From assembly GCA_016787345.1 (NCBI GenBank), contig JAEUUU010000021.1, positions 26,029-90,028 on the forward strand: DNA of 64,000 bases, read 5' to 3'. Below are positions 1-64,000 of this stretch, piece after piece. The notes under the pieces were generated by a model, which did no database searches, was not told the origin of the DNA, and was given only the letters and a program-made list of their open reading frames with translations. Every line of letters begins with the position of its first letter. The first letter of the stretch is position 1. Made by a program: the position numbers and the translations under genes. Origin of the DNA: Saprospiraceae bacterium. GTDB lineage: Bacteria; Bacteroidota; Bacteroidia; Chitinophagales; Saprospiraceae.

Positions 1-219
1 CGGGTTCTGATACAGAACAGCCGCCGCGCCTTTTTCGAGCGCCATCGGGATATAATCATGCCCGTCGGCCCCGGCTCCCTGCACCGCCACGAACAGATCG
101 CCGGCTTGTACCTGACGGCTGTCGAAACGGATCGCATTGATCGCAACCGTACGCGGGTCGGGACCAGTCGATTCCAGGATTTCTATGCTGGAAAGTATGT
201 CAAAGAGCGTTTTAGGCAT
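1..219 (-). CDS. murE: MurE, UDP-N-acetylmuramoyl-tripeptide synthetase, N-terminal fragment
   Basis: Only the first 73 codons are inside the window; the gene runs off the left edge. The translation starts MPKTLFDIL and contains FDSRQVQAGDLFVAVQG followed by DGHDYIPMALEKGA, the N-terminal Mur ligase segment that binds the uridine nucleotide. MurE adds the third stem-peptide amino acid (usually meso-diaminopimelate) to UDP-MurNAc-L-Ala-D-Glu in the cytoplasm. It starts 6 nt after the ftsI stop, so the two are surely co-transcribed, matching the usual ftsI-murE order of the dcw cluster. The ATP-binding and catalytic domains are not visible. Identity is secure from motif plus context. Confidence 0.88.
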   Translation of the reverse strand, partial: MPKTLFDILSSIEILESTGPDPRTVAINAIRFDSRQVQAGDLFVAVQGAGADGHDYIPMALEKGAAAVLYQNP

Positions 220-225
220 AGGTGT

Positions 226-2364
226 CTATTCCAAATACAATACGCAAGTAGTGTTATTCGCCCGGGTTCCGGGTGCAAGGCTCTGGCGGGCAACTTTGCC
301 GACGCCCTGTACCTTGACTTTGCAGCCGCGGTTTTCGAGCAAATAGATGGCATCTTTCAGCCCCATTCCCACCACCGACGGCACGGTTTTGTCGGCCACG
401 AGGCGGGTGCGGAGGATGAGTGAATCGTTGCGGGCCGAAAGGGAGACCCAATCGGGCAACTTGTCCGATTCGTACCAGGGCATATTCAGCCATTCCAGTG
501 CATTGCGCACGTCGCGTTTCTGGCCCGCATTGAGGCTGGGCAGATCGGCCGTGGCCAGTTTGGTTTTCGGCTGAATCGGCTGGTGCAATTCGGGTTTCAT
601 GGCAAAACAGCGATCGGCGATAGCCCGAAATACCGGGGCAGCGACCTCGGCGCCGTGATAGCCGGCGCGTTTTGGCTCGCTGATGACTACGATGCAAGAA
701 TACACGGGATCGTCGGCCGGGAAAAAACCGCAAAAACCAGCCTGGTGACGGATGCCCGCATCGGCTTTGAATTTGTGGTAGTTCAACTGGGCCGTACCCG
801 TTTTGCCGGCGATCGTGTACTTGGACGGCCGTATGTTTTTTGCCGTACCGGTCAGCACGACCTCCTTGAGCAATTCGTGGGCTTTTCGGATAGTGCCCCG
901 GCTGGCGATACTGCGACGCACCACGTAGGGTTGAAATTCTTTCACCGGCTTGCCGTAGCGTTCGATGCGCTGTACCAGATAAGGGCGCATCATGCGGCCG
1001 TCGTTGGCCACAGCGTTGTAGAACTGGAGCAATTGCAGCGGCGACAACAAGAGTTCGTACCCGATGCTCATCCAGGGCAAGGTGGTTCCCGACCACTCGC
1101 TCTTGGGATCGCCGGGTTGCTTGATGTAGGGTTTCTCTTCCCCACCGACTTCGATTTCGGTGGTTTGGTCGAGCCCGAAACTTTCGAGGCGTTTGACAAA
1201 TGCCGCGGACTTGCGGTTGTCGCCGTAGTATTTCTGGACGAGTGAGGCAGTGCCCACGTTCGACGACTGGGCGAAGATGTCGCGGATAGTCATCGAGTCC
1301 TGGCCATGCGGCACGGCATCGAGCAATTCTTCGTCGTAAAACTTCATTTTCCCCTTGTAAACAGGGATTTTTTCGTCAAAATCGTCGAGATGACCGTCTT
1401 CAACCATGGCCATGAAGGAAGCCAGTTTGAACATGGAACCCGGCTCCACGCGTTCGCCCACGGCGTAATTGAAGGTTTCCCACCAACCTTCCGGCGTACG
1501 GCCGATATTGGCGATGGCTCGCACCGCGCCGGTTTTAACTTCCATGACGATCGCGCAGCCGTGGTCGGCATCGTGCGTTTCGCAGGCTTTCAACAGGGCC
1601 GATTCGGCGGCATCCTGAATATTGATGTCGATGGTAGTCACCAGATCGTCGCCGGCCCGGGGTTCTATTTCGGCCAGGTCGTTGATCGGGATATACATAT
1701 CGCCGGGCACCCTGAGCATCATCTGTTTGCCCTGCGAGCCGCCGAGCACCTTGTCGAACGCGCCTTCGAGCCCCACGGGCAATGCACCTTCGCGCACGTA
1801 GCCGATGGTACGCTGGGCCAGAATTTTGAAAGGCCGGTCGCGCTTCGGTTTTTGTTCCACGATCAGGCCACCCTTATTGCGCCCCAGTCGGAAAATGGGG
1901 AAGTTTTTGATTTGCAGCATTTTAGGATACGGCACATCCATAGCGATGGGCACGTAGCGAATGCCGCGGGTATTGTCGGGGTAAATATTGCGCAGCGAGT
2001 CGAGCCAGAGTTTGTAGGCGCCGGGCGTGTAGTGCTGATCAACATAGGTCGACAACAAAAACGCCAGACTGTCCAGACCTTCTTCAAAAACCTGATTAGT
2101 CAAACCCTCGGCCTTGGCATCGAAGTGAATATCGAAATAGGGCACCGAGGTGGCCAGCAGACTGCCGTCGTCGGCCAGGATATTGCCCCGGTCGGCGTAA
2201 ACGTCTACAAATTTCAAATAAAGACTATCCGATTTCGCCTGCCATTTAGGCGCTTCCACCACCGACAGCTGGTACAAACGGCCGAATATCAAAAGCCCTG
2301 CGACCAGCGTCAGAAACGCCACCACATAGAGATTGAGCAGGACTTCGTTTTTAATATTCAGCAT
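226..2364 (-). CDS. ftsI: FtsI-type penicillin-binding protein, PASTA domain at C-terminus
   Basis: Class B transpeptidase of the divisome that cross-links septal peptidoglycan in the periplasm (712 aa). One N-terminal membrane segment lies at about residues 9-28, followed by a dimerisation region with YADRGNILADDG. All three active-site motifs are visible: SMFK with the nucleophile near S310, SSN near 365 and KTGT near K521. The last ~60 residues (VPSVVGMGLKDAIYLLENRG) form one PASTA domain. It lies between ftsL and murE. Unusually, about 190 nt of repeat DNA separates it from ftsL. A SpoVD-like role is an alternative by sequence alone, but context favours FtsI. Confidence 0.92.
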   Translation of the reverse strand: MLNIKNEVLLNLYVVAFLTLVAGLLIFGRLYQLSVVEAPKWQAKSDSLYLKFVDVYADRGNILADDGSLLATSVPYFDIHFDAKAEGLTNQVFEEGLDSLAFLLSTYVDQHYTPGAYKLWLDSLRNIYPDNTRGIRYVPIAMDVPYPKMLQIKNFPIFRLGRNKGGLIVEQKPKRDRPFKILAQRTIGYVREGALPVGLEGAFDKVLGGSQGKQMMLRVPGDMYIPINDLAEIEPRAGDDLVTTIDINIQDAAESALLKACETHDADHGCAIVMEVKTGAVRAIANIGRTPEGWWETFNYAVGERVEPGSMFKLASFMAMVEDGHLDDFDEKIPVYKGKMKFYDEELLDAVPHGQDSMTIRDIFAQSSNVGTASLVQKYYGDNRKSAAFVKRLESFGLDQTTEIEVGGEEKPYIKQPGDPKSEWSGTTLPWMSIGYELLLSPLQLLQFYNAVANDGRMMRPYLVQRIERYGKPVKEFQPYVVRRSIASRGTIRKAHELLKEVVLTGTAKNIRPSKYTIAGKTGTAQLNYHKFKADAGIRHQAGFCGFFPADDPVYSCIVVISEPKRAGYHGAEVAAPVFRAIADRCFAMKPELHQPIQPKTKLATADLPSLNAGQKRDVRNALEWLNMPWYESDKLPDWVSLSARNDSLILRTRLVADKTVPSVVGMGLKDAIYLLENRGCKVKVQGVGKVARQSLAPGTRANNTTCVLYLE

Positions 2365-2380
2365 GGCTGGACAGATATTC

Positions 2381-2553
2381 GGTTATTTGGTTATTTGGTT
2401 ATTTGGTTATTTGGTTATTTGGTTATTTGGTTATGCGGTTATGCGGTGAATTGGTTATGCGGTGAATAGATTAAATCGAGAGCAGCAACAACCCTTTTAT
2501 TAACCACCTCACCAATTCACCGCATAACCAAACAACTAATTCACCGCATAACC
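2381..2553. repeat. Octamer tandem repeat plus inverted arm between ftsL and ftsI
   Basis: From 2381 six perfect tandem copies of GGTTATTT are followed by variant words GGTTATGC and GGTGAATT up to about 2460. After a spacer holding AGCAGCAACAACCCTTTT (2481-2498), the same words return in inverse complement (2509-2553, repeated TTCACCGCATAACC), ending exactly at the ftsL stop codon. The RNA could fold into a long imperfect hairpin. The core is shared with the repeats at 14798-15015, 23935-23955 and 61238-61385. It sits inside an operon of essential genes, so it is either transcribed through or modulates ftsI expression. Confidence 0.9.
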
Positions 2554-2859
2554 TTAATTTTCTATAATCTTCGGCCCTTCCGGATCCAGATTCAGGCCGG
2601 CCGATTCGAGGCTGGCATCCATCTGCGATTGAAGGGATTTATACATGGTTTCGCTCTTAATAGAGGTGTACTCCCATTTGAGTTCCTTGATTTCTTTTTG
2701 CAGTTGTTGAATGCGCCGTACTCCGGTTTCGGAGAAATGCGCATTGGCGATATACACGATAGCCAGAAAACCCAGGAACAGCACGTAGGTAAAGTTGCCG
2801 AACACCAATTGGGTGGTGTGCTGGCTGACGTTGAGATATCCGAGGAGTTTGTTGGCCAT
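2554..2859 (-). CDS. ftsL: FtsL-like divisome protein
   Basis: A 101-aa bitopic membrane protein. A short cytoplasmic N-terminus is followed by a membrane segment at about residues 24-40 (YVLFLGFLAIVYIANAH) and a coiled-coil stretch (RRIQQLQKEIKELKWEYTSIK). This is the topology of FtsL, the small scaffold that, with FtsB and FtsQ, activates FtsW/FtsI at the septum. FtsL sequences are poorly conserved, so the call rests on size, topology and position between rsmH and ftsI. It is separated from rsmH by 188 nt and from ftsI by the repeat. Confidence 0.82.
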   Translation of the reverse strand: MANKLLGYLNVSQHTTQLVFGNFTYVLFLGFLAIVYIANAHFSETGVRRIQQLQKEIKELKWEYTSIKSETMYKSLQSQMDASLESAGLNLDPEGPKIIEN

Positions 2860-3047
2860 GATTTGGATGTATATTGGTCAAACAGGTTTAGCCGGCTGTT
2901 GTGTCGTACACATCAGTCGGCCGATTGTATGCCCGTAATGAATCGGGGGTAATCAGGCGCCCTTCATTCGCTTGTTGCGATGAGCGCGGGAGGAGGTCGA
3001 CTATTATACTTTTGAACAGCTTCATTATTCAGAGGGTTTCGGGTGCA

Positions 3048-3980
3048 TTATTCGTCCGGTCGGCCCCGCGCCTTTTCCCCGACGCGCAGTTTGGCGCTTC
3101 GGGCGCGGGCGTTACGTTGAATTTCTGCATCCATGGGTTCGATCGCCTTTTTGGTGATGATGTTCCACGGCCTGGCGATGTTGCCGTAGAAATCTTTTTG
3201 TACCTGACCTTCGGGGTCGCCTGTTTTCAGAAAATTCTTGACCAGGCGGTCCTCGATGGAGTGATAAGCAATGACGGCCAGACGGCCACCGGGAGCGAGC
3301 ATTTCGAGTGCATCGGCGAGGAAATCGCGCAGGGCGCCCACTTCGTCGTTGACTTCCATGCGGAGGGCCTGGAAGACCTGCGAGAGGTAGCGCCAGCGTT
3401 CGCCCATGGCGAGCGGCTCGCAGAGGGCTACGAGTTCGCCGGTGGTGCGGAAGGCTTTTTTCTCGCGATGCTGCACGATGGCCTGAGCCAGGGTACGGGC
3501 GTTGCGCACTTCGCCGTATTCGCTCAGCACTCTTTGCAAATCATTGGCAGAGAAGGTGTTGAGCACGTCGGCGGCGCTGCGTTCGTCCTGAGGATTCATG
3601 CGCATGTCGAGCGATGCATCGAAGCGGTAGCTGAAACCGCGCTCCGGGGTATCGATCTGGTAACTACTCACGCCGAGGTCGGCGAGGATACCGTCGATGG
3701 TTGCGGGAGGCTGGCCCTCTACCCGAAGGCTGCGTTTGAGGTGCCGGAAATTGCTGTCCACAAACACGAAGCGTTCGTCGCCGGCAAAAGGCACCTGTTG
3801 CGCATTGGCTGCCGCGTCGTCGTCCTGGTCAAAGGCATAAAGGCGACCGTTGTCGCCCAGCCGGCTTAGTATGCCCCGCGAGTGTCCGCCGCCGCCGAAT
3901 GTTGCATCGACGTACACCCCGTCGGGACGGATGTGCAGCGCATCGAGCGATTCGGAGAAAAGGACGGGCTCATGGTACAT
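3048..3980 (-). CDS. rsmH: RsmH, 16S rRNA m4C1402 N-methyltransferase (MraW)
   Basis: A 310-aa cytoplasmic SAM-dependent methyltransferase that modifies N4 of C1402 in 16S rRNA. Signature segments are YHEPVLFSESLDAL at the N-terminus, the SAM-binding VDATFGGGGHSRGIL, FSYRFDASLDMRMN in the middle and AYHSIEDRLVKNFLK near the end. Length is normal for the family. It begins 1 nt after the mraZ stop, so the pair is one transcriptional unit driven from the mraZ promoter. Confidence 0.96.
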   Translation of the reverse strand: MYHEPVLFSESLDALHIRPDGVYVDATFGGGGHSRGILSRLGDNGRLYAFDQDDDAAANAQQVPFAGDERFVFVDSNFRHLKRSLRVEGQPPATIDGILADLGVSSYQIDTPERGFSYRFDASLDMRMNPQDERSAADVLNTFSANDLQRVLSEYGEVRNARTLAQAIVQHREKKAFRTTGELVALCEPLAMGERWRYLSQVFQALRMEVNDEVGALRDFLADALEMLAPGGRLAVIAYHSIEDRLVKNFLKTGDPEGQVQKDFYGNIARPWNIITKKAIEPMDAEIQRNARARSAKLRVGEKARGRPDE

Positions 3981-3981
3981 A

Positions 3982-4461
3982 CTATGCTTCTTCTTCGGTT
4001 TCGCCGACCTCGCCGCCCATCACCTGGTTGGCCAGGTCGGCAAAGTCGTTGGGATTGATATTGAGCATGGACTGATACACCTCGGGCGCCCAGATTTCGA
4101 CGCGGTCTTCCATAGAGACGAGGATGGCCTCGTCGCTCAGACCGGCGTAGTCCATGAGCGGTTTCTGAAGCAGGATGCGGTCGGCACTGTCGGTCTCCAG
4201 CGGGTAGGCGCCGAGATAGAAAGTGCGGACGAACATCCGGTTGCGGTCGTTGAAACGGTTGAGGCGGCTGAGGCGGGCAGTAATCTCGTCCCATACTTTT
4301 TTAGGATACAGGGTGAGACATTTCTCAAAGCCGCGGTTGATCACAAACGAATACCCCTCGATCCCCTCAGGCTTGTCGCCGAGTTGTCGCAGGAGAGCGG
4401 TGGGGAGCCTGAGCCGGCCTTTGTTGTCCACCGATACCGGATATTCGCCAATCAGATTCAT
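3982..4461 (-). CDS. mraZ: MraZ, transcriptional regulator of the dcw cluster
   Basis: A 159-aa protein of the SpoVT/AbrB-like MraZ family, which forms a ring and binds repeats in front of its own operon. The first MraZ domain carries the DxxxR signature (VDNKGRLRLP, D12-R16). A second domain follows around residues 80-130 (LMDYAGLSDEAILVSMEDRVEIW). It is the first gene of the cluster and, by analogy with characterised MraZ proteins, probably represses the cluster through the repeats just upstream. The acidic C-terminal tail ends EEEA. Confidence 0.95.
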   Translation of the reverse strand: MNLIGEYPVSVDNKGRLRLPTALLRQLGDKPEGIEGYSFVINRGFEKCLTLYPKKVWDEITARLSRLNRFNDRNRMFVRTFYLGAYPLETDSADRILLQKPLMDYAGLSDEAILVSMEDRVEIWAPEVYQSMLNINPNDFADLANQVMGGEVGETEEEA

Positions 4462-4510
4462 GCTGTTTATCGACTGATGCGGATAGAGATAGCCCTACCC
4501 TATATTCAGT

Positions 4511-4550
4511 GCCACAAATGTACTTTCTTTTTCCACATTTTCCCACAAAA
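4511..4550 (-). promoter_or_regulatory. mraZ promoter with candidate MraZ boxes
   Basis: Read on the minus strand this segment is TTTTGTGGGA, then AAATGTGGAAAAAG, then TACATTTGTGGC. Two direct repeats of the form TGTGGxAAAA are spaced 10 nt apart (4532-4550), with a third partial GTGG at 4511-4514. TACATTTG (4515-4522) fits the Bacteroidota -7 element TAnnTTTG. MraZ boxes in other bacteria are TGGG-type direct repeats with about 10-nt periodicity, so autoregulation by MraZ overlapping the promoter is likely. The -7 element lies about 54 nt upstream of the mraZ ATG. Confidence 0.6.
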
Positions 4551-4650
4551 CGACACATTTCGGTCATTTTTTCATTAATTTTTAAAACCTAAAATATTAA
4601 ATTGCTGTTTATCAATAATTTAAGTCATTCAACAAAATGACTAAAAAAGC

Positions 4651-4690
4651 AAAATCCGGACCGCAACGACATGCTTCGGTCCGGATTTTT
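4651..4690. terminator. Strong hairpin terminator, usable in both directions
   Basis: AAAATCCGGACCG (4651-4663) pairs perfectly with CGGTCCGGATTTT (4677-4689) around a 13-nt loop, with T residues following on the plus strand and on the minus strand. The gap 4462-5140 has no gene. It holds the mraZ promoter, this hairpin and the repeat block at 4836-5132. The terminator most plausibly stops minus-strand transcription coming from the surface-protein gene at 5141 before it reaches the mraZ promoter. Confidence 0.75.
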
Positions 4691-4835
4691 TGAATTTTAC
4701 CTTAGAAAAATCTAAAAAACGCTACAAACAATCGAGCAAACAACTGTCGTGCATTAATAAGGGGAAAAAGTGGGAACAAGCGCAGGGAGAATTACCGGTG
4801 GTGGTAAAAAGTGGCGGCGGAATCCTTTTTTATTT

Positions 4836-5132
4836 GCGATATCCGATTAGTTCGATTTCCGATTTGCGATTGGATTGATGATTTTTGATTTAATAACAAT
4901 CGGAAATCCTGATTCTAAAATCCAATCGCAAATCGGAAATCGAACTAATCGGATATCGGAAATAAAAACAGGAGTCGCCCCGATCATTCGGAACGACTCC
5001 TGTCGTCGTAATCTGTTCAACTCACGGCTTCCGGTCCGTTTGATGTTTTTTGATTTAAACAATCGGAAATCCTGATGCTAAAATCCAATCGCAAATCGCC
5101 AATCGAACTAATCGGATATCGCAAATAAATAC
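4836..5132. repeat. Inverted plus direct repeat block built of CGATTTn-like words
   Basis: The left arm at 4836-4876 is made of CGATATC, CGATTTC and CGATTTG words. It is the near-perfect inverse complement of 4917-4958. The right arm, with its leading CAATCGGAAATCCTGAT, recurs as a direct copy of about 75 nt at about 5060-5132 with only a handful of differences. Between them lies a separate hairpin, CAGGAGTCG (4969-4977) with CGACTCCTG (4994-5002). The second copy ends about 8 nt before the stop codon of the neighbouring surface-protein gene. No convincing gene lies here. Confidence 0.88.
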
Positions 5133-5140
5133 AGGAGCCC

Positions 5141-8100
5141 CTACCGCACCACCGTCACATCGCCCCGGAATTTCTCTTTGCCGCCATCGACCAGTTCCAG
5201 TTCCACGGCCCAGATGTACACACCGGGCATCACGTAATCGCCGTCGTGGCGGCCATCCCAGATGAGGCTGGCGTCGCCGGGCAGGGCATTGCGGGCTTCG
5301 TGCACAAGCGCGCCCCAGCGGTCGAAAATTTGCAGCGAATTCACCCGTGCCACGGCAGGGCCGAAGACAGGCTCGAAGCGGGCGTTCAAATCGACAGCGG
5401 CAGTAGGCGCCATGGCATTGGGGAAAAACACGTCGATCACGCGGCGTACTTCCAGCAGCATTTCATCGCCCGCCTTGCAGCCGTTTTCATCCGTGACGAC
5501 CAGGCTGTAACGGATCGTCGTCAGCGGCGAAGCCAGGGGAGTGAGGCAATTGTCGCAGCTGAGGTACTCCGTGGTATTCCAGGTATACACCAGCGAATCG
5601 GTGCTGTTGGTAAAAATTTCGATTTGAAGTTCTTCCCCAAGCAAAATAGTGGTATCAGCCGGCAGTGCAAGTACCAGTTCGGGCGGCCCCGGCACGGTCA
5701 CGGTTTGTTCTTCTACGCAGCCATACACGTCCTGGGCTTGCAGATCGTACACGCCGGCTTCGAGGCCCGGGTACTCGGTCAAACCGCTGAATCCGTTGTC
5801 GTCCAGGGCAAACAGCAGGGTACTGTCGGCCGTGGTAATCGTAATGGCGCCGTTGCTTTCACCGTAGCAGCGCACCGAGTCGGTGGCCACGTCGAACACG
5901 ATGGGCGGATAAGCAATCACCTGGGCGCTGGCGGTCTGGGTACAATCGGCGGCATCGGTCAGCGTAACGGCATAGGTCCCCGCGGGCAGGTTGTCGATCG
6001 TGGGACCGGTAGCGCCGGGCAGGTTCCAGGCGTAGTTATAGGGCGGCGTACCGCCATTGCCGGTGGCTGTGATGACGCCCTCGGTCTGACCGCCGCAGGT
6101 AGGCGTTTCATCGAGGGAGAGCAGGAGGGCGGGCAGTACATTGAGGTTGACGGTATGGGTGGAGTCGCAGCCGTTGGCGGCAGCAAAAGTCATACGGTAC
6201 ACCCCGCTGCTCGATTGCGGCTGACCGAAGATCGGCACCGATTCGCCGTTACAGATCGTCAGGCTTTGCGCCGTGGCAAAGGTGTCTTTGGGCATTACCG
6301 TCACCATAACAGTAGAGTCGCAACCGGTGATAGCAGAGAGGAAAAATGTTTTTTCATCGCCCGGCAACAGATTGAAACCGTTGTAGGGCAGGGTTTCTCC
6401 AAGGCAAACCGCCGTATCGACCTGTATCTGGAACGTACCGACCGGCGTGCCGTGCACCCGTACCGTTACAGTGGAGTCGCAGCCTTGCAGGGTTTGCAGG
6501 AAAAACGTCCGGATTGAATCCGGCTCGATGTCTACACCGTTCCAGCTGACCGTTCGGCCGTAACAGATTGTCGTATCGATGGCGTAATTAAACGTGTCAT
6601 TGACCGCCAGGTAAAGCGTGTCAAAGCTTTGACAACCGTTGGCGAAACTGGCATGCAAGGTAATCAGTCCGGAACTGGGCAAAGCTGCGTTCACGGTCGG
6701 GCAAGTAGGGCAATCCACGGCATTGGCCGGCGACCAGTCGTAGAAATCAAAACCGCTTTCGGCAATTGTCACGGTTTCGCCCTGACAAATGGTACGGTCG
6801 GCCCCGATTTGCGCCACCGTTGCGCTATCGATACCCACCACAATGGTATCCGACTGAACGATGCCGCAAATATCGGTCACCGCCACGGCGAACACACCCG
6901 CGTCGGGCGCGACGAAACTGGTATCCGCAGAGCCATCCTGCCACTGCCAGCTCACATAGTCCTGTCCGGCAGCATCGAGGGCCAGCGTAGCGTTGTCGCA
7001 AATGAGGGTATCGACGCCGAGGTTCAACACGGGCGGGTTATAGGCATAGGAAAAAGCCACAATGTTGTTGGTAAAGGCGCACTCGCCGATGGCCGTCACC
7101 GGAAAATCGGCGGCCAGGTTGTAGGGCGTCGTTTGGGAATTGTCGTCGTTGAGCACCAGATACACCGAGTCGTTGGCGATGCGCGGGATACGAAGGGTAA
7201 AGGTGCGGCAGCTGTCTTTTTGCAGGTCGAATCCAAGCGGCGCGGCGCCGACCCAGGGTGCGGCGGTCACCTGCGGGTTGGCGGTGTAAATCGAGATCGG
7301 CGTTTGGGGCGGCAACACGTTGTCGCCGGTATTGCAGAGCGACACGGTCACGTCGAGCGAATCGCCCACGCAAACGACGTTCTGGAAACTCAGCACTCCG
7401 TCGGGAGAGGGGAACGTAGGGTTAAAATATTGGTTGAGGAACGAGTTCATCCGCAAGCTGTCGCCGATGATGTGCGGATTTTGCTGATACGCCGGCACGC
7501 TCAGGTCGTCGTTGATATTGGTGTTGAAATAGGCGTGCTGATTCCACACTTTTCGGGAGGCGATACCTGGTGAGCCCACGGCTTCGTAGGCCACGATTGA
7601 GCCGGAATAGGGCGGAACGCCCATGCCGTAAGTCGGTCCGCCGCACTGGATCACAATTTCCGTCTGGCCGTCGGCGTCCACGTCGAGTACCAGCGGGTTT
7701 TCGATGTGGGTTTCCGAAGCGCAGTCGTCCTGAAATTTGACCGTACCCGTCGCGCCTTCCAGCACTTGCAGGAAGGTCATGCCCCGGTAGATCACGTCGG
7801 CCGAACCGTCGCCGCAAAAATCGAACACACTGGAACAGGTGATGGAAGAAAGGTCGTTGGTGGAGCGAATCCACATCACGGTGAAGTTGTTTCGAAGGGC
7901 ATAAAGGCGCGGGTATCCAACAAAACTGATCTCCAGTTCGCCGTCGCCGTTGAGGTCGGCGATATTGACGCGGGAGGCGCCCTCCACCCAGTTGTTGAGC
8001 AGTTGGAACTGGCGCAGGATGGTTGGGGTCTGAATATCCCAGCAATAAACAGCATTTTGCAGGCCGCGCTTGCCTTGCACGATGGCGTCGAGGTCGCCGT

Positions 8101-9025
8101 CGCCGTCGAAATCGGCCACACTGGTAAAGCCGTCGGTAAATGGTGCGGCGGCGGTAACGCGTGGTGTCACAGTACCCGCCACCAGATCGACGGAGAGCAC
8201 CTGATTGCCGGCCACGATTTCAAGTCCGTCGCAATCGGGACAAAAGCTGTCGGGCAAAGCATCGATGGCCACGGGGGAGCAAAATGAAAAGCCGTTGGCA
8301 ACGCGGGCGGGGTGTTCGCCGGCCGAAACAGATGGGCCGCCTTCGGCGAGCAGGGCGCCTGTCTGGCCGCTGAACACCTGGTTGCCGACGTTGATTTCCG
8401 GGTTACCGTCGTGGTTAAAATCGGCAATATTGGGCACGGCAAAGCGGTAACGCTGGTCGTAGCCCACAATGCCGGGACTGGTCCATTTCAGCGCCCCGGT
8501 ATGCGAATAACAACGAATAAAGCGGTCGTTGCCGATCAGGATAAATTCCCCGAAGCCATCATTGTCGAGATCAGCCATAGCGGGCGCGGTGCCGCCGGGC
8601 AGCACAGTCGGGCTCATGATGGTGGCTTTGGTCGCCCCGGTCGCCCCGTCGACGATATAGATTTCGCTGTTTTCGACGTGATAACTTACGATTTCAGGTA
8701 TTCCGTCGGCATCGAGGTCGCCGGCAGCCATGGGGGCGTAAGTACCGGTTTCGACCTGGGCTGTCCATTGCACCCCGAGCGAAATCTGGTTGCAGGGCGG
8801 CAGATAGGAACAATCGGCGTTGCAGGTGGTGTAGTAGAAATTTTCGCAATTGCCGAAGCAGGTGCAATCCGGGTCGAAGCAATCGATCAGGCCGTCGCCG
8901 TCGTCGTCGGCGCCGTTGTCGCAGTCTTCAACTGTTTGGGAAAATGCCAGTGCTGGCAGGAGGAAAAGGGCAAATACAACAAAGAGGGCAGCAGGGCGCC
9001 GGGGGGAGTAATGGCGTTTTACCAT
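5141..9025 (-). CDS. Large secreted surface protein, FG-GAP/VCBS repeats, T9SS type B sorting domain
   Basis: A 1294-aa exported protein. I place the start at 9025 because MVKRHYSPRR followed by LFVVFALFLLPALAFSQ is a clean signal peptide; an upstream ATG would add 27 unlikely residues. After it come an Asp-rich NGADDDGDGLIDC motif, several FG-GAP/VCBS-like repeats (AGDLDADGIPEIV and similar, about residues 80-480), an Ig-like region, three ~45-aa repeats sharing GCDST, and a SprB-like module. The last ~95 residues (VFFPNAMAP, IFDRWGALVHE, WDGRHDGDYVMPGVYIWAVE) are the gliding-motility-type C-terminal domain that targets proteins to T9SS and the cell surface. Ligand unknown; adhesion is a guess from the repeats. 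Confidence 0.88.
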   Translation of the reverse strand: MVKRHYSPRRPAALFVVFALFLLPALAFSQTVEDCDNGADDDGDGLIDCFDPDCTCFGNCENFYYTTCNADCSYLPPCNQISLGVQWTAQVETGTYAPMAAGDLDADGIPEIVSYHVENSEIYIVDGATGATKATIMSPTVLPGGTAPAMADLDNDGFGEFILIGNDRFIRCYSHTGALKWTSPGIVGYDQRYRFAVPNIADFNHDGNPEINVGNQVFSGQTGALLAEGGPSVSAGEHPARVANGFSFCSPVAIDALPDSFCPDCDGLEIVAGNQVLSVDLVAGTVTPRVTAAAPFTDGFTSVADFDGDGDLDAIVQGKRGLQNAVYCWDIQTPTILRQFQLLNNWVEGASRVNIADLNGDGELEISFVGYPRLYALRNNFTVMWIRSTNDLSSITCSSVFDFCGDGSADVIYRGMTFLQVLEGATGTVKFQDDCASETHIENPLVLDVDADGQTEIVIQCGGPTYGMGVPPYSGSIVAYEAVGSPGIASRKVWNQHAYFNTNINDDLSVPAYQQNPHIIGDSLRMNSFLNQYFNPTFPSPDGVLSFQNVVCVGDSLDVTVSLCNTGDNVLPPQTPISIYTANPQVTAAPWVGAAPLGFDLQKDSCRTFTLRIPRIANDSVYLVLNDDNSQTTPYNLAADFPVTAIGECAFTNNIVAFSYAYNPPVLNLGVDTLICDNATLALDAAGQDYVSWQWQDGSADTSFVAPDAGVFAVAVTDICGIVQSDTIVVGIDSATVAQIGADRTICQGETVTIAESGFDFYDWSPANAVDCPTCPTVNAALPSSGLITLHASFANGCQSFDTLYLAVNDTFNYAIDTTICYGRTVSWNGVDIEPDSIRTFFLQTLQGCDSTVTVRVHGTPVGTFQIQVDTAVCLGETLPYNGFNLLPGDEKTFFLSAITGCDSTVMVTVMPKDTFATAQSLTICNGESVPIFGQPQSSSGVYRMTFAAANGCDSTHTVNLNVLPALLLSLDETPTCGGQTEGVITATGNGGTPPYNYAWNLPGATGPTIDNLPAGTYAVTLTDAADCTQTASAQVIAYPPIVFDVATDSVRCYGESNGAITITTADSTLLFALDDNGFSGLTEYPGLEAGVYDLQAQDVYGCVEEQTVTVPGPPELVLALPADTTILLGEELQIEIFTNSTDSLVYTWNTTEYLSCDNCLTPLASPLTTIRYSLVVTDENGCKAGDEMLLEVRRVIDVFFPNAMAPTAAVDLNARFEPVFGPAVARVNSLQIFDRWGALVHEARNALPGDASLIWDGRHDGDYVMPGVYIWAVELELVDGGKEKFRGDVTVVR

Positions 9026-9220
9026 GGTGGATGGGTCGGTGGGTTTTGTCTGGCCAGAGAAACGGCGACGCACGGGCTTTCTTTTGCCCGGCGGCGTGAT
9101 TAACAAAGCGTTAAGGTTGCGAGACTATGGCGGGGAAACCCGGAAAAGCGGAGGGGATTAACAAAGGTTCGGCGCTTTCGGGCAGCACAAAAATCCATAT
9201 TTTTTTTAAATCTGTTTCCC

Positions 9221-9829
9221 CTACCCTTTCTTTTCCAAAATTACAAACACCTCGGTCCCCGCCCTCGGCGCTACCGAGTTGTGGCAAGCCGCGAGCGTTT
9301 TAATATTGAATTGAGGAGCAAACAGGCTTTCATATTCATCCCGGCTACCGCCAAAAGGCGGCCCTCCCTCGAAATCGCGGTCGAACAAAACACCGGCCAG
9401 GCGGCCGCCCGGCGCCAGCAACTCCTTCATTTTCAAAACGTAATCATGCCTTAGTGCAGGGTCCAGGGCACAAAAAAAGGTTTGTTCGAGAATCAGGTCA
9501 TATGCCCCCTGGTGCTCAAAAAAATCACCGCGGACAATTTTCACCTTCTCTGCCCAGCCTTCCGGCGCCCCGGCCTCAAACCGCCGCCGGATGATCTCGA
9601 CAGCAGCGGGCGCAATGTCGATCAATGTGATGTTGGAAAAGCCGTGTTCCAGCAAAAACAACGCCTCGTACGCATTGCCGCAACCCGGAATCAGGAGCCG
9701 CAAATTGCGGCGCTCGACAGGTATCTGAAGACAATACGCGCACAAAGGCGGCGAAGCGGAGCGCAAATCCCAGCCGGTCTGGCCGTTGAGCCAGCGCTGG
9801 TTCCATTGTTGTGCCGAGTCCGATTTCAT
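9221..9829 (-). CDS. Thiopurine S-methyltransferase-like SAM-dependent methyltransferase
   Basis: A 202-aa class I methyltransferase. It starts MKSDSAQQWNQRWLNGQTGW; LLIPGCGNAYEALFLLEHG is the SAM-binding loop, ILEQTFFCALDP the mid-domain, and LFDRDFEGGPPFGGSRDEY is typical of the TPMT family. Substrate unknown; bacterial members methylate thio-, seleno- or tellurium compounds or small electrophiles. The start at 9829 is supported by TATCTTTG only 6 nt upstream; a longer reading frame would run into the adjacent repeat. It lies downstream of the SQR gene on the same strand, but has its own promoter. Confidence 0.8.
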   Translation of the reverse strand: MKSDSAQQWNQRWLNGQTGWDLRSASPPLCAYCLQIPVERRNLRLLIPGCGNAYEALFLLEHGFSNITLIDIAPAAVEIIRRRFEAGAPEGWAEKVKIVRGDFFEHQGAYDLILEQTFFCALDPALRHDYVLKMKELLAPGGRLAGVLFDRDFEGGPPFGGSRDEYESLFAPQFNIKTLAACHNSVAPRAGTEVFVILEKKG

Positions 9830-9835
9830 TGCGGG

Positions 9836-9843
9836 CAAAGATA
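9836..9843 (-). promoter_or_regulatory. -7 promoter element TATCTTTG of the methyltransferase gene
   Basis: TATCTTTG (minus strand) matches TAnnTTTG and ends 6 nt before the ATG at 9829, so transcription should start at or near the start codon. It sits at the edge of the inverted repeat that begins at 9845. The -33 region would fall inside the repeat arm. Confidence 0.5.
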
Positions 9844-9844
9844 G

Positions 9845-10045
9845 CGCTGTAGCGCCGCCTGTAGCGCCGACCTGTAGCGCCGACCTCCAGGTCGGCGACG
9901 TTGAGGGCAATAAAAAACCGCGATTATCAGCCAATGATCCGGGCGTCATTAAGCAGTATTCATCCGGAGCAATAGCGGATAATCGCGGGTTATTTCTGCG
10001 CTCAACGTCGCCGACCTGGAGGTCGGCGCTACAGCGGCGCTACAG
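9845..10045. repeat. Long inverted repeat with CTGTAGCGCCGACC words
   Basis: The left arm (about 9845-9928) contains CTGTAGCGCCG repeated two to three times, then CGCCGACCTCCAGGTCGGCG (itself a palindrome), CGACGTTGAG and CCGCGATTATC. The right arm (about 9976-10045) is its inverse complement with few changes and ends one base before the SQR stop codon. The spacer of about 45 nt is not repeated. It separates two minus-strand genes and could act as an RNA hairpin or an attenuator. Confidence 0.88.
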
Positions 10046-11239
10046 TTACATCCGCCCCTGCAGAATCTGATGCCAGTACAACCAGGGCAAAATGTACCGC
10101 TTCAATACCCACATCGTCCAGCGTTCTTTCGACTGGTCGAAGGGGAATGTTTCGGTCGGTTTGTTGTCGTAGTCGAATTCAGCCAGCATCAGCTTGCCGT
10201 AACCGGTCACAATCGGACACGAACTATAGCCATTGTATTTGGCGGCAGGAGGAGCGCCGGCCATGACGGCGAGGAGATTGGCCACGAGTACCGGGGCTTG
10301 TTTGCGCACAGCGGCGCCGGTTTTGGAATTGGGCGTGCCGGTAGCATCGCCGATCGCGAATACGTTGGGATACTTGTTGTGCCGAAGGATGTATTTGTCG
10401 ACGTCGACCCAGCCGGCCTCGTTGGCGAGCGGACTGTTGCGAATAAAGTCCGGGGCGCTTTGTGGGGGCGTCACGTGCAGCATATCAAACGGACGGGTTT
10501 CTTCACTCACCGAGCCGTCGGGCGCCGTTACTTTAAATGTTGCAGTGTGGCCGGGGCCGTCAACTTTGATCAGGTCATGTTTGAAATGAAGCCCGATTTT
10601 GTAGCGGTCAGCCACCTTGCGGAGGGTTTTAGCGTATTTTTCAATGCCAAAAATCACACCGCCGGCCGTGCAGAATTCCACTTTGACCGTATCGGCTTTG
10701 CCGTGCCGGCGCAGGTAATCGCCGGCCAGGTACATGATTTTTTGCGGAGCGCCGCCGCATTTGACGGCTGTGCCCGGGGCGGTAAAGATGGCCGTCTGAC
10801 CATCTTTCAGGCTTTGCAGGCATTCATACGTATAAGGAGCGGTATGGACCGTGTAATTGGAACACACCCCGTTTTTACCCAGGGTTTCAGCCAGGCCCTC
10901 CACTTTGTTCCAGTTCAACTGGATACCGGGGCATACGATCAGGTAATCGTAACCGATTACTTCGCCTTTGCGGGTGGTCACGGTATTTTGATCGGGCTGG
11001 AAGGTATCGACGGCGTCTTTGATCCAGTTGACGCCTTTGGGCATAAAGTCGGCCTCGTTGCGGATGGTATCGTTGATGTCGTACACGCCGCCACCCACCA
11101 GCGTCCAGGCAGGTTGGTAATAATGCTTTTCGGAAGGTTCAATGATGCCTATGTCCAGACTGGAATTTTTGAGCAACAATTTGGAGGCGGTGGATAAACC
11201 GGCGTTGCCGCCGCCGACGATCAGGATTTGATGTTTCAT
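10046..11239 (-). CDS. sqr: Sulfide:quinone oxidoreductase (SQOR-like)
   Basis: A 397-aa membrane-associated FAD enzyme that oxidises sulfide to sulfane sulfur and passes electrons to quinone. ILIVGGGNAGLSTASKLL is the N-terminal dinucleotide fold; YYQPAWTLVGGG, a Cys in AVKCGGAPQKIMYLAGDY and another in SSCPIVTGYGKLMLAEFDY resemble the mitochondrial-type SQR with its redox cysteines. FAIGDATGTPNSKTGAAVRKQ is the second FAD contact. The tryptophan-rich C-terminus (WVLKRYILPWLYWHQ) could sit on the membrane. It is divergent from the YeeE/YedE sulfur-transport pair, which supports a sulfide oxidation or detoxification role. Confidence 0.88.
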   Translation of the reverse strand: MKHQILIVGGGNAGLSTASKLLLKNSSLDIGIIEPSEKHYYQPAWTLVGGGVYDINDTIRNEADFMPKGVNWIKDAVDTFQPDQNTVTTRKGEVIGYDYLIVCPGIQLNWNKVEGLAETLGKNGVCSNYTVHTAPYTYECLQSLKDGQTAIFTAPGTAVKCGGAPQKIMYLAGDYLRRHGKADTVKVEFCTAGGVIFGIEKYAKTLRKVADRYKIGLHFKHDLIKVDGPGHTATFKVTAPDGSVSEETRPFDMLHVTPPQSAPDFIRNSPLANEAGWVDVDKYILRHNKYPNVFAIGDATGTPNSKTGAAVRKQAPVLVANLLAVMAGAPPAAKYNGYSSCPIVTGYGKLMLAEFDYDNKPTETFPFDQSKERWTMWVLKRYILPWLYWHQILQGRM

Positions 11240-11273
11240 AACAAGCAGTGTTTTTCGAATTGTTACTGCGCTA

Positions 11274-11281
11274 CAAAGCTA
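11274..11281 (-). promoter_or_regulatory. -7 element TAGCTTTG of the SQR gene
   Basis: TAGCTTTG on the minus strand fits TAnnTTTG and lies 34 nt upstream of the SQR start codon. Confidence 0.45.
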
Positions 11282-11325
11282 CCGACATAAGCGGCGCGAC
11301 TGGTTGGACTAAAGTCAGATTTAAT

Positions 11326-11341
11326 TGTGATAATCGTCACT
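11326..11341. promoter_or_regulatory. CRP/FNR-like operator in the sulfide divergon
   Basis: TGTGATAATCGTCACT matches the CRP half-site pattern TGTGA-N6-TCACA at 9 of 10 positions. It sits between the divergent SQR (start 11239) and YeeE-type (start 11407) genes, the only such palindrome I saw in the 167-nt gap. CRP/FNR-family regulators often control sulfide modules, so coordinated control is a reasonable inference, but no regulator gene is in the window. Confidence 0.4.
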
Positions 11342-11406
11342 TTCCAGGCTCAACCCACTGAATTACCTTTCGGGCATCTTTGAACCAATAATCCAACCAC
11401 TATCAT

Positions 11407-12000
11407 ATGGCACCTCAATTTTTAATTGACTTTCTCCAATGGATCAGTCAACCGTGGCCCTGGTATGTCGCCGGCCCGATTCTGGCCATGATTATGTTCG
11501 TCCTGCTTTGGTTCGGACACGAATTCGGCATATCCGAAAACTTCCGCCTCATGTGCGCGGCCGACGGCGCCGACGACATGAACGAGTTTTTCAAAATCAA
11601 CTGGCAGGCCGGCGAATGGAATTTGCTGGTAGCCCTCGGCGCCGTTTTTGGCGGCTACATCGCCTCGCATTATCTGTCGACTCCGGAAGGCAATCTGGCC
11701 CACATTTCGGATGCCACGGTCGCCAGTCTGCAACAAATCGGCATACAAGTAGAAAATGGCCGCGTGCCGCTGGTACCTGATTTTATTTCCTGGGAATCCA
11801 TATTCAGCTGGCAGGGCCTGCTGGTCATCGCCGGCGGCGGTTTGCTGGTCGGTTTTGGCGCCCGCTACGCAGGCGGTTGCACTTCGGGCCATGCCATCAG
11901 CGGGCTTTCGGCGCTGCAATTGCCCTCTTTGATCGCCGTAGTGGGTTTCTTCCTTGGCGGATTATTTATGACTTACGTGCTGGTTCCGCTTATTTTTTAA
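11407..12000 (+). CDS. YeeE/YedE-family sulfur-compound transporter subunit
   Basis: A 197-aa inner-membrane protein with about four to five hydrophobic segments. The C-terminal half has GFGARYAGGCTSGHAISGL, the cysteine-containing motif of the YeeE/YedE (thiosulfate/sulfur import) family. Characterised relatives move thiosulfate or another sulfur species through conserved cysteines. A second half-size member follows 21 nt downstream, and together they equal the length of a full YeeE/YedE protein. The partner SQR is divergent. Substrate unproven. Confidence 0.82.
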   Translation: MAPQFLIDFLQWISQPWPWYVAGPILAMIMFVLLWFGHEFGISENFRLMCAADGADDMNEFFKINWQAGEWNLLVALGAVFGGYIASHYLSTPEGNLAHISDATVASLQQIGIQVENGRVPLVPDFISWESIFSWQGLLVIAGGGLLVGFGARYAGGCTSGHAISGLSALQLPSLIAVVGFFLGGLFMTYVLVPLIF

Positions 12001-12021
12001 CCATCAAATATCCTTATTGCC

Positions 12022-12435
12022 ATGCGCATGTCCCGATATATCCTCATTGGCATTTTGCTGGGGATTACCTTGTACAAAAGCGAAGCCGTGTCGTGGTTTC
12101 GCATTTATGAAATGTTCCGTTTCCAGTCGTTCCACATGTACGGCATCATCGGCTCGGCGGTCATTGCCGGTATTCTGATCGTGCAAATCGTGAAAAGACG
12201 CCACATCCACAACGTGGAAGGCCAGGAGATCGTCATCAAAGACAAAGCGATGAGCGTGCCGCGTTACCTGATCGGCGGGTTTATTTTCGGACTGGGCTGG
12301 GCGCTTGCCGGCGCTTGTCCGGCGCCCATGTTCATCCTGCTGGGCAGCGGTATAACGGTATTTATCGTGTACCTGGTAGCGGCCATGACGGGCACTTACC
12401 TGTACGGCGTATTGCGTAAAAGATTGCCGCACTGA
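12022..12435 (+). CDS. YeeE/YedE-family second half (DUF6691-like)
   Basis: A 137-aa membrane protein starting MRMSRYILIGILLGITLYKSE. It has four hydrophobic stretches and the motif GLGWALAGACPAPMFILLG, where the Cys is the counterpart of the CTSG cysteine in the upstream gene. In related bacteria such pairs act as split YeeE/YedE transporters beside SQR, rhodanese or persulfide genes. No rhodanese or persulfide dioxygenase is seen here. It ends 11 nt before the convergent glmM stop. Confidence 0.8.
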   Translation: MRMSRYILIGILLGITLYKSEAVSWFRIYEMFRFQSFHMYGIIGSAVIAGILIVQIVKRRHIHNVEGQEIVIKDKAMSVPRYLIGGFIFGLGWALAGACPAPMFILLGSGITVFIVYLVAAMTGTYLYGVLRKRLPH

Positions 12436-12446
12436 CGGCAGCGGCT

Positions 12447-13826
12447 TTATCTCAGTTCCTGAATATCGCTGATGATTTTGCGCGCCAGGTTTTGTGCGAC
12501 GACGTCGGAATTGCTTTCGGAGTAGACGCGAATAATCGGCTCCGTATTGGAAGGGCGCAGGTGTACCCAACCGCTATCAAAATCGATTTTCAGCCCGTCT
12601 TCCGTATTGATCTGCTCGTTGCGGTACTTTTCTTTTAGCGCTGCAAAGATTTTTTCCAGATTGATGTCGGGTGACCTGTCGATTTTGGTTTTGGCCATGC
12701 GGTAGTCCGGATAGGTGCTGCGCAGGGTGGAAATTTGTTTTCCAAAAAGAGCCAGGTGGCTGAGAAACAAGGCAATGCCGACCAATGCATCGCGTCCGTA
12801 GTGCAGTTCGGGCAAAATAACGCCACCGTTTCCTTCGCCGCCGATCACTGCATTGACGGCTTTCATCTTTTCCACCACATTCACCTCTCCTACCGCCGCG
12901 GCATAATATTCACCGCCGTATTTGTGGGTTACGTCGCGCAGGGCGCGGGTGCTGGAGAGGTTGGATACCGTATTTCCACCGCCTTTTTGGGCCAAAACGT
13001 AATCAGCCACGGCTACGAGGGTGTATTCTTCGCCAAACAACTCGCCATCCTGACACATAAAAACCAGGCGGTCGACATCCGGATCGACAGCAATGCCGAG
13101 ATGAGCCTTTTGCTGACGCACCTCGGTGGAAAGTTGCCCAAGGTGCTCTTTCAAAGGTTCCGGGTTGTGCGCAAACTGGCCGGTGATTTCGCCATTGAGC
13201 AGCACGACCTGACAACCGAGGGCTTCGAGCAGCGGCGGCACCGACAAAGCGCCGGTGGAATTGACCGCATCGACGACCACCTTGTAATTTTTGGCGCGAA
13301 CAGCCTCCGCATTGACCAGCGGCAGGGCAAGAATTTGATCGATATGACGCTGGATATAACCGCCTTCCTGGCGGTAAGCGCCCAGCCGGTCGACCGGAGC
13401 ATACTCGATCGCACCGGCAGCCACGCGGGCCAGCACGTTGGCGCCGTCGGCGGCGCTGATGAATTCGCCGCGATGATTGAGCAGTTTGAGGGCGTTCCAC
13501 TCACGCGGATTGTGACTGGCCGTCAGAATGATACCGCCGCCCGCACCTTCGGCGGGCACGGCCAGTTCGACGGTCGGGGTGGTGCTGAGCCCCAGATCGA
13601 TGACTGAAATACCGCAGGCACGCAGGGTGTTGACCACCAGTCCGGCCACGATGTCGCCGGAAATACGGCCGTCGCGACCGACCACGATGGTGTTTTTACC
13701 CGAGGTCTCGACGACCCACTGGCCAAAAGCGGCCGTACACTCGACAATATCTTGCGGGGTGAGGTTGTCGCCCGCGCGGCCGCCGATGGTGCCGCGAAAA
13801 CCGGAAATAGATTTGATGAGAGGCAT
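12447..13826 (-). CDS. glmM: Phosphoglucosamine mutase / phosphohexomutase
   Basis: A 459-aa cytoplasmic alpha-D-phosphohexomutase, probably making glucosamine-1-phosphate for UDP-GlcNAc. All four family loops are visible: TASHNPREWNALKLL with the phosphoserine, VDPDVDRLVF for Mg2+, GGEGNGGVI for sugar recognition and RPSNTEPIIRVYSES for phosphate. The start at 13826 (MPLIKSISGFRGTIGG) is set by the family N-terminus and by TACCTTTG ending 8 nt upstream; a longer frame would add 17 unrelated residues. Phosphomannomutase activity cannot be excluded. Confidence 0.88.
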   Translation of the reverse strand: MPLIKSISGFRGTIGGRAGDNLTPQDIVECTAAFGQWVVETSGKNTIVVGRDGRISGDIVAGLVVNTLRACGISVIDLGLSTTPTVELAVPAEGAGGGIILTASHNPREWNALKLLNHRGEFISAADGANVLARVAAGAIEYAPVDRLGAYRQEGGYIQRHIDQILALPLVNAEAVRAKNYKVVVDAVNSTGALSVPPLLEALGCQVVLLNGEITGQFAHNPEPLKEHLGQLSTEVRQQKAHLGIAVDPDVDRLVFMCQDGELFGEEYTLVAVADYVLAQKGGGNTVSNLSSTRALRDVTHKYGGEYYAAAVGEVNVVEKMKAVNAVIGGEGNGGVILPELHYGRDALVGIALFLSHLALFGKQISTLRSTYPDYRMAKTKIDRSPDINLEKIFAALKEKYRNEQINTEDGLKIDFDSGWVHLRPSNTEPIIRVYSESNSDVVAQNLARKIISDIQELR

Positions 13827-13834
13827 ATGACCGG

Positions 13835-13894
13835 CAAAGGTAAAGCACCGGCACAACAATCGCCATCGGCAATACAAACTTGGTCCTACCTTCG
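13835..13894. promoter_or_regulatory. Divergent promoters of glmM and the LytTR gene
   Basis: TACCTTTG on the minus strand (13835-13842) ends 8 nt before the glmM ATG. TACCTTCG on the plus strand (13887-13894) ends 4 nt before the ATG at 13899. Both fit the TAnnTTTG -7 consensus (the second with one mismatch), so both transcripts would have almost no 5' leader. Confidence 0.5.
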
Positions 13895-13898
13895 CGGT

Positions 13899-14768
13899 AT
13901 GCTTTGGCCGACCCTGCGCAACAAGCTTTCACAACCCTACCCGATGCACGACGAAACCCGCTGGAACTGGCGGATGGCACTGGGCAGCGGTTTGTTCGTC
14001 CTGCTGTTTTTGTTTATCCTGCAACCCTTCGGCAGCCGCGTACCCGCTGGCAAGGAGTGGTTTTATTTGCGGATTTGTGCAGAATACGGCCTCATCACTT
14101 CGGTTGTGACTTTGGCATGGGGGCCATTGCAGGCATTTTTTCCTCATTTTTTCAAAGAAGAAAAATGGCAGGTTTGGAAAGAAATCGTCACGACCCTGCT
14201 GTTTGTCAGCGTGATTGCCACGGCAAATATGCTGTACGCCGTCGTGCGGTTTGTCCAACCTTTGAACTGGCAGACTTTTGCGTACTGGCAATTCGTCACC
14301 TGGGCAGTGGGGATATTTCCAACCTTGTACGGCGTGCTGCGCAAACAGGTTCAACTGATGCAACGCTACGCAGCCGAAGCGGCCGACCTGACCCGTCAAC
14401 TGCATCCGTCGCCGCCCCACCCTGCCGAGCCGGCGCTTTTGCTGAACGGTGAAAATCAGGGCGAATCCCTGCAGATCCACCCCGACGACCTGCTCTGTCT
14501 GGCAGCGGCCGACAATTACGTTCAGGTTTTTTACCGCGAAAACGGGACCACCCGCCAGCGTCTCCTACGCGGCGCCCTGCGGCGTTTTGAGGCGGCGCTG
14601 GCTCCTTATCCGCGCTTTTTTCGCTGCCACCGCACCTATGTCGTCAACCTCGACCGGGTAATTCGCATCAGCGGCAACGCCCAGGGCTACAAACTCCACC
14701 TCGATGGCCTCGAACAACCCGTCCCGGTATCGCGAGCCCTGAATGATGAAATCCGGAAAAGGTTTTAG
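13899..14768 (+). CDS. Membrane-anchored LytTR-family transcription regulator
   Basis: A 289-aa protein with a hydrophobic N-terminal half of about four membrane segments (such as LGSGLFVLLFLFILQPFG) and a C-terminal LytTR DNA-binding domain from about residue 185. The latter shows LCLAAADNYVQVFYRENG, RCHRTYVVNLDRVIRI and VPVSRALNDEIRKRF. Such integral-membrane LytTR proteins are common in Bacteroidota and sense unknown signals without a separate receiver. The start at 13899 is chosen from the adjacent -7 element; 13944 is an alternative. Upstream in-frame codons overlap the divergent glmM gene. Confidence 0.82.
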   Translation: MLWPTLRNKLSQPYPMHDETRWNWRMALGSGLFVLLFLFILQPFGSRVPAGKEWFYLRICAEYGLITSVVTLAWGPLQAFFPHFFKEEKWQVWKEIVTTLLFVSVIATANMLYAVVRFVQPLNWQTFAYWQFVTWAVGIFPTLYGVLRKQVQLMQRYAAEAADLTRQLHPSPPHPAEPALLLNGENQGESLQIHPDDLLCLAAADNYVQVFYRENGTTRQRLLRGALRRFEAALAPYPRFFRCHRTYVVNLDRVIRISGNAQGYKLHLDGLEQPVPVSRALNDEIRKRF

Positions 14769-15051
14769 GTTTTAGGTTTTAGTTTTTGGGTTTTGGCAAA
14801 AGGGTTGTTGCTGCTCTCGGGGCGGGTTTTGGGTGTTGGGAGTTGGGTTTTGGCAAAAGGGTTGTTCCTGCTCTCGGGGCGGGTTTTGGGTGTTGGGGTT
14901 TGGCAAAAGGGTTGTTTCTGCTCTCGGATAGCGCTTCGGATTTGGGAAGTAATGATCCGCTGCTCGCGCGAGGCTTTGCCTCGTGACACTTTCCGAGAGC
15001 AGCAACAACCCTTTTGCCAAAACCCAAAACCCAACACCTAAAACCCCAAAA
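14769..15051. repeat. Triple direct and inverted repeat with shared core, REP hairpin in the centre
   Basis: Heptamer words GGTTTTA/GGTTTTG follow the LytTR stop, then the core AAAAGGGTTGTTGCTGCTC occurs three times in direct orientation (starting 14798, 14855 and 14905), each preceded by GGGTTTTGG-type words. One inverted copy (14995-15015) leads into CCAAAACCCAAAACCC words. The centre holds CGAGGC-TTT-GCCTCG (14969-14983). Its GCGCGAGGCTTTGC is identical to 39265-39278 beside the RAYT transposase. The rest of the gap up to 15156 shows no gene. Confidence 0.92.
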
Positions 15052-15156
15052 CCCTGCAACTCACCCCTCTTCCGTGCCAAACGCCCCTCTTTCCGGCGCG
15101 GTGTTCGCACAGCCTGTTCTTTTGTCCCGTGTTTTCAACAAACCTTTTTTTGGACC

Positions 15157-15849
15157 ATGGAACAATTATTCGGACAACTATCCCTCATCATTCACATCAT
15201 TGCCGGGGCCTCAACCCTGATTGCAGGGCCGATTGCCATTTTTTACAATTTTAAAAACGTCAAAAATCACCGGCTGGCAGGCAAAGTGTTTTTTTACGCC
15301 ATGCTGGTGGTGGTGGTAACGTCCTGGATGGGTTATGTAAAGCGCCCCGATCAGGTGTTTTTCCAGTTTTTGCTGGGTATCGCCATGATCGTGCTCGCGG
15401 GCACGCTGCGCGGCGTGCGGGCCATTCAATTTATGAAAAACAAAAGCCGGCCGGGCGGCCTGGATTTCGGTTATACCCTGCTGCTGGGTTTGTTCGGGAT
15501 GTGGATGTCGGGCAAAGCGTTCTGGCACTTTGAGCAAGGCACCATGATCGCCTTCCCCATTTTGTTTGCAGTATTTGGCGGCTCTGCCCTGGCCGACACC
15601 ATTAAGAACCTGCGGTTGTTTCTGCACCCAGAACGGGTGGAGCGAATGACCTGGTACCGTTTGCACGTGAGTACCATGTTGGGGGCTTTTACGGCTTCAA
15701 CCACCGCTTTTACGGTCAATGCAGCGACATTCCTGCCCTGGTACCTGCAATGGTTCGGTCCGACTTTGCTGATCGTGCCTTTGCAGTTTTATTTCGGGCG
15801 AAAACTCAAGCGGCAGCAAAAGCCGGCCGCCGCGGCGCAAGCGGCATAA
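15157..15849 (+). CDS. Multi-pass membrane protein, function unknown
   Basis: A 230-aa protein with about six hydrophobic segments. It starts MEQLFGQLSLIIHIIAGAST and has conserved-looking loops NHRLAGKVFFYAMLVV and WYRLHVSTMLGAF. The overall pattern resembles the small DUF2306-like integral membrane proteins of Bacteroidota. I chose 15157 because earlier in-frame codons fall inside the repeat block. The C-terminus is basic and Ala-rich (KLKRQQKPAAAAQ). It is followed by ribA, with its own promoter in between. No function can be assigned. Confidence 0.65.
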   Translation: MEQLFGQLSLIIHIIAGASTLIAGPIAIFYNFKNVKNHRLAGKVFFYAMLVVVVTSWMGYVKRPDQVFFQFLLGIAMIVLAGTLRGVRAIQFMKNKSRPGGLDFGYTLLLGLFGMWMSGKAFWHFEQGTMIAFPILFAVFGGSALADTIKNLRLFLHPERVERMTWYRLHVSTMLGAFTASTTAFTVNAATFLPWYLQWFGPTLLIVPLQFYFGRKLKRQQKPAAAAQAA

Positions 15850-15917
15850 ATTTCAATTTGGGCAACTTTCGGCTGGCATTGACTGTTTGTAGTCAGTGTC
15901 AGCCGGAAAAATTAGGC

Positions 15918-15925
15918 TATTTTTG
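15918..15925 (+). promoter_or_regulatory. -7 element TATTTTTG upstream of ribA
   Basis: TATTTTTG matches TAnnTTTG and lies 36 nt upstream of the preferred ribA start at 15962. Confidence 0.4.
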
Positions 15926-15961
15926 CGGCGCAAAACAGCGGCCCCCAGCGGCCCATTTCCA

Positions 15962-16549
15962 ATGCTCAAACGACAAGCAGAAGCCCGGATTCCCACTCAT
16001 TTCGGACCGTTTACGATGATCGCGTACGCATCTTCCGCCCAGGAACGTATGCCCCATGTCGCCTTCGTAGCCGACGGGTTCAATCCCTCGGAGCCCGTCC
16101 CGGTGCGTATTCACTCCGAATGTATGACCGGCGACGTGTTCGGTTCGCGCCGTTGCGACTGCGGCGAACAACTTCACAGCGCTATGCAACTGGCCGCCGA
16201 GCGCGGCGGCGTAGTCATCTATCTGCGGCAGGAAGGCCGCGGCATCGGCCTGATCAACAAACTCAAGGCTTACAACCTGCAGGATACCGGTCTGAACACC
16301 GCCGAGGCCAACACCCACCTCGGTTTCGATGTCGATGCCCGGCAGTACGAATGCGCCGTGGCCATTTTGCAGGACCTGGGCATCACCGCCGTCGAACTTA
16401 TCACCAACAACCCCGACAAGGTGGAAGCCCTGCGGCGCTCGCCCGTCGAGGTGGCTGCGCGTATTCCGCTGGTAATCGAACCACAGGCCGACAACCGCGG
16501 CTACCTGCAAACCAAGCAGGAACTCATGGGCCATCTTTTGGGCTTGTAA
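15962..16549 (+). CDS. ribA: GTP cyclohydrolase II
   Basis: A 195-aa cytoplasmic enzyme opening GTP to 2,5-diamino-6-ribosylamino-pyrimidinone phosphate, formate and pyrophosphate, the first step of riboflavin synthesis. The zinc cysteines are visible in SECMTGDVFGSRRCDCGEQL. YLRQEGRGIGLINKLKAYNL and NTAEANTHLGF hold the GTP-binding and catalytic residues; ITNNPDKVEAL closes the domain. Length matches stand-alone RibA, with no DHBP synthase domain fused. An upstream start at 15896 would overlap the promoter element, so 15962 is preferred. Confidence 0.9.
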   Translation: MLKRQAEARIPTHFGPFTMIAYASSAQERMPHVAFVADGFNPSEPVPVRIHSECMTGDVFGSRRCDCGEQLHSAMQLAAERGGVVIYLRQEGRGIGLINKLKAYNLQDTGLNTAEANTHLGFDVDARQYECAVAILQDLGITAVELITNNPDKVEALRRSPVEVAARIPLVIEPQADNRGYLQTKQELMGHLLGL

Positions 16550-16640
16550 AGAGCATGGAGAAATTCCCGGCGAAATGCCGATTTTTGCGCAGCACTCCTT
16601 CTTACCCGACCGTTTCCAAGTTTTAACCAACTACTGCCTT

Positions 16641-17795
16641 ATGCAACGCGTCTATTTCGACAATGCCGCCACCACCCCCATCGATGAAGAAGTAATCAAT
16701 GCCATGTTGCCCGTGTTGCGCGGGCAGTTCGGCAACCCGTCCAGTATTCACGCAGAAGGCCGGTCGGTAAGAGCCGCGCTTGAAAAAGCGCGTAAAACTG
16801 TGGCGCAATGTATCGGCGCCAGCACGGCAGAGATCTTTTTTACCTCCGGCGGCACGGAAAGCAACAACATGGCGATCAAATGCGCCGTACGCGACCTGGG
16901 TGTACGGCGAATCATCAGTTCCCCGACCGAGCACCACTGCGGGCTGCACGCCATCGAAGCGGTAGAAAAAAACAACGGCGTGGAAGTCGTGTGGCTGCTT
17001 GTCGATGAACAGGGGCACGTCGATCTCCAGGCCCTCGAACAAGCGCTGAGCAAAAACGACGGCGTCAGAACTCTCGTCTCGCTTATGCACGCCAACAATG
17101 AAATCGGGACGATGACCGACATTCGCCGCGTGTCCGAATTGTGCCGGCAATACGGCGCGCTGTTCCACACAGATACGGTGCAAACTGTCGGGCATTTCCC
17201 CATCAACGTGCAAGACATTCCGGTCAACTTCCTCTCCGGCGCCGCACACAAATTCCACGGCCCCAAAGGCGTCGGTTTTATCTACATCAACGCCGAATCG
17301 CCCATCAAACCGTTTATCGACGGCGGCGCCCAGGAACGCAACATGCGCGGCGGCACCGAAAATGTATATGGTATCGTCGGACTGGCCAAAGCCCTCGAAA
17401 TGGCCACCGCCGAAATGGACGAACGGACAGCCCATATCCGCGACATCCGGGAATACATGAAAACCCGCCTGCAGGAAAATTTCGATGACATTCAATTCCT
17501 CGGCGATCAGGAGTACTCGCTGTACACCGTGCTGAACGTGTCGTTTCCGCCTTCGCCCAAAAACGAATTGTTGCTGCTCAGCCTCGACATTGCCGGCGTG
17601 AGCGCCTCCGGCGGCAGCGCTTGCTCCAGCGGCACCGAAAAAGGCAGCCACGTGCTTTCCTCGATCGGCGCCGACCCCGAGCGCAAAAGCGTGCGGTTCT
17701 CTTTTTCTCACTTTAACACCCGGGAAGAAGTAGATTTTGTGGTTGAAAAACTGCGCAGCATTTTGCCGGCCCGACAAGAGGCCGCGGTCGCCTGA
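16641..17795 (+). CDS. Cysteine desulfurase, IscS/NifS type
   Basis: A 384-aa PLP enzyme that takes sulfur from cysteine as a persulfide for Fe-S clusters, thiolated tRNA or other acceptors. It starts MQRVYFDNAATTPIDEEV; GGTESNNMAIK and the PLP lysine in SAAHKFHGPKGVGF are present, followed by RGGTENVYGIVGLAKAL. The catalytic Cys is in SGGSACSSGTEKGSHVL, the long mobile loop of class I enzymes. No iscU or sufE is adjacent, so the acceptor is unknown. The start follows the family N-terminus. Confidence 0.9.
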   Translation: MQRVYFDNAATTPIDEEVINAMLPVLRGQFGNPSSIHAEGRSVRAALEKARKTVAQCIGASTAEIFFTSGGTESNNMAIKCAVRDLGVRRIISSPTEHHCGLHAIEAVEKNNGVEVVWLLVDEQGHVDLQALEQALSKNDGVRTLVSLMHANNEIGTMTDIRRVSELCRQYGALFHTDTVQTVGHFPINVQDIPVNFLSGAAHKFHGPKGVGFIYINAESPIKPFIDGGAQERNMRGGTENVYGIVGLAKALEMATAEMDERTAHIRDIREYMKTRLQENFDDIQFLGDQEYSLYTVLNVSFPPSPKNELLLLSLDIAGVSASGGSACSSGTEKGSHVLSSIGADPERKSVRFSFSHFNTREEVDFVVEKLRSILPARQEAAVA

Positions 17796-17826
17796 GTGTC
17801 GCTATTTCATTTATCAACACCATTTT

Positions 17827-18600
17827 ATGAAAAAACACCTGCTTCTTTTGCTGGTCATGTTCATGACTGGCCCTGCTTTGCTTTGGGCTCAAAATACCCG
17901 GCCGGTCAAAGTCAAAATACAGCGGTATAAAGCCGAAAAATGCGTGCGCAAAACCGCGTGCGTGAAAATGTTGTTGAACTGGCCGGTTTTGTCGGGCGGC
18001 AATGCCCGCGCCGTCGAAGCCATCAACGATTCCATCCGCAACATGGTGTATTTCTCCGCCGAAGCCGACCCCAGCCTGCCGCTGCCCCGCGCACTGGACA
18101 CCTCAATGGTGTACGCCTACGCCATGCTGAAAGACCAGATTGCCGGCATGGACGACTTCGGAATGAGTTACGAATACGAACTGGAAAGCAAGGTGCTGCT
18201 CCAAAACCAGCGGTACATTTCCATTGCCATGAGTAATTACAGTTTCATAGGCGGCGCTCACCCCAATACGTACGTTCTGTTCGGCACGTACGATCTTCAA
18301 ACCGGTCGGCAGGTACGCCTCGAAGAGGTCATACCCGACACCCTCACGCTCCGGAGCATGCTTGAAAAAGCATTTATCCAGGAAAAAACGGAAGAAGGCC
18401 AGCCCGCCCCAGCTTTGAGCGACATCCTGTTCGAAGAATACCAATCGCTGCCCATGCCGCTCAATTTTGCGGTCACGACCGAGGGCGTCGAGTTTTACTA
18501 TAATCCTTACGAGGTTGCGGCCTACGTTTTTGGCCCGACCGATATTTTATTCACCTGGGAACAACTGGGCCGCCTGGCCGACAAGGCCAGGTGGCAGTGA
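17827..18600 (+). CDS. Secreted DUF3298 (RsiV-like) domain protein
   Basis: A 257-aa exported protein with signal peptide MKKHLLLLLVMFMTGPALLWAQ. The body contains the family hallmark FIGGAHPNTYV and a C-terminal DUF3298 segment (VEFYYNPYEVAAYVFGPTDI). Relatives include the lysozyme-sensing RsiV ectodomain and the peptidoglycan deacetylase PdaC N-terminus, so a periplasmic role at the cell wall is possible. No enzymatic motif is seen. The next gene starts 25 nt after its stop and is probably co-transcribed. Confidence 0.75.
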   Translation: MKKHLLLLLVMFMTGPALLWAQNTRPVKVKIQRYKAEKCVRKTACVKMLLNWPVLSGGNARAVEAINDSIRNMVYFSAEADPSLPLPRALDTSMVYAYAMLKDQIAGMDDFGMSYEYELESKVLLQNQRYISIAMSNYSFIGGAHPNTYVLFGTYDLQTGRQVRLEEVIPDTLTLRSMLEKAFIQEKTEEGQPAPALSDILFEEYQSLPMPLNFAVTTEGVEFYYNPYEVAAYVFGPTDILFTWEQLGRLADKARWQ

Positions 18601-18625
18601 AGCCCTTTCGACAATCAAATCAACC

Positions 18626-19147
18626 ATGCGTCCTGTCTTCCTGATAATGATGGCCCTTTGGGCAATGCCGCTGACCGCCCAGAAAATGCTGCTCCTCGAA
18701 CGCGCCAACCGGGCCAAAACCACTAAAATGTACATCGGCGACGAGCTGCACTTTCGCCTTGCCGGTCAGGAAGACTATTGGTACAAACGCACCATCACCG
18801 ATATCCTTCCGGAGTCGAATATCCTCTTGCTCGACAATTTTCCGGTCAAACTCGACAGTATAGTCGCCATCCGCGTGCATCGCCGGCCCGTTTGGCGACT
18901 GCTGGGCGGTACGGCGTTTACCTTCGGCGCCAGCCTGGCCGTGGCGACCACCGCCGGCGCGTTGTTCAACGACAAAGACGTGCAATACGGCCCCCTCTAC
19001 GCCACCTCGGCGGGGTCGTTGGGACTGGGCACCTTTTTGTTCAGCAAAAGAAAACTCCGACTGGGCAAAAAGCACCGCCTGCGCATCATTGAAATCGATT
19101 TCGGGCCGCCGCTCATTCCGCCGCCGCCTGGTAAAAGCGGAAATTAG
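18626..19147 (+). CDS. Small exported protein, unknown function
   Basis: A 173-aa protein with a short signal peptide (MRPVFLIMMALWAMPLTAQ), a beta-rich N-terminal part (YIGDELHFRLAGQEDYWYKR, ILLLDNFPVKLDSIVAIRV) and two hydrophobic stretches around residues 92-130 that may span a membrane, then a basic tail ending in a proline run. I do not recognise a named family; similar small proteins are common in Bacteroidota. Its close spacing suggests co-transcription with the DUF3298 gene. The stop lies 10 nt from the convergent malic enzyme stop. Confidence 0.6.
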   Translation: MRPVFLIMMALWAMPLTAQKMLLLERANRAKTTKMYIGDELHFRLAGQEDYWYKRTITDILPESNILLLDNFPVKLDSIVAIRVHRRPVWRLLGGTAFTFGASLAVATTAGALFNDKDVQYGPLYATSAGSLGLGTFLFSKRKLRLGKKHRLRIIEIDFGPPLIPPPPGKSGN

Positions 19148-19157
19148 CCGGTCCCCG

Positions 19158-20333
19158 TTACATTCCACCTGATTTGGCGGCCTTGTACACGGCCTCGGCG
19201 ACTTTTTCGGCAACTTGCTGATCGAGCGAGGCCGGGATGATAAAATCGCGGCGTGGTTCGTCGACACAATCGGCGATGGCCAGTGCAGCGGCGAGTTTCA
19301 TCGGCGCCGAGATGCGGGTAGCCCGGGCATTCAGGGCGCCGCGGAATACCCCCGGAAATCCCAGTACGTTGTTGACCTGGTTGGGCAAATCGCTGCGGCC
19401 TGTACCCACGATCGCCGCGCCGCCGGCTATGGCCTCGGCAGGCATGATCTCCGGGATCGGGTTGGCCAGCGCCAGTACGATGGGGTCGGTGGCCATGGTG
19501 CGGATATCGGCCGATTCAAGCACATTGGCCGAACTGACCCCGATGAATACGTCGGCGCCGCGCAGGGCGTCGCGCAGGTTGCCGCGTTGGTTGTCGCGGT
19601 TGGTGAAAGCCAGGGCAGCCAGTTTGGAGGCATTCAGATCGGTGCGCGAGCGGTGTAAAATGCCGTTTCGGTCGCAAAGAATCACATCCTTGACGCAGAT
19701 GGCCGGGTCTTCGAGGTTGATGCCTTTGAGCAGCTTTGCAATGGCTACGCCTGCCGCGCCGGCGCCGTTGATCACAATCCGGAAATCATTGATATTGCGA
19801 TCAAGTACTTTGGCGGCATTGATCAAAGCTGCCAAAACAACGATGGCAGTGCCGTGCTGGTCGTCGTGAAAAACCGGGATACCAAGGTCCTGCAATCGCT
19901 CTTCGATCTCGAAACTGCGCGGCGCGGCGATGTCTTCCAGGTTGATGCCGCCGAAAACAGGGGCGATGTGCCGGATAGTCCGCACGATCTCGTCGGGGTC
20001 CTGTGTATTCAGGCAGATGGGAAAAGCGTCGATGCCGGCAAATTTCTTGAACAACATGGCTTTGCCTTCCATCACCGGAATAGCCGCCAGGGCGCCGATA
20101 TTGCCCAGGCCGAGAACAGCCGAGCCGTCGCTGACCACGGCTACCGTATTGGCTTTGATGGTGTATTCGTATACCGCGTCCGGATTGGCGGCGATCAGTT
20201 CGCAGGGAGCGGCGACACCTGGCGAATAAACCGTGGCCAGGTCGTCGGTGGTATTGACAGGTACTTTGGGTTGAACTTCGATCTTGCCCTTGTGTTTTTT
20301 GTGCAAATCAAGGGATTTTTGAAAATAGTCCAT
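19158..20333 (-). CDS. Malic enzyme, short form without phosphotransacetylase domain
   Basis: A 391-aa NAD(P)-dependent oxidative decarboxylase (malate to pyruvate and CO2). Motifs: TVYSPGVAAPCELI, the divalent-metal site FPICLNTQ with FHDDQHGTAIVVLAAL, the Rossmann loop VINGAGAAGVAIAKLL, ALANPIPEI and SDLPNQVNNVLGFPGVFRGA. MaeB enzymes of many Bacteroidota and Proteobacteria are about 750 aa with a fused phosphotransacetylase-like half; this gene stops at the malic domain. The start at 20333 (MDYFQKSLDLHKKHKGKIE) fits the family. Cofactor preference cannot be read reliably. Confidence 0.88.
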   Translation of the reverse strand: MDYFQKSLDLHKKHKGKIEVQPKVPVNTTDDLATVYSPGVAAPCELIAANPDAVYEYTIKANTVAVVSDGSAVLGLGNIGALAAIPVMEGKAMLFKKFAGIDAFPICLNTQDPDEIVRTIRHIAPVFGGINLEDIAAPRSFEIEERLQDLGIPVFHDDQHGTAIVVLAALINAAKVLDRNINDFRIVINGAGAAGVAIAKLLKGINLEDPAICVKDVILCDRNGILHRSRTDLNASKLAALAFTNRDNQRGNLRDALRGADVFIGVSSANVLESADIRTMATDPIVLALANPIPEIMPAEAIAGGAAIVGTGRSDLPNQVNNVLGFPGVFRGALNARATRISAPMKLAAALAIADCVDEPRRDFIIPASLDQQVAEKVAEAVYKAAKSGGM

Positions 20334-20378
20334 AGTTGGCGGGCTGGTTTGAAAAGAGGCGCGAAAGTAGCGCATGTT

Positions 20379-20753
20379 TCAAGCCGGCACGAAACGAATG
20401 GACAAGGAATTGACGCAGTGGCGCACATTTTTTTTCGTCATGCGCTCTCCCTCGAATACATGGCCCAAATGCCCGCCGCAATTGGCGCAAATGATCTCGA
20501 CCCGTTTCATACCGAACGTATGATCGGGCTTGCGCACGACGGCGCCCGGCAATTCGTCGTCGAAGGAAGGCCAGCCGCAGCCCGAATCGAATTTGTCGGA
20601 CGACTGATACAAGGGGGCGTTGCAGCGCCGGCAGATGTAGGTACCCGCCGCTTTGTGGTTCCAGTATTCGCCGGTAAAAGCCCGTTCCGTGCCTTTTTGG
20701 GCAATGACGTACTCCTCGTCGGGCGTAAGCGAATTCCAGTCAGGATGTTCCAT
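20379..20753 (-). CDS. msrB: Peptide-methionine (R)-S-oxide reductase
   Basis: A 124-aa cytoplasmic repair enzyme that reduces the R epimer of methionine sulfoxide. Two zinc CxxC pairs are present (ICRRCNAPL and [13 protein letters not shown]), with GCGWPSF and the catalytic Cys in [11 protein letters not shown]. Length is the usual size of stand-alone MsrB. It is 45 nt upstream of the malic enzyme on the same strand, so the two may share a transcript. No MsrA is nearby. Confidence 0.93.
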
Positions 20754-20878
20754 ATCGTGTCTGATTTTTTATCAATAAACAGACGAAGATGAATCGGGTT
20801 TATGGTAGGTGCGCCTGGTCGGTCGCTGCGATGTCACAAAATCTGAATACCCTTTTTGCCAGTTTACACAAATTCGGC

Positions 20879-20886
20879 TAATTTTC
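20879..20886 (+). promoter_or_regulatory. -7 element TAATTTTC upstream of the thioredoxin-fold T9SS protein
   Basis: TAATTTTC is one mismatch from TAnnTTTG and lies about 41 nt before the ATG at 20928, in a context (GGCTAATTTTCGGAG) resembling the ribA promoter (GGCTATTTTTGCGGC). Confidence 0.35.
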
Positions 20887-20927
20887 GGAGCAAATAGCGG
20901 CATTTCGCCGCCCAAACACCGATACTT

Positions 20928-22601
20928 ATGAGAAAACTCTTACTCCTGTCCCTGCTTTTCACAGGCCTGCGCCTCGCCGCTTTACCGGCGCCCGATTTCG
21001 ATCTTACCGACTCCGACGGCAACCAGCATGCCCTTTACGGCGACTACGTCAGTCAGGGGAAACTCGTCGTAATCGAAATCTTTTTTGTCAACTGCCCGCC
21101 TTGCGCTACGCATGCGCCGCATTTCCAGACGCTTTACACGTCCAAAAAAGCGCTGTATCCGGGCAAGGTGGAATTTATGCTGCTGACCATTATGAATGGC
21201 GACCACGACCCCCAGGTGGCGCAATACAAAATCAATAAAAACATGACCATGCCGGCCGTCAGTTCCGACGGGGGCAGCCTGCAGGCCGTAGCGCCCTACC
21301 AGTCGGGCACGTACGGGGCTTTTCTTGGCACCCCCACGTTTGTGGTCATTGCGCCCAATTCCGGCGAAGTATTTTTCGACGTCAGGGGCAGCTCGGCCCA
21401 ATCAACCATGGGCAAATTGTCGCAATTGATCGACCACCTGCTCGTGCCGGCCGGACCGATCAACATGTGCGGCAGCGCTACCCCGACCGGCGCACCCGTC
21501 GACAGCGTGCGCTACACCGTGGAAGCCCCCGACTGGGATACTACGTTCTGGAGCGGCGACTACAATCTCTGGAACTTCCCCGAGCTGCAAATCACACAAC
21601 CCTATCTGATTACGCCCTATAAAAATGACCACCACGACGCCGGCATCAGCACTTTCGACCTGGTTCTGATGTCCAAACACATCCTGGGTATCACGCCCTT
21701 TGATGCCAGTTGGAAAACCACTGCCGCCGACGTCAATATCTCCGGCTCCGTCACTACTTTTGATATTGTTGAAACCCGGAAGCTGCTGCTTGGCGTCTAC
21801 GACACCTTTCCGTTTTGTCCCTCCTGGCGCTTCGTACCCACCAATGGCACCGAGGTCAACGGTTACTGTTTCCCCTTTCAAAGTATCAAAATGGGCGATG
21901 TAAACGGCTCCTATACCGCTTCCGGCAACGCCGCGCCGGCCGAGCGCAGTGGCCGTCCCATCACACTGAATGTCGCCGATCCTTTACTGGAAGCCGGCAC
22001 AGTATACGACCTGAACCTTTCCCTCCGCGAAGCAATGCGCTGGGACGGCGTACAACTTTCGCTTGGCTTCGATCCGGCGTTGGTCGAACTTGAAGCGCTT
22101 GAGTCCGGCGCCCTGGACGGATTCGGACGCGAAGATTTTCACTTGCGCCCCGAAGGCGTACTGACCCTCAGCTGGACCGGCAACGGCCAGGCCTCGGCCA
22201 TTCCTGCCGGTAGGCCCTGGCTGACCATTCGGATACGCGCCCTGCAGGCCCTGCGTTTGTCGGACGCGCTGCGCCTGACGGAGCGTCCTTTGCGGGCAGA
22301 AGCGTACGACCCGGAAGGGACGGTCCGGCCGTTGGACTGGCGCTGGGAGCGCCCGGAAGACTTCTGCCGTGTGAACCCCAACCCTGCCAGCGAGCGTTTT
22401 GCCCTTGAATTTTATCAGGAGACAGCCGGACGGGTATTGATCCAGTTGATCGACGGGCGGGGCCGAATCGCTTATACACAGCACGATTTTTTTGAAAACG
22501 GCCGGCAGCACGTGGTGATTCCCTGCGCCGACCTGCCTCCGGGCCTGTATCAGGTGGCCTTGAACGGCCGACCGGCAGCCAAGGTTTTATTGCGCCGATG
22601 A
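20928..22601 (+). CDS. Secreted thioredoxin-fold protein with dockerin-like and cohesin-like domains and T9SS type A tail
   Basis: A 557-aa exported protein. After a signal peptide (MRKLLLLSLLFTGLRLAALP) comes a redoxin/TlpA-like domain (about residues 21-165) with the active-site pair CPPC at C56/C59 and the cis-Pro segment LGTPTFVV. Residues ~240-290 show two dockerin-type calcium repeats (HDAGISTFDLVLMSKHILGI, DVNISGSVTTFDIVETRKLL). Residues ~355-440 look like a cohesin fold (WDGVQLSLGFDPALVELEAL). The last ~75 residues (NPNPASERFALEF, GLYQVAL) are a type A T9SS sorting domain. This combination suggests surface-exposed disulfide or peroxide chemistry held by a self-associating scaffold; that role is inference. 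Confidence 0.82.
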   Translation: MRKLLLLSLLFTGLRLAALPAPDFDLTDSDGNQHALYGDYVSQGKLVVIEIFFVNCPPCATHAPHFQTLYTSKKALYPGKVEFMLLTIMNGDHDPQVAQYKINKNMTMPAVSSDGGSLQAVAPYQSGTYGAFLGTPTFVVIAPNSGEVFFDVRGSSAQSTMGKLSQLIDHLLVPAGPINMCGSATPTGAPVDSVRYTVEAPDWDTTFWSGDYNLWNFPELQITQPYLITPYKNDHHDAGISTFDLVLMSKHILGITPFDASWKTTAADVNISGSVTTFDIVETRKLLLGVYDTFPFCPSWRFVPTNGTEVNGYCFPFQSIKMGDVNGSYTASGNAAPAERSGRPITLNVADPLLEAGTVYDLNLSLREAMRWDGVQLSLGFDPALVELEALESGALDGFGREDFHLRPEGVLTLSWTGNGQASAIPAGRPWLTIRIRALQALRLSDALRLTERPLRAEAYDPEGTVRPLDWRWERPEDFCRVNPNPASERFALEFYQETAGRVLIQLIDGRGRIAYTQHDFFENGRQHVVIPCADLPPGLYQVALNGRPAAKVLLRR

Positions 22602-22624
22602 TGACAATTCGGCGAGCATGAACC

Positions 22625-22632
22625 TAACTTTG
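22625..22632 (+). promoter_or_regulatory. -7 element TAACTTTG of the glycosyltransferase gene
   Basis: TAACTTTG fits TAnnTTTG and ends 6 nt before the ATG at 22639. This argues against the in-frame ATG at 22618, which lies upstream of the element. Confidence 0.5.
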
Positions 22633-22638
22633 CCGCCG

Positions 22639-23838
22639 ATGCTGCTCGTCGCTCAAATTCTCTTCTGGGGCAGTGTGCTGGCCTTGGCACACAGCTACGT
22701 TTTTTACCCCTTGCTGATGAAATGGCTGGCAAAAGGTAAAAGACCGAATGAACTCGTCTTTGACAAAGACGACGCGCAGCTGCCGTCAGTGAGCATCCTG
22801 ATGTCGGTGTACAACGAGGAAAAAGTGATCGCGGAGAAACTCGACAGCCTGTTGCAACTTGATTACCCAGCCGGCAAACTGCAGATTTACATCGGCTCCG
22901 ATTGTTCGGACGACGCCACCAACCAATTGGTGGCGCAGGCGGCCGGCAGGAGTGATCATCTACACTTTTACCCGTTTGCCCAACGGCGCGGCAAACCCCC
23001 GGTCATCAATGAACTGGCCGAATATGCCCTGAAACGCAGTCCGGCCAGCCCCGGCCATGTTTTCGTCCTGACCGATGCCAGTGTGATGCTGCGCGCCGAT
23101 ACACTGTATCATCTGGTGCGGCACTACCGCAACCCGGCCATCGGCGTCGTGGATGCGCACATGCGCAGCGTCGGGCTCAGGGGGGAAGGCATCAGCCGCA
23201 GCGAAGACCGCTACCTGAGCGGAGAAGTGCAGCTCAAATACCGTGAAGGCCTTGTGTGGGGACAAATGATCGGGCCGTTCGGCGGGTGTTATGCCCTGCG
23301 ATCCGATTTGTTTGAGCCGGTGCCGCCCAACTCGCTGGTCGATGATTTCTGGCTGGTTTTTCGCGTGCTGGAAAAAGGTTTTCAGGCGATCAACGACCTC
23401 GATGCCGTCTGTTACGAAGGCGCGACACACCGGGTGCGCGACGAGTTTCGGCGCAAAAAGCGCATAGCAGCCGGCAGTTTTCAAAATCTGGCGCGTTTCA
23501 GGCGCTGGGTATTGCCGCCGATGAGCACGCTGGGATTTGCCTTTTTTTCACATAAAGTACTGCGCTGGTTCGGCGGCTTTCTGATCCTCCTGAGCTGGCT
23601 GGCCTGCGCTTGCCTGGCCATCGACATGGCATTCTACCGCTGGCTGCTCTTGCTGATGACCGCCGGTCTGGCAGGTATCCCCCTGCTCGACTGGCTGCTC
23701 TCCCGGCTTCGTTTCACATTTTTACCGGTAAAAAACCTCGCTTATTTCCTCGCCATGAATGCCGCCCTGATCGCCGGTTTTTTCAAGTGGCAAAAGGGCA
23801 TCCGGGAAAATACCTGGCAACGTACAACGAGATATTGA
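22639..23838 (+). CDS. Family 2 glycosyltransferase with membrane segments
   Basis: A 399-aa processive-type GT2 protein in the inner membrane. An N-terminal hydrophobic helix (VAQILFWGSVLALAHSYVF) precedes the GT-A domain: ILMSVYNEEKVIAEKLDSLL, YIGSDCSDDAT for the nucleotide sugar, LTDASVML as the DxD-like position, and RRKKRIAAGSFQNL near the acceptor site. Two to three membrane helices follow at the C-terminus. Substrate is unknown; relatives make polysaccharides or transfer to lipid carriers. The start is set by the -7 element just upstream. A repeat hairpin follows the stop directly. Confidence 0.85.
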   Translation: MLLVAQILFWGSVLALAHSYVFYPLLMKWLAKGKRPNELVFDKDDAQLPSVSILMSVYNEEKVIAEKLDSLLQLDYPAGKLQIYIGSDCSDDATNQLVAQAAGRSDHLHFYPFAQRRGKPPVINELAEYALKRSPASPGHVFVLTDASVMLRADTLYHLVRHYRNPAIGVVDAHMRSVGLRGEGISRSEDRYLSGEVQLKYREGLVWGQMIGPFGGCYALRSDLFEPVPPNSLVDDFWLVFRVLEKGFQAINDLDAVCYEGATHRVRDEFRRKKRIAAGSFQNLARFRRWVLPPMSTLGFAFFSHKVLRWFGGFLILLSWLACACLAIDMAFYRWLLLLMTAGLAGIPLLDWLLSRLRFTFLPVKNLAYFLAMNAALIAGFFKWQKGIRENTWQRTTRY

Positions 23839-23999
23839 ATTTGAGGATTTGAGGATGCGAGGATGCGAGGATTTGACAAAAGTGGTACTACCGCTCACTA
23901 AAACAATACTTATAAAGGAACATTGTCTGTTATCGAGGGCAGCAATGCCCCTTTTGTCAAATCCTCGCATCATCGAATCCTCAAATCCTCGAATCCTCC
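23838..23999. repeat. Inverted repeat of GAGGATnn words around a degenerate core
   Basis: The left arm (23838-23882) is made of GAGGATTT and GAGGATGC octamers. The right arm (23951-23999) is its inverse complement with about two or three mismatches. The left arm overlaps the last base of the glycosyltransferase stop and the right arm ends directly before the ATG of the sugar kinase. The centre holds GGCAGCAATGCCCCTTTT, a diverged copy of the core found at 2481, 14998 and 61369. Confidence 0.92.
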
Positions 24000-25052
24000 A
24001 TGCATCGATTGTTTCAAAAATTTCTCGCTTACGAGCGCTGGATCGGCGCAGAGCCGGTCGGCAGCGGCAACATCAATGACACCTACCGGGTGGATGTTGA
24101 GCGCGGTGGCGGGCAAGAGCGCTATTTATTACAACGCCTTAATCATCAGGTATTTAAAAATCCCGAGGCAGTCGCCCGCAATATTCGTCAGGTAGCCAAT
24201 TGGCTCGGCGATCAAAACGAAGAATACCCGTACCGAATCGCCCGGCCAGTGGCGGGGCTCGACGGCGCCGATTTACAGCGCGACGAGGCCGGTAATTACT
24301 GGCGTGTTTTTACATTTTTGGATCAATGTTACACCCCCGAGACAGCCGCCGGGCCCGAAGAGGCTTTCGAAGCGGCAAAAGCGTACGGCGTGTTTTTACG
24401 CGCTTTACGCGACTTTCCGGTCGGCCAATTGAGCGACACCATTCCGGGGTTTCACGATACCGACCTGCGCTGGACGGCTTTTGAAAAAACGCTGACCGAC
24501 GACCCGGCCGGACGAGCATCGGGCGTGCAGGATGAGATAGCGCGCTTGTACGCTGCAAAGCCTGTTTTTGAGGAAATCAGCCGTTTAAAACGACAACAAG
24601 ACCTGCCCTTGCGCGTCACCCACAACGACACCAAGGCAGGCAATATCCTGCTGGACAATCAGACCCGGAAAGTGGTCGCCGTAATCGACTGGGATACGGT
24701 GATGCCCGGAACGGTGTTGTCCGATTTCGGCGACATGGTGCGGACCTTCGCGCCGGATGCCTACGAGGATGCCGCCCCCGATACGCTTGGTTTGCGGGAA
24801 AGCGTGCTGGAAGCGCTTCAACACGGATTCGAAGCAGCCACCGGTGATTTTCTTGCATTATCTGAAAAGGAGAATCTGGCCCTGGGCGCGCGTTGGATCA
24901 TCGGTGAACAAGCCCTGCGTTTCCTTACGGATTACCTGGCTGGCGATGTGTATTACAAAATCAGGCATCCGGAGCACAACCTGATCCGTGCGCAAAACCA
25001 GTTGAGACTGCTGGATCTGGTCAGCATTTTTTACGAAAAACACAGGCGCTAG
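24000..25052 (+). CDS. APH-fold sugar kinase, N-acetylhexosamine 1-kinase-like
   Basis: A 350-aa cytoplasmic kinase of the aminoglycoside/choline kinase fold. GSGNINDTYRV is the nucleotide loop, VTHNDTKAGNILLD the catalytic loop and VAVIDWDTVMPGTVLSDFGD the metal-binding segment. This Asn-Asp-Thr-Lys / Asp-Thr-Val-Met-Pro-Gly pattern is that of NahK (N-acetylhexosamine 1-phosphorylation) more than of drug kinases. No lacto-N-biose phosphorylase is nearby, so the substrate is inferred. The ATG directly abuts the repeat arm. The stop codon overlaps the stop of the convergent phosphoesterase gene in a shared CTAG. Confidence 0.75.
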   Translation: MHRLFQKFLAYERWIGAEPVGSGNINDTYRVDVERGGGQERYLLQRLNHQVFKNPEAVARNIRQVANWLGDQNEEYPYRIARPVAGLDGADLQRDEAGNYWRVFTFLDQCYTPETAAGPEEAFEAAKAYGVFLRALRDFPVGQLSDTIPGFHDTDLRWTAFEKTLTDDPAGRASGVQDEIARLYAAKPVFEEISRLKRQQDLPLRVTHNDTKAGNILLDNQTRKVVAVIDWDTVMPGTVLSDFGDMVRTFAPDAYEDAAPDTLGLRESVLEALQHGFEAATGDFLALSEKENLALGARWIIGEQALRFLTDYLAGDVYYKIRHPEHNLIRAQNQLRLLDLVSIFYEKHRR

Positions 25053-26182
25053 TCTTGCTTGTCGCTGTACGTGGTGGTAAAAATGGAGAACTTGAAACCC
25101 CGGCTGTCAAATCCGTAAGCCGTACCCTTTTCAAACCACAACCCTTTGGCGAAACCCATGCGCAGGTTTTCGTCGTGGTAAAGGTCGATTGTGATCAACC
25201 GGCCGCCGTACATGGCAGTAATGTCGGGCGCCAGGGTGTGCCCCACAATCATGCGGCGGGCGCCGGCAAAGATCAGCACATCAGTCATTTCCTCACTGGT
25301 CATCAGGCCTTTGGCTGCGCCCCGGTACCAGAAAATTCCGGTTTGGCGGCTGAATATTTCTTTGGCGAAAGGATCGTTGATCGCGGCGTGCTCGTAGCCC
25401 AGGTATTTGCGGGCAATCCGGTTGATGTCGGTCAGCGCAAGGCCGGTTTTCGCCAGTTCCGGGCTAATGCCGCCGTGGCAAAACACCTGACTGCCAATGC
25501 GTTCGACGGCATTTTTGGTACGCAACCAGCGGCCCAGCTCCGTATCTTCGGCATACCAGCGCGTGTAGTCTTCGCCGATCAGGCGAGCGTTGTCGAGGTA
25601 TTTATTGCGCACGTAGCGGGTATCGCCCTGCAGGTTGAGCACTTCATGGTTGCCCAGAATAAAGTGCAAACGTCCACCGGCGGCCAGGGCTTCGGGTTCG
25701 AGTTTGTAGGCCAGCCACAGGCACTCGGTGACATTCAGTCCGCGATCAAAATAATCGCCCAGCAACACCAGATGGCCGTTGCCAAAAATCCATTGAAATT
25801 GATCGTTGATCACACCGGCCGACAGCAACAGCATTTTGAACGCTTCAAAATTGCCTTCTATATCCGAAATGACCAGCATGCGTTCGGGCTCCGGATATAT
25901 TTCCGGCGCGGTGTTCAACTGAGTCTGAAGTGGAAAAGTGAACTGGTCGCCGAGGTCGGGTAGCATGCAGGTAAGGCGCGCAACTTTCCGGTCCGGATAA
26001 ACATCTGTCACGACCACAGTCGCCGTATCGCGGCGCTGTACCGATTTAACAACAACATTGGGGCCGCGGTAAAAAACATGCGGTCCGTCGGCATCTGCGC
26101 GGGAAACATCGAACGGATCACCTGCCACGACAAGCAACGGCAAAGCGCCCAACAACACGGAAAGGAAACCTCTCATCACCAT
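25049..26182 (-). CDS. Exported calcineurin-like metallophosphoesterase
   Basis: A 377-aa protein with a signal peptide (MRGFLSVLLGALPLLVVAG), so probably periplasmic. The PPP-type metal motifs are in order: VISDIEGNFEAF, LLGDYFDRG, FILGNHEVLNL, CHGGISPEL and IVGHTLAPD. The layout resembles Shewanella-like/bacterial PPP phosphatases; protein phosphatase or other phosphoester activity is possible. Either of two Met codons (26182 or 26176) may start it. It overlaps the convergent kinase gene by 4 nt. Confidence 0.85.
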   Translation of the reverse strand: MVMRGFLSVLLGALPLLVVAGDPFDVSRADADGPHVFYRGPNVVVKSVQRRDTATVVVTDVYPDRKVARLTCMLPDLGDQFTFPLQTQLNTAPEIYPEPERMLVISDIEGNFEAFKMLLLSAGVINDQFQWIFGNGHLVLLGDYFDRGLNVTECLWLAYKLEPEALAAGGRLHFILGNHEVLNLQGDTRYVRNKYLDNARLIGEDYTRWYAEDTELGRWLRTKNAVERIGSQVFCHGGISPELAKTGLALTDINRIARKYLGYEHAAINDPFAKEIFSRQTGIFWYRGAAKGLMTSEEMTDVLIFAGARRMIVGHTLAPDITAMYGGRLITIDLYHDENLRMGFAKGLWFEKGTAYGFDSRGFKFSIFTTTYSDKQD

Positions 26183-26312
26183 GACAGCGTAGTTTTTGTT
26201 CTCAAAGAGGGAGACGAACATACGGGTTTTCCGTCACCCCCGAACAAAAAACCTTCCGGGTGGGCATCCTGGCCGTGTAAAGTGTTTGCCAAACAGAATT
26301 TTAGCCAAACAT

Positions 26313-26346
26313 AAAAAAGCCGGCGATTCAGTAGAATCAGCCGGCC
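26313..26346 (-). terminator. Intrinsic terminator downstream of the DoxX-like gene
   Basis: On the minus strand GCCGGCTGATTC pairs with GAATCGCCGGC around a 4-nt loop and is followed by TTTTTTAT. It ends the minus-strand transcript of the 26492-29723 genes. Confidence 0.75.
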
Positions 26347-26491
26347 GGAATTTGTTTTCACAGCATAATATTTCAAAACACCATTTCACCACCGACAATC
26401 CATTGGGAATTCATTTGCTTTTTTCTGACGCTGACCTGACGATTTCTTTCGTCGAAAATTTGTCTGGCGAGAGCCCTCGCATGGCTGGCGG

Positions 26492-27043
26492 CTAACGCGC
26501 CAGGTTGATCAGGAACTGCTCGACTACCAGCATCAGCAGGACAAAAGCCATGGATACGCCCAGCGTCGACCACTTGCTCTGGCGCATGGCCATCGGAACC
26601 GGACCTTCGGTAAGAATATCCAGGGCGCGGCGTACTTGCGCTCTGTTGATGTACAACACCAGCAACAGCAAAAACAGGTAAACGATCGCGCTGGCAATTG
26701 CGCCCGACACTTCAAACACTGTGTCGACGACAACAATATTGGCCATGACCGGTATCAAAATGGCGACGCCGATCAGTTTGGTCCGGTTCCACAACAACAG
26801 CCAGGCGCCGAGTATCTGCGTCATCCCGATGAAGAAGATGTAGGCTGTGGAATAACCGAAGAACGTCCAGGCCAGGTCGAAAGGCGAAGCGTCGGCCAGG
26901 GTTTGCTGCGCGATTTCGGGGGGCAGATGCCCTTTCCGGTAAAATTGGCCGCCCATGATTTTTCCCCAACCGTAGACATTGAGAAAAAGGAATACGTGTA
27001 TGCGGGCGGCCAATTCGAGACCGTTGATCCAAAGATTTTTCAT
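26492..27043 (-). CDS. DoxX-like integral membrane protein
   Basis: A 183-aa protein with four hydrophobic segments. It starts MKNLWINGLELAARIHVFLF; the loops VYGWGKIMGGQFYRKG and GMTQILGAWLLLWNRTKLIG, the latter with Gly-Ala before the third helix, resemble DoxX/DoxD-type proteins. Function in this family is mostly undefined (some link to redox or oxidative stress). It follows the PspC/GIN gene by 31 nt on the same strand and shares its terminator, so it belongs to the PadR-controlled unit by inference. Confidence 0.65.
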   Translation of the reverse strand: MKNLWINGLELAARIHVFLFLNVYGWGKIMGGQFYRKGHLPPEIAQQTLADASPFDLAWTFFGYSTAYIFFIGMTQILGAWLLLWNRTKLIGVAILIPVMANIVVVDTVFEVSGAIASAIVYLFLLLLVLYINRAQVRRALDILTEGPVPMAMRQSKWSTLGVSMAFVLLMLVVEQFLINLAR

Positions 27044-27074
27044 TGTGCAGGTGCAGTGTTGGTCAACCTTATTT

Positions 27075-29243
27075 TCAGTTTTCCGTACCGAGTTCTACTA
27101 CATTGGCATCGCCGTCGACTTTGACCTCGCTTTGGCTGTCTTTTTTCACACGAGCCGTCGATTTTGCGTGCACGCGGGCTTTGGAGCCGTCTTTGGCGGA
27201 AATATCGATTTCATTGACCCGGTAGCCGGAAGCTTCAAGTACGGCGCCTTCCGTCAGTTTGACGTCCAGGTACCCGCCTTCGCCGGTGAGTTCGATCTGG
27301 GAAGCGCCGATCTGGAGCAGTTCCAGATTTTGAAGGACATCGATGTAAGCCTTGATTTGCGAGGTTCCGCGCGCGGATATCGAGGCTCTTCCTTCCTCAA
27401 AACCGCGAATGACGACGGGACCGGTGTTGTTGGCATACAGCGAGGTAAATACCGGCGCTTCCATGTAGATTTTGACCCGGCCGCCGGTCGATTTACCTTC
27501 TGTAGTAAACGTGATCTTTTCACCGGTTCGGATGACTTTGACCAATTCGCGATCGGCAGGGGCGCCTTCGATCCGGAAGATGAAATTGTCGCCTTTGTTG
27601 ATTTCCGTGCTGAAATCGCCTTCCAGGATAAAGTTTTCAAAATTGCGGCCGCCTTTGTAATCACGATCTCCGAATGCCGGGCAATCGGCACAGGTAAGCC
27701 CTTTGGAAGTCATGAGAAATACGCGGTTGGGATAGTCGGATATGTAATAATCGCTGTTGTCATCGGCGTAGTCCACATCATGCACCCGGTGATTGATCCG
27801 GTCGCCAAAGACGATGTATTTGCCCTCGGGGACGGTGATGGTCAGCCGGACGTTTTGCGCCCGCCATTTCTGGCCTTTGGGAATGCCGTAGTAGGAAGGT
27901 ACGCGCAGTACGTTGCCGTCGCGAACGATATTAAACTCCGTTTTGGTCGCATTATCGAGCGCATCGCTGTTGGAACTGCCGCGAGCGGTGATGTTCTGGA
28001 CGCATTCGAAACGATTGGAATCACCGCGCCGCACGCGGATATCCACCAGATCATTGATTTCGAGCCGGTCGTTGCCCAGGATGACGTCGTTGCCGAAAAC
28101 ATCGCGGGTATCGTCGCCCGACAATTGGCCGGCCCATTCGATTCGCAGGGTATCGGAGTTAAAATCCTGCAGGTCGAGCGTGCGGGTCAGGGTGCCGCTT
28201 TGGCGGAAATCCTTGGAAGCCATGGCAACCAGCACAAGCCCGGAGCAAAGATTGATCGTCCAGAAAACAGCCAGGCTCGCCGTGGCCCAACCGGGCGTGC
28301 GCACCCCGAAAAGCAGGCGGACGAAGAACAAACACAGGCCGAGAATCGGCAGTCCCAAAATGAAGAAGATATTGGCAAAACCCAGGTAGTTCAGTCCGCC
28401 CGACAGGGGGCTCATGTAGTCGAGAAGGGGGGCGGCAGTGATCATGCCGAAGATGCCGCCCGCCCAGGAGACCAACAGGGCAACAAAGAGCCCGACGCCG
28501 ATCAAAATGCCGATCAGTACGGCAAATTTCGCTATGAAACGAATCACGAAACCGAAGATCTGGCCGATGACCGACATGCCGCTGGATACCGCGGCGCTTA
28601 AACTTCGATCAGCGTTTTTTTTTGAGCCGTACTCGTTGACTTTATTGCTGATGCGTTCGAAACCGTCTTCCACTTCGCGGGCGATATTGTCGACGTTGAT
28701 CTTTTCGCCGCGCATCGACAAGCGGTCGGCGGCTGTTTTGGCCGGCGGCACCAGAATCCAGAGCAGCAGGTAAGCCGGTACCCAGAAGCCGGCGGAGAGG
28801 AAGGTCAGGAGCACAAAAATGAGGCGCATCCAGACCGGGTCGTTCATGCCGAAGTAGGCGGCGAGGCCGGAGCAAACACCGCCGACGGTTGCGTCTTCCT
28901 CGTCGCGGAAGAGGCGTTTGCCGGTGCGGATAGCCGGGCCGCCGGATTTGCCGGAGGAAGAAGTTTTTTTGTTATCGACCGGTTCGGCGCCGAAATCTTC
29001 GGGTTTGCCCATGATCTCGACGGCGGCTTCCACATCGGGGAGCATGACGATGGTGCGCGAGCCCATGCTGCCGGAGATCAGTTCGCCCAGGCGGCTTTCG
29101 ATATCGCGAAGGATTTCGTCGCGGCCGTCGCTTTCGGAAAATCGCCGGCGTATGCTATCCAGGTAGGCCGCAAGATATTCGTAGGCATCGTCGTCGATGG
29201 TGATGGCGTAGCCTCCGAGATTGATATTCAAGACCTTATTCAT
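27075..29243 (-). CDS. PspC-domain membrane protein with C-terminal DUF2807 (GIN) region
   Basis: A 722-aa protein. Residues ~1-85 form a cytoplasmic region (LGGYAITIDDDAYEYLAAYL). A PspC domain at ~105-170 (RDEEDATVGGVCSGLAAYFG) contains the first membrane helix, followed by about four more helices to ~370. The C-terminal half (~400-710) is beta-rich and ends in short DUF2807-like repeats (INKGDNFIFRIEGAPAD, VFTSLYANNTGPVVIRGF). Such PadR-PspC-GIN operons are common in Bacteroidota and are thought to respond to envelope stress. The padR gene lies 63 nt upstream. Confidence 0.82.
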   Translation of the reverse strand: MNKVLNINLGGYAITIDDDAYEYLAAYLDSIRRRFSESDGRDEILRDIESRLGELISGSMGSRTIVMLPDVEAAVEIMGKPEDFGAEPVDNKKTSSSGKSGGPAIRTGKRLFRDEEDATVGGVCSGLAAYFGMNDPVWMRLIFVLLTFLSAGFWVPAYLLLWILVPPAKTAADRLSMRGEKINVDNIAREVEDGFERISNKVNEYGSKKNADRSLSAAVSSGMSVIGQIFGFVIRFIAKFAVLIGILIGVGLFVALLVSWAGGIFGMITAAPLLDYMSPLSGGLNYLGFANIFFILGLPILGLCLFFVRLLFGVRTPGWATASLAVFWTINLCSGLVLVAMASKDFRQSGTLTRTLDLQDFNSDTLRIEWAGQLSGDDTRDVFGNDVILGNDRLEINDLVDIRVRRGDSNRFECVQNITARGSSNSDALDNATKTEFNIVRDGNVLRVPSYYGIPKGQKWRAQNVRLTITVPEGKYIVFGDRINHRVHDVDYADDNSDYYISDYPNRVFLMTSKGLTCADCPAFGDRDYKGGRNFENFILEGDFSTEINKGDNFIFRIEGAPADRELVKVIRTGEKITFTTEGKSTGGRVKIYMEAPVFTSLYANNTGPVVIRGFEEGRASISARGTSQIKAYIDVLQNLELLQIGASQIELTGEGGYLDVKLTEGAVLEASGYRVNEIDISAKDGSKARVHAKSTARVKKDSQSEVKVDGDANVVELGTEN

Positions 29244-29306
29244 AGTAGTCGGAAGTATCGAGGGGGTGAGGTGAAAGTTGGAATGGTTGTTTTTTCAGGA
29301 AAAAAC

Positions 29307-29723
29307 TTATTCGCCACTTGGCGGCATCGGCTCGATGTTGAGCGCCGGGGGCGTCTTTTTGGCCGATGATTTTTTGGAAGCCGGTTTTTCATCGGCAGCG
29401 CCGTAGAGCGTCTGCGCGACGGACTCGACCAGTTCCTGCCAACTGTCGGTCAGTTCCTGTAAAAACTGCCGGCCGGTGTCGGTGATATTGAAATACTTGC
29501 GGGGCGGACCCTGGGAGCCTTCTCGCCAGATGTAGTCCACCAGGCCGTCGTTTTTCAAGCGGATCAGCAGCGGGTACAACGTGCCTTCGACAATAAAGAG
29601 GTTGGTGCCCCGAAGTCGTTCAACGATTTCCGGCGGGTAGGTTTCCCGCTCGGCGATCACAGCCAGCACGCACATTTCCAGTACGCCTTTCCGCATTTGC
29701 GCTTTTGCATTTTTGATGTCCAT
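29307..29723 (-). CDS. PadR-family transcriptional regulator
   Basis: A 138-aa winged-helix repressor. The sequence starts MDIKNAKAQMRKGVLEMCVL; ETYPPEIVERLRGTNLF, VEGTLYPLLIRLKNDGLVDY and GPPRKYFNITDTGRQFLQEL are standard PadR motifs. A Lys/Ser-rich tail follows. It is the first gene of a unit with the PspC/GIN and DoxX-like genes and probably represses its own promoter through the palindrome at 29818-29837. Confidence 0.92.
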   Translation of the reverse strand: MDIKNAKAQMRKGVLEMCVLAVIAERETYPPEIVERLRGTNLFIVEGTLYPLLIRLKNDGLVDYIWREGSQGPPRKYFNITDTGRQFLQELTDSWQELVESVAQTLYGAADEKPASKKSSAKKTPPALNIEPMPPSGE

Positions 29724-29795
29724 GCGGTTATTTTTTTTTGAATTGAGTGTCCTTGGTTGTCCACAGTGTCAGGTTATTCAAAACAATTGACATTG

Positions 29796-29837
29796 CAAAT
29801 GTAATGGCTTTTGAAGGTACCTTGCAATACAAGGATA
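29796..29837 (-). promoter_or_regulatory. padR promoter with overlapping candidate PadR operator
   Basis: On the minus strand TTG (29825-29827) and TACATTTG (29796-29803) are separated by 21 nt, an excellent -33/-7 pair for the Bacteroidota housekeeping sigma factor. The -33 box lies inside the imperfect palindrome TACCTTG-CAATA-CAAGGATA (29818-29837). Binding there would block the promoter, consistent with PadR autorepression. Confidence 0.6.
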
Positions 29838-29848
29838 CTTTTTTTTGA

Positions 29849-29883
29849 AAAAGGCGCAACGGGTTTCGCTGCGCCTTTTTTAT
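29849..29883. terminator. Bidirectional hairpin terminator
   Basis: AAGGCGCA (29851-29858) pairs with TGCGCCTT (29870-29877), with A-rich sequence on the left and TTTTTT on the right. It terminates minus-strand transcription from the gene at 29985 before the padR promoter. The rest of 29724-29984 holds only the padR promoter. Confidence 0.75.
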
Positions 29884-29984
29884 AAAAAACTCATTTTCAA
29901 TTTATTAAAAACAATTCCGCATCTCGGACCCTTTCATCTTTTTCGACTAAATTATGCCTGTGTTCGGTCAAATTCGTCGCCACC

Positions 29985-30719
29985 CTACTCTTCCACCACA
30001 AATTTCTTCATGACCACCATCTCTCCGGACCACAGCCGGAGGTAATAAACACCACCTGGAATCACGCCGAAACGGATCTTTGCTTCGCCCCCGGAAACGC
30101 CACTGCGCAACACTCGACCGGCCTGGTCGTAAATCTCGAAACGATCGAATGCCAGCCCGCGGACCTCAATTTCATCCCGCGCGGGCACCGGGAACAGTTG
30201 CGGGGCAGGCGCGGCAGTTTCGTTGGCAGCTGTACACGTTATCACGTCGATGTTGTAAAAGGTAACCGTGACTGCCCCGCCGGGTTGTGTGGTGGTTTGC
30301 ATGTAAATGGCATCGGACGGCGGATTGATGCCTGCAAACGGGCAATTATTGCAGTTGATATAAAAGCCAGGCTGCCAGTCGTACGTAGCGCCGGGATCGC
30401 CGGGCTGCCCGATAAACTGCGTGCTTCCCGCGCACATTTGCACGTCGACGCCGCCCACAACCGTTGCGCAGTAGATGTCGGAATAAATGCCTTGCTGGCA
30501 AAACGACACGCAGGATGCCAGTGAATCGTCGATCAACAGATTCGTTCCGATCGGCAGATTATACAACCCGATCGGCGCCGAACAAGGCATTAGCAGGCCG
30601 GCGGCAGTGCTGAGCAGATTGCATTCCACTCCCGGCACCACCGTAGCCGGCGTGTTGCAATGGTTCTGGGCAATCAGGGTTTGCGACAGCAGAAGAAAGG
30701 CAAAAACGATATTTTTCAT
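29985..30719 (-). CDS. Small secreted cysteine-rich protein with T9SS type A sorting domain
   Basis: A 244-aa exported protein with signal peptide MKNIVFAFLLLSQTLIAQ. The mature part is Cys-rich (HCNTPATVVPGVECNLL, CVSFCQQGIYSDIYC, NCNNCPFAG) with no recognised enzymatic motif. The C-terminal ~75 residues (LFPVPARDEIEVRGL, FEIYDQAGRVL, GVYYLRLWSGE, KKFVVEE) are a type A T9SS domain, so it should be secreted across the outer membrane. Function unknown. It lies between two terminators and appears monocistronic. Confidence 0.75.
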   Translation of the reverse strand: MKNIVFAFLLLSQTLIAQNHCNTPATVVPGVECNLLSTAAGLLMPCSAPIGLYNLPIGTNLLIDDSLASCVSFCQQGIYSDIYCATVVGGVDVQMCAGSTQFIGQPGDPGATYDWQPGFYINCNNCPFAGINPPSDAIYMQTTTQPGGAVTVTFYNIDVITCTAANETAAPAPQLFPVPARDEIEVRGLAFDRFEIYDQAGRVLRSGVSGGEAKIRFGVIPGGVYYLRLWSGEMVVMKKFVVEE

Positions 30720-30740
30720 AGCGAAACAGGTTGTGGTGAA

Positions 30741-30789
30741 AAAAACAATCCAGCAAAAGACGCATCGGGCGGCGCTTTTGCTGGATTGT
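30741..30789 (-). terminator. Intrinsic terminator downstream of the TPR gene
   Basis: ACAATCCAGCAAAAG (30745-30759) and CTTTTGCTGGATTGT (30775-30789) form a perfect 15-bp stem with a 15-nt loop. On the minus strand it is followed by a T run, so it ends transcription from the TPR gene at 30813-32975. Confidence 0.85.
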
Positions 30790-30812
30790 CTCCTGTAATT
30801 TTTCCGGTACTC

Positions 30813-32975
30813 CTAGCCCCTCGTATTCCGCTTTACTTTTTCAACGATGCCCGGGAAAGCCGGGTCGCTGCGCAGGGGGTCGAGGCTTTTTTCCATATCG
30901 AACCAGTGCGGCTCGTCGAAACCCATATCGGCGGCTTTGCGGAGGTATTCTATTGCTTTGGCGTAGTCTTTTTTCTGGGCGTAATAAGCGCCCCAGTTGC
31001 GGTACACCCAGCTGTTGTCGGGTAGCAGTTCCTGCGAGCGGGAAAGGCATTCGGGTACTTGCTCGAGTTGGCCGTTTTTGAGGTAGGCGTAGCCCAGGTT
31101 GTTGAGGGCGTAGGCCAGGTCGAGATTATAAATTTCGGGGAACTCCTTATGCTGACGTACCCGCGTATCGCGTGCGCGTTCGAGCATTTCAATGGCTTCG
31201 GGCAGTTTGTTCTGGTCGACGTAGAACAAACCGAGGTTGTTTTCGGAACGGGCCACGTCGTTTTCGTACACCTGGGGCTGGTCTTTGGCCAGTTGCAGAA
31301 ACAGTTCCAGCGTGTTTTTATAGTATTGTTCTGCTTTATCGAATTGTCCCTGCATGGCATACAAAACACCCAGGTTGTTGTACACCGAGGCGAGGGCGCT
31401 GGTATGCTGCCCGGGCTCTTCTTTTTCCAGTTGTTGCCGGATGGCCAGCGTCCGGTAAAAAAGCGTTTCCGCGCCTTTCATGTCGTGCATATATTCGAGC
31501 AGCACGCCATAGTTATTCAATGCAGTGGCCAGATCGCCCCGGTAAGTGGAATCCTGTTCAGCCAGGCGTTCATATACGCCAAGGCAGAGAGTGTACGATT
31601 CCTGGCTTTTTTTGAGGTCCTTTTTGTTGTTGTACATTTCACCCAGATAGCCCAGGGTTTGCGCCCAATTGTCTTCGTATTCTTCTGGATCGAGCACGGC
31701 CAGTTTGCCATAGATTGTACGGGCCTCGATGAAGCTTTTTTCGGCACGCCGGAAATCCGATTTTTCCGAATAGATCGAGCCCAGTTTCAACAAGGCATCG
31801 GCCAGATAATCTTCGTAGCTCAGGGGATGTACTTCGGCCAGATCGCGCCAGCGGTTGCTCGACTCGACCAGCAATTCTTCGGCTTTGTCAAATTTCTGGT
31901 TGGTGTCGACATACAAAACCCCCAGGTTGTAGGTGACGGAAGCCAGGTTGGAGTAGTAACTTTCCGGATATACCTGCGAGGGGCGGCGGTAGATGGCCAG
32001 GGCTTCCACAAAACACGCTTCGGATCGGACATAGTCTTCGTTGGTCATATACAGCGCGCCGGTATTGTTCAGCAATTCCGCCAGGGCATACTGATAACGC
32101 TCCGGATTGCTTTTTGCCAGCGGGCGGCACACTTCCAGCGCCTTTTGGTAGGCGGCGAGGCTGTGGGCGGCGTCTCCGTAGAGGTGATAGCAGCTGCCCA
32201 GATTGGTTTGCGCCATCAGCCAGAGGCCGGTATCCCGTTGCGCCCAGCTGCTTTCCGCGCAAGCACCAAACCACTCGATCGCCTCTATGTATTCATTATG
32301 ATCCATAAAAAAGCCGGCATATTCCATCATAATACCGGTCTGAGGGTCGCATTCGATGGCGCGTTTGAAATAATGGGTTACGGAAATTTCATTGGTTCTG
32401 CTGTATTCGTAAGCGGCGCCGGTCAGATTGGCCAGCAACAGCCATTCGCGGGCGAGCAGGGCCCTTCGCGGGTCGTCGGGAGCGGCATCCACGATCGAAG
32501 CGGTTTCTTTTTCGAGTTCGGTAACCGGGATCGACTGCACGGCTTCTTCCAGCTTGCCCTGGGTAAACAGCCGGCGGGCGTTCTTCGTCCGCTTCGACTG
32601 GGCCGGCAATTCGTCGAACGCCTTGGCCAACAGCCAGGCGTTGCTGCGGTAGTTTTCGAGGTATTGCTGCGCAAACCGGTATTCTTCCGTGCTTTTTTCC
32701 AGTTGCATCCGGATGTTTTCCTCCATGCGGGGCCGGTTGCCGGCGAGCAGCAACTCTTCCCGGTGCGCATCGATGACACCGCGCAAACGGGCGGAGTCGG
32801 TCTGCGCATTTTTGTAATCCAGGGAGTTTTTCAGCGTCTGGTTGTACATTTTATCTACTTCCTTGCTGCCGGTAACCGTTTCCAGTTTAATTCGGCGGAA
32901 GACGTGCAGCGGAGTTTGTGTAAAGCCGGGGCTGAGTACGACAAGCAGGAAAAGTCCTGCGATCCAGTTTTTCAT
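30813..32975 (-). CDS. Exported TPR-repeat protein (paralogue 1)
   Basis: A 720-aa protein with signal peptide MKNWIAGLFLLVVLSPGFTQ and a body of tetratricopeptide repeats, for example NNLGVLYAMQGQFDKAEQYY and NNLGLFYVDQNKLPEAIEML. The C-terminal SWVYRNWGAYYAQKKDYAKA and MEKSLDPLRSDPAF resemble the C-terminus of the gene at 34247-36028, so the two are paralogues placed on either side of metZ. TPRs bind other proteins; no catalytic domain is visible. The start at 32975 gives the signal peptide; a start at 33029 would overlap metZ. Confidence 0.8.
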   Translation of the reverse strand: MKNWIAGLFLLVVLSPGFTQTPLHVFRRIKLETVTGSKEVDKMYNQTLKNSLDYKNAQTDSARLRGVIDAHREELLLAGNRPRMEENIRMQLEKSTEEYRFAQQYLENYRSNAWLLAKAFDELPAQSKRTKNARRLFTQGKLEEAVQSIPVTELEKETASIVDAAPDDPRRALLAREWLLLANLTGAAYEYSRTNEISVTHYFKRAIECDPQTGIMMEYAGFFMDHNEYIEAIEWFGACAESSWAQRDTGLWLMAQTNLGSCYHLYGDAAHSLAAYQKALEVCRPLAKSNPERYQYALAELLNNTGALYMTNEDYVRSEACFVEALAIYRRPSQVYPESYYSNLASVTYNLGVLYVDTNQKFDKAEELLVESSNRWRDLAEVHPLSYEDYLADALLKLGSIYSEKSDFRRAEKSFIEARTIYGKLAVLDPEEYEDNWAQTLGYLGEMYNNKKDLKKSQESYTLCLGVYERLAEQDSTYRGDLATALNNYGVLLEYMHDMKGAETLFYRTLAIRQQLEKEEPGQHTSALASVYNNLGVLYAMQGQFDKAEQYYKNTLELFLQLAKDQPQVYENDVARSENNLGLFYVDQNKLPEAIEMLERARDTRVRQHKEFPEIYNLDLAYALNNLGYAYLKNGQLEQVPECLSRSQELLPDNSWVYRNWGAYYAQKKDYAKAIEYLRKAADMGFDEPHWFDMEKSLDPLRSDPAFPGIVEKVKRNTRG

Positions 32976-33028
32976 ACTTTTAATGAGAATGATGGTGAAA
33001 TAGGTGAACACCCGGCATACAGCAAACA

Positions 33029-34213
33029 TCAGGCCTTTTCCAACGCCTGTTCGATATCTGCCAGTATATCGCCAAAGGTCTCCAGTCCGACAGATATCCG
33101 CACAAGACCCGGAGTGATACCCACCGAGAGCCGTTCTTTTTCACTTAATTTCGAATGGGTCGTCGAGGAGGGGTGGGAGGCGATTGTCCGGCTGTCGCCG
33201 AGGTTGTTGGTGCGCGAAATCATGTTGAGCTGATTCAGAAAACGGCGGCCCGCTTCCACGCCGCCGGCGAGTTCGAAGGCCACGATGCCGCCGCCGTTGG
33301 TCATTTGACGGAGGGCGATGGCGTGCTGCGGATGGCTGGGCAGAAAGGGGTATTTGACGCGGGACAATTTCGGGTGTCCTTCCAACGCCTGCGCCAGCGC
33401 CAGGGCGTTGGCAGCGTGCTTTTCCATGCGCAAATGCAGGGTTTCCAGGCTTTTGCTCAATACCCAGGCGTTGAACGGGCTGAGCGAAGGGCCGGTGTTG
33501 CGGGTCATCAGGTAAAGTTCGTAGATCAGTTCTTCCCGCCCGACTACAACGCCGCCGAGCACGCGGCCCTGGCCGTCCATAAATTTGGTGGCCGAATGGA
33601 TCACCAGATCGGCGCCAAAGCGGATGGGTTGCTGCACCGCCGGCGTGGCAAAACAATTGTCAACGACGTACAGGACGTCATGCCGGCGGCAAATTTCTCC
33701 GACCCAGGCCAGATCGATGATGTCCAGTCCCGGATTCGAGGGTGTTTCCAGGTACAGCATTTTGGTATTGGGCCGGATCAGCGCTTCCAGTGTTTCCGGC
33801 CGGGTCATATCGAAATAAGTCGATGCTATGCCCCATTTCGGCAGGTATTTGGTCAAAATGGTGTGCGTGGAGCCGAATACTGCCGATGCCGACAGGATAT
33901 GATCGCCCTGGTTGAGAAAGGTCATAAAGATGGAAAACACGGCCGCCATGCCTGTTCCCGTAGCCACACCGGCTTCGGCGCCTTCGAGCGCGCACACCTT
34001 GTCGACAAACTCGTCGACCGTAGGATTGGAAAACCGGCTGTAAATATTGACGTCGAGGCTGTCGTCGGTGAATGCGGCAGCCATGTCTTCGGCCGAATCG
34101 TAGACAAAACTGGAGGTCAGAAACAGCGGGGTGCTGTGTTCTTTTTCGGCGGTGCGGCGGGTTTGGGTGCGAATAGCGAGGGTTTCGGGCCCCGGAGTGG
34201 ATGGTTCGGACAT
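33029..34213 (-). CDS. metZ: O-succinylhomoserine sulfhydrylase (Cys/Met metabolism PLP enzyme)
   Basis: A 394-aa PLP enzyme making homocysteine directly from O-succinyl- or O-acetylhomoserine and sulfide. Markers are IRTQTRRTAEKEHSTPLFLT at the N-terminus, YSRFSNPTVDEFVDKVCALE, ATGTGMAAVF, the PLP Asp/Cys region VVDNCFATP and the lysine in HSATKFMDGQGRVLGG, then THSKLSEKERLSVGITPGLV. The sequence is closer to MetZ than to cystathionine enzymes, but gamma-synthase activity cannot be excluded. It lies between two TPR paralogues and has its own promoter. Use of sulfide could connect with the SQR region. Confidence 0.85.
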   Translation of the reverse strand: MSEPSTPGPETLAIRTQTRRTAEKEHSTPLFLTSSFVYDSAEDMAAAFTDDSLDVNIYSRFSNPTVDEFVDKVCALEGAEAGVATGTGMAAVFSIFMTFLNQGDHILSASAVFGSTHTILTKYLPKWGIASTYFDMTRPETLEALIRPNTKMLYLETPSNPGLDIIDLAWVGEICRRHDVLYVVDNCFATPAVQQPIRFGADLVIHSATKFMDGQGRVLGGVVVGREELIYELYLMTRNTGPSLSPFNAWVLSKSLETLHLRMEKHAANALALAQALEGHPKLSRVKYPFLPSHPQHAIALRQMTNGGGIVAFELAGGVEAGRRFLNQLNMISRTNNLGDSRTIASHPSSTTHSKLSEKERLSVGITPGLVRISVGLETFGDILADIEQALEKA

Positions 34214-34230
34214 GCTGCTTGAGTTTGCTG

Positions 34231-34238
34231 CAAAGGTA
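34231..34238 (-). promoter_or_regulatory. -7 element TACCTTTG of metZ
   Basis: TACCTTTG on the minus strand matches TAnnTTTG and ends 17 nt before the metZ ATG. Confidence 0.5.
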
Positions 34239-34246
34239 GCCCTTCT

Positions 34247-36028
34247 TCACTGCTCCGCGTTTTTGGCGATTCGTGCGGCGATTGTTTTAAAACGCGGGTG
34301 TTTTCGCACACTGTCGAGGCTTTTTTCCCGTGCCAACCATTCGGGGTCGTCATACCCAAGATCAGCGGCTTTGGAGAGGTTTTGCACGGCCGCCTCCGGG
34401 TCGTTTTTCAGGGCATAATAGCAGGCCAGGTTGCGGTATAGCCAGCTGTTACCCGGATCGAGTTGTCTGGAACGGTCCAGCGCAACCCGGGCCGGGTCGA
34501 GTTTTCCAAGACCCAACTGTGCCGTTGCAATGTTGTTGTAGCAATAAGCCAGGTCTTGACGATTGTCGGCTGATGGCTCGTCGCCCGGTTTTTCCAGTAT
34601 CTCTTTTTGTTTGTCAAATACACTCAGGGCGCTGTCGTAACTTTTTCCGGCGAGGTACAGCATACCCAGCGAATTCAACGTTTCCGATAGGCCGGGTTTA
34701 AAATGGTCAGCGCCGGAAGCAAGCAGATTGGCATACACGCCGATACTTTCGAGGTATGCTTTTTTGGCTTTTGAAGAATCGGCCAGTTGGACATACAAAT
34801 CGCCCGAGCGCATCAACAGATCGGCCAGCAGCGGGCGATACACCTCCGGGTATAGTTCGTCGAGCCTGCGGCGTATTTCCAGCGCTTCTTCAAAATAGGG
34901 CAATGCGCGTTGTGGCTCGCCCAGGTCGTTGTAAACACTGCCAAGGTGTATCAACTGGGTTGCCAGGTCGGGCTCGTGCATCTGCGGGTTATCGGCTGCC
35001 TGCCGCCGACGGATGCCTATCGACTCTTCGTAAAACGGTATCGAGCGCGCATACTCCTTTTTGTTGCACAACAAAACGCCCATGTTGCCCAGTGAAATCG
35101 CCAGATAAAACTCATACAAGGCAGGGTCGAGGGCCGCCAGCCGTCGCCGGATGGCGATAGATTGCAAAAGCATTTCTTCCCCTCTGTCCAGTTTGTTTTG
35201 ATAAATGTAGCAGGATGCAAGGCTGTTCAAAATGTTGGCAAGTTCGGGTTCGTACCGGGTAGAATCCTTCCGAACCAGCCGGTAGTGAATCTGCAAGGCT
35301 TCTGTATAGGCATTTTCCGCTTCGTCAAATTTTTTCCAGGACAGATAGGTGTTGCCGGTGCTCACGAGTGCGCCGGATAATTCGGGTTCGTTGATCTCCG
35401 GACTTTGAACAGCCAGCCGCCGGTACAATGCCACTCCTTCCTGATTAAATTTCTCCGCTTTGGCGAAATCGTATTGTTCCCTGTAAAAGGCCGCCATTTG
35501 AATCAGGTACTTTGCCCGCCAGGGTTCGTACTGTTCGGGATCGGTCTCGGCGAGCACGTTGAAAATGCTCAAAGCCTCCTCCAAATGGGGTTTAGCCTTG
35601 GAAAACTGTTTTTGATAGAGGTACAAAATGCCGAGATTGCCCGAAGCAATAGCGACAGCCGAAGAATTGGACAGCCCTTTTTGCACAGCATACTTTCGCC
35701 GTATAGCCAACGACTGCAAAGCGAAGGATTCGGCGCGCTGGTAGTCGCTCATATCGAAACAGAGTGCAGCATAATCGAGTAAAGTGGCAGCCAATAGCAG
35801 TTCGAACCGATCCGGATCAGTCCTGGCCAGCAGAAGAAACGTGTTGGTTGCATTGGTGTAATGCTTGTCGGCCTGATCGTAATGCTGGGTTTGATAAGCC
35901 GATTCTCCCAGGCGAACTTCCTTGTCGGCCAGTGCTTCCAGGCTGTCGATGACAGAAGCCGACAAGGCTTGAGCCGTCAAATTTTTGATGGAAACCAATA
36001 TTATCAAAACCACAATAAATTTCCTCAT
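34247..36028 (-). CDS. Exported TPR-repeat protein (paralogue 2)
   Basis: A 593-aa protein with signal peptide MRKFIVVLIILVSIKNLTAQ and repeated TPR helices such as GNLGILYLYQKQFSKAKPHL and GNMGVLLCNKKEYARSIPFY. Each repeat pair is separated by RRRLAALDPALYE-like linkers also present in the other paralogue (RQQLEKEEPGQHTSA). The C-terminus NSWLYRNLACYYALKNDPEA with REKSLDSVRKHPRFKT matches paralogue 1. Role unknown, probably periplasmic protein binding. It ends 8 nt upstream of the metZ -7 element. Confidence 0.8.
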   Translation of the reverse strand: MRKFIVVLIILVSIKNLTAQALSASVIDSLEALADKEVRLGESAYQTQHYDQADKHYTNATNTFLLLARTDPDRFELLLAATLLDYAALCFDMSDYQRAESFALQSLAIRRKYAVQKGLSNSSAVAIASGNLGILYLYQKQFSKAKPHLEEALSIFNVLAETDPEQYEPWRAKYLIQMAAFYREQYDFAKAEKFNQEGVALYRRLAVQSPEINEPELSGALVSTGNTYLSWKKFDEAENAYTEALQIHYRLVRKDSTRYEPELANILNSLASCYIYQNKLDRGEEMLLQSIAIRRRLAALDPALYEFYLAISLGNMGVLLCNKKEYARSIPFYEESIGIRRRQAADNPQMHEPDLATQLIHLGSVYNDLGEPQRALPYFEEALEIRRRLDELYPEVYRPLLADLLMRSGDLYVQLADSSKAKKAYLESIGVYANLLASGADHFKPGLSETLNSLGMLYLAGKSYDSALSVFDKQKEILEKPGDEPSADNRQDLAYCYNNIATAQLGLGKLDPARVALDRSRQLDPGNSWLYRNLACYYALKNDPEAAVQNLSKAADLGYDDPEWLAREKSLDSVRKHPRFKTIAARIAKNAEQ

Positions 36029-36126
36029 GATGAATAGCGAATGATTTTATTTTAAAAAAGACGCCAATATTAAATATATCAAAGGGTAAATTCGCCCATT
36101 CTTAAAATCAAACACTTTACCCTGTT

Positions 36127-36555
36127 ATGGAACAAATCAACTGGCTGGCCGTCGCCGTAGCGGCCATCATGCCGATGATCGTCGGCTTTTTGTACTACCA
36201 CCCCAAAGCCATGGGCAGCGCCTGGATGCGGGTCAACGGGTTTTCACTCGATACCTTGACTCCCCCGAAGCCTGTGTTGTACCTCGTGGCGCTGGGCCTT
36301 TCTTTCCTGCTCGCTTTGCGAATGGCTGCCGACGTGACGGGGCCCGGCCAGCAAACAGCGCCCGACGGACACAGCTACGTCACTTTCCAGCACGGCGTCG
36401 CACACGGTATTATCAACTCCTTGCTCATTGTGTTACCGGTACTCGGCACTATGTCGATTTTTGAAAAACGCGGATGGACCTGGGTATTTGTCAATCTGGG
36501 CTACTGGGTGATTACACTGGTGCTGATGTGCGGGATTTTGAGCGCCTGGCGTTGA
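36127..36555 (+). CDS. DUF1761 integral membrane protein
   Basis: A 142-aa protein with four hydrophobic segments. It starts MEQINWLAVAVAAIMPMIVG; FLYYHPKAMGSAWMRVNGF and FQHGVAHGIINSLLIVLPVL are family-typical, ending NLGYWVITLVLMCGILSAWR. DUF1761 proteins have no established function. A repeat array begins 8 nt after the stop. Confidence 0.8.
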   Translation: MEQINWLAVAVAAIMPMIVGFLYYHPKAMGSAWMRVNGFSLDTLTPPKPVLYLVALGLSFLLALRMAADVTGPGQQTAPDGHSYVTFQHGVAHGIINSLLIVLPVLGTMSIFEKRGWTWVFVNLGYWVITLVLMCGILSAWR

Positions 36556-36562
36556 TCTTTGC

Positions 36563-36846
36563 ACATACGTTAAGCCGCGATGCGGCACAGGAAAGTCGGG
36601 TATCATTTACCATGAATCCCCCGGGGTACAACTGCCACATCGCGGCTTAACGTATGTAGAATTGATTGCAAGGTCATTTATTGCCGCATCGCGGCATGAC
36701 GTATGTAGAATTGATTGTAAGGTCATTTATTGCCGCATCGCGGCTTAACGTATGTAGAATTGATTGTAAGGTCATTTATTGCCGCATCGCGGCATGACGT
36801 ATGTAGAATTGATTGCAAGGTCATTTATTGCCGCATCGCGGCATAA
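36563..36846. repeat. 49-bp tandem array with palindromic core and an inverted outlier
   Basis: Four near-identical 49-bp units (CGTATGTAGAATTGATTG starts at 36651, 36700, 36749 and 36798) each carry the palindrome GCCGC-ATC-GCGGC (36683, 36732, 36781, 36830). A degenerate copy lies at 36634. An exact inverted copy of 25 nt (36563-36587) faces the array across about 45 nt. The units differ only at two or three positions (GCAAGG/GTAAGG, GGCTTA/GGCATG). There are no spacers, so this is not CRISPR. The remainder of the gap 36843-37008 shows no gene. Confidence 0.93.
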
Positions 36847-37008
36847 CGTGCAAATCAATGCCAAAATTTCGGGATAAAGCCTTGCATGAAATCCCATCGG
36901 TTTTAGGCCGAACGGGCGTGTAAGACAGCCGCGATAGTGCGGTTTCTTACCATTCACAACACTTGGAACAGGTTGGTCGTTATGGGGAAAAAATAAAAAT
37001 CTGTTCCT

Positions 37009-37569
37009 ATGAAAAAAGTGTTTTCTGTCCTGTTTCTCACTATCGGTCTCGGTTTGATTTACAGCAGCTGCTGCAATGGCGACAACCCGCCTTTTTTCGA
37101 TTACACCCGCCTTCAGGTAGCACCCATTAGTATTGTCTCACAACCTCCGACCAGCTACACCGCCGCACTGAACATTATCCCCGACAATATCAGTTTTGTT
37201 GCCGATGCGGCGCTGCCCAACCTGATTCCTGCCGCTTACGGCCTTTCCTGTCCCGAACCCGGTCGAGAAGGCCCCAAACACAAAATTGCTTCCATTTCTA
37301 TTACGGCCGACAAGGATTTCGATGCCAACTATCCGGCAGGCGCTTCGTTGTCGCCCCTGTTTTTTTATTTCTTCGGACCTCAAAAAGCGCTGACAGAGGT
37401 CGATCCTCTTTTCAACGATTTTGTCTCCCCCGAACAGGGGCTCATCGTATACAGCAAATCGCTTCCTGCCGACACGACGCAGGCTTTTCAACTCACCGTA
37501 CGGATCACAAAGGATAACGGCACAACGGCAGAAGGCGTAATTCAATCGGTAAAATTCAGTCCGAAATAA
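37009..37569 (+). CDS. Putative lipoprotein, function unknown
   Basis: A 186-aa protein starting MKKVFSVLFLTIGLGLIYSSC; the Cys after LIYSS is a plausible lipobox site. The mature part is soluble, contains Cys in SCCNGDNPP and GLSCPEPGREGP, and seems beta-rich (KIASISITADKDFDANY, AFQLTVRITKDNG). I do not recognise the family for certain; short Bacteroidota lipoproteins of this type are common. It is convergent with the AarF gene, with the stops 7 nt apart. Confidence 0.6.
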   Translation: MKKVFSVLFLTIGLGLIYSSCCNGDNPPFFDYTRLQVAPISIVSQPPTSYTAALNIIPDNISFVADAALPNLIPAAYGLSCPEPGREGPKHKIASISITADKDFDANYPAGASLSPLFFYFFGPQKALTEVDPLFNDFVSPEQGLIVYSKSLPADTTQAFQLTVRITKDNGTTAEGVIQSVKFSPK

Positions 37570-37576
37570 CCCGCTT

Positions 37577-39217
37577 TTACCCGCGCCGGAAAATAACCCA
37601 CACCGCCAGGAAAGCCGCTGCGCCAAAGCCCCAGCGGCTTTCTTCTTCCATACCCATATCCCTGATTGTCAGACTGAAAAACGCCAACCCAACGGCCAGG
37701 ATGGCCATTGCGACACTCCCGACGGCCCGGGCAATACGCCGCGCGCCAGCTTCTATATCGGGCGTTCGGAAATCCAGTTCGCCCGAGCGCGCTTTGCGCA
37801 GGGTACGCTGGAGTTCGTCGGGAAGTGCAAGAGTGGTCGTCACGGTATTTTGCAGATAATGCCGCAGGTACCCGACAACTCCGCCTTTGCCTTTGAGAAT
37901 ATAATCCTGCATGAAAGGCCGGATAACGTCCAGCGGATTGAACAGCGGGTCAAGCGTGTTGGAAATACCGAGCAGCAGCGTGATCGTCCGGTTGAGCAAT
38001 ACGTACTCTTTCGGGATTTGAATGGTGCCTGAAATGCCGCGCAGGCCTATATCGCTGATGAGATCGGCCAGGCTGTTGTTGAAGGGATTGACCTGAACGT
38101 CGCGAAAATTGAGCCCTTCGAACTGAATCTCGTTTTGTAAAAAGTTGCGCAGGGCGTTGATCATCTTTTTGGCCATCCGCTCCGCTTCGGGGCCTTCGGC
38201 GAGCAAACCGATTTTCCGGCAGGCATCGAGCATGGCATCGTTGTCGTTTTTCACGGCGGCTTCGATCAATTGGCCGATTCCTTCCCGCATATTGAGCGGC
38301 AACACGGCAGTGGCGCCGAAATCGAGCAGGGTCAGGGCGCCGTTTTGGTCCACCAGAATGTTGCCCGGATGCGGGTCGGCGTGATAGTAGCCATCCTGCA
38401 GGATCATTTTGCACCACACGCGCAACAGTTTGGCGGCCAGTTCGCGGCGGTCGAGCCCCCATTCGTCGATCATTGCCGTATCAGATATTTTTACCCCCTG
38501 GCAAAAAGTGGTTGTCAGCACTTTACCGGTTGAATACTCCGGATGCACAACCGGTACGGTGATGCCCTGTTCCGCGGCAAGATTGATCCGAATACGTTCC
38601 ATAGCCCTGGCTTCGTTGGTAAAGTCGCATTCTTCCTCGATCATTTTTCGAATCTGGGAATAGAGGTAGTCCATCCCCTTGATTTCCATAAACCAGGCGA
38701 TGATCCGGGTGAGTCGCTGGATGATATCGAGGTCGACTTTTACCACCGATTCGATGCCGTAGTGCTGCACTTTGACCACAACCTGGGTGCCGTCGGGCAA
38801 ACGGGCCAGGTGCGCTTGTCCGATAGAGGCCGAAGCGATGGCGACCGCTTCGAATTCGGCAAACAAGTCTTCCGGCTCGCGTCCGAACTCCTCCCGAATG
38901 CGCAACCGGACCTTTTCAATGGGCTGCGGCGGTAGGCGATCCTGCAAGGCTTCGAGGGGTTGCTGGAATTTTTCGGGCAAAAAATTGGACATGATGGACA
39001 GCAACTGTCCGACTTTGATAAACAGTCCCTGAAGACCGAGAATGGATTTTTTTACCCGCTCCGCATTGGCCACATGGAGTTGTTCGAGCCGCCGTTCGTA
39101 CCATTTGCGCCCCAGGAAACGGCGCAGAAACATAGCGATCAGATAAGAGCCCATGACGATGGTGGCCGTCCAGTAGGCTTTCCGGATGCGGTAGCGGGGG
39201 GAGAAGATATTGTGCAT
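37577..39217 (-). CDS. AarF/UbiB/ABC1-family atypical kinase
   Basis: A 546-aa protein with the ADCK/UbiB fold. KVGQLLSIMSNFLPEKFQ is the KxGQ region unique to the family; SIGQAHLARLPDGTQVVVKV holds the ATP-binding lysine; HADPHPGNILVDQNG and LLDFGATAVLP are the catalytic and metal loops. Two hydrophobic segments close to the C-terminus (VGSVAMAILAVGLAFFSLTI) suggest membrane anchoring. UbiB homologues support quinone synthesis; Bacteroidota use menaquinone, so the substrate is uncertain. Confidence 0.88.
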   Translation of the reverse strand: MHNIFSPRYRIRKAYWTATIVMGSYLIAMFLRRFLGRKWYERRLEQLHVANAERVKKSILGLQGLFIKVGQLLSIMSNFLPEKFQQPLEALQDRLPPQPIEKVRLRIREEFGREPEDLFAEFEAVAIASASIGQAHLARLPDGTQVVVKVQHYGIESVVKVDLDIIQRLTRIIAWFMEIKGMDYLYSQIRKMIEEECDFTNEARAMERIRINLAAEQGITVPVVHPEYSTGKVLTTTFCQGVKISDTAMIDEWGLDRRELAAKLLRVWCKMILQDGYYHADPHPGNILVDQNGALTLLDFGATAVLPLNMREGIGQLIEAAVKNDNDAMLDACRKIGLLAEGPEAERMAKKMINALRNFLQNEIQFEGLNFRDVQVNPFNNSLADLISDIGLRGISGTIQIPKEYVLLNRTITLLLGISNTLDPLFNPLDVIRPFMQDYILKGKGGVVGYLRHYLQNTVTTTLALPDELQRTLRKARSGELDFRTPDIEAGARRIARAVGSVAMAILAVGLAFFSLTIRDMGMEEESRWGFGAAAFLAVWVIFRRG

Positions 39218-39393
39218 GATTAACAGGGTTGAAGGATTGGGTTGTATGGTTTATTGGGCTGCTGGCGCGAGGCTTTGCTGCTGGCGCCAGCAAGACGGTA
39301 AAAGCCTCTCCCGGAGGGCCAAAACGCCTATATTTTTTGAAATATTTTTTTGCTCAATGGCGGTCACTTGACACATTATACCCGTAGGAAAAA

Positions 39394-39401
39394 TAGCTTT
39401 G
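39394..39401 (+). promoter_or_regulatory. -7 element TAGCTTTG of the RAYT gene
   Basis: TAGCTTTG matches TAnnTTTG and ends 18 nt before the ATG at 39420; this argues against the TTG codon at 39399 as start. Confidence 0.5.
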
Positions 39402-39419
39402 CTCAAAAACTGTTTAACC

Positions 39420-40001
39420 ATGAGTGTAAAATACAAGATTAGAGATCAGCATGGCCTGAATTTCCTCACTTGTTCGGTAGTCGGCTGGGTTGATTTGTTT
39501 GGCCGTGCCGTGTATCGCGACATCATCCTCGATAGCTGGCGTTACTGCACCGAACACAAAGGCTTTAACGTCTGGGGTTATGTTTTGATGCCCAACCATA
39601 TTCATTTGATTGCCAGCGCCACGCCACCTTTTCGACTTAACGCTGTCATGCGCGATTTCAAGGCACGGACGGCAAGGAGGATGCTCGATGTCCTTCATGA
39701 TCATGAACAGGTTGAAAGCCGTCGATCCTGGTTACTGTATCTGTTCGGTTATTTTGCCCGCTTTGATCGCGATAAACAGCAGTTCAAAATATGGCAAGAA
39801 GATAACCATCCCATCGAGCTGTTTTCGGAGAAAGTTGCTTTACAAAAACTGCAGTACATCCATGAAAACCCTGTACGCGCCAAACTAGTCGCCAAACCGG
39901 AAGACTGGTTGTACAGCAGCGCCAGCAATTATCTGAACGGAACAGGGATTTTTGATGTAAAACGGTTGTGGTCAGGATTTGCTGACGACAGTTGGTTTTG
40001 A
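39420..40001 (+). CDS. REP-associated tyrosine transposase (RAYT, Y1-HUH family)
   Basis: A 193-aa single-strand transposase of the IS200/REP type. The HUH motif is in MPNHIHLIAS; the catalytic tyrosine is in LQYIHENPVRAKLV; WLYSSASNYLNGTG is the common RAYT C-terminal motif. Such enzymes cut and move REP palindromes rather than themselves as an insertion sequence. Palindromes flank the gene on both sides, and part of its flank recurs at 14966-14979. The gene looks intact. Confidence 0.9.
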   Translation: MSVKYKIRDQHGLNFLTCSVVGWVDLFGRAVYRDIILDSWRYCTEHKGFNVWGYVLMPNHIHLIASATPPFRLNAVMRDFKARTARRMLDVLHDHEQVESRRSWLLYLFGYFARFDRDKQQFKIWQEDNHPIELFSEKVALQKLQYIHENPVRAKLVAKPEDWLYSSASNYLNGTGIFDVKRLWSGFADDSWF

Positions 40002-40137
40002 CAGATCACTGTGCTGCTGGCACGAGGCTTGACTGCTGGCGCGAGGCTGCGTCTCGTGCCATGTATCGGCCGGGCTGAGCCCGGCTAATAGTAGACACGA
40101 GGCGCAGCCTCGCGCCAGCGGGCCTCGCGCCAGCGAC

Positions 40138-43100
40138 TCAAGCTGCCACCACGTCCAGCAACTGATCCAGCGTCGATTTGGCCTGCCGTATGCCTTTTAC
40201 CTCGTCTTGCACCAGAATCAGTTCCTTGTTGGTTTGTTTCATCGAAATGCCCATAATTCTGCCTTTCGATGCCACATAAGCCATGATTTTTTGAAATGCC
40301 TGGGTTTCAAAAAACGACGATTGCGGATCGCTGAGAAAATAACAGCGCAGCTTGCCGCCTTTGAGAATCAGGCGTTCAAAGCCGAGTTTTTTGCACATCC
40401 AGCGCAGGCGCAAGGCTTCGAACAGGTTAACAACCGCTCTGGGTAATTTGCCAAAACGGTCTTCCAGCCGTTTGGAATAGGCCGCGATGTCGTCTTCCGT
40501 TTCAAGGGCATCGAGTTCGGTGTAGAGATTCAGTCGCTCCTGCGTGTTGGTGACGTAGTCGTCGGGAATGAGCATCTCCACGTCGGTTTCGATGGTCACG
40601 TCGCGGACATAACTGCCTTTTTGAGCCAGTTCTTCTTTAAACAAATCCTTGAAATCGGTCTCTTTCAACTCCTGAATGGCTTCATCCAGAATTTTCTGGT
40701 AGGTTTCGTACCCGATATCGGCGATAAAACCGGATTGCTCACCACCCAGCAGGTTGCCCGCCCCGCGAATGTCGAGGTCGCGCATGGCCACCTGGAATCC
40801 GGAACCCAGATCGCTGAATTCCTCGATGGTTTTCAGGCGTTTGCGCGCCTCCTGGGTGAGCACCGAAAGCGGCGGTGCAAACAGGTAGCAGTAGGCTTTG
40901 ACATTAGAGCGGCCCACCCGGCCCCGCAACTGGTGCAGGTCGGACAATCCGAACATGTCGGCCCGGTTGATGATGATCGTGTTGGCATTCGGGATATCGA
41001 GACCGGTCTCAATGATATTGGTGCTGACCAGCACGTCGTGCCGGCGATCGATAAAATCGACCAGCACCTGTTCGAGCTTTTCGGCGTCCATCTGGCCGTG
41101 CGCCACGGCGATGTCGATACCGGGGCACAGGCCGTTGAGCACCTCCACGATTTTACCCAGATCGGCAACCCGGTTGTGCACGAAGAAGACCTGGCCGCCG
41201 CGGTTGACCTCGGTATAAATCGCATCGCGGATCAGGTCGTCGTCGAACACCCGGATTTCGGTGTGGATCGGCTGGCGGTTGGGGGGCGGTGTGCGGATGA
41301 CCGACAGGTCGCGGGCGGCCATGAGCGAGAATTGAAGAGTACGCGGAATCGGGGTGGCCGTGAGGGTGAGGGTATCGACCGAGACGGTCATGGCGCGCAG
41401 TTTCTCCTTGGCGGCTACGCCGAATTTTTGCTCTTCGTCCACCACCAGCAGTCCCAGGTTTTTGAATTTCACATCCTTGTTGAGCAAGGCATGCGTACCG
41501 ATGAGGATGTCGATTTTGCCGTTCGCCAGTTGTTCAAATATCTCTTTCCGCTCCCGGGCCGTGCGAAAGCGGTTGACGTAATCAACCGTAACGGGGAAGT
41601 CTTTCAGGCGATCGGAGAACGTTTTCCAGTGTTGCAGGGCCAGGATCGTGGTCGGCACCAGTACGGCCACTTGTTTGCCGTCGGTCACGGCTTTGAAGGC
41701 CGCGCGGATGGCTACTTCGGTTTTACCAAAACCCACGTCGCCGCAGATCAGGCGATCCATCGGATAGGGCTTTTCCATATCGGCTTTCACCTCCTGTGTG
41801 GCGCGAAACTGGTCGGGCGTATCTTCGTACAGGAAGGAGGCTTCGAGTTCGTTTTGCAGGTAGCCATCTGGCGGGAAAGCATGGCCGGGCGCCGCGCGGC
41901 GTTTGGCATAGAGTTTTATCAACTCGCCCGCTATGTCCTTGATTTTCTTTTTGGTGCGGGCCTTGAGTTGTTTCCAGGCGTCGGAGCCGAGTTTGGACAG
42001 TTGGGGCGCCGTGCCTTCCTGGCCGATGTATTTGGAGATTTTGTGCAGCGAATGAATGCTGACGTACAAGGTGTCGTTGTTTTTGTACACCAGGCGCACG
42101 GCTTCCTGCATCTGGCCGCCGATTTCGATTTTTTGCAGGCCGGAGAATTTGCCCACCCCGTGGTCGATGTGGGTCACGTAATCGCCGGGTTGGAGATCGC
42201 GCAGGAGGCGGATATTAAGGGCTTGTTCTTTGCTGAATCCCTGCCGGAGTTTGTAGGCATGGAAGCGCTGAAAGATCTGGTGATCGGTCAGGCAGGCGAT
42301 TTTCAGGTTTTCGTCGAGGAAGCCTTCGGAGAGCGCGCCTTCGACCGGAAACCAGGAAATTTTGGCTTTTAATTCGCGGAAAATGGCTGCCAGACGGTCG
42401 AACTGCTTTTCATTTTCCGAAAAAATATACAATTCGTACCCGGAGGCCTGCCATTCGTGCAGGGAGCGAATGAGCAGGTCGAAGTTTTTGTTGAAAGAAG
42501 GCTGCGGATGCGCCTGAAAGTCAATTTTAGCGCCTTTGCCTTGTTTTTCAAAAAATACCACGCTGCGGGCAGCCAGCGATTCCGTCACTTCGCGCGGGTA
42601 CAAAAACGCCCGGTCGCGGAAGATTTCGCGCAATTCCGCCGTGTCGAGCGCCGATATTTTGGCGGCGTACTGTTCGGCTTTGTCGAAACAATACTGGAGC
42701 CGGTCGAGCATAAACTGCTGGTCTTTGATCCAGACGACTGTACCCGGTGGCAACACTTCCAGCAGCGACACTTTTTGGTCTTGTCGGAAACGTGTGTTCA
42801 GGTTGGGTACGATGTTGACCTGGCTGATATTTTGCTTCGACAACTGGGTAAGCGGATCGAAGGTGCGGATGCTTTCCACCTCGTCGTCGAACAATTCGAT
42901 GCGGTAAGGCAGGTCGTTGCCCCAGGAAAAAAGGTCGATAATGCCGCCACGAATACTGAACTGCCCGGGTTCGTACACAAAATCGGTGCGCTCGAAACCA
43001 TATTCGATCAGCACTTCGATGACAAAGTCGATGTCGAGGCGTTCGCCGGTGGCGATGTGAATCCGGGTTTCGGCCAATACGTTGGGATTGACGACTTTTT

Positions 43101-43503
43101 CAAACAGGGCTTCGGGATAGGTAACCACGAGTGAGGCAGCCGGGTCGCCGATCGCTTTGCTCACCACTTCGCTCCGCTGCAGCACCTGCGTGGGGTTCAG
43201 TTCGTCGAAAAAAGCGGGGCGTTTGAACGAATCAGGGAAAAAGAAGACGGATTTGCCGGGCAGCAGACTTTCCAGATCATTGTGCAAATAGGCGCCTTCT
43301 TCCTTGCTTTCAGCGATAATCAGGTGACTGGCTGCCGATTGTTTCAGGGCCAGGGCCGCCATGACAAAGGCGCGTTGGGAACCGACAAGACCATTAAGTT
43401 GGATACGGGCCGGCGTATCGGCATCGGCGCTCAACATCGGGGCGAGCGCTTTCAGTTGGGCAGCGTCGCGGTATCGTTCGAGCAGGTGGGAAATATTTGA
43501 CAC
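40138..43503 (-). CDS. mfd: Transcription-repair coupling factor Mfd
   Basis: An 1121-aa ATPase that removes RNA polymerase stalled at DNA lesions and recruits UvrA. The N-terminus is UvrB-like (FVYEPGQFSIRGGIIDLFSW); the RNA-polymerase interaction domain is near residues 435-510 (GDYVTHIDHGVGKFSGLQKI); the helicase core begins with ICGDVGFGKTEVAIRAA near 590 and has DEEQ and TATPIPRTL; the C-terminal D7 domain closes it. A GTG start at 43503 fits a -7 element ending 4 nt upstream. Length is normal. The stop abuts the REP palindromes. Confidence 0.96.
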   Translation of the reverse strand: MSNISHLLERYRDAAQLKALAPMLSADADTPARIQLNGLVGSQRAFVMAALALKQSAASHLIIAESKEEGAYLHNDLESLLPGKSVFFFPDSFKRPAFFDELNPTQVLQRSEVVSKAIGDPAASLVVTYPEALFEKVVNPNVLAETRIHIATGERLDIDFVIEVLIEYGFERTDFVYEPGQFSIRGGIIDLFSWGNDLPYRIELFDDEVESIRTFDPLTQLSKQNISQVNIVPNLNTRFRQDQKVSLLEVLPPGTVVWIKDQQFMLDRLQYCFDKAEQYAAKISALDTAELREIFRDRAFLYPREVTESLAARSVVFFEKQGKGAKIDFQAHPQPSFNKNFDLLIRSLHEWQASGYELYIFSENEKQFDRLAAIFRELKAKISWFPVEGALSEGFLDENLKIACLTDHQIFQRFHAYKLRQGFSKEQALNIRLLRDLQPGDYVTHIDHGVGKFSGLQKIEIGGQMQEAVRLVYKNNDTLYVSIHSLHKISKYIGQEGTAPQLSKLGSDAWKQLKARTKKKIKDIAGELIKLYAKRRAAPGHAFPPDGYLQNELEASFLYEDTPDQFRATQEVKADMEKPYPMDRLICGDVGFGKTEVAIRAAFKAVTDGKQVAVLVPTTILALQHWKTFSDRLKDFPVTVDYVNRFRTARERKEIFEQLANGKIDILIGTHALLNKDVKFKNLGLLVVDEEQKFGVAAKEKLRAMTVSVDTLTLTATPIPRTLQFSLMAARDLSVIRTPPPNRQPIHTEIRVFDDDLIRDAIYTEVNRGGQVFFVHNRVADLGKIVEVLNGLCPGIDIAVAHGQMDAEKLEQVLVDFIDRRHDVLVSTNIIETGLDIPNANTIIINRADMFGLSDLHQLRGRVGRSNVKAYCYLFAPPLSVLTQEARKRLKTIEEFSDLGSGFQVAMRDLDIRGAGNLLGGEQSGFIADIGYETYQKILDEAIQELKETDFKDLFKEELAQKGSYVRDVTIETDVEMLIPDDYVTNTQERLNLYTELDALETEDDIAAYSKRLEDRFGKLPRAVVNLFEALRLRWMCKKLGFERLILKGGKLRCYFLSDPQSSFFETQAFQKIMAYVASKGRIMGISMKQTNKELILVQDEVKGIRQAKSTLDQLLDVVAA

Positions 43504-43507
43504 GGGG

Positions 43508-43515
43508 CAAAGGTA
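43508..43515 (-). promoter_or_regulatory. -7 element TACCTTTG of mfd
   Basis: TACCTTTG on the minus strand ends 4 nt before the GTG start codon of mfd, implying a leaderless transcript and supporting the GTG start. Confidence 0.5.
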
Positions 43516-43662
43516 GAGGCGTGCTCAGGATTTTTTTCAGGCAAAGGGAGAATAGCGCGTGTCGGCCGAATGGAAAATGCCGGATATTGCCGCTGCTTTT
43601 GAGATCAGCACCAAGACAACGAACACTCAATTTTGTTTACCCTGTTTTTTATCCATACTGAT

Positions 43663-44535
43663 ATGAAAATTCTACCCACCCTTACTTTCCTGGTTTTGCT
43701 TTTTTGCCTGCCGACACTTTCTGCCCAAAACCTGATGTATACGGGCGAAGGCGACACCACCTTCGTTTTCGGCGACAAGGTCAACGTGCGCCAACAACCC
43801 CGCACCGATGCCCAGGTGGCATTCCAGCTGGTGGCCGGCGATGCAGTCATCATTCTTGAAGAAAAGGAGGTACGGAGCACGCTGAACAAGATCGACCTGC
43901 CCTGGTACAAGGTCAAAACGTACAGCGGACAAACAGGCTACATCTGGGGCGGCCTGTTGTCGCTTTGGGGCATGCAAGAGGACGGCGACGTCAAATTCGT
44001 GGCCGGGGCCGTGCAAAGCGACGGCCTGAAACCCGATCAGGACGGTGTACCCACCTATACTATAGAAGTGCGCGCCGTGCGCAACGGCGCCGTGCTGAAC
44101 AAAATTTCCACAACGATTCAAAATCAAGGTTTAGTGAGAAGGGTGCCCATTGAAATCGGCGCACGCGGCTTGCAGGGATACCGCGCCCTGCTGTGTTTCG
44201 ACATCGGGGTGGATGCCTGCGGCTACCCGCAACACGAGTGGTTTATCTTGTGGGACGGCCAGAAACTCGTGCCCCTGCCTTTGACAACCTCTATGGCCGA
44301 CGGCGGAGTGATTTACCATTCGGAAAGTTATATTTTTCCAGAGGGCCCCGACCAAAGCACCGCCGGTCACTACGGCGACCCCACGCGGATTTATTTCAGC
44401 ATCGAACACGGTGAGGAAGAAGAACTCGACGGCGACAACGGCTGGAACAGCAGCTCGTGGAAACGTGTGCGGCCCATGCGCTGGGATGGCAAGCAATTCA
44501 TCAAGCCGAAGAACATGGACGAGCCGAAAAATTAA
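43663..44535 (+). CDS. Exported SH3-like domain protein (paralogue 1)
   Basis: A 290-aa exported protein with signal peptide MKILPTLTFLVLLFCLPTLS. A bacterial SH3 module follows at about residues 28-95 (VFGDKVNVRQQPRTDAQVAF, DLPWYKVKTYSGQTGYIWGG). The C-terminal part (DIGVDACGYPQHEWFILWDG, DPTRIYFSIEHGEEEE) is shared with the gene at 48630-49433; about half of the aligned residues look identical by eye. SH3b domains often bind peptidoglycan or peptides. The two copies flank the CotH gene. Function unknown. Confidence 0.75.
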   Translation: MKILPTLTFLVLLFCLPTLSAQNLMYTGEGDTTFVFGDKVNVRQQPRTDAQVAFQLVAGDAVIILEEKEVRSTLNKIDLPWYKVKTYSGQTGYIWGGLLSLWGMQEDGDVKFVAGAVQSDGLKPDQDGVPTYTIEVRAVRNGAVLNKISTTIQNQGLVRRVPIEIGARGLQGYRALLCFDIGVDACGYPQHEWFILWDGQKLVPLPLTTSMADGGVIYHSESYIFPEGPDQSTAGHYGDPTRIYFSIEHGEEEELDGDNGWNSSSWKRVRPMRWDGKQFIKPKNMDEPKN

Positions 44536-44615
44536 TACGGGAGTAAAAGGGGAGGAGTTGCCGCGGTTTTTATGATCTTGCTCTGATTCAAGCCAATTGG
44601 CCGATTCTTACGCCT

Positions 44616-47600
44616 ATGTCGATCAAAACTTGCCTCTCCGCCGCCCTCGTACTGCTCCTTGCCAGCACGGCGCCCGCCCAAATCCGCATTTCCGAAGTCG
44701 CTCCGACCAATACCGGAATCGTTGCCGATGAAGACGGCGACTATTCCGACTGGCTGGAGTTGTTCAATTCCGGCACTTCTACCGTCAACCTGGCGGGATA
44801 CAGCCTCAGTGATGCCAGCCAATCGGGGCAGTGGATTTTACCCGGCCTCGATTTGCCGGCAGGGCAACGTTTGCTGGTTTTCTGTTCCGGCAAAAACAGG
44901 GGTGGCAACCCTGTCGCGCCCCCTCCCGATCACTGGGAAACAGCCGTTTATGAAGGCAATTCGTGGCGCTATACCAGCGGCCAACCGTCGGCCGACTGGG
45001 CCTCCGCGGCTTTCGACGACAGCAACTGGCCGCTGGCGCCCGGCGGCTTCGGTTACGGCGATGGAGATGATGCCACGCTTGTACCAGCCGGCGTCATCTC
45101 GATGTTTATGCGCTGTGCCTTTCAGGTTGCGGATACGAGTCTGCTGACCCGCGCCGTGTTGCACGTCGACTATGACGACGCATTTGCCGCCTACCTCAAC
45201 GGTGTTGAAATCGCGCGCAGCAGCAACCTGCCGCAGGGCGCCAGTTGGGATACGCCGGCCAGTGCCGACCACGAAGCTGTTATGTACACCGGCGGCTCGC
45301 CTGAATCTTTTTTATTAAACAAAGACCTGTTAATCAATATCCTGCAACCTGGCAACAATGTGTTGTCCGTTGAAATCCACAACGTCGATCCTGCTTCAAG
45401 CGACCTGAGCGGACGGGTATGGCTGAGTTTCGGCATTGCAGCGGGCCAGACGTTTTTCGGGCCAGTTCCCGCCTGGTTCGACAATGGCAATCCGGGCGGC
45501 AGCGGCTATCTGCACACCAGTTTCAAACTCGCCTTCGGTGAACGGCTGGACCTGTATGCGCCGCTGGGCAACATCGTCGATTCGGTTACTTTGGGCGCCC
45601 TGGAACCCGGGCACAGCCTCATGCGGACCAATGACGCCGGCGACTGGTGCATTGCCGCGGAGCCGACACCGAATGCCGAAAATACCGCCGCCTGCCTGGA
45701 TGGATATGCCGAGGCGCCCTCGTTTTCACTCAGCGCGGGCTTTTATGCCACCGGGCAAAACATAACGCTGAATCCGGGCGGGGCAGGCGCGGTGCGGTAC
45801 ACCACCGACGGCAGTTTTCCCGATGCTTCATCGCCTGTATTTCCACCCGTTCTGAATATCGGGCAAACAACATTGCTCCGCGCGCGGCGCTTTGCAAACG
45901 GCCAGCACCCTTCCCGGGTGACGACGGCCACTTATTTTATCAATGAACCCACTACCCTGTCCGTGGTATCGATCGCCCTCGACCCCGACGATTTTCAGGC
46001 GGTTTACACCGATTATTATGAAAAAGGGCGGGTAAACGTTGAGTTTTTCGATCAAAACCGACAGCGACAACTGGATCGGGAAACCGCCGGGTACGTGGTG
46101 GGCAACTGGTCGGTTGTTTTTCCGCAAAAATCCATGCAGTTCGATTGCGATGAAGAATGGGGTAGCCTGGGTGAATTTGAATACCCGCTTTTTGCCCCCG
46201 GGAAGCCCATCCAACGCCTTCATTCCTTCCGTATCCGCAACGAAGACGACGATGCCACAGGAGCCCGAATGCGCGACCGCATCGTCAACGAACTGGCCCG
46301 GCCGACCCACGCGGGCCAGGCTGCCTACCGCAACGTCGTGGCGTTTATCAACGGCGAATACTGGGGGCTTTACTCCGCCCGAGAACGGCTCGACAATTAT
46401 TTCATTCGGGACAATTACGGCGCCGACCCGGATTCCGTCAATATGGTAAAAACGCATTGGGGGCAAGGCGATTACACCGCCGAATACGGCACGCTGGACG
46501 ATTTTTTCGATCTCTCCGACTTTATCGCCGACAACGACATGAGCGACCCCGTCAATTTTGAAGCGGTCAATCAGCGGCTCGATCTGGAAAATTTCACCGA
46601 CTATTTCGCCATCGAAATCTATGTGGCCAGTACCGACTGGCTGCAGGATTATTTCAACAACGTCCGTTTGTTCCGTACGCCCGAACAGCGCTGGCAATTT
46701 CTGCTTTGGGACGTCTCTTATTCTTCTGGCGCCGGTTCTGCCTGCGTCGGATGCGACGTACTGGGCAGCACGCTGGCCAATCCTTTTGGAAGCCGTTACG
46801 GTGTCATGTTCAACCGGCTGCTGGGCAATGAGGCCTACAAACAGTTCTTTATCAACCGGTTTGCCGATCTGATGAATTATTACTGGCTACCCGAACGGGC
46901 GCATTCGCTCATCGATCAGAATGCCGCCGAAATGGCCCCGGAGATCGATCGGCACCACCAGCGCTGGTCGACCGGCGACCTCGGCTACTGGAGCCAGCAG
47001 GTGGATTATTTGAAGAGTTTTTACGCCGAAAGAGCGGGGTTTCAGCGGCAACACTTGCGCAACCATTTTAATCTGGGGCAAGAAGTCGACATCACCCTGC
47101 AGGTCAATCCGCCGGGAGCGGGATACATCAAAATTTCCACAATCATTCCGCAGGAGCTGCCCTGGACGGGGATTTATTTTCAGGGAAACCCGGTGACGCT
47201 GACGGCCATCCCGGCGCCCGGCTATGTATTTTCCGGCTGGTCGGCTAATCCTTTCGTTGGCGACCTTTCGGCCCAATCGTTCAGCGCCGATGTGAGCGGC
47301 AATACGGTTTTTAAAGCCAATTTCAGCGGAGCGGCCACGCCGAATAATTTGATTATCAGCGAAATAAACTACCATTCCGACCCGACAACAGATGCCGGCG
47401 ACTGGATTGAACTGCACAACGACGGCGACACGCCGCTCGATATTTCCGATTACCGCATCGGCGATGAGGAATGGTATCACCTGTTCACCTTGCCGACCGG
47501 AACGGTATTGCCCCCCGACGGTCGTTTGGTGTTGTACGAAATGCAGGGCAGGTTTGAAACGCAGCACCCGGACGTGACGCAAAAAACCGGGCCGCTCGGT

Positions 47601-48572
47601 TTTTCACTCGACAACAAGGGCGACGCCGTGCGCGTGATGGATGCCTTCGGAACGACAGTGGAAAGCGCCGTTTTTGACAATAAAAAACCCTGGCCATGTA
47701 CCCCGGCCGGCCTGGGGCGCAGCCTCGAACGCCAGGAAGGCGTAGTTGATCCCAACCAGCCGGGCGCCTGGTTCGACGGGTGTATGGGCGGCTCGCCCGC
47801 ATTGCCTTACGAACCCTGCGACGACGACCTGATCGTTAGCGAGATCAACTACAACTCCCCGGCCAGCTTCGACGCCGGCGACTGGATCGAAGTGTATAAT
47901 CGCTCGATGCAAAGCCTCGATTTGTCGGGCTGGCGCATTCGCGACGAGGAAAACGACCATGAATTTACCATCCCGCCCGGCACAGTGCTCCCGCCCGGCG
48001 GACGCTTTGTTTTTGTTCAGGACGAAGCGCTTTTTCAGTCGGCATTCCCGCTTGTTGCCAATGCCGACGGACCGCTCGGTTTCGGCCTGAACGGCAGCGG
48101 CGATCACATCCGCTTGTACGATACAGGTGGGCGGCTTCAATTCAGCCTGTGCTACGACGATACGGCGCCCTGGCCGGTTGAGGCCGACGGGCAAGGCTAC
48201 ACGCTTGAACTGGCCGATTATTCGGCCAACCCCAACGATGCTGGCAACTGGTTTGCAGGATGTTACGGAGGTTCGCCGGGGGAGGCCTACACCCCTGATT
48301 GTACGGGCGTCGGCGTGGACGCGCCTTTACCCGGTTTTTCCAGCCGGGTGTTTCCCAACCCTGCCGGAAACCGGTTGCAGGTAGAAACGGCGGGGGCTAA
48401 CGGAACTGTTACCCTGACTTTTTACAATGCACTGGGTATAGCCGTCGCCGTTCATCGCGGTACGGAGCAACTGGTTGACTTTGATACAAGCAATTGGCAG
48501 CCCGGGCTTTATTTATTAATAATCGAAACTTCGGGGGGATTTACCCAACATTTCCTCAGCATCGTAAAATGA
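44616..48572 (+). CDS. Secreted CotH-kinase protein with lamin-tail domains and T9SS type A sorting
   Basis: A 1318-aa exported protein (signal MSIKTCLSAALVLLLASTAP). Domains in order: lamin-tail domain (~22-110, IRISEVAPTNTG), a beta-rich linker, a chitobiase-C-like segment (~375-440, VRYTTDGSFPD), CotH kinase fold (~445-820, with FRIRNEDDDATGARMRDRIV, NGEYWGLYSARERLD and FLLWDVSY), an InlB/Big-like repeat (~855-905), two more lamin-tail domains (~909 and ~1070, LIISEINYHS and LIVSEINYNS), and a T9SS type A tail (~1241, VFPNPAGNRLQVE). CotH kinases phosphorylate secreted proteins, so this may modify surface proteins. It lies between the two SH3-like paralogues. Confidence 0.9.
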   Translation: MSIKTCLSAALVLLLASTAPAQIRISEVAPTNTGIVADEDGDYSDWLELFNSGTSTVNLAGYSLSDASQSGQWILPGLDLPAGQRLLVFCSGKNRGGNPVAPPPDHWETAVYEGNSWRYTSGQPSADWASAAFDDSNWPLAPGGFGYGDGDDATLVPAGVISMFMRCAFQVADTSLLTRAVLHVDYDDAFAAYLNGVEIARSSNLPQGASWDTPASADHEAVMYTGGSPESFLLNKDLLINILQPGNNVLSVEIHNVDPASSDLSGRVWLSFGIAAGQTFFGPVPAWFDNGNPGGSGYLHTSFKLAFGERLDLYAPLGNIVDSVTLGALEPGHSLMRTNDAGDWCIAAEPTPNAENTAACLDGYAEAPSFSLSAGFYATGQNITLNPGGAGAVRYTTDGSFPDASSPVFPPVLNIGQTTLLRARRFANGQHPSRVTTATYFINEPTTLSVVSIALDPDDFQAVYTDYYEKGRVNVEFFDQNRQRQLDRETAGYVVGNWSVVFPQKSMQFDCDEEWGSLGEFEYPLFAPGKPIQRLHSFRIRNEDDDATGARMRDRIVNELARPTHAGQAAYRNVVAFINGEYWGLYSARERLDNYFIRDNYGADPDSVNMVKTHWGQGDYTAEYGTLDDFFDLSDFIADNDMSDPVNFEAVNQRLDLENFTDYFAIEIYVASTDWLQDYFNNVRLFRTPEQRWQFLLWDVSYSSGAGSACVGCDVLGSTLANPFGSRYGVMFNRLLGNEAYKQFFINRFADLMNYYWLPERAHSLIDQNAAEMAPEIDRHHQRWSTGDLGYWSQQVDYLKSFYAERAGFQRQHLRNHFNLGQEVDITLQVNPPGAGYIKISTIIPQELPWTGIYFQGNPVTLTAIPAPGYVFSGWSANPFVGDLSAQSFSADVSGNTVFKANFSGAATPNNLIISEINYHSDPTTDAGDWIELHNDGDTPLDISDYRIGDEEWYHLFTLPTGTVLPPDGRLVLYEMQGRFETQHPDVTQKTGPLGFSLDNKGDAVRVMDAFGTTVESAVFDNKKPWPCTPAGLGRSLERQEGVVDPNQPGAWFDGCMGGSPALPYEPCDDDLIVSEINYNSPASFDAGDWIEVYNRSMQSLDLSGWRIRDEENDHEFTIPPGTVLPPGGRFVFVQDEALFQSAFPLVANADGPLGFGLNGSGDHIRLYDTGGRLQFSLCYDDTAPWPVEADGQGYTLELADYSANPNDAGNWFAGCYGGSPGEAYTPDCTGVGVDAPLPGFSSRVFPNPAGNRLQVETAGANGTVTLTFYNALGIAVAVHRGTEQLVDFDTSNWQPGLYLLIIETSGGFTQHFLSIVK

Positions 48573-48629
48573 AACTCCACCGGGCGCGTTCATGCATTAA
48601 TTTTCAACCTCATTCAATCAAATTTTATC

Positions 48630-49433
48630 ATGAACCCCTTAAAACTAATGCCGCTGCTCGGCCTTTTGTGCTATTGGCCGGGACTTTCCGCTCAAATCCA
48701 GACCAATCTGGGCAAGGGCGACACCACCTGCATTTTTGGCGACAAGGTCAATGTTCGCCGCCAACCCGGCCCCGAGGCCCAGGTGGCATTCCAACTCACC
48801 GCGGGAGAACCCGTTGTTATTCTCAAAGTGCTGGATGAACGCCACCGGGTATCCGAAGTGGATATGCCCTGGTACCTGATCAAAACCTTCGACGGAAGGC
48901 AAGGTTACGCCTGGGGAGGGATCGTTTCCCTTTGGAAAATCTTGCAGGACGGTGAGGTTTGTTTTGCAGCCGGTGTGACCGGCAAATCACAATACGAAGT
49001 ACGGGCAATCCAAAAAGGCGTCATTCTGGACAGGACAGCCAATTCCTTTTCGGTACACGACGACGTGCATGCAGGCGTGCTTCAACCCGGCGCGGGTGGC
49101 CTTGCCGGGTACCGTGATCTGCTCATTTTCGAAATCGGGCTCGAAGCCTGCGGGTACTTGAACTACGCGTGGCATATCCTTTGGAACGGTCATAACTTCG
49201 TATCCCTTCCGCCTTGCCAATACTCGGCCGACGGTGGCAACTATTACACGGAAGATTACCTTTTTCCGGATGACATGAAGGAAAATAGCGACCCTACACG
49301 CCTGTATTTTCAGACAGACCGGGGCGAAGAGGAATACTTCGACAACGACAGCGGCTGGGTCATAGAAACCCAGACCAAGGTTGTGCTCATGCAATGGGAC
49401 GGTAAAAAGTACATCTTACCCAAAGATTTCTGA
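48630..49433 (+). CDS. Exported SH3-like domain protein (paralogue 2)
   Basis: A 267-aa exported protein (MNPLKLMPLLGLLCYWPGLS signal). The same layout as the gene at 43663: KGDTTCIFGDKVNVRRQPGP, MPWYLIKTFDGRQGYAWGGI, EIGLEACGYLNYAWHILWNG and DPTRLYFQTDRGEEEYFDND. Conserved Cys and WILW-type residues suggest a common fold beyond the SH3b domain. It is encoded 57 nt after the CotH gene and may be co-transcribed with it. No enzyme motif seen. Confidence 0.75.
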   Translation: MNPLKLMPLLGLLCYWPGLSAQIQTNLGKGDTTCIFGDKVNVRRQPGPEAQVAFQLTAGEPVVILKVLDERHRVSEVDMPWYLIKTFDGRQGYAWGGIVSLWKILQDGEVCFAAGVTGKSQYEVRAIQKGVILDRTANSFSVHDDVHAGVLQPGAGGLAGYRDLLIFEIGLEACGYLNYAWHILWNGHNFVSLPPCQYSADGGNYYTEDYLFPDDMKENSDPTRLYFQTDRGEEEYFDNDSGWVIETQTKVVLMQWDGKKYILPKDF

Positions 49434-49448
49434 ATTGACCGGTCGTGG

Positions 49449-49498
49449 CATGCCGGTGGTGGAAAATCACCGGCATGTCCTGCCGCCGCTTACCTTTG
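49449..49498 (+). promoter_or_regulatory. Hairpin and -7 element in front of wecB
   Basis: CATGCCGGTG (49449-49458) pairs perfectly with CACCGGCATG (49468-49477) around a 9-nt loop, without a T run. TACCTTTG (49491-49498) is a -7 element ending 5 nt before the wecB ATG. The hairpin could end the SH3 transcript or be an operator. Confidence 0.45.
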
Positions 49499-49503
49499 CC
49501 CGC

Positions 49504-50532
49504 ATGGTAATTGTTTGCTTCGGCACCCGTCCTGAAATCATCAAAATGGCCCCGGTAATCAGCGCTTTGCAGGCGCAGGGCGTACCCTTTCGCACCGTTT
49601 TTACCGGTCAGCATCCCGACCTGTATCGCGACGTCAGCGCGCTGATACCGCCGCCCGATTTTCACGCGGTATTCGATGCGCCGGCTGCTTCGCTCAGCGA
49701 TTCGCTGGCGCGCAGCTTGCGTTGGCTCGACGAACTTTTTACCCGTGAAAAACCGCGGCTGGTCGTCGCGCAGGGCGATACCTCTACTGTTTTGGCAGCG
49801 GCGATGGCCGCTTTTTACCGGCAAATTCCATTCGGGCACGTGGAGGCCGGCCTGCGCACCTACGACCTGGGCCAGCCTTTTCCGGAAGAAGCAATCCGGC
49901 AACAGGTGAGCCGGCTTGCAACCCTGCACTGGGCCCCAACCCAACGCGCCGCCGACAATCTTGAAAGGGAAGGCATTTTGAACCACGTCGAGATTACCGG
50001 CAATACCATCGTGGATATTTGCCAAAGTTTTGGTTTACAGGCAGAATACGGAAACCAGGTGCTCGTAACCCTTCATCGCCGCGAAAACCACGGCGAAGCT
50101 TTCGAGCGGCTCGCCGCGCAACTGCAACAACTCGCCGGGGCGCATCCCGAACTCGATTTTGTATTTCCCATGCACCCCAATCCGGCCGTGCAACGCCTCA
50201 AAGACCGTCTTGGCAAGCTGCGCGTCGTCGCTCCGCTCCCCTACCCCGAGCTGTTAAAAGTGCTCAGTCAGGCGCGGTTCGTCATTAGCGATTCGGGTGG
50301 AATTCAGGAGGAATGTGGTGTTTTTGGCAAAAAAATACTCGTTTGCCGGCAATTCACCGAGCGGCCGGAAGGTGTGGAAGCGGGTTTTGCCCGGCTGGTC
50401 GGCGATGATTTGTCGGGCCATTTCGACTGGGCCAACGACGCCCCGAGGTGGTCGGGCGCCAACCCGTACGGCGACGGGCAAGCCAGCCGCCGGATTGTCG
50501 CTTCGATCCGGCGTTTTTTGAATATCGTGTAA
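49504..50532 (+). CDS. wecB: UDP-N-acetylglucosamine 2-epimerase (non-hydrolysing)
   Basis: A 342-aa cytoplasmic enzyme interconverting UDP-GlcNAc and UDP-ManNAc for surface polysaccharide. FGTRPEIIKMAPVI at the start, FTGQHPDLYRDV, GDTSTVLAAAMAAFY, HVEAGLRTYDLGQPFPEE, TLHRRENHGE, and SDSGGIQEEC near the end are the family hallmarks. The start at 49504 is fixed by both the motif and the -7 element just upstream; a longer frame would begin inside the previous gene. Glycosyltransferase genes follow. Confidence 0.93.
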   Translation: MVIVCFGTRPEIIKMAPVISALQAQGVPFRTVFTGQHPDLYRDVSALIPPPDFHAVFDAPAASLSDSLARSLRWLDELFTREKPRLVVAQGDTSTVLAAAMAAFYRQIPFGHVEAGLRTYDLGQPFPEEAIRQQVSRLATLHWAPTQRAADNLEREGILNHVEITGNTIVDICQSFGLQAEYGNQVLVTLHRRENHGEAFERLAAQLQQLAGAHPELDFVFPMHPNPAVQRLKDRLGKLRVVAPLPYPELLKVLSQARFVISDSGGIQEECGVFGKKILVCRQFTERPEGVEAGFARLVGDDLSGHFDWANDAPRWSGANPYGDGQASRRIVASIRRFLNIV

Positions 50533-50610
50533 ACTTTGGGTTTAAATACTCAACAGGCGTGAAAAGTGCGCCGCCTGCCGGACATTTGCCTTTTTCCACA
50601 AAATACACGC

Positions 50611-51375
50611 ATGAACGGAAAACACGCCGGAGCGCGTACCGATACCTGGCTGGTGCTGCCGGCCTTCAACGAAGCGGAGAACATCGGCAATTTGTTGTCG
50701 AGGGCCGCGCTGGCGTTTCGCGATGCCGGTTTGCCGCCCCCGATCGTCGTCGTGGTCGACGATGGCAGCAGCGACGGCACTGTGGCAGCCGTGCAGGCAT
50801 TTGACGAATTGTCCGACATCCGGATTTTTTCACACGCGGTCAATCAGGGCCTTGGGCCTACCCTGCGCGACGGACTCCGCGAAGCCGCCGCTGCCGCCCG
50901 CCCCGGCGACGTGATCGTGACCATGGATGCCGACGATACCCACCACCCCGGCCTCATACCGGCCATGCTGCAAAAAATACGCGAAGGATTCGACGTCGTG
51001 ATCGCTTCCCGGTACCGACCCGACAGCCGCATCGTGGGGCTCAACTTTTCGCGGCGCTGGATGAGTATCGGCGCTGCGTGGATTTTTCGCATTTTGCACC
51101 CGATAAAAGGGGTGCGCGACTACACCTGCGGGTTCAGGGCCTACCGGGCGGAAATGATCCAGACGGCCTTTGCGCACTACGGCGAAGGTTTTGTCGACAA
51201 ACAGGGGTTCCAGTGTATGGTAGACGTATTGCTCAAATTGCGTCGCCTCCAACCGCGCCCGCTGATGGTAGAAGTCCCCTTTGTGCTCCGCTACGACCGA
51301 AAGGGCGGTGCGAGCAAAATGAAAATTGTCAAAACGATTATCCAAACCCTGCGCGTTGCAATTTATGGCCAATAA
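50611..51375 (+). CDS. Family 2 glycosyltransferase, dolichol-phosphate-mannose-synthase-like
   Basis: A 254-aa GT2 enzyme with VLPAFNEAENIGNLL, VVDDGSSDGTVAA for the nucleotide and TMDADDTHHPGLIPAML with the DxD metal site; IASRYRPDSRIVG and YTCGFRAYRAEM resemble DPM1-type enzymes that load a polyprenyl phosphate. It could make the lipid-linked sugar used by the GT39-type protein encoded next, whose start overlaps its stop by 11 nt. The start at 50611 follows the motif position; an upstream codon at 50566 would add 15 residues. Confidence 0.85.
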   Translation: MNGKHAGARTDTWLVLPAFNEAENIGNLLSRAALAFRDAGLPPPIVVVVDDGSSDGTVAAVQAFDELSDIRIFSHAVNQGLGPTLRDGLREAAAAARPGDVIVTMDADDTHHPGLIPAMLQKIREGFDVVIASRYRPDSRIVGLNFSRRWMSIGAAWIFRILHPIKGVRDYTCGFRAYRAEMIQTAFAHYGEGFVDKQGFQCMVDVLLKLRRLQPRPLMVEVPFVLRYDRKGGASKMKIVKTIIQTLRVAIYGQ

Positions 51376-53443
51376 AAAACACTCCCGCGAAGCGGCTTCC
51401 CGCGTAAAACCCCAACCCGCAAACACGCCGCCGCCACAAAAAGCCGCCGCGCCGCCGCCCGACTTGCAGGCCGTCGCCGACCGCTACGCGCGGCCGGTTT
51501 TGATCGGTTTGCTGGTACTTGCGTTTTTGCTGCGCGTCGTCAATCTGGATGCCCTGACGCTTTGGGTCGACGAGTTTGTGCATGTGCTGCGGGCCAAGGA
51601 TTACCTGGAAGGAAAGGGCCCGCTTTTCACCGACGACAACAACGGCATCCTGCTCACCTTTATCATACTGCCCCTGTTCAAGGTGTTTGGCGCCGAGGCG
51701 TTCTGGGCGCGCATCCCGAGCGTGTTTTTTGGGGTGGGCATGATTTATCTGATGTACCGGATGGGCGCCCGGCTGTTCAACCGTTACGTGGGTTTGCTGG
51801 CGGCATTTGCCGGCGTTTTGTCCATTTACCTCAATTTCTGGTCGCGTATGGCGCGCAACTACGCGATTTTTGGCTTTTTCTTCCTCTTGCTGGGCCTGGT
51901 GTTTTTGGCTGCACTGGAAGGCAAAAGCGAACGGGAAGGCAGTTTTTGGAAAAAATACGGACTTGATCCGAAATACCTGCTTTTGCTGCCGGTTGTGCTA
52001 CTGGCTTCGCTGATGTCGCACCAATTGACCTTCTTTTTTGTCTTTTCCGCGGCAGTGTATGTGATCGCCGTGGCGGCCAATAAGTTCATCCGCCGCACCG
52101 ACGACCGCAACAACAATCCCTATCTCTGGCTGAGCGCCTTGGGTTTGCCGTTTTTACTGCTCGTATTCGTGCCGGCCCTGAACGGGGTAATCAAAGGCAT
52201 TTTGGGCGCTTTTCTGCCCGCCCGCATTGTAGAATGGGTGATTCCGCAGTGGTCGCGCATTGCGGAGCTGTGGCAAAGCAAACCCTGGGAAGCGTTCGAT
52301 ATGTACAACGGCGTGTTGCGCTACGACCCGACCATCCTGTACTACCCTGCCCTGGCCGGACTGGTGGCGGCGTTCTGGTTGCGGCCGCGATCGGGCGCCT
52401 GGCTGTTGAGCAGCGTGGCGGTGCCCTTCGTGCTCATGTGTTTTGTATTTCGCGAGCCGGCCGATCCGCGTTACATGATCGGCATTTTCCCCTACTTCCT
52501 GATTGCGGCAGCGGCATTTTTCTACGCGGCATGGCGGTATCTGGCCAAAGGAACCTTTGCCGGCAGCGGCAGGGTACAGTGGGTTTTGCTGCTATTGCCC
52601 TTTGTTTATGTCGCCGCGAGTGTGCGCTGGAAAGAATTGAAATCGCTGGTTTTGGCCGAAAAACTGAACGAGCACGTGGTCGACATGAACATCACGACCT
52701 GGGCCTTTATCAACTGGAAAGAGCCCAGCGAATTCATTCAACGGGAAAGCAAACCCGGCGACATCGTCATGGCGACGGTGCCCACGGCTGCCTCCTATTA
52801 CCTGAAAAACGACGACGTGTTGTGGTTCCGGCAGAGCTATTACGACACCAAACAAAAGAAATACGTGTTCAACGAACCTGATTCGACGGTGCAGAACAGC
52901 GCCAGTTCGTTTTACAACCTGGTGCGCACCTACGAACGGAACCCGAGGGGCTGGCTGCTGGCCGATTATTATTTCGACAACATCTTCACCGACGACAGGG
53001 CCCGCATGTTTGTGTACCAAAACATGTACTTCTACCCCGAGGCTTCGCGCGACGGCGGTGTGATGCTCTTCGGCTGGGACCGCTCCCGGCCCAAACCCCA
53101 ACAACAAAACCTGGTGGTGGAACTGGGCAAAACAACGAGCAAGGTCGTGTCGAAAGACTACATCATCAACCCGCCGGAGGCATTGCTGCAACAACCCGAA
53201 CTGCGCATGATCGTGCGGGCGCGGCACGTCAACAACAACCGCGAGGCTTTCATCCTGTTCAACGACCAAAATGCCGTGTACCTGCCGCCCAACAAAGGCA
53301 AAGACATCGAAACCATGACCCTCGCCGTGCGCTCCGAATGGCTGCGTCCGGGGCCCAACAAAGTGCAGATCTGCTACGACGACCAGGTGAAAAACGACAA
53401 GGACCCGGGGTTTGCGTTGTATTATCTGGCCCTGGATCAGTGA
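51365..53443 (+). CDS. GT39/ArnT-type membrane glycosyltransferase
   Basis: A 692-aa polytopic membrane protein. A basic, Pro-rich cytoplasmic N-terminus (to about residue 40) precedes a first helix, then LTLWVDEFVHVLRAKDYL with the acidic residues expected in the first periplasmic loop of polyprenyl-phosphate-sugar transferases. About ten further helices follow, then a soluble C-terminal domain from about residue 430. The family moves sugars from polyprenyl phosphate to proteins or lipids in the periplasm. It overlaps the upstream DPM1-like gene, so donor synthesis and transfer are coupled by inference. Confidence 0.85.
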   Translation: MANKKHSREAASRVKPQPANTPPPQKAAAPPPDLQAVADRYARPVLIGLLVLAFLLRVVNLDALTLWVDEFVHVLRAKDYLEGKGPLFTDDNNGILLTFIILPLFKVFGAEAFWARIPSVFFGVGMIYLMYRMGARLFNRYVGLLAAFAGVLSIYLNFWSRMARNYAIFGFFFLLLGLVFLAALEGKSEREGSFWKKYGLDPKYLLLLPVVLLASLMSHQLTFFFVFSAAVYVIAVAANKFIRRTDDRNNNPYLWLSALGLPFLLLVFVPALNGVIKGILGAFLPARIVEWVIPQWSRIAELWQSKPWEAFDMYNGVLRYDPTILYYPALAGLVAAFWLRPRSGAWLLSSVAVPFVLMCFVFREPADPRYMIGIFPYFLIAAAAFFYAAWRYLAKGTFAGSGRVQWVLLLLPFVYVAASVRWKELKSLVLAEKLNEHVVDMNITTWAFINWKEPSEFIQRESKPGDIVMATVPTAASYYLKNDDVLWFRQSYYDTKQKKYVFNEPDSTVQNSASSFYNLVRTYERNPRGWLLADYYFDNIFTDDRARMFVYQNMYFYPEASRDGGVMLFGWDRSRPKPQQQNLVVELGKTTSKVVSKDYIINPPEALLQQPELRMIVRARHVNNNREAFILFNDQNAVYLPPNKGKDIETMTLAVRSEWLRPGPNKVQICYDDQVKNDKDPGFALYYLALDQ

Positions 53444-53465
53444 GGGAAAAAATTATAATAAGGTT

Positions 53466-53566
53466 GGGTTGATAAAGGTTGATAAGGGTTGATGAGGGTT
53501 GATGAGGGTTTATGAAAGTAGAGAAGCCGCTCTCTATAAACCCTCATCAACCTCGTCAACCCTTAT
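53466..53566. repeat. GGGTTGATn hairpin between convergent genes
   Basis: The left arm (about 53466-53524) consists of GGGTTGATGA-like words, the right arm (about 53531-53566) of the inverse TCATCAACC-type words, with a loop around AAGCCG. The right arm runs to the TonB receptor stop codon. It lies between convergent genes, so it may act as a bidirectional terminator, though it lacks the canonical T run. The core seen in other loci is absent. Confidence 0.85.
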
Positions 53567-55933
53567 TCAAAACTCCACCCGATAACTCAACACCGGAATC
53601 AGCGGCGTCTGATAAAAATATTTGATCTCCTCTTTTTCCGGGTCGTAAAACCGGTCAAACACGTTTTTCCGGTTGGTCGTATTCTGTATGTCGAGCGACA
53701 AGGTAGTGGTGAGGCGCTCGTAGTTGCGTTTCAGGCGGAAACCGACGTCGAGCCTGAAATAACCGGGCATCTGGTCGGAATAGGCCCGTGAAAGGTCGTA
53801 GACGGCCTCTCCCGCCAGGCGCGAAGCTTCCAGATCGATCGGCGTGGAGCGCAGGCCGCCCATCTGCACCAGTTTCAGGTTGAAACCCAGCACCCGGTTT
53901 TTGCCGCGCCGTTCCAGGGTCCATTCCTTGCCGGCCGTCAGCGTATTGGCAAAACGCCCGTCGAAGCGGGAGGAGCGCCATACCCCGGCATTGTCGCGGT
54001 ATTCCGATTTGTAGGTCGACGACGACAACAGGAAGTACAAGCCCCGGGTGAGGAATTTCTCTACAGTAAGTTCCAGACCGTAGTTGCGGCCCAGGCCGTC
54101 GTTGATCAAAGGTTTGTAAACGAAGCCGTCCACGTTGTTGAGCATGGAAAAGGTATTGCCTGCCTCCCGGCTGACCGGCGCATCGAAGATCGACTGGTAA
54201 TACGTTTCCACTTTGAAACGCATGTTGCCGGGCAGGCTTTGGTCGAAACTCAATACAAAATGGTGCGCCCTGGTCAGATCGAGATCTGGATTCAGGTCGC
54301 GGCCGTCCGAATCCTGTACGTAGTAAACGCCCAGGGGTTGCATCTGCGAATGAAGCCCATAGCCCAGACTGATCGATTGACGGGGCGACAACGCGTATTT
54401 CAAAGCGGCGCGCGGCTCGACCGACTGCTGAGCGTTGAGCGGCACGTGGAAACTATGCAGACCCGCGTTCAACGTGAGGTGATCGGTCGGGCGGAGTTGC
54501 CATTGCGCAAATGCATTCACGGTGGTCGTACGGCCGCTGTTGTCGAGTTCCTTGCGCAGAAATTCGAAATCATCGTCCCATTCATACTGGGCAAAATCGA
54601 AGTTCAGCACATTGACGTAGACGCCGGCGCGCAATACGTTCCGGGCGTTGAATTTGTGGTTCAGGACCGATGAAACCGTCCATTTGGTTTGCGAAAAATC
54701 CTGATCCTGAATCCGTCGGGCGCTGTAATCCGGCTGGTATTCATCCAGTTGAAAACCGTTTTTCATGCCGGAAAATGCCGCAATAGTCTTGACGTAGGTA
54801 TTGCTGCCCCAAATCTTGCTATGGGTCAGCCCGACGATTCCGGTATTGGCCAGATAGGTGTTGGGGTATTTTTTCCAAAACTCCTCCTGCCAGCGGATGC
54901 TGTCGGTTATTCCCGGTATTTCCTGGCTGCTCAGGCCGCCCATGCCGAACAAGGTAAAGGTTCCCGCTTTGCCGGCCGGCATCCAGACGTTGAAAGAGAG
55001 GTCCTGAAAATCCGTCTGGCCGTCGCCGATATTTACCCCCATCCGGCTGAGCAGCGAGAGCGTGGAATACCGGTAGTTCACCAAAAAAGAGCCCGTTTGT
55101 TTGCCTATACGGAATGGTCCTTCGACAGCGGCATCGAGGCCCAAAACGCCTGCCTGGAGAGTGCCTTCAAATTTTTCACTGTTGCCCTTGCGCAGTCGCA
55201 GGTCGAATACGCCCGACAGGGCGTTGCCGTATTCGGCGGCGAAAGCGCCGGTCATAAAGTCGGAATTGGCCAACAACTGCGCGCTCAGGATGGAAATACC
55301 GCCCCCCGATGAGCCAACTGCCGAAAAGTGGTTGGGGTTTGGAATATCAACGCCTTCCATGCGCCACAGCAGGCCGTTGGGGGCATTGCCGCGAATCACG
55401 ATGGTGTTGTTGCCGTCGGAGCCGATCACCACGCCGGCAAAGGACGAGGCCATGCGCGCCGGATCGTTGACCGCCGCCGCGTACCGCTGGGTTTCTTCCA
55501 CGGAAAAAGTGCGGGCGCTCACGGTGGAAAATTCGTTCAGGGGCTTGTCCTTTTCCGCTCTGGCGCGGATCACTACTTCTTTGGATTCGAGCACCGATTC
55601 TTCCAGTTCGACGTTCAGTTCGAGTTCTTTACCCGAGTTGACCACCAGGTTGCTCAACACGGCTTCTTTGTACCCGAGATAACTCACCCGGATCGTCTGG
55701 CGGCCAACGGGCACGTTGTTGAGTCGGAAACGGCCGTCGGCATCGGTCATGGCGCCTTGCAGTACGGCGCCGTTTTGCGGATCGAGCAGCACCACGGTGG
55801 CGCCCACCAAAGGCGTTTTAATGTTTTTGTCCACCGCAACGCCCTTGACGGTCTGGGTCAGGTTTTGCGCCGCCAAAGGACATGCGAAGAACAGGCCGGC
55901 CAGGAGGACCGGCAACAGGATTTTGATTTTCAT
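53567..55933 (-). CDS. SusC/TonB-dependent outer-membrane receptor with regulatory-like N-domain
   Basis: A 788-aa outer-membrane protein (signal MKIKILLPVLLAGLFFACPL). A carboxypeptidase-regulatory-like domain occupies about residues 28-110 (VGATVVLLDPQNGAVL, GRFRLNNVPVG), then a plug (~130-260, IVIRGNAPNGLLWRMEGVDI) and a long beta-barrel. The barrel is shorter than many SusC proteins (~1000 aa), and no SusD gene is adjacent, so it is closer to the smaller TonB receptors. Substrate unknown. The gene is divergent from the ECF sigma unit via the GIN lipoprotein; regulation by that unit is possible. Confidence 0.88.
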   Translation of the reverse strand: MKIKILLPVLLAGLFFACPLAAQNLTQTVKGVAVDKNIKTPLVGATVVLLDPQNGAVLQGAMTDADGRFRLNNVPVGRQTIRVSYLGYKEAVLSNLVVNSGKELELNVELEESVLESKEVVIRARAEKDKPLNEFSTVSARTFSVEETQRYAAAVNDPARMASSFAGVVIGSDGNNTIVIRGNAPNGLLWRMEGVDIPNPNHFSAVGSSGGGISILSAQLLANSDFMTGAFAAEYGNALSGVFDLRLRKGNSEKFEGTLQAGVLGLDAAVEGPFRIGKQTGSFLVNYRYSTLSLLSRMGVNIGDGQTDFQDLSFNVWMPAGKAGTFTLFGMGGLSSQEIPGITDSIRWQEEFWKKYPNTYLANTGIVGLTHSKIWGSNTYVKTIAAFSGMKNGFQLDEYQPDYSARRIQDQDFSQTKWTVSSVLNHKFNARNVLRAGVYVNVLNFDFAQYEWDDDFEFLRKELDNSGRTTTVNAFAQWQLRPTDHLTLNAGLHSFHVPLNAQQSVEPRAALKYALSPRQSISLGYGLHSQMQPLGVYYVQDSDGRDLNPDLDLTRAHHFVLSFDQSLPGNMRFKVETYYQSIFDAPVSREAGNTFSMLNNVDGFVYKPLINDGLGRNYGLELTVEKFLTRGLYFLLSSSTYKSEYRDNAGVWRSSRFDGRFANTLTAGKEWTLERRGKNRVLGFNLKLVQMGGLRSTPIDLEASRLAGEAVYDLSRAYSDQMPGYFRLDVGFRLKRNYERLTTTLSLDIQNTTNRKNVFDRFYDPEKEEIKYFYQTPLIPVLSYRVEF

Positions 55934-55973
55934 AGCAATAAATAAAGGGAGGATACGAGGAAGGGAAAGGTGG

Positions 55974-56684
55974 TTAGATTTTGCGGAGGCGGCCCGAACC
56001 CGCGATCTGGCTGTTGATTTGCGGACTGCCTTTGTATTCCACATCGCCACTGCCGGAGATGGTGACGTCGAGCAGTTCGCTGGCATGGACGCGCACATTT
56101 CCGCTGCCGCTGACCGACACGTCGGCCGTCAGTACCGGGCAACCCAGGGCGTCTACGTCGCCGCTGCCCGACACGGCGCATTTGAGGTTGTCGGCGGCGC
56201 CGCTCATCCGAAGATTGCCGCTGCCCGACACCCGGGCGTTGATCTGGTTGAAATCGATGTCGAACAAGTGGATGTCGCCGCTGCCCGAAATGCCAAGTTT
56301 GAGTTGGTTGCCGCTGATCGCATCCGGCACGTCGACGTCGGCGCTGCCGTTGACTTCGAAGGCATACCAGGCCGGCGCCGACACGACGATGTGCAGGTCG
56401 TCGACATCCCATACGTCGCGGTTGAAGAAAATTTTGAGGGTGCCGTCGTTGTCGACCAGGGTTTCGAGGTAAGGCATGATGTTCTCCTCACCGGTGATTT
56501 CGAGGCGGAAAACGGAATCAACGCGCACGTCGACATCGCCGTTGACGCCGATTTCCAGGGCGTTAAAATCCTCGACCGGACGGATTTCGGTAACCAGGTC
56601 GCCGTCGCCGCGAATACCGCAGGCGCTGAACAGGAGAGTGAAAACGGCAAGCGCCGGCAGGATTTGCTTCAGATTGATTTTCAT
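55974..56684 (-). CDS. DUF2807 (GIN-domain) lipoprotein
   Basis: A 236-aa lipoprotein with a lipobox (LLFSAC, Cys near 22). The body is built of short beta-strand repeats with the pattern SGSGDI/SGSGNV (GISGSGDIHLFDIDFNQI, VSGSGNLRMSGAADN), typical of the auto-transporter-adhesin-head-like DUF2807 family. It precedes the TonB receptor gene by 40 nt on the same strand and may be co-transcribed. It resembles the C-terminal part of the PspC/GIN protein at 27075. Function unknown. Confidence 0.85.
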   Translation of the reverse strand: MKINLKQILPALAVFTLLFSACGIRGDGDLVTEIRPVEDFNALEIGVNGDVDVRVDSVFRLEITGEENIMPYLETLVDNDGTLKIFFNRDVWDVDDLHIVVSAPAWYAFEVNGSADVDVPDAISGNQLKLGISGSGDIHLFDIDFNQINARVSGSGNLRMSGAADNLKCAVSGSGDVDALGCPVLTADVSVSGSGNVRVHASELLDVTISGSGDVEYKGSPQINSQIAGSGRLRKI

Positions 56685-56784
56685 AGCTTAATTGTTGTGT
56701 CGTGTGATAAAATGTTTGGGAAAATTGCCTCGGTCAGAAGCGGTTGTTTCTGTTTTGTACCCTGTGACACCTTTCCCCCGATCC

Positions 56785-56953
56785 TACCCTTATGGGGTTT
56801 TGAATTTTTTTTCATTGGACAAAATTTTGCCAACCCTTGTCGCACTCAGGTCGCTTCAATCGGAGGAATGCCGTTTTTTAAAGGACCAAAGCCCGAAAAT
56901 TCACGACCGGTAAAAAAATCGTCGCCCGCCCATAAGGGTACGCCTTACCTTTC
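56785..56953. promoter_or_regulatory. Paired inverted 12-nt site and ECF sigma promoter in a divergent gap
   Basis: TACCCTTATGGG (56785-56796) recurs perfectly inverted as CCCATAAGGGTA (56929-56940). The second copy lies 5 nt before TACCTTTC (56946-56953), a near-consensus -7 element 24 nt upstream of the sigma factor start. In the 293-nt gap between the GIN lipoprotein and the ECF gene these are the only paired motif I see, so they are candidate operator or looping sites. Confidence 0.5.
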
Positions 56954-56977
56954 GGTGTCTAAATCTCGACCAGACGC

Positions 56978-57571
56978 GTGAAAACCTACGACGATCCGGA
57001 ACTCCCGCAAGCACTCCGCCGGGGCGACGAAGCAGCCTTCGATGCGCTGTTCCGCGCGCTCTATGCGCCGCTGTGCCGCTACGCGACCGGAATGTGCGAC
57101 GGCGATCCCGACCTGGCCGAAGATCTTGTGCAACAGGCTTTTGTAAAATTGTGGGAGCAACGCGCTCAAATCGACGTACGGCATTCGCTGCGCGCCTACC
57201 TGTACAAAATGGTGCACCACCAGGCCCTCAACCGCCTGCGGCACCTGCGTACCCGGGAGCGTTATCAGAACGAACAGCTGCGGCATCCGGAAGAGGCGAC
57301 GCAACTGGCCGACCCCGATCTGAGCCGAAAAATTCACCAGGCCCTGGAAACCCTGCCCCCGCAATGCCGACAGATCTTCGAACTCAGTCGTTTTGAAGAA
57401 CTGAAATACCGCGAAATCGCCGAACTGCTCCAGTTGTCCGTCAAAACCGTGGAAACACAAATGGGTAAAGCCCTGCGCCTGATGCGCCTGCACCTGGCCG
57501 ATTATCTGGCCCTCGGCTTTTTGTTGTTCTGCCAGTTTGCACAATGGAAAGCCGTTTGCGAATACCTTTAA
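56978..57571 (+). CDS. ECF RNA polymerase sigma factor
   Basis: A 197-aa ECF sigma factor of the FecI-like Bacteroidota group. Region 2 is about residues 22-90 (DALFRALYAPLCRYATGMCD, AEDLVQQAFVKLWEQ) and region 4 about 130-180 (TLPPQCRQIFELSRFEELKY, REIAELLQLSVKTVETQM). A GTG start at 56978 is supported by the -7 element 24 nt upstream. The FecR-type gene follows after 71 nt, a normal sigma/anti-sigma pair. The hydrophobic C-terminal tail (FLLFCQFAQWKAVCEYL) is slightly longer than usual. Confidence 0.92.
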   Translation: MKTYDDPELPQALRRGDEAAFDALFRALYAPLCRYATGMCDGDPDLAEDLVQQAFVKLWEQRAQIDVRHSLRAYLYKMVHHQALNRLRHLRTRERYQNEQLRHPEEATQLADPDLSRKIHQALETLPPQCRQIFELSRFEELKYREIAELLQLSVKTVETQMGKALRLMRLHLADYLALGFLLFCQFAQWKAVCEYL

Positions 57572-57603
57572 AACCAATGCACACATAACCCATTTATCCA
57601 TCT

Positions 57604-57640
57604 CTCGAATCCTCGAATCCTCACATCCTCGAATCCTCAA
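57604..57640. repeat. Single arm of TCGAATCC words before fecR
   Basis: TCGAATCCTCGAATCC-type octamers occur immediately before the FecR ATG. They are the inverse complement of the GAGGATTC words found at 59886-59921 downstream of the STN gene and in the loci at 23838 and 61200. There is no second arm locally. Confidence 0.8.
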
Positions 57641-57642
57641 CA

Positions 57643-58611
57643 ATGACCGACATCGATGAATTGCTCGCCCGCATCCTGAGCGGAGAAGCCGCCGAGGGCG
57701 ATTCCGCGCAGTTGGAGGCCTGGTTGGCGGCGTCGGACGACAACCGGCGCTACTTCGAGGACCTGCAACGAATATGGGCTAATGCCCAACCGGCCGCGGC
57801 AGCGCAGTTTGATCCGGAAAAAGCCCTGCAAAAAGTCAAATTTCGCCTGAACAACAGCGGCGGAAGCGCCCCCGCCAGCCGCTTCTTCCTTTGGCCCGCC
57901 GCCGCGGCCGCCGTGCTCCTGCTGAGCCTGGCCTGGTGGCTGTTCCGTTCTCCGGCCCCCCTGCCAGCCGTCGAAATCGCTGCCGGCAACGCCGTTCGCA
58001 GCGATACCCTGGCCGACCGCTCGGTGATCGTGCTCAACAAAACCAGCACCCTCCGCCTGGCCGAAGGCTACAACCGCCGCGAACGCCGTATGCGCCTTTC
58101 CGGCGAGGCGCGTTTTGCGGTACAGCCCGACAAGGAAAAACCCTTCATAGTAGAAGTAGAAGCCCTGGAAGTGCGCGTGGTGGGCACCGAATTCACCGTC
58201 GATGCCTTGAGCACACCCGGCGCCACCACGGTGACCGTTGCCTCGGGTATCGTCGAACTCCGGGCCGGCGGCCAAACGCTGCGCCTCCTGGCCGGCGAAC
58301 AAGCGCATTACCTGCAAACCAACGGAACACTGGAAAAAATCGCCCGACCCGACCCCAATGCCGCCGCCTGGTTCGACCTGATCTTTCACTTCGACGCCAC
58401 GCCCCTGGCCGCGGTAATTCCCAGTCTTGAAAAAGCCTACGGAATCGACATCGTGCTCGAAAACAAGGAATTGGCCAACTGCAAACTGACGGCCGACTAT
58501 GTGCGCGAAAAACCCGAACGCATCCTCGAACTGATCGCCCTTTCGTTTTCGCTCGACCTGCGCCAGGAGGGCAACCGATACCTGCTCGACGGACCGGCTT
58601 GCATGGAATAA
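57643..58611 (+). CDS. FecR-family anti-sigma factor
   Basis: A 322-aa inner-membrane regulator of the preceding ECF sigma factor. An N-terminal cytoplasmic part (LLARILSGEAAEGDSAQLEA) binds sigma by family analogy; one membrane helix is at about residues 85-102. The periplasmic FecR domain (~115-205, VRSDTLADRSVIVLNKTSTL, GEARFAVQPDK) is followed by a DUF4974-type segment (~240-310, FDATPLAAVIPSLEKAYGID) resembling a secretin/TonB short N-domain. It would receive a signal from an outer-membrane receptor. An STN-domain protein follows 33 nt later. Confidence 0.9.
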   Translation: MTDIDELLARILSGEAAEGDSAQLEAWLAASDDNRRYFEDLQRIWANAQPAAAAQFDPEKALQKVKFRLNNSGGSAPASRFFLWPAAAAAVLLLSLAWWLFRSPAPLPAVEIAAGNAVRSDTLADRSVIVLNKTSTLRLAEGYNRRERRMRLSGEARFAVQPDKEKPFIVEVEALEVRVVGTEFTVDALSTPGATTVTVASGIVELRAGGQTLRLLAGEQAHYLQTNGTLEKIARPDPNAAAWFDLIFHFDATPLAAVIPSLEKAYGIDIVLENKELANCKLTADYVREKPERILELIALSFSLDLRQEGNRYLLDGPACME

Positions 58612-58614
58612 TCC

Positions 58615-58622
58615 TACCTTTA
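58615..58622 (+). promoter_or_regulatory. -7 element TACCTTTA of the STN protein gene
   Basis: TACCTTTA is one mismatch from TAnnTTTG and lies 22 nt before the ATG at 58645, directly after the FecR stop. The gene may thus have its own promoter besides read-through. Confidence 0.35.
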
Positions 58623-58644
58623 CGGCTTAATTTCACTCCCTGCC

Positions 58645-59886
58645 ATGTCCGGAAACCGCCCCCCCTTCCCCCGGCTTCTGCTGTTTGCCGCCTGCCTGGC
58701 GTTCTTTTTTCCCCAGGTACGCGCTGCTGAAATTCTCGAACGCCGGATCAGCGTTGATTTTCAAGACATTTTATTAAAAAATGCCCTCGAAGAAATCGCC
58801 CGGCAGGGCGAGTTTCAATGGTCGTACAATGCCGGCATTCTTCCCAAAGGAAAAATAGTGACGCTCCGCGCCAGTAACTGGACTGTCCGCGAAACGCTGT
58901 ACGCCTTGCTGGGCGAAGGCTATGAATTCAAATCGAGCGGCAACTACCTCATTTTGAAAAAACGCCGCCAACCCGCCGACGAACTGAGCGGCTACGTGAC
59001 CGACCCCCAAACCGGCCAGCGCCTCGCCAACGCCACCGTGTACGATCGCCGTACCCTGCGCGCCACCACTACCGACGAAAACGGCTATTACCGACTGAAA
59101 AAAACCGGCCGAAAAGCCGAGGTCGTGGTCTCCAAACTGGGTTACCGCGATACCGTCCTGCAAATCGCCTCGAACACCCCGCGTTTTCAGAAAATTGATC
59201 TGTCGACCTATACCCCTGCGCATCCAACGACCGACAAATCTCCGTTCTGGGAAACCGCCTACACCCAAACCGAACGGTTTTTCTCCGCCACGCTCGACCG
59301 CTGGAATGCCCTCAACGTACCGGATTCGTTGCACCGGCGCTTCCAGGTGTCTTTTTTGCCCTATCTGGGCACCAACCACAGCCTGAGCGGACAGGTAGAA
59401 AACGATTATTCGCTCAATATCCTGGCGGGACACTCCCGCAGGGTCCGTATGCTGGAAATCGGCGGCCTGGCCAATTTTACGCACGAATCGGTCGATGGCG
59501 TCCAGATCGGCGGTCTGTTCAATTCCGTGCGGGGCGATGTGCGGGGCGTGCAGGTCGGCGGACTCGTCAACCTGACCCGCGACACCCTGATGGGCGTACA
59601 AATCGCCGGACTGGTCAACCGGAGCCGAATCAACAGTGAACAGGCCATTCAGGTGGCGGGACTGGTGAATGCCGCCCTCTCGGGAAAAAGCGCCTTGCAG
59701 GTTGCCGGTCTGGTCAATACCGCCGACACCGTTCAAGGCGTCCAAATTTCAGGGCTGGTCAATCATGCCCGCAGCGCCAGAGGCGTCCAGGTCGGCCTGT
59801 TCAATTCGGCCCGCGAACTGAACGGCCTGCAAATCGGCCTGCTCAACCGGCACGGCCGGCGCTGGATGCCTTTGTTTAACTGGTGA
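58645..59886 (+). CDS. Exported STN plus regulatory-like domain protein with GVQIGGL solenoid, no TonB barrel
   Basis: A 413-aa exported protein. After the signal peptide, residues ~35-105 form an STN domain (RISVDFQDILLKNALEEIAR), ~113-190 a carboxypeptidase-regulatory-like domain (SGYVTDPQTGQRLANATVYD). From ~268 about nine repeats of 14-18 residues carry VQIGGLVN/VQVAGLVN, like LA_2272-type surface repeats, so likely a beta-solenoid. FecR-linked genes of this position usually encode TonB receptors with a plug and barrel; here neither is present. It may sense or bind a ligand for FecR signalling; function is inferred. Confidence 0.8.
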   Translation: MSGNRPPFPRLLLFAACLAFFFPQVRAAEILERRISVDFQDILLKNALEEIARQGEFQWSYNAGILPKGKIVTLRASNWTVRETLYALLGEGYEFKSSGNYLILKKRRQPADELSGYVTDPQTGQRLANATVYDRRTLRATTTDENGYYRLKKTGRKAEVVVSKLGYRDTVLQIASNTPRFQKIDLSTYTPAHPTTDKSPFWETAYTQTERFFSATLDRWNALNVPDSLHRRFQVSFLPYLGTNHSLSGQVENDYSLNILAGHSRRVRMLEIGGLANFTHESVDGVQIGGLFNSVRGDVRGVQVGGLVNLTRDTLMGVQIAGLVNRSRINSEQAIQVAGLVNAALSGKSALQVAGLVNTADTVQGVQISGLVNHARSARGVQVGLFNSARELNGLQIGLLNRHGRRWMPLFNW

Positions 59887-59921
59887 GGATGCGAGGATTT
59901 GAAGATTTGAGGATTCGGGGC
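59886..59921. repeat. Single arm of GAGGATnn words after the STN gene
   Basis: GAGGATGCGAGGATTTG and related octamers begin within the stop codon of the STN gene. They are the inverse complement of the arm at 57604-57640, so the two single arms enclose FecR and STN in inverted orientation. Confidence 0.8.
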
Positions 59922-59935
59922 GGCGAATTTGGGCA

Positions 59936-59943
59936 TACCTTTG
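59936..59943 (+). promoter_or_regulatory. -7 element TACCTTTG of the FtsX-type gene
   Basis: TACCTTTG matches TAnnTTTG and ends 22 nt before the GTG at 59966. Confidence 0.5.
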
Positions 59944-59965
59944 CCGCTCAACTTTTTTGCCGTTC

Positions 59966-61192
59966 GTGAACCTTTCCTTGCTTTTTGCCCGCCGGTACCT
60001 GTTTGCCAAACGCAGTACCAACGCCATCAACATCATCACGGGGATTTCCGTGGTGGGCGTGGCCATTGGCACGGCCGCATTGATCCTTGTTTTATCGGTG
60101 TTCAACGGGTTTGAAGACCTTTTGTCCAACCTGTTCGGTTATTTCAACCCGGAGATCAAGGTCACACCCGCCAAAGGCAAAACCTTTGCGCCCGACAGCC
60201 TGGTTTTGGCCCAAATCAAAGATATACCCGGGGTAGCGGTGTTGAGCGAAACCCTGGAAGAGATCGCCGTTTTTGAATACGAAGGTTCGCAGGTTTCAGG
60301 CATCCTGAAAGGCGTCGACGAAGTTTATCCGCGCGTCAACGATATCGATTCGACGCTTCGCGAGGGCGAATTCCGGCTGTTGGGCGGCGATCGCAATTTC
60401 GCCGTTTTGGGCGCCGGCATGCGCAACAAACTGAGCGTCAACATCAACAACCCATTGGCCACCCTGACCATTTACATGGCAACCGACGGCAGTTCGGACG
60501 AACTCATGCCCGGCAAACCCTTTAAAACCCGGCTGGCCTACCCTGCCGGCACCTTTGCCATTCAGCAGGAGTTCGACAGTGAATACGTGTTGAGCAACCT
60601 GCCCTTCGTGCGCGAATTGCTCGCAGCGCCGGAGGGCACGGTGTCGGCCCTCGAAATACGCTGCAAGCCCGGCGCCAATGTGCGGGCGGTAAAAACCGAA
60701 CTCGCTCAATTGCTCGGCCCCGAGGTGGTGATCAAAGACCGCTACGAACAAAACGAGGCCTTTTTCAAAGTCATGCGCCTCGAAAAATGGATGGGTTATG
60801 CCATCACTTCGCTCATGCTCATCCTCATGGCCTTCAACCTCGTGGGCGCCTTGTGGATGATCGTGCTCGACAAGCAAAAAGACATTTCCGTGTTGAAAAG
60901 TATGGGCGCCGACGACGGCATTGTCCGGCGTATTTTCCTCGGCGAGGGCCTTCTACTGACCTTTCTGGGCCTTTTTAGCGGCATTGTGCTGGCACTCGGC
61001 CTTTATGCCGCACAGAAAACCTGGGGGATCGTCACGATTCCGCAGGGCTTCCTGGTCGACAGTTACCCCATTGCCATGCGCGCTTCCGATTTTCTGCCGG
61101 TCATCGCAACGGTGCTGGGTATCGGCCTGCTGGCCTCCCTGGCGCCGGCGGCACGGGCCGCGCGGGTGCCGTCGTTTTTGCGCGAAGAATGA
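59966..61192 (+). CDS. LolC/LolE-like (FtsX family) ABC transporter permease
   Basis: A 408-aa inner-membrane permease. One N-terminal helix (INIITGISVVGVAIGTAALI), a large periplasmic domain (~45-265), and three C-terminal helices including ILMAFNLVGALWMIVLDKQK and the conserved DISVLKSMGADDGIVRRIF loop are present. This is the layout of LolC/E and MacB-type permeases, probably moving lipoproteins to the outer membrane. No ATPase is adjacent. The start is taken at GTG 59966; an upstream TTG would overlap less likely sequence. A repeat hairpin follows the stop. Confidence 0.82.
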   Translation: MNLSLLFARRYLFAKRSTNAINIITGISVVGVAIGTAALILVLSVFNGFEDLLSNLFGYFNPEIKVTPAKGKTFAPDSLVLAQIKDIPGVAVLSETLEEIAVFEYEGSQVSGILKGVDEVYPRVNDIDSTLREGEFRLLGGDRNFAVLGAGMRNKLSVNINNPLATLTIYMATDGSSDELMPGKPFKTRLAYPAGTFAIQQEFDSEYVLSNLPFVRELLAAPEGTVSALEIRCKPGANVRAVKTELAQLLGPEVVIKDRYEQNEAFFKVMRLEKWMGYAITSLMLILMAFNLVGALWMIVLDKQKDISVLKSMGADDGIVRRIFLGEGLLLTFLGLFSGIVLALGLYAAQKTWGIVTIPQGFLVDSYPIAMRASDFLPVIATVLGIGLLASLAPAARAARVPSFLREE

Positions 61193-61199
61193 TTTTTTG

Positions 61200-61423
61200 T
61201 TGAGGATTCGAGGATGCGAGGATTTGAGGATTTGAGAAAAAGGGTTGTTTTTGCTCTCGGATAGTGTTGCTGCTTGGCGCTTCGACATTCGGTGTTCGAC
61301 ATTCAGTGCTGATATTCGAAGTACTTAATAGCCGGAGGAACACCGAACTCCGAATATCGAAATGATGGGCAGCAACAACCCTTTTTCTCGAATCCTCGCA
61401 TCCTCAAATCCTCGAATCCTTTC
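61200..61423. repeat. Long inverted repeat: GAGGATnn words and two core copies
   Basis: The left arm (61200-61258) holds GAGGATTC, GAGGATGC and GAGGATTT octamers and then AAAAGGGTTGTTTTTGCTC (core, 61238 on). The right arm (61367-61423) is the inverse complement with GGCAGCAACAACCCTTTT and then the words. A second, inner inverted pair (GATATTCG near 61311 with CGAATATC near 61351, and GGTGTTCG with GAACACC) lies in the spacer. The right arm overlaps the last bases of the convergent DUF4340 gene. It is the most complete example of the family. Confidence 0.92.
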
Positions 61424-62441
61424 ATTGCAACAACGCCGGCGGCCGGGGCGTGCCTTCGAAGAAATAGTCGTAGGGCCGGAAAACCGGGCCGAACACCCGT
61501 TCCTGCGTGAGGTAGAAATCGTCGCCCACTTCCGTGAAATAGCGCACCACGTAGGGCTCGTTGGTATAGGTGCTGCGTTTGACGGCCACGGGCCAGAATT
61601 TGGCCGTGGTTTCGCTGCCATCGGTGCGTTTCAGGTTGACGATGGCAAAAGGCACCAGGCTCGATACGGAGTCGCGCTGGGCGTTCTGATTCTCAAACGC
61701 TTCGGACACCAGGCTTTCAAATTGCAGCAAATAGGCCTCCGGCACACCCTTGCGCAGCGGATTGCGGTTGGCGGGCGTCGTGCTGAAAAAGGGTTTGACC
61801 TCGTATTGCGCCTCCCCGACTTTTTCCAGGCGGAACGACTCCTTTTTCTGCTGCGGGTATTCGACCGAAACCGATTGAATCTTTTCCGGCTTTTCGGTGA
61901 AAATAGCGCGATCGCGCCACTGGTCCTGTTCCATGAAAAAACGGACGCGAAGTTGCCCTACAAAACCCGGAATATGCGTGACGTAAGGTTGTTCGGAGCC
62001 CTCCATCATCATCACCGTGCCGCTTTCGTCGTTGGTGACGCCGCCCACGTAATACTGTTTGAGCCGCTTGTTGTTTTTGCCGTACACTTCCACTTTGATG
62101 CCTTCGGCGGCCAGGGTATTGACCATGACGGGCACGGCGGCCTGCGGAGGCACGTAGTACACTTTTACCTGGGTGAGCGTCTGGAGCAGGATTTGGATGG
62201 CCGAGGGGCGTGCCCGGTAAGTATTGTTGTATAACCAGACGCCGTCTTTGCGTTCGAGGGTGACGGTGTTGCCGCGGCGATCGGCCAGGAAGATTTTGGC
62301 GATGTCTTCGGGATCGGACACGGCAAAATCCATATCCCAGGAAACGCGGCTGCTGTTTTGATTTTTTTTCAACCGGAGCGCATAGAATGCGCCGGCGCCC
62401 AACACCAGAAAAAGGGCGACCAATAACCAGGTGCGATTCAT
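61422..62441 (-). CDS. DUF4340 domain exported protein
   Basis: A 339-aa protein with one N-terminal hydrophobic segment (WLLVALFLVLGAGAFYAL) and a beta-rich body (DPEDIAKIFLADRRGNTVTL, VTLERKDGVWLYNN). DUF4340 proteins in Bacteroidota and elsewhere often sit with ABC-type gliding or export genes, but here the neighbours are convergent or separate. No catalytic residues are recognised. The last bases of the gene overlap the repeat arm. Confidence 0.8.
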   Translation of the reverse strand: MNRTWLLVALFLVLGAGAFYALRLKKNQNSSRVSWDMDFAVSDPEDIAKIFLADRRGNTVTLERKDGVWLYNNTYRARPSAIQILLQTLTQVKVYYVPPQAAVPVMVNTLAAEGIKVEVYGKNNKRLKQYYVGGVTNDESGTVMMMEGSEQPYVTHIPGFVGQLRVRFFMEQDQWRDRAIFTEKPEKIQSVSVEYPQQKKESFRLEKVGEAQYEVKPFFSTTPANRNPLRKGVPEAYLLQFESLVSEAFENQNAQRDSVSSLVPFAIVNLKRTDGSETTAKFWPVAVKRSTYTNEPYVVRYFTEVGDDFYLTQERVFGPVFRPYDYFFEGTPRPPALLQ

Positions 62442-62602
62442 ACAGTTTGAAGTAGCAGATTTGTGTTGAAAAATAGTGTGATAAACAACACTACAAGGGG
62501 CGCAGTTCGGCAGGCGCGGCGGATTAGCAGCGAAAAGAAGGGCAAAAAAACGGCTTTATCGCCACCCGCCCAAATCCTTCGGCAAAACGGAAGAATTTGG
62601 AC

Positions 62603-62638
62603 AAAAAAAAGTCTGCCCCGGCATTGCGCGGAGCAGAC
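62603..62638 (-). terminator. Intrinsic terminator downstream of the HtrA gene
   Basis: On the minus strand GTCTGC (62638-62633) pairs with GCAGAC (62616-62611), with partly paired G/C bases inside, followed by TTTTTTTT. It ends the HtrA transcript. Within the gap 62442-62698 a run of eight G (62681-62690 region) is also present; no gene is seen. Confidence 0.7.
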
Positions 62639-62698
62639 ACATCAAAACAAAACGAAAAACCAACTTTATCTTTTTGTACCCGGGGGGGGTACGGGTGT

Positions 62699-63838
62699 TC
62701 AATTGTTGTTGCGGGTTTTCATGCGCACGGGCAGATCCAGTGTTTTACCCTCGCGCACCAGGGTGAGGTTCAGGGTTTCACCCACCTTCGAACGCCCGAC
62801 GAGTTCGCGGAGTTCCGCAACGCTCGTCACATTTTTGCCATTAATCCGGGTGATGACGTCTTTCGGTTGCACGCCCGCATTGGCGGCCGAGCCTTCCGGA
62901 TCGAGGCGCACCACGGCCACACCCTGGGTGTAGTCGAGTTCGAGTTGCTGGGCCACGTTGGTGTCCATCGAAGCGATATCGACGCCCAGATAGGCGCGGC
63001 GGTATTCGCCGTATTTGATCAGGTCGTCGGCAATGCGGCGGGCCAGGTTGACCGGGATGGCGAAGGCGTAGCCGGCGAAAGCGCCCGTGGGTGAAGCGAT
63101 GGCCGAGTTGATACCGATCAGTTCGCCGTTGAGGTTGACCAGCGCGCCGCCCGAGTTGCCGGGGTTGACGGCGGCATCGGTCTGGATAAACGATTCGATA
63201 CCCGTTGTGCCCTGGATGATATTGATGTCGCGGCTTTTGGCGCTGACGATGCCCGCGGTAACCGTGGAAGTCAGGTCGAAGGGATTGCCTACGGCCAGCA
63301 CCCATTCGCCCACACGTACGTCGTCGGAATTGCCGATCCGGATAGCGGGCAGGTTTTTGGCGTCAATTTTAATCACAGCCATGTCGGTATCGGCGTCGCG
63401 GCCCACGAGGCGGGCTTTAAACTCACGGTTATCGTGCAGGGTCACGAGGAATTCGTCGGCGAAATCGACCACGTGGTTGTTGGTCATGATATAGCCGTCG
63501 TCGGTATAGATCACACCGGAGCCGGTGCCCGAGCGGGGCTGGGCAAAATTTTCGCCGAAAAAGAGACTCCATGGATTGGCGCGTTGACGCTGGAGGGCTG
63601 ATTGCCGGCTTTCGGTGGCTTTAATATGTACTACGGCCGACATGGAATTATCGGCGGCTTTGGTAAAATCGAACGGCGGAGGCGCGCCCTGGTAGCTCAC
63701 TTGTCGGGCCAGGGTAGTTGTGGTAGCGGAGATGTCGGAAGGGTTGGCCGGGGATTGAACCAGCCAATACAAAGCGCCGAAGGTGGCTGCTCCACCCAGG
63801 GCGCCGGCAAGCAACGTTGACCAGAATTTATTCGCCAT
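62699..63838 (-). CDS. HtrA/Deg-family serine protease, one PDZ domain
   Basis: A 379-aa periplasmic protease/chaperone. A membrane segment or signal lies at about residues 7-27. The trypsin-like triad is complete: H122 in TNNHVV, D152 in DTDMAV and S229 in GNSGGA. A single PDZ domain (~285-375, YLGVDIASMDTNVAQQLEL, GVQPKDVITRINGKNV) follows; two PDZ would be DegP-like, one is DegS/DegQ-like. It degrades or refolds misfolded envelope proteins. Terminated by the hairpin at 62603. Confidence 0.93.
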   Translation of the reverse strand: MANKFWSTLLAGALGGAATFGALYWLVQSPANPSDISATTTTLARQVSYQGAPPPFDFTKAADNSMSAVVHIKATESRQSALQRQRANPWSLFFGENFAQPRSGTGSGVIYTDDGYIMTNNHVVDFADEFLVTLHDNREFKARLVGRDADTDMAVIKIDAKNLPAIRIGNSDDVRVGEWVLAVGNPFDLTSTVTAGIVSAKSRDINIIQGTTGIESFIQTDAAVNPGNSGGALVNLNGELIGINSAIASPTGAFAGYAFAIPVNLARRIADDLIKYGEYRRAYLGVDIASMDTNVAQQLELDYTQGVAVVRLDPEGSAANAGVQPKDVITRINGKNVTSVAELRELVGRSKVGETLNLTLVREGKTLDLPVRMKTRNNN

Positions 63839-63869
63839 TGTGGTAAAAACTTAGGTTGAAAGGTTTGAG

Positions 63870-63877
63870 TAACTTTG
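63870..63877 (+). promoter_or_regulatory. -7 element TAACTTTG near the right edge
   Basis: TAACTTTG fits TAnnTTTG and ends 11 nt before an ATG at 63889, on the plus strand, divergent from the HtrA gene. Confidence 0.4.
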
Positions 63878-63888
63878 CTTTGAAAGGG

Positions 63889-64000
63889 ATGCGAGATAAA
63901 CGCGTCAAAAAATCATTTGCTGCGCTTGTTCAATATTTTAACGCCTCATTAACCATCCTTATCTTCCGCCCCGGTGTCCAGTTTTTTCCGCGCAAATCAC
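63889..64000 (+). CDS. Possible N-terminal fragment of an unidentified gene
   Basis: ATG at 63889 opens a frame without stop to the window edge (37 codons, MRDKRVKKSFAALVQYFNAS...). The -7 element 11 nt upstream supports it, but the fragment is too short to identify. It could also be a chance open frame in the HtrA upstream region. Confidence 0.3.
   Translation, partial: MRDKRVKKSFAALVQYFNASLTILIFRPGVQFFPRKS

Follow-up and report, generated by a model that had tools for sequence, protein, structure and literature searches.

The hairpins that are dispersed between the genes of a Saprospiraceae bacterium are probably gene-less, slippage-prone members of a mobile class resembling the intervening sequences (IVSs) of 23S rRNA genes, in which tandem words of 6-10 nt, a payload and the inverted words follow one another, a reading drawn from sequence comparison. 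In the fuller members the payload is one small PF05635 gene, which belongs to the four-helix-bundle family of 23S rRNA intervening sequence proteins (S23p), and in many gene-less members of this genome (G000) and its sister (G025) an inverted core, AAAAGG(8 variable)TGCTC, surrounds a variable loop instead of a gene. One gene-bearing element of this genome has its words in common with many gene-less ones, and PF05635 genes are associated with inverted word arms in relatives as well as in cyanobacterial plasmids. Gene-bearing members insert between neighbouring genes, as judged from empty sites; the relatedness of the proteins is tied to that of the words, and whole words are gained and lost, the two arms of one element being alike beyond the shared word. 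These elements look like a widespread, hardly described class of word-armed insertions, of which the gene-less core elements would be a local subfamily.

Word-armed elements and their position among genes

The window, that is, the whole stretch of 64,000 nucleotides analysed, contains the elements collected in Table 1. In the studied element, core and inverse core were located where a sequence-only reading had placed them, and further word palindromes, e.g., at 53462-53564 and 4827-5137, were found beyond those already listed there. The reading had proposed one conserved core with tandem arms; one core, AAAAGGGTTGTTnCTGCTCTCGG, is indeed joined to three word families, termed A (TTRGGTN, 7 nt), B (GAGGATNN, 8 nt) and C (GGTKANNT, 8 nt), but the inner core varies and many elements are lopsided. 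The core ends, AAAAGG...TGCTC, are conserved, whereas some eight inner positions vary and co-vary, with two-sided replacements (e.g., T:A, G:C, C:G) at core columns 6, 7, 8, 9 and 12. Up to five left core units occur per single right unit (L015), one side only is present in L007, L035 and L038 at 2427, and the one-sided tandem core units are about 57 nt long. At 2381-2553 the C words are accompanied by the core as claimed, but by the right core only, and at 23838-23999, which had been read as a diverged copy, the GAGGAT words are present but the core is another one (23839-23994). Among the B words, GAGGATTT and GAGGATGC are common, and the asserted ending in TT or GC is a tendency, because TC, GT, AC and CT also occur.

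Table 1. Word-armed elements of the window, their parts and their neighbours
Feature	Position	Strand	Words and anatomy	Neighbours
Studied element, B words	61203..61420	.	GAGGATNN	Between the stop codons of two convergent neighbours: FtsX/MacB-like permease gene (+), DUF4340 gene (-)
Left (5') word arm, studied element	61203..61236	+	AGGATTC GAGGATGC GAGGATTT GAGGATTT GAG	
Left core, studied element	61237..61260	+	AAAAAGGGTTGTTTTTGCTCTCGG	
Right (inverse) core, studied element	61367..61386	-		
Right (3') word arm, studied element	61387..61420	-	GAGGAT words inverted	
C-word element	2376..2553	.	GGTTATTT/GGTTATGC/GGTGAATT; right core alone (2477-2498)	ftsL 2554-2859 (-), ftsI 226-2364 (-); dcw cluster
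A-word element (TTRGGTN)	14763..15050	.	Left core units x3 (14800, 14857, 14907), right core x1 (14997); REP-like hairpin in loop	TAG stop of LytTR gene 13752-14768 within first word
B-word element, diverged core	23839..23998	.		Between tandem genes: glycosyltransferase 22618-23838, APH-like 24000-25052
Gene-less D-word palindrome	53462..53564	.	GGGTTGATGA/GGGTTTATGA	Convergent genes ending 53443 (+), 53567 (-)
Solitary B-word arm	57603..57638	-		Directly before ATG of 57643-58611
Solitary B-word arm	59884..59914	+		Begins with TGA stop of 58645-59886
Double palindrome	4827..5137	.	GATTTCCG/GATTTGCG words	

That the core recurs in other intergenic regions was confirmed genome-wide, since exact matches to the 17-nt core number 53 across the 5.28 Mb genome (32 on the plus and 21 on the minus strand) against none for the reversed pattern, and copies with at most one mismatch 129 against one for that control. 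Within the window, AAGGGTTGTTNNTGCTC with at most three mismatches was found 11 times versus 1.6 expected, a number reached in none of 100 shuffles. The core is abundant in two of the 60 genomes searched (own included), namely G000 and its sister G025 (96 copies), and the remaining 35 genomes of the same genus hold 0-2 copies each. The contigs of G025 are those of Saprospiraceae bacterium SJ871, the sole return of a contig scan that may omit records of, or close to, the window's own genome. No Rfam match reached the gathering threshold in the window and four loci. The copy numbers of word families for gene-less elements are to be read as "at least"; the MAG assemblies break within word arrays, and the genome is about 94% complete.

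Other repeats were encountered as well. A second dispersed palindrome with the outer arms CTGTAGCGCCGACCTCCAGGTCGGCG and varying insides lies at window 9845-10045, L039 211-379, L163 3732-4025 and L193 2510-2685. At window 36563-36877, a 49-nt tandem repeat of about 4-5 copies includes TGCCGCATCGCGGC, with an inverted copy ACATACGTTAAGCCGCGATGCGGCA upstream, and a similar inverted repeat surrounds another Y1 transposase match in L183. Long near-perfect inverted repeats including gene-like sequence at the contig starts of C43 (L158 1-342) and C58 (L163 1-267) are likely assembly hairpins at word palindromes and were excluded from the evidence.

With gene positions from a simple in-house gene caller, 45 of the 57 gene-end-facing element edges of G000 lie at most 15 nt from a stop codon (median 6), compared with only 3 of the 33 gene-start-facing edges (median 74); the corresponding counts in G025 are 23/34 and 1/13. 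The 47 word elements of G000 comprise 16 in convergent and 23 in tandem contexts, four with a missing neighbour and four called divergent, two of which are miscalls by eye (window 14768; L038), one real (L039) and one undecided by eye (L152). The idea that the words supply stop codons in every frame was rejected, with 1.07 stop-bearing frames per 32-nt arm as against 1.04 in shuffled arms (n=114).

Such a location invites the view that the elements are bidirectional transcription terminators, or 3'-end protectors, common to convergent genes, to which the proximity to stop codons, the single clear divergent case (L039), a very stable hairpin (z -11) and the AAAA...TTTT surroundings of the core would be agreeable. 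This role is nevertheless improbable, and a strong one was ruled out mainly because one element separates ftsL from ftsI within the dcw cluster, a place where word palindromes recur in other species. Cousins of the elements lie between cas10|cmr3, cas6|cas4 and two nrd genes, and a clear wobble signal is missing. Nor do the elements look like intrinsic terminators, which are hairpins with a U-run that close a transcription unit: only four or five T follow the core, and one element lies inside the dcw cluster.

The gene order around the element at 2376-2553 is mraZ-mraW-ftsL-ftsI-mur (by Pfam), and the gap between ftsL and ftsI measures 4-54 nt in ten genomes of the same genus among the 30 loci listed. 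Other genomes have word arrays of their own at this junction: GATTGATTC (G020), GGTTCTT/GGTTGTT (G022), GTGTTTGG (G006, G016), the AACCACC type (G007, G009) and AATGATG (G010, and directly before ftsI in G008 and G015, where ftsL is unseen because the contigs begin inside the array). In the gap or the stretch before ftsI, gene-less word palindromes are present in G000, G020, G022, G006 and G016 and one-sided arrays in G007 and G009, and in G008 and G010 the word arms enclose a small PF05635 gene, that of a 23S rRNA IVS protein; the one in G010 (L264) was read by eye and lies outside the 70 genes considered below.

PF05635 genes between inverted word arms

PF05635 was detected in 33 of the 36 genomes searched (own included; 31 above the curated cut-off) and in none of 14 control genomes, with up to 11 copies per genome and eight in G000, one of them below the curated cut-off. 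An inverted repeat spans 48 of 70 such genes at a score >=15 (39 at >=20) versus 1 of 44 other small genes, the 70 being a non-random set, best matches first, of 30 loci listed by the profile search and 40 chosen from its list. At least one arm is periodic (z >=3) in 42 of the 48 spanned genes, compared with 6 of 200 random pairs; the best period is 7 in 27, 8 in 8, 9 in 5, 10 in 4, 6 in 3 and 11 in 1, and the median span is 564 nt. The 22 of 70 genes without such arms count against the reading as a mobile class, and the phylum-wide sample is weaker: PF05635 is present in 45 of 61 genomes, and of 29 loci 13 reach >=15 and 4 reach >=20, with 1 of 20 among neighbours. The 5' arm, in the sense of the gene, has more G than C in 47/47 armed gene-bearing elements of the first set, 12/12 from cyanobacteria and 11/13 from the phylum sample; the arms of gene-less elements are C-poor too (4-7% C).

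Two gene-bearing elements of this genome connect the hairpins to the protein. The arms GAGGATTTGAGGATGCGAGG of L285 enclose a PF05635 gene, and their words (TGAGGATTTGAGGATGCGAGGATTTGAGG) are the B words of the studied element at 61203-61420; they are matched by 17 of the 76 palindromes examined from this genome (similarity >=0.45; the eight listed range from 0.65 to 0.89). The gene element L310 carries D words like those of the gene-less elements in L149 and L167; 2 of the 76 palindromes match these D words, and the palindrome at 53462-53564 resembles L310 in its words (by eye and pattern). Five word families surround the eight PF05635 genes of this genome, two of which, B and D, have gene-less siblings in the sequence examined, and A or C words were found around none of the eight in the genome, which is about 94% complete. 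None of the inspected gene-bearing elements of G000 showed the AAAAGGG core. At the site of the D-word palindrome, about 5.4 kb lie in the sister (G025 C203:10929-16318) between flanks matching window 53444-53566.

Between a gene-bearing element and the one with the nearest protein in another genome, the word similarity is 0.432 versus 0.131 to all, being higher in 40 of the 47 elements. Protein distance and word similarity are modestly related over 1012 between-genome pairs (Mantel rho -0.162, a value reached or undercut in 4 of 2000 permutations), L290 and L294 having been left out of the protein analysis for their internal stops. The tree places L285 (GAGGATTT/GC) next to L317 (GAGTATTT/GAGGATGT), which comes from a different species, with 68% identity. 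The genes look to be under selection, judging from a median pN/pS of 0.34 over 69 pairs, in many of which pS is saturated, and a dN/dS of 0.09 for the G000 copies L311/L312. The L285 protein matches 2gsc, XCC0516, and scores weakly to bAvd, below the cut-off of that family.

A tblastn search of plasmids with the L285 protein returned 23 records, 21 of them cyanobacterial by genus name. Inverted arms are present in 12 of the 14 plasmid stretches examined, all from cyanobacteria (8 at >=20), compared with 3 of 243 random windows, and all 12 are periodic at 7 nt. Empty sites, in which the two flanking genes have nothing inserted between them, were found for seven cyanobacterial insertions, all of gene-bearing members: L380 and L387 are each the other's empty site, and the remaining pairs are L392/L393, L382/L394 (cas10|cmr3), L381/L395 (nrd genes), L384 with L397 and L400, and L388/L398. 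The inserts, about 410-520 nt long, occupy junctions that run from a stop codon to the start of the following gene. In L392 the two ends carry the 5-nt sequence GTAAT, repeated exactly, of which the empty site has one copy; no exact short direct repeat was seen at the ends of the other six. L396 retains the L392 element in shortened form, as a remnant. L386/L399 gave no empty site, another palindrome occupying the place. This palindrome (L399 358-632, ends GTAGGTTGGGTTGA / CAACCCAACCTAC) differs from the four-helix-bundle element that Anabaena sp. 90 has there and sits at the Dolichospermum cas6|cas4 junction. The four-helix-bundle genes of L382, L383 and L386 lie inside CRISPR-Cas operons (cas10|cmr3, cas6|cas4) and could pass for cas accessory genes; the inverted-arm score is >=15 in L383 and L386 and 14 in L382. 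No reverse transcriptase is annotated around the four-helix-bundle genes in the 14 plasmid stretches.

Arm matching and turnover of words

For the comparison of arms, pairs were picked by the core ends alone (AAAAGG...TGCT plus inverse) with the arms ignored, and 57 of 59 were kept, two having less than 32 nt of arm; the inner-core test took in 56 of the 57, one 18-nt core being omitted. Arm complementarity above chance, as the sequence-only reading had supposed, was thereby established with arms that played no part in selection: over the 24 nt outside the core, the match to the own partner in G000 (n=39) is 0.746 versus 0.517 to other elements, the top of 2000 permutations being 0.619. The eight inner core positions behave likewise (n=38; 0.885 versus 0.706, top permutation 0.780). 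G025 (n=18) gives 0.750 versus 0.562 for the arms (top permutation 0.704) and 0.868 versus 0.654 for the inner core (0.778), and arm positions 25-32 from the core, the outermost 8 nt, fall within the permutations (0.549; highest 0.583). The supposition that the elements act as RNA hairpins found no clear support, and wobble pairs gave no sign of RNA-level selection. The predicted RNA fold is very stable, but on the transcribed strand G-U mismatches do not clearly outnumber A-C ones (33 vs 30 in one set; 38 vs 23, p 0.07, in the other), so that the matching of arms resembles DNA copying no less than RNA pairing.

The flanks of orthologous sites in the sister genome are mostly 90-97% identical, and the core- and word-bearing sites compared, most of which were picked because the sister carries an element there, have the element in both genomes, so that none of them documents a gene-less copy being gained. 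The sister contig stops within the left arm at the site of the element 61203-61420. At the 4827-5137 site the sister has a short palindrome with one GATATC centre, readable as a deletion between GATATC copies. Orthologous arms differ by whole words, by 14 nt in 7-nt words at L018/L065, where loops have also been exchanged between the sister genomes, and by 8 nt in 8-nt words at L153/L203. At one orthologous site, L160/L192, A words and their core occupy one genome and B words both sides in the other, B-like remnants lying outside the A words. These whole-word differences, this family swap and the empty sites of gene-bearing members uphold the earlier suggestion of a mobile or slippage-driven family. 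In 14 core comparisons between the sisters, which include two cross-matches within one locus pair (L039 6260/L204, L160 2153/L192), there are 18 one-sided changes against 1 that is two-sided and paired; a further 3 are two-sided but unpaired, and 1 is one-sided and unpaired in both. Strict two-sided co-change was rejected on these numbers, and the arm matching is not maintained at each step, because one-sided changes predominate.

The whole-word length differences, the likeness of own arms beyond chance with no G-U excess, the 18 one-sided changes against one paired change and the numerous lopsided or one-sided arrays would also suit a purely mutation-driven origin, in which polymerase slippage would lengthen a post-stop word and template switching at the hairpin would make one arm a copy of the other, with no dedicated protein. 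Such an origin is unlikely, for it leaves unexplained the conserved core in 53-129 places, the PF05635 association together with the word/protein relatedness, and the insertions of about 410-520 nt relative to empty sites.

Proposed movement and comparison with known systems

If the elements belong to the IVS-like mobile class, the PF05635 protein, or its hairpin, would recognise the words, copies would be made to new gene junctions and gene-less elements would be moved in trans; the arms might afterwards grow and shrink by slippage and be re-matched through copying of one arm to the other or ectopic conversion. Insertion at stop-to-next-gene junctions may be tolerated because a broken or longer transcript would cost the cell little there, as with the IVSs of 23S rRNA. 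As a doubtful though possible extension, the heptamer and octamer repeats of cyanobacteria, Bacteroidota and perhaps Xanthomonas, together with 23S rRNA IVSs, could form one RNA-moving class, in which the hairpin would be cut from transcripts, bound by an Avd-like four-helix-bundle protein, reverse-transcribed by a resident reverse transcriptase in trans and inserted at another stop-to-start junction. The gene-less palindromes would then be SINE-like parasites and the words an address tying the copy to the protein. An RNA route is thinkable because this genome contains two pairs of bAvd-like and RVT_1 genes, L315 (G000 C118:61700-64400) and L316 (G000 C146:22900-25500), and the Avd protein of diversity-generating retroelements is reported to resemble PF05635 proteins (PMC10053308), with the difference that Avd works with a reverse transcriptase. 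Both loci are diversity-generating-retroelement-like, and one pair adjoins a gene with an FGE-sulfatase domain.

The link possibly gives one answer to two puzzles, the inverted heptamer/octamer arrays behind stop codons and the origin and movement of S23p-carrying 23S rRNA insertions. It supplies a testable protein partner (PF05635, structure 2gsc) and predicts a specificity code from protein clade to word, for which filled and empty sites are available in named plasmids; it also advises caution in taking such arrays for terminators or regulators, as they can be insertions instead.

Among known repeats, the REP/REPIN families moved by RAYT (Y1) transposases deserve attention, as a RAYT-like Y1_Tnp gene (PF01797) lies in the window at 39399-40001 (+). 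Near it (39258-39278, 40035-40119) is the REP-like hairpin GCGCGAGGCNNNGCCTCGTG, of whose 26 genome copies 18 lie in the loops of A-word elements by coordinate comparison, and a related hairpin (GCGCGGGGCTTTGCCCCGTG) occupies the loop of the C-word element L033. In Nostoc, the SDR repeats of Elhai et al. (2008) are reportedly short hairpins with compensatory changes nested in tandem heptamers, 21-27 nt long and of other sequence. A RAYT as the mover of the elements is nonetheless very improbable and was rejected, its presence not tracking the core: Y1_Tnp is found in 47 of the 60 genomes searched, also in most genomes without the core, which is abundant in only two, the hairpin was not seen in the B-word elements inspected, and words and core are unlike REP. 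REP/REPIN sequences are likewise dispersed extragenic palindromes, at times paired, but are short stem-loops, palindromes of 20-40 nt, with GTAG/CGTC tags, and word arms are not described in the available portions of PMC3733652; neither tag was present at the stem ends of the copies inspected, where the core ends in AAAAGG and CTCGG. The earlier judgement that the elements are not classic REP is fair, although many A-word elements do enclose a REP-like hairpin in their loops. Of the two marks of a MITE, terminal inverted repeats and a target-site duplication, the first is present, and an exact duplication (GTAAT) accompanies one of the seven gene-bearing insertions.

Tandem G-rich heptamers, GGGNATC and GGGGA(C/T)T, have been described from Xanthomonas and Nostoc, frequently no farther than 50 bp from a stop codon and rarely between divergent genes; inverted pairs number 70 and 75 in the two Xanthomonas genomes concerned and are few in the Nostoc studied, and the arrays vary extensively in length at a given site; G-quadruplexes are discussed by the authors and the role is left open (PMC4692102). 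The A words are heptamers of this kind (G3-N4), and the near-stop location and inverted pairing are shared, but the available portions of that paper describe no core and no protein partner. TAACTGA heptamers of Beggiatoaceae, cyanobacteria and Bacteroidetes similarly form intergenic arrays with 7-nt indels and contigs ending within them (PMC4679880), yet these are direct repeats, mostly just upstream of start codons in the main genome, and inverted arms around a gene are not described in the portions of the paper available. G-quadruplexes or regulator-binding arrays, as proposed for both heptamers, are extremely improbable as an explanation here, since the B and C words, which are octamers, have mostly G2 runs and yet share core, place and anatomy with the A words.

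The openly licensed PMC literature, as far as its text was available, yielded no paper joining PF05635 genes to inverted tandem words, and PF05635-type genes are mentioned, without arms in the text available, in PMC5524665 and PMC11637426. The closest parallel is the 23S rRNA IVS of Coxiella, in which two or three tandem GACAGAT heptamers precede the S23p start codon, their number varying by strain, and terminal inverted repeats surround a PF05635-type gene (PMC4990558). The present elements lie, by contrast, between protein genes rather than in 23S rRNA, have word arrays on both sides and are mostly gene-less here; the studied elements carry no S23p/IVP (PF05635) gene, but their siblings L285 and L310, whose words are identical or similar, each have one. 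With the IVSs they share terminal inverted repeats able to form a stem, and with the word-armed class the inverted arms of 6-10 nt tandem words, G-rich and C-poor in the 5' arm.
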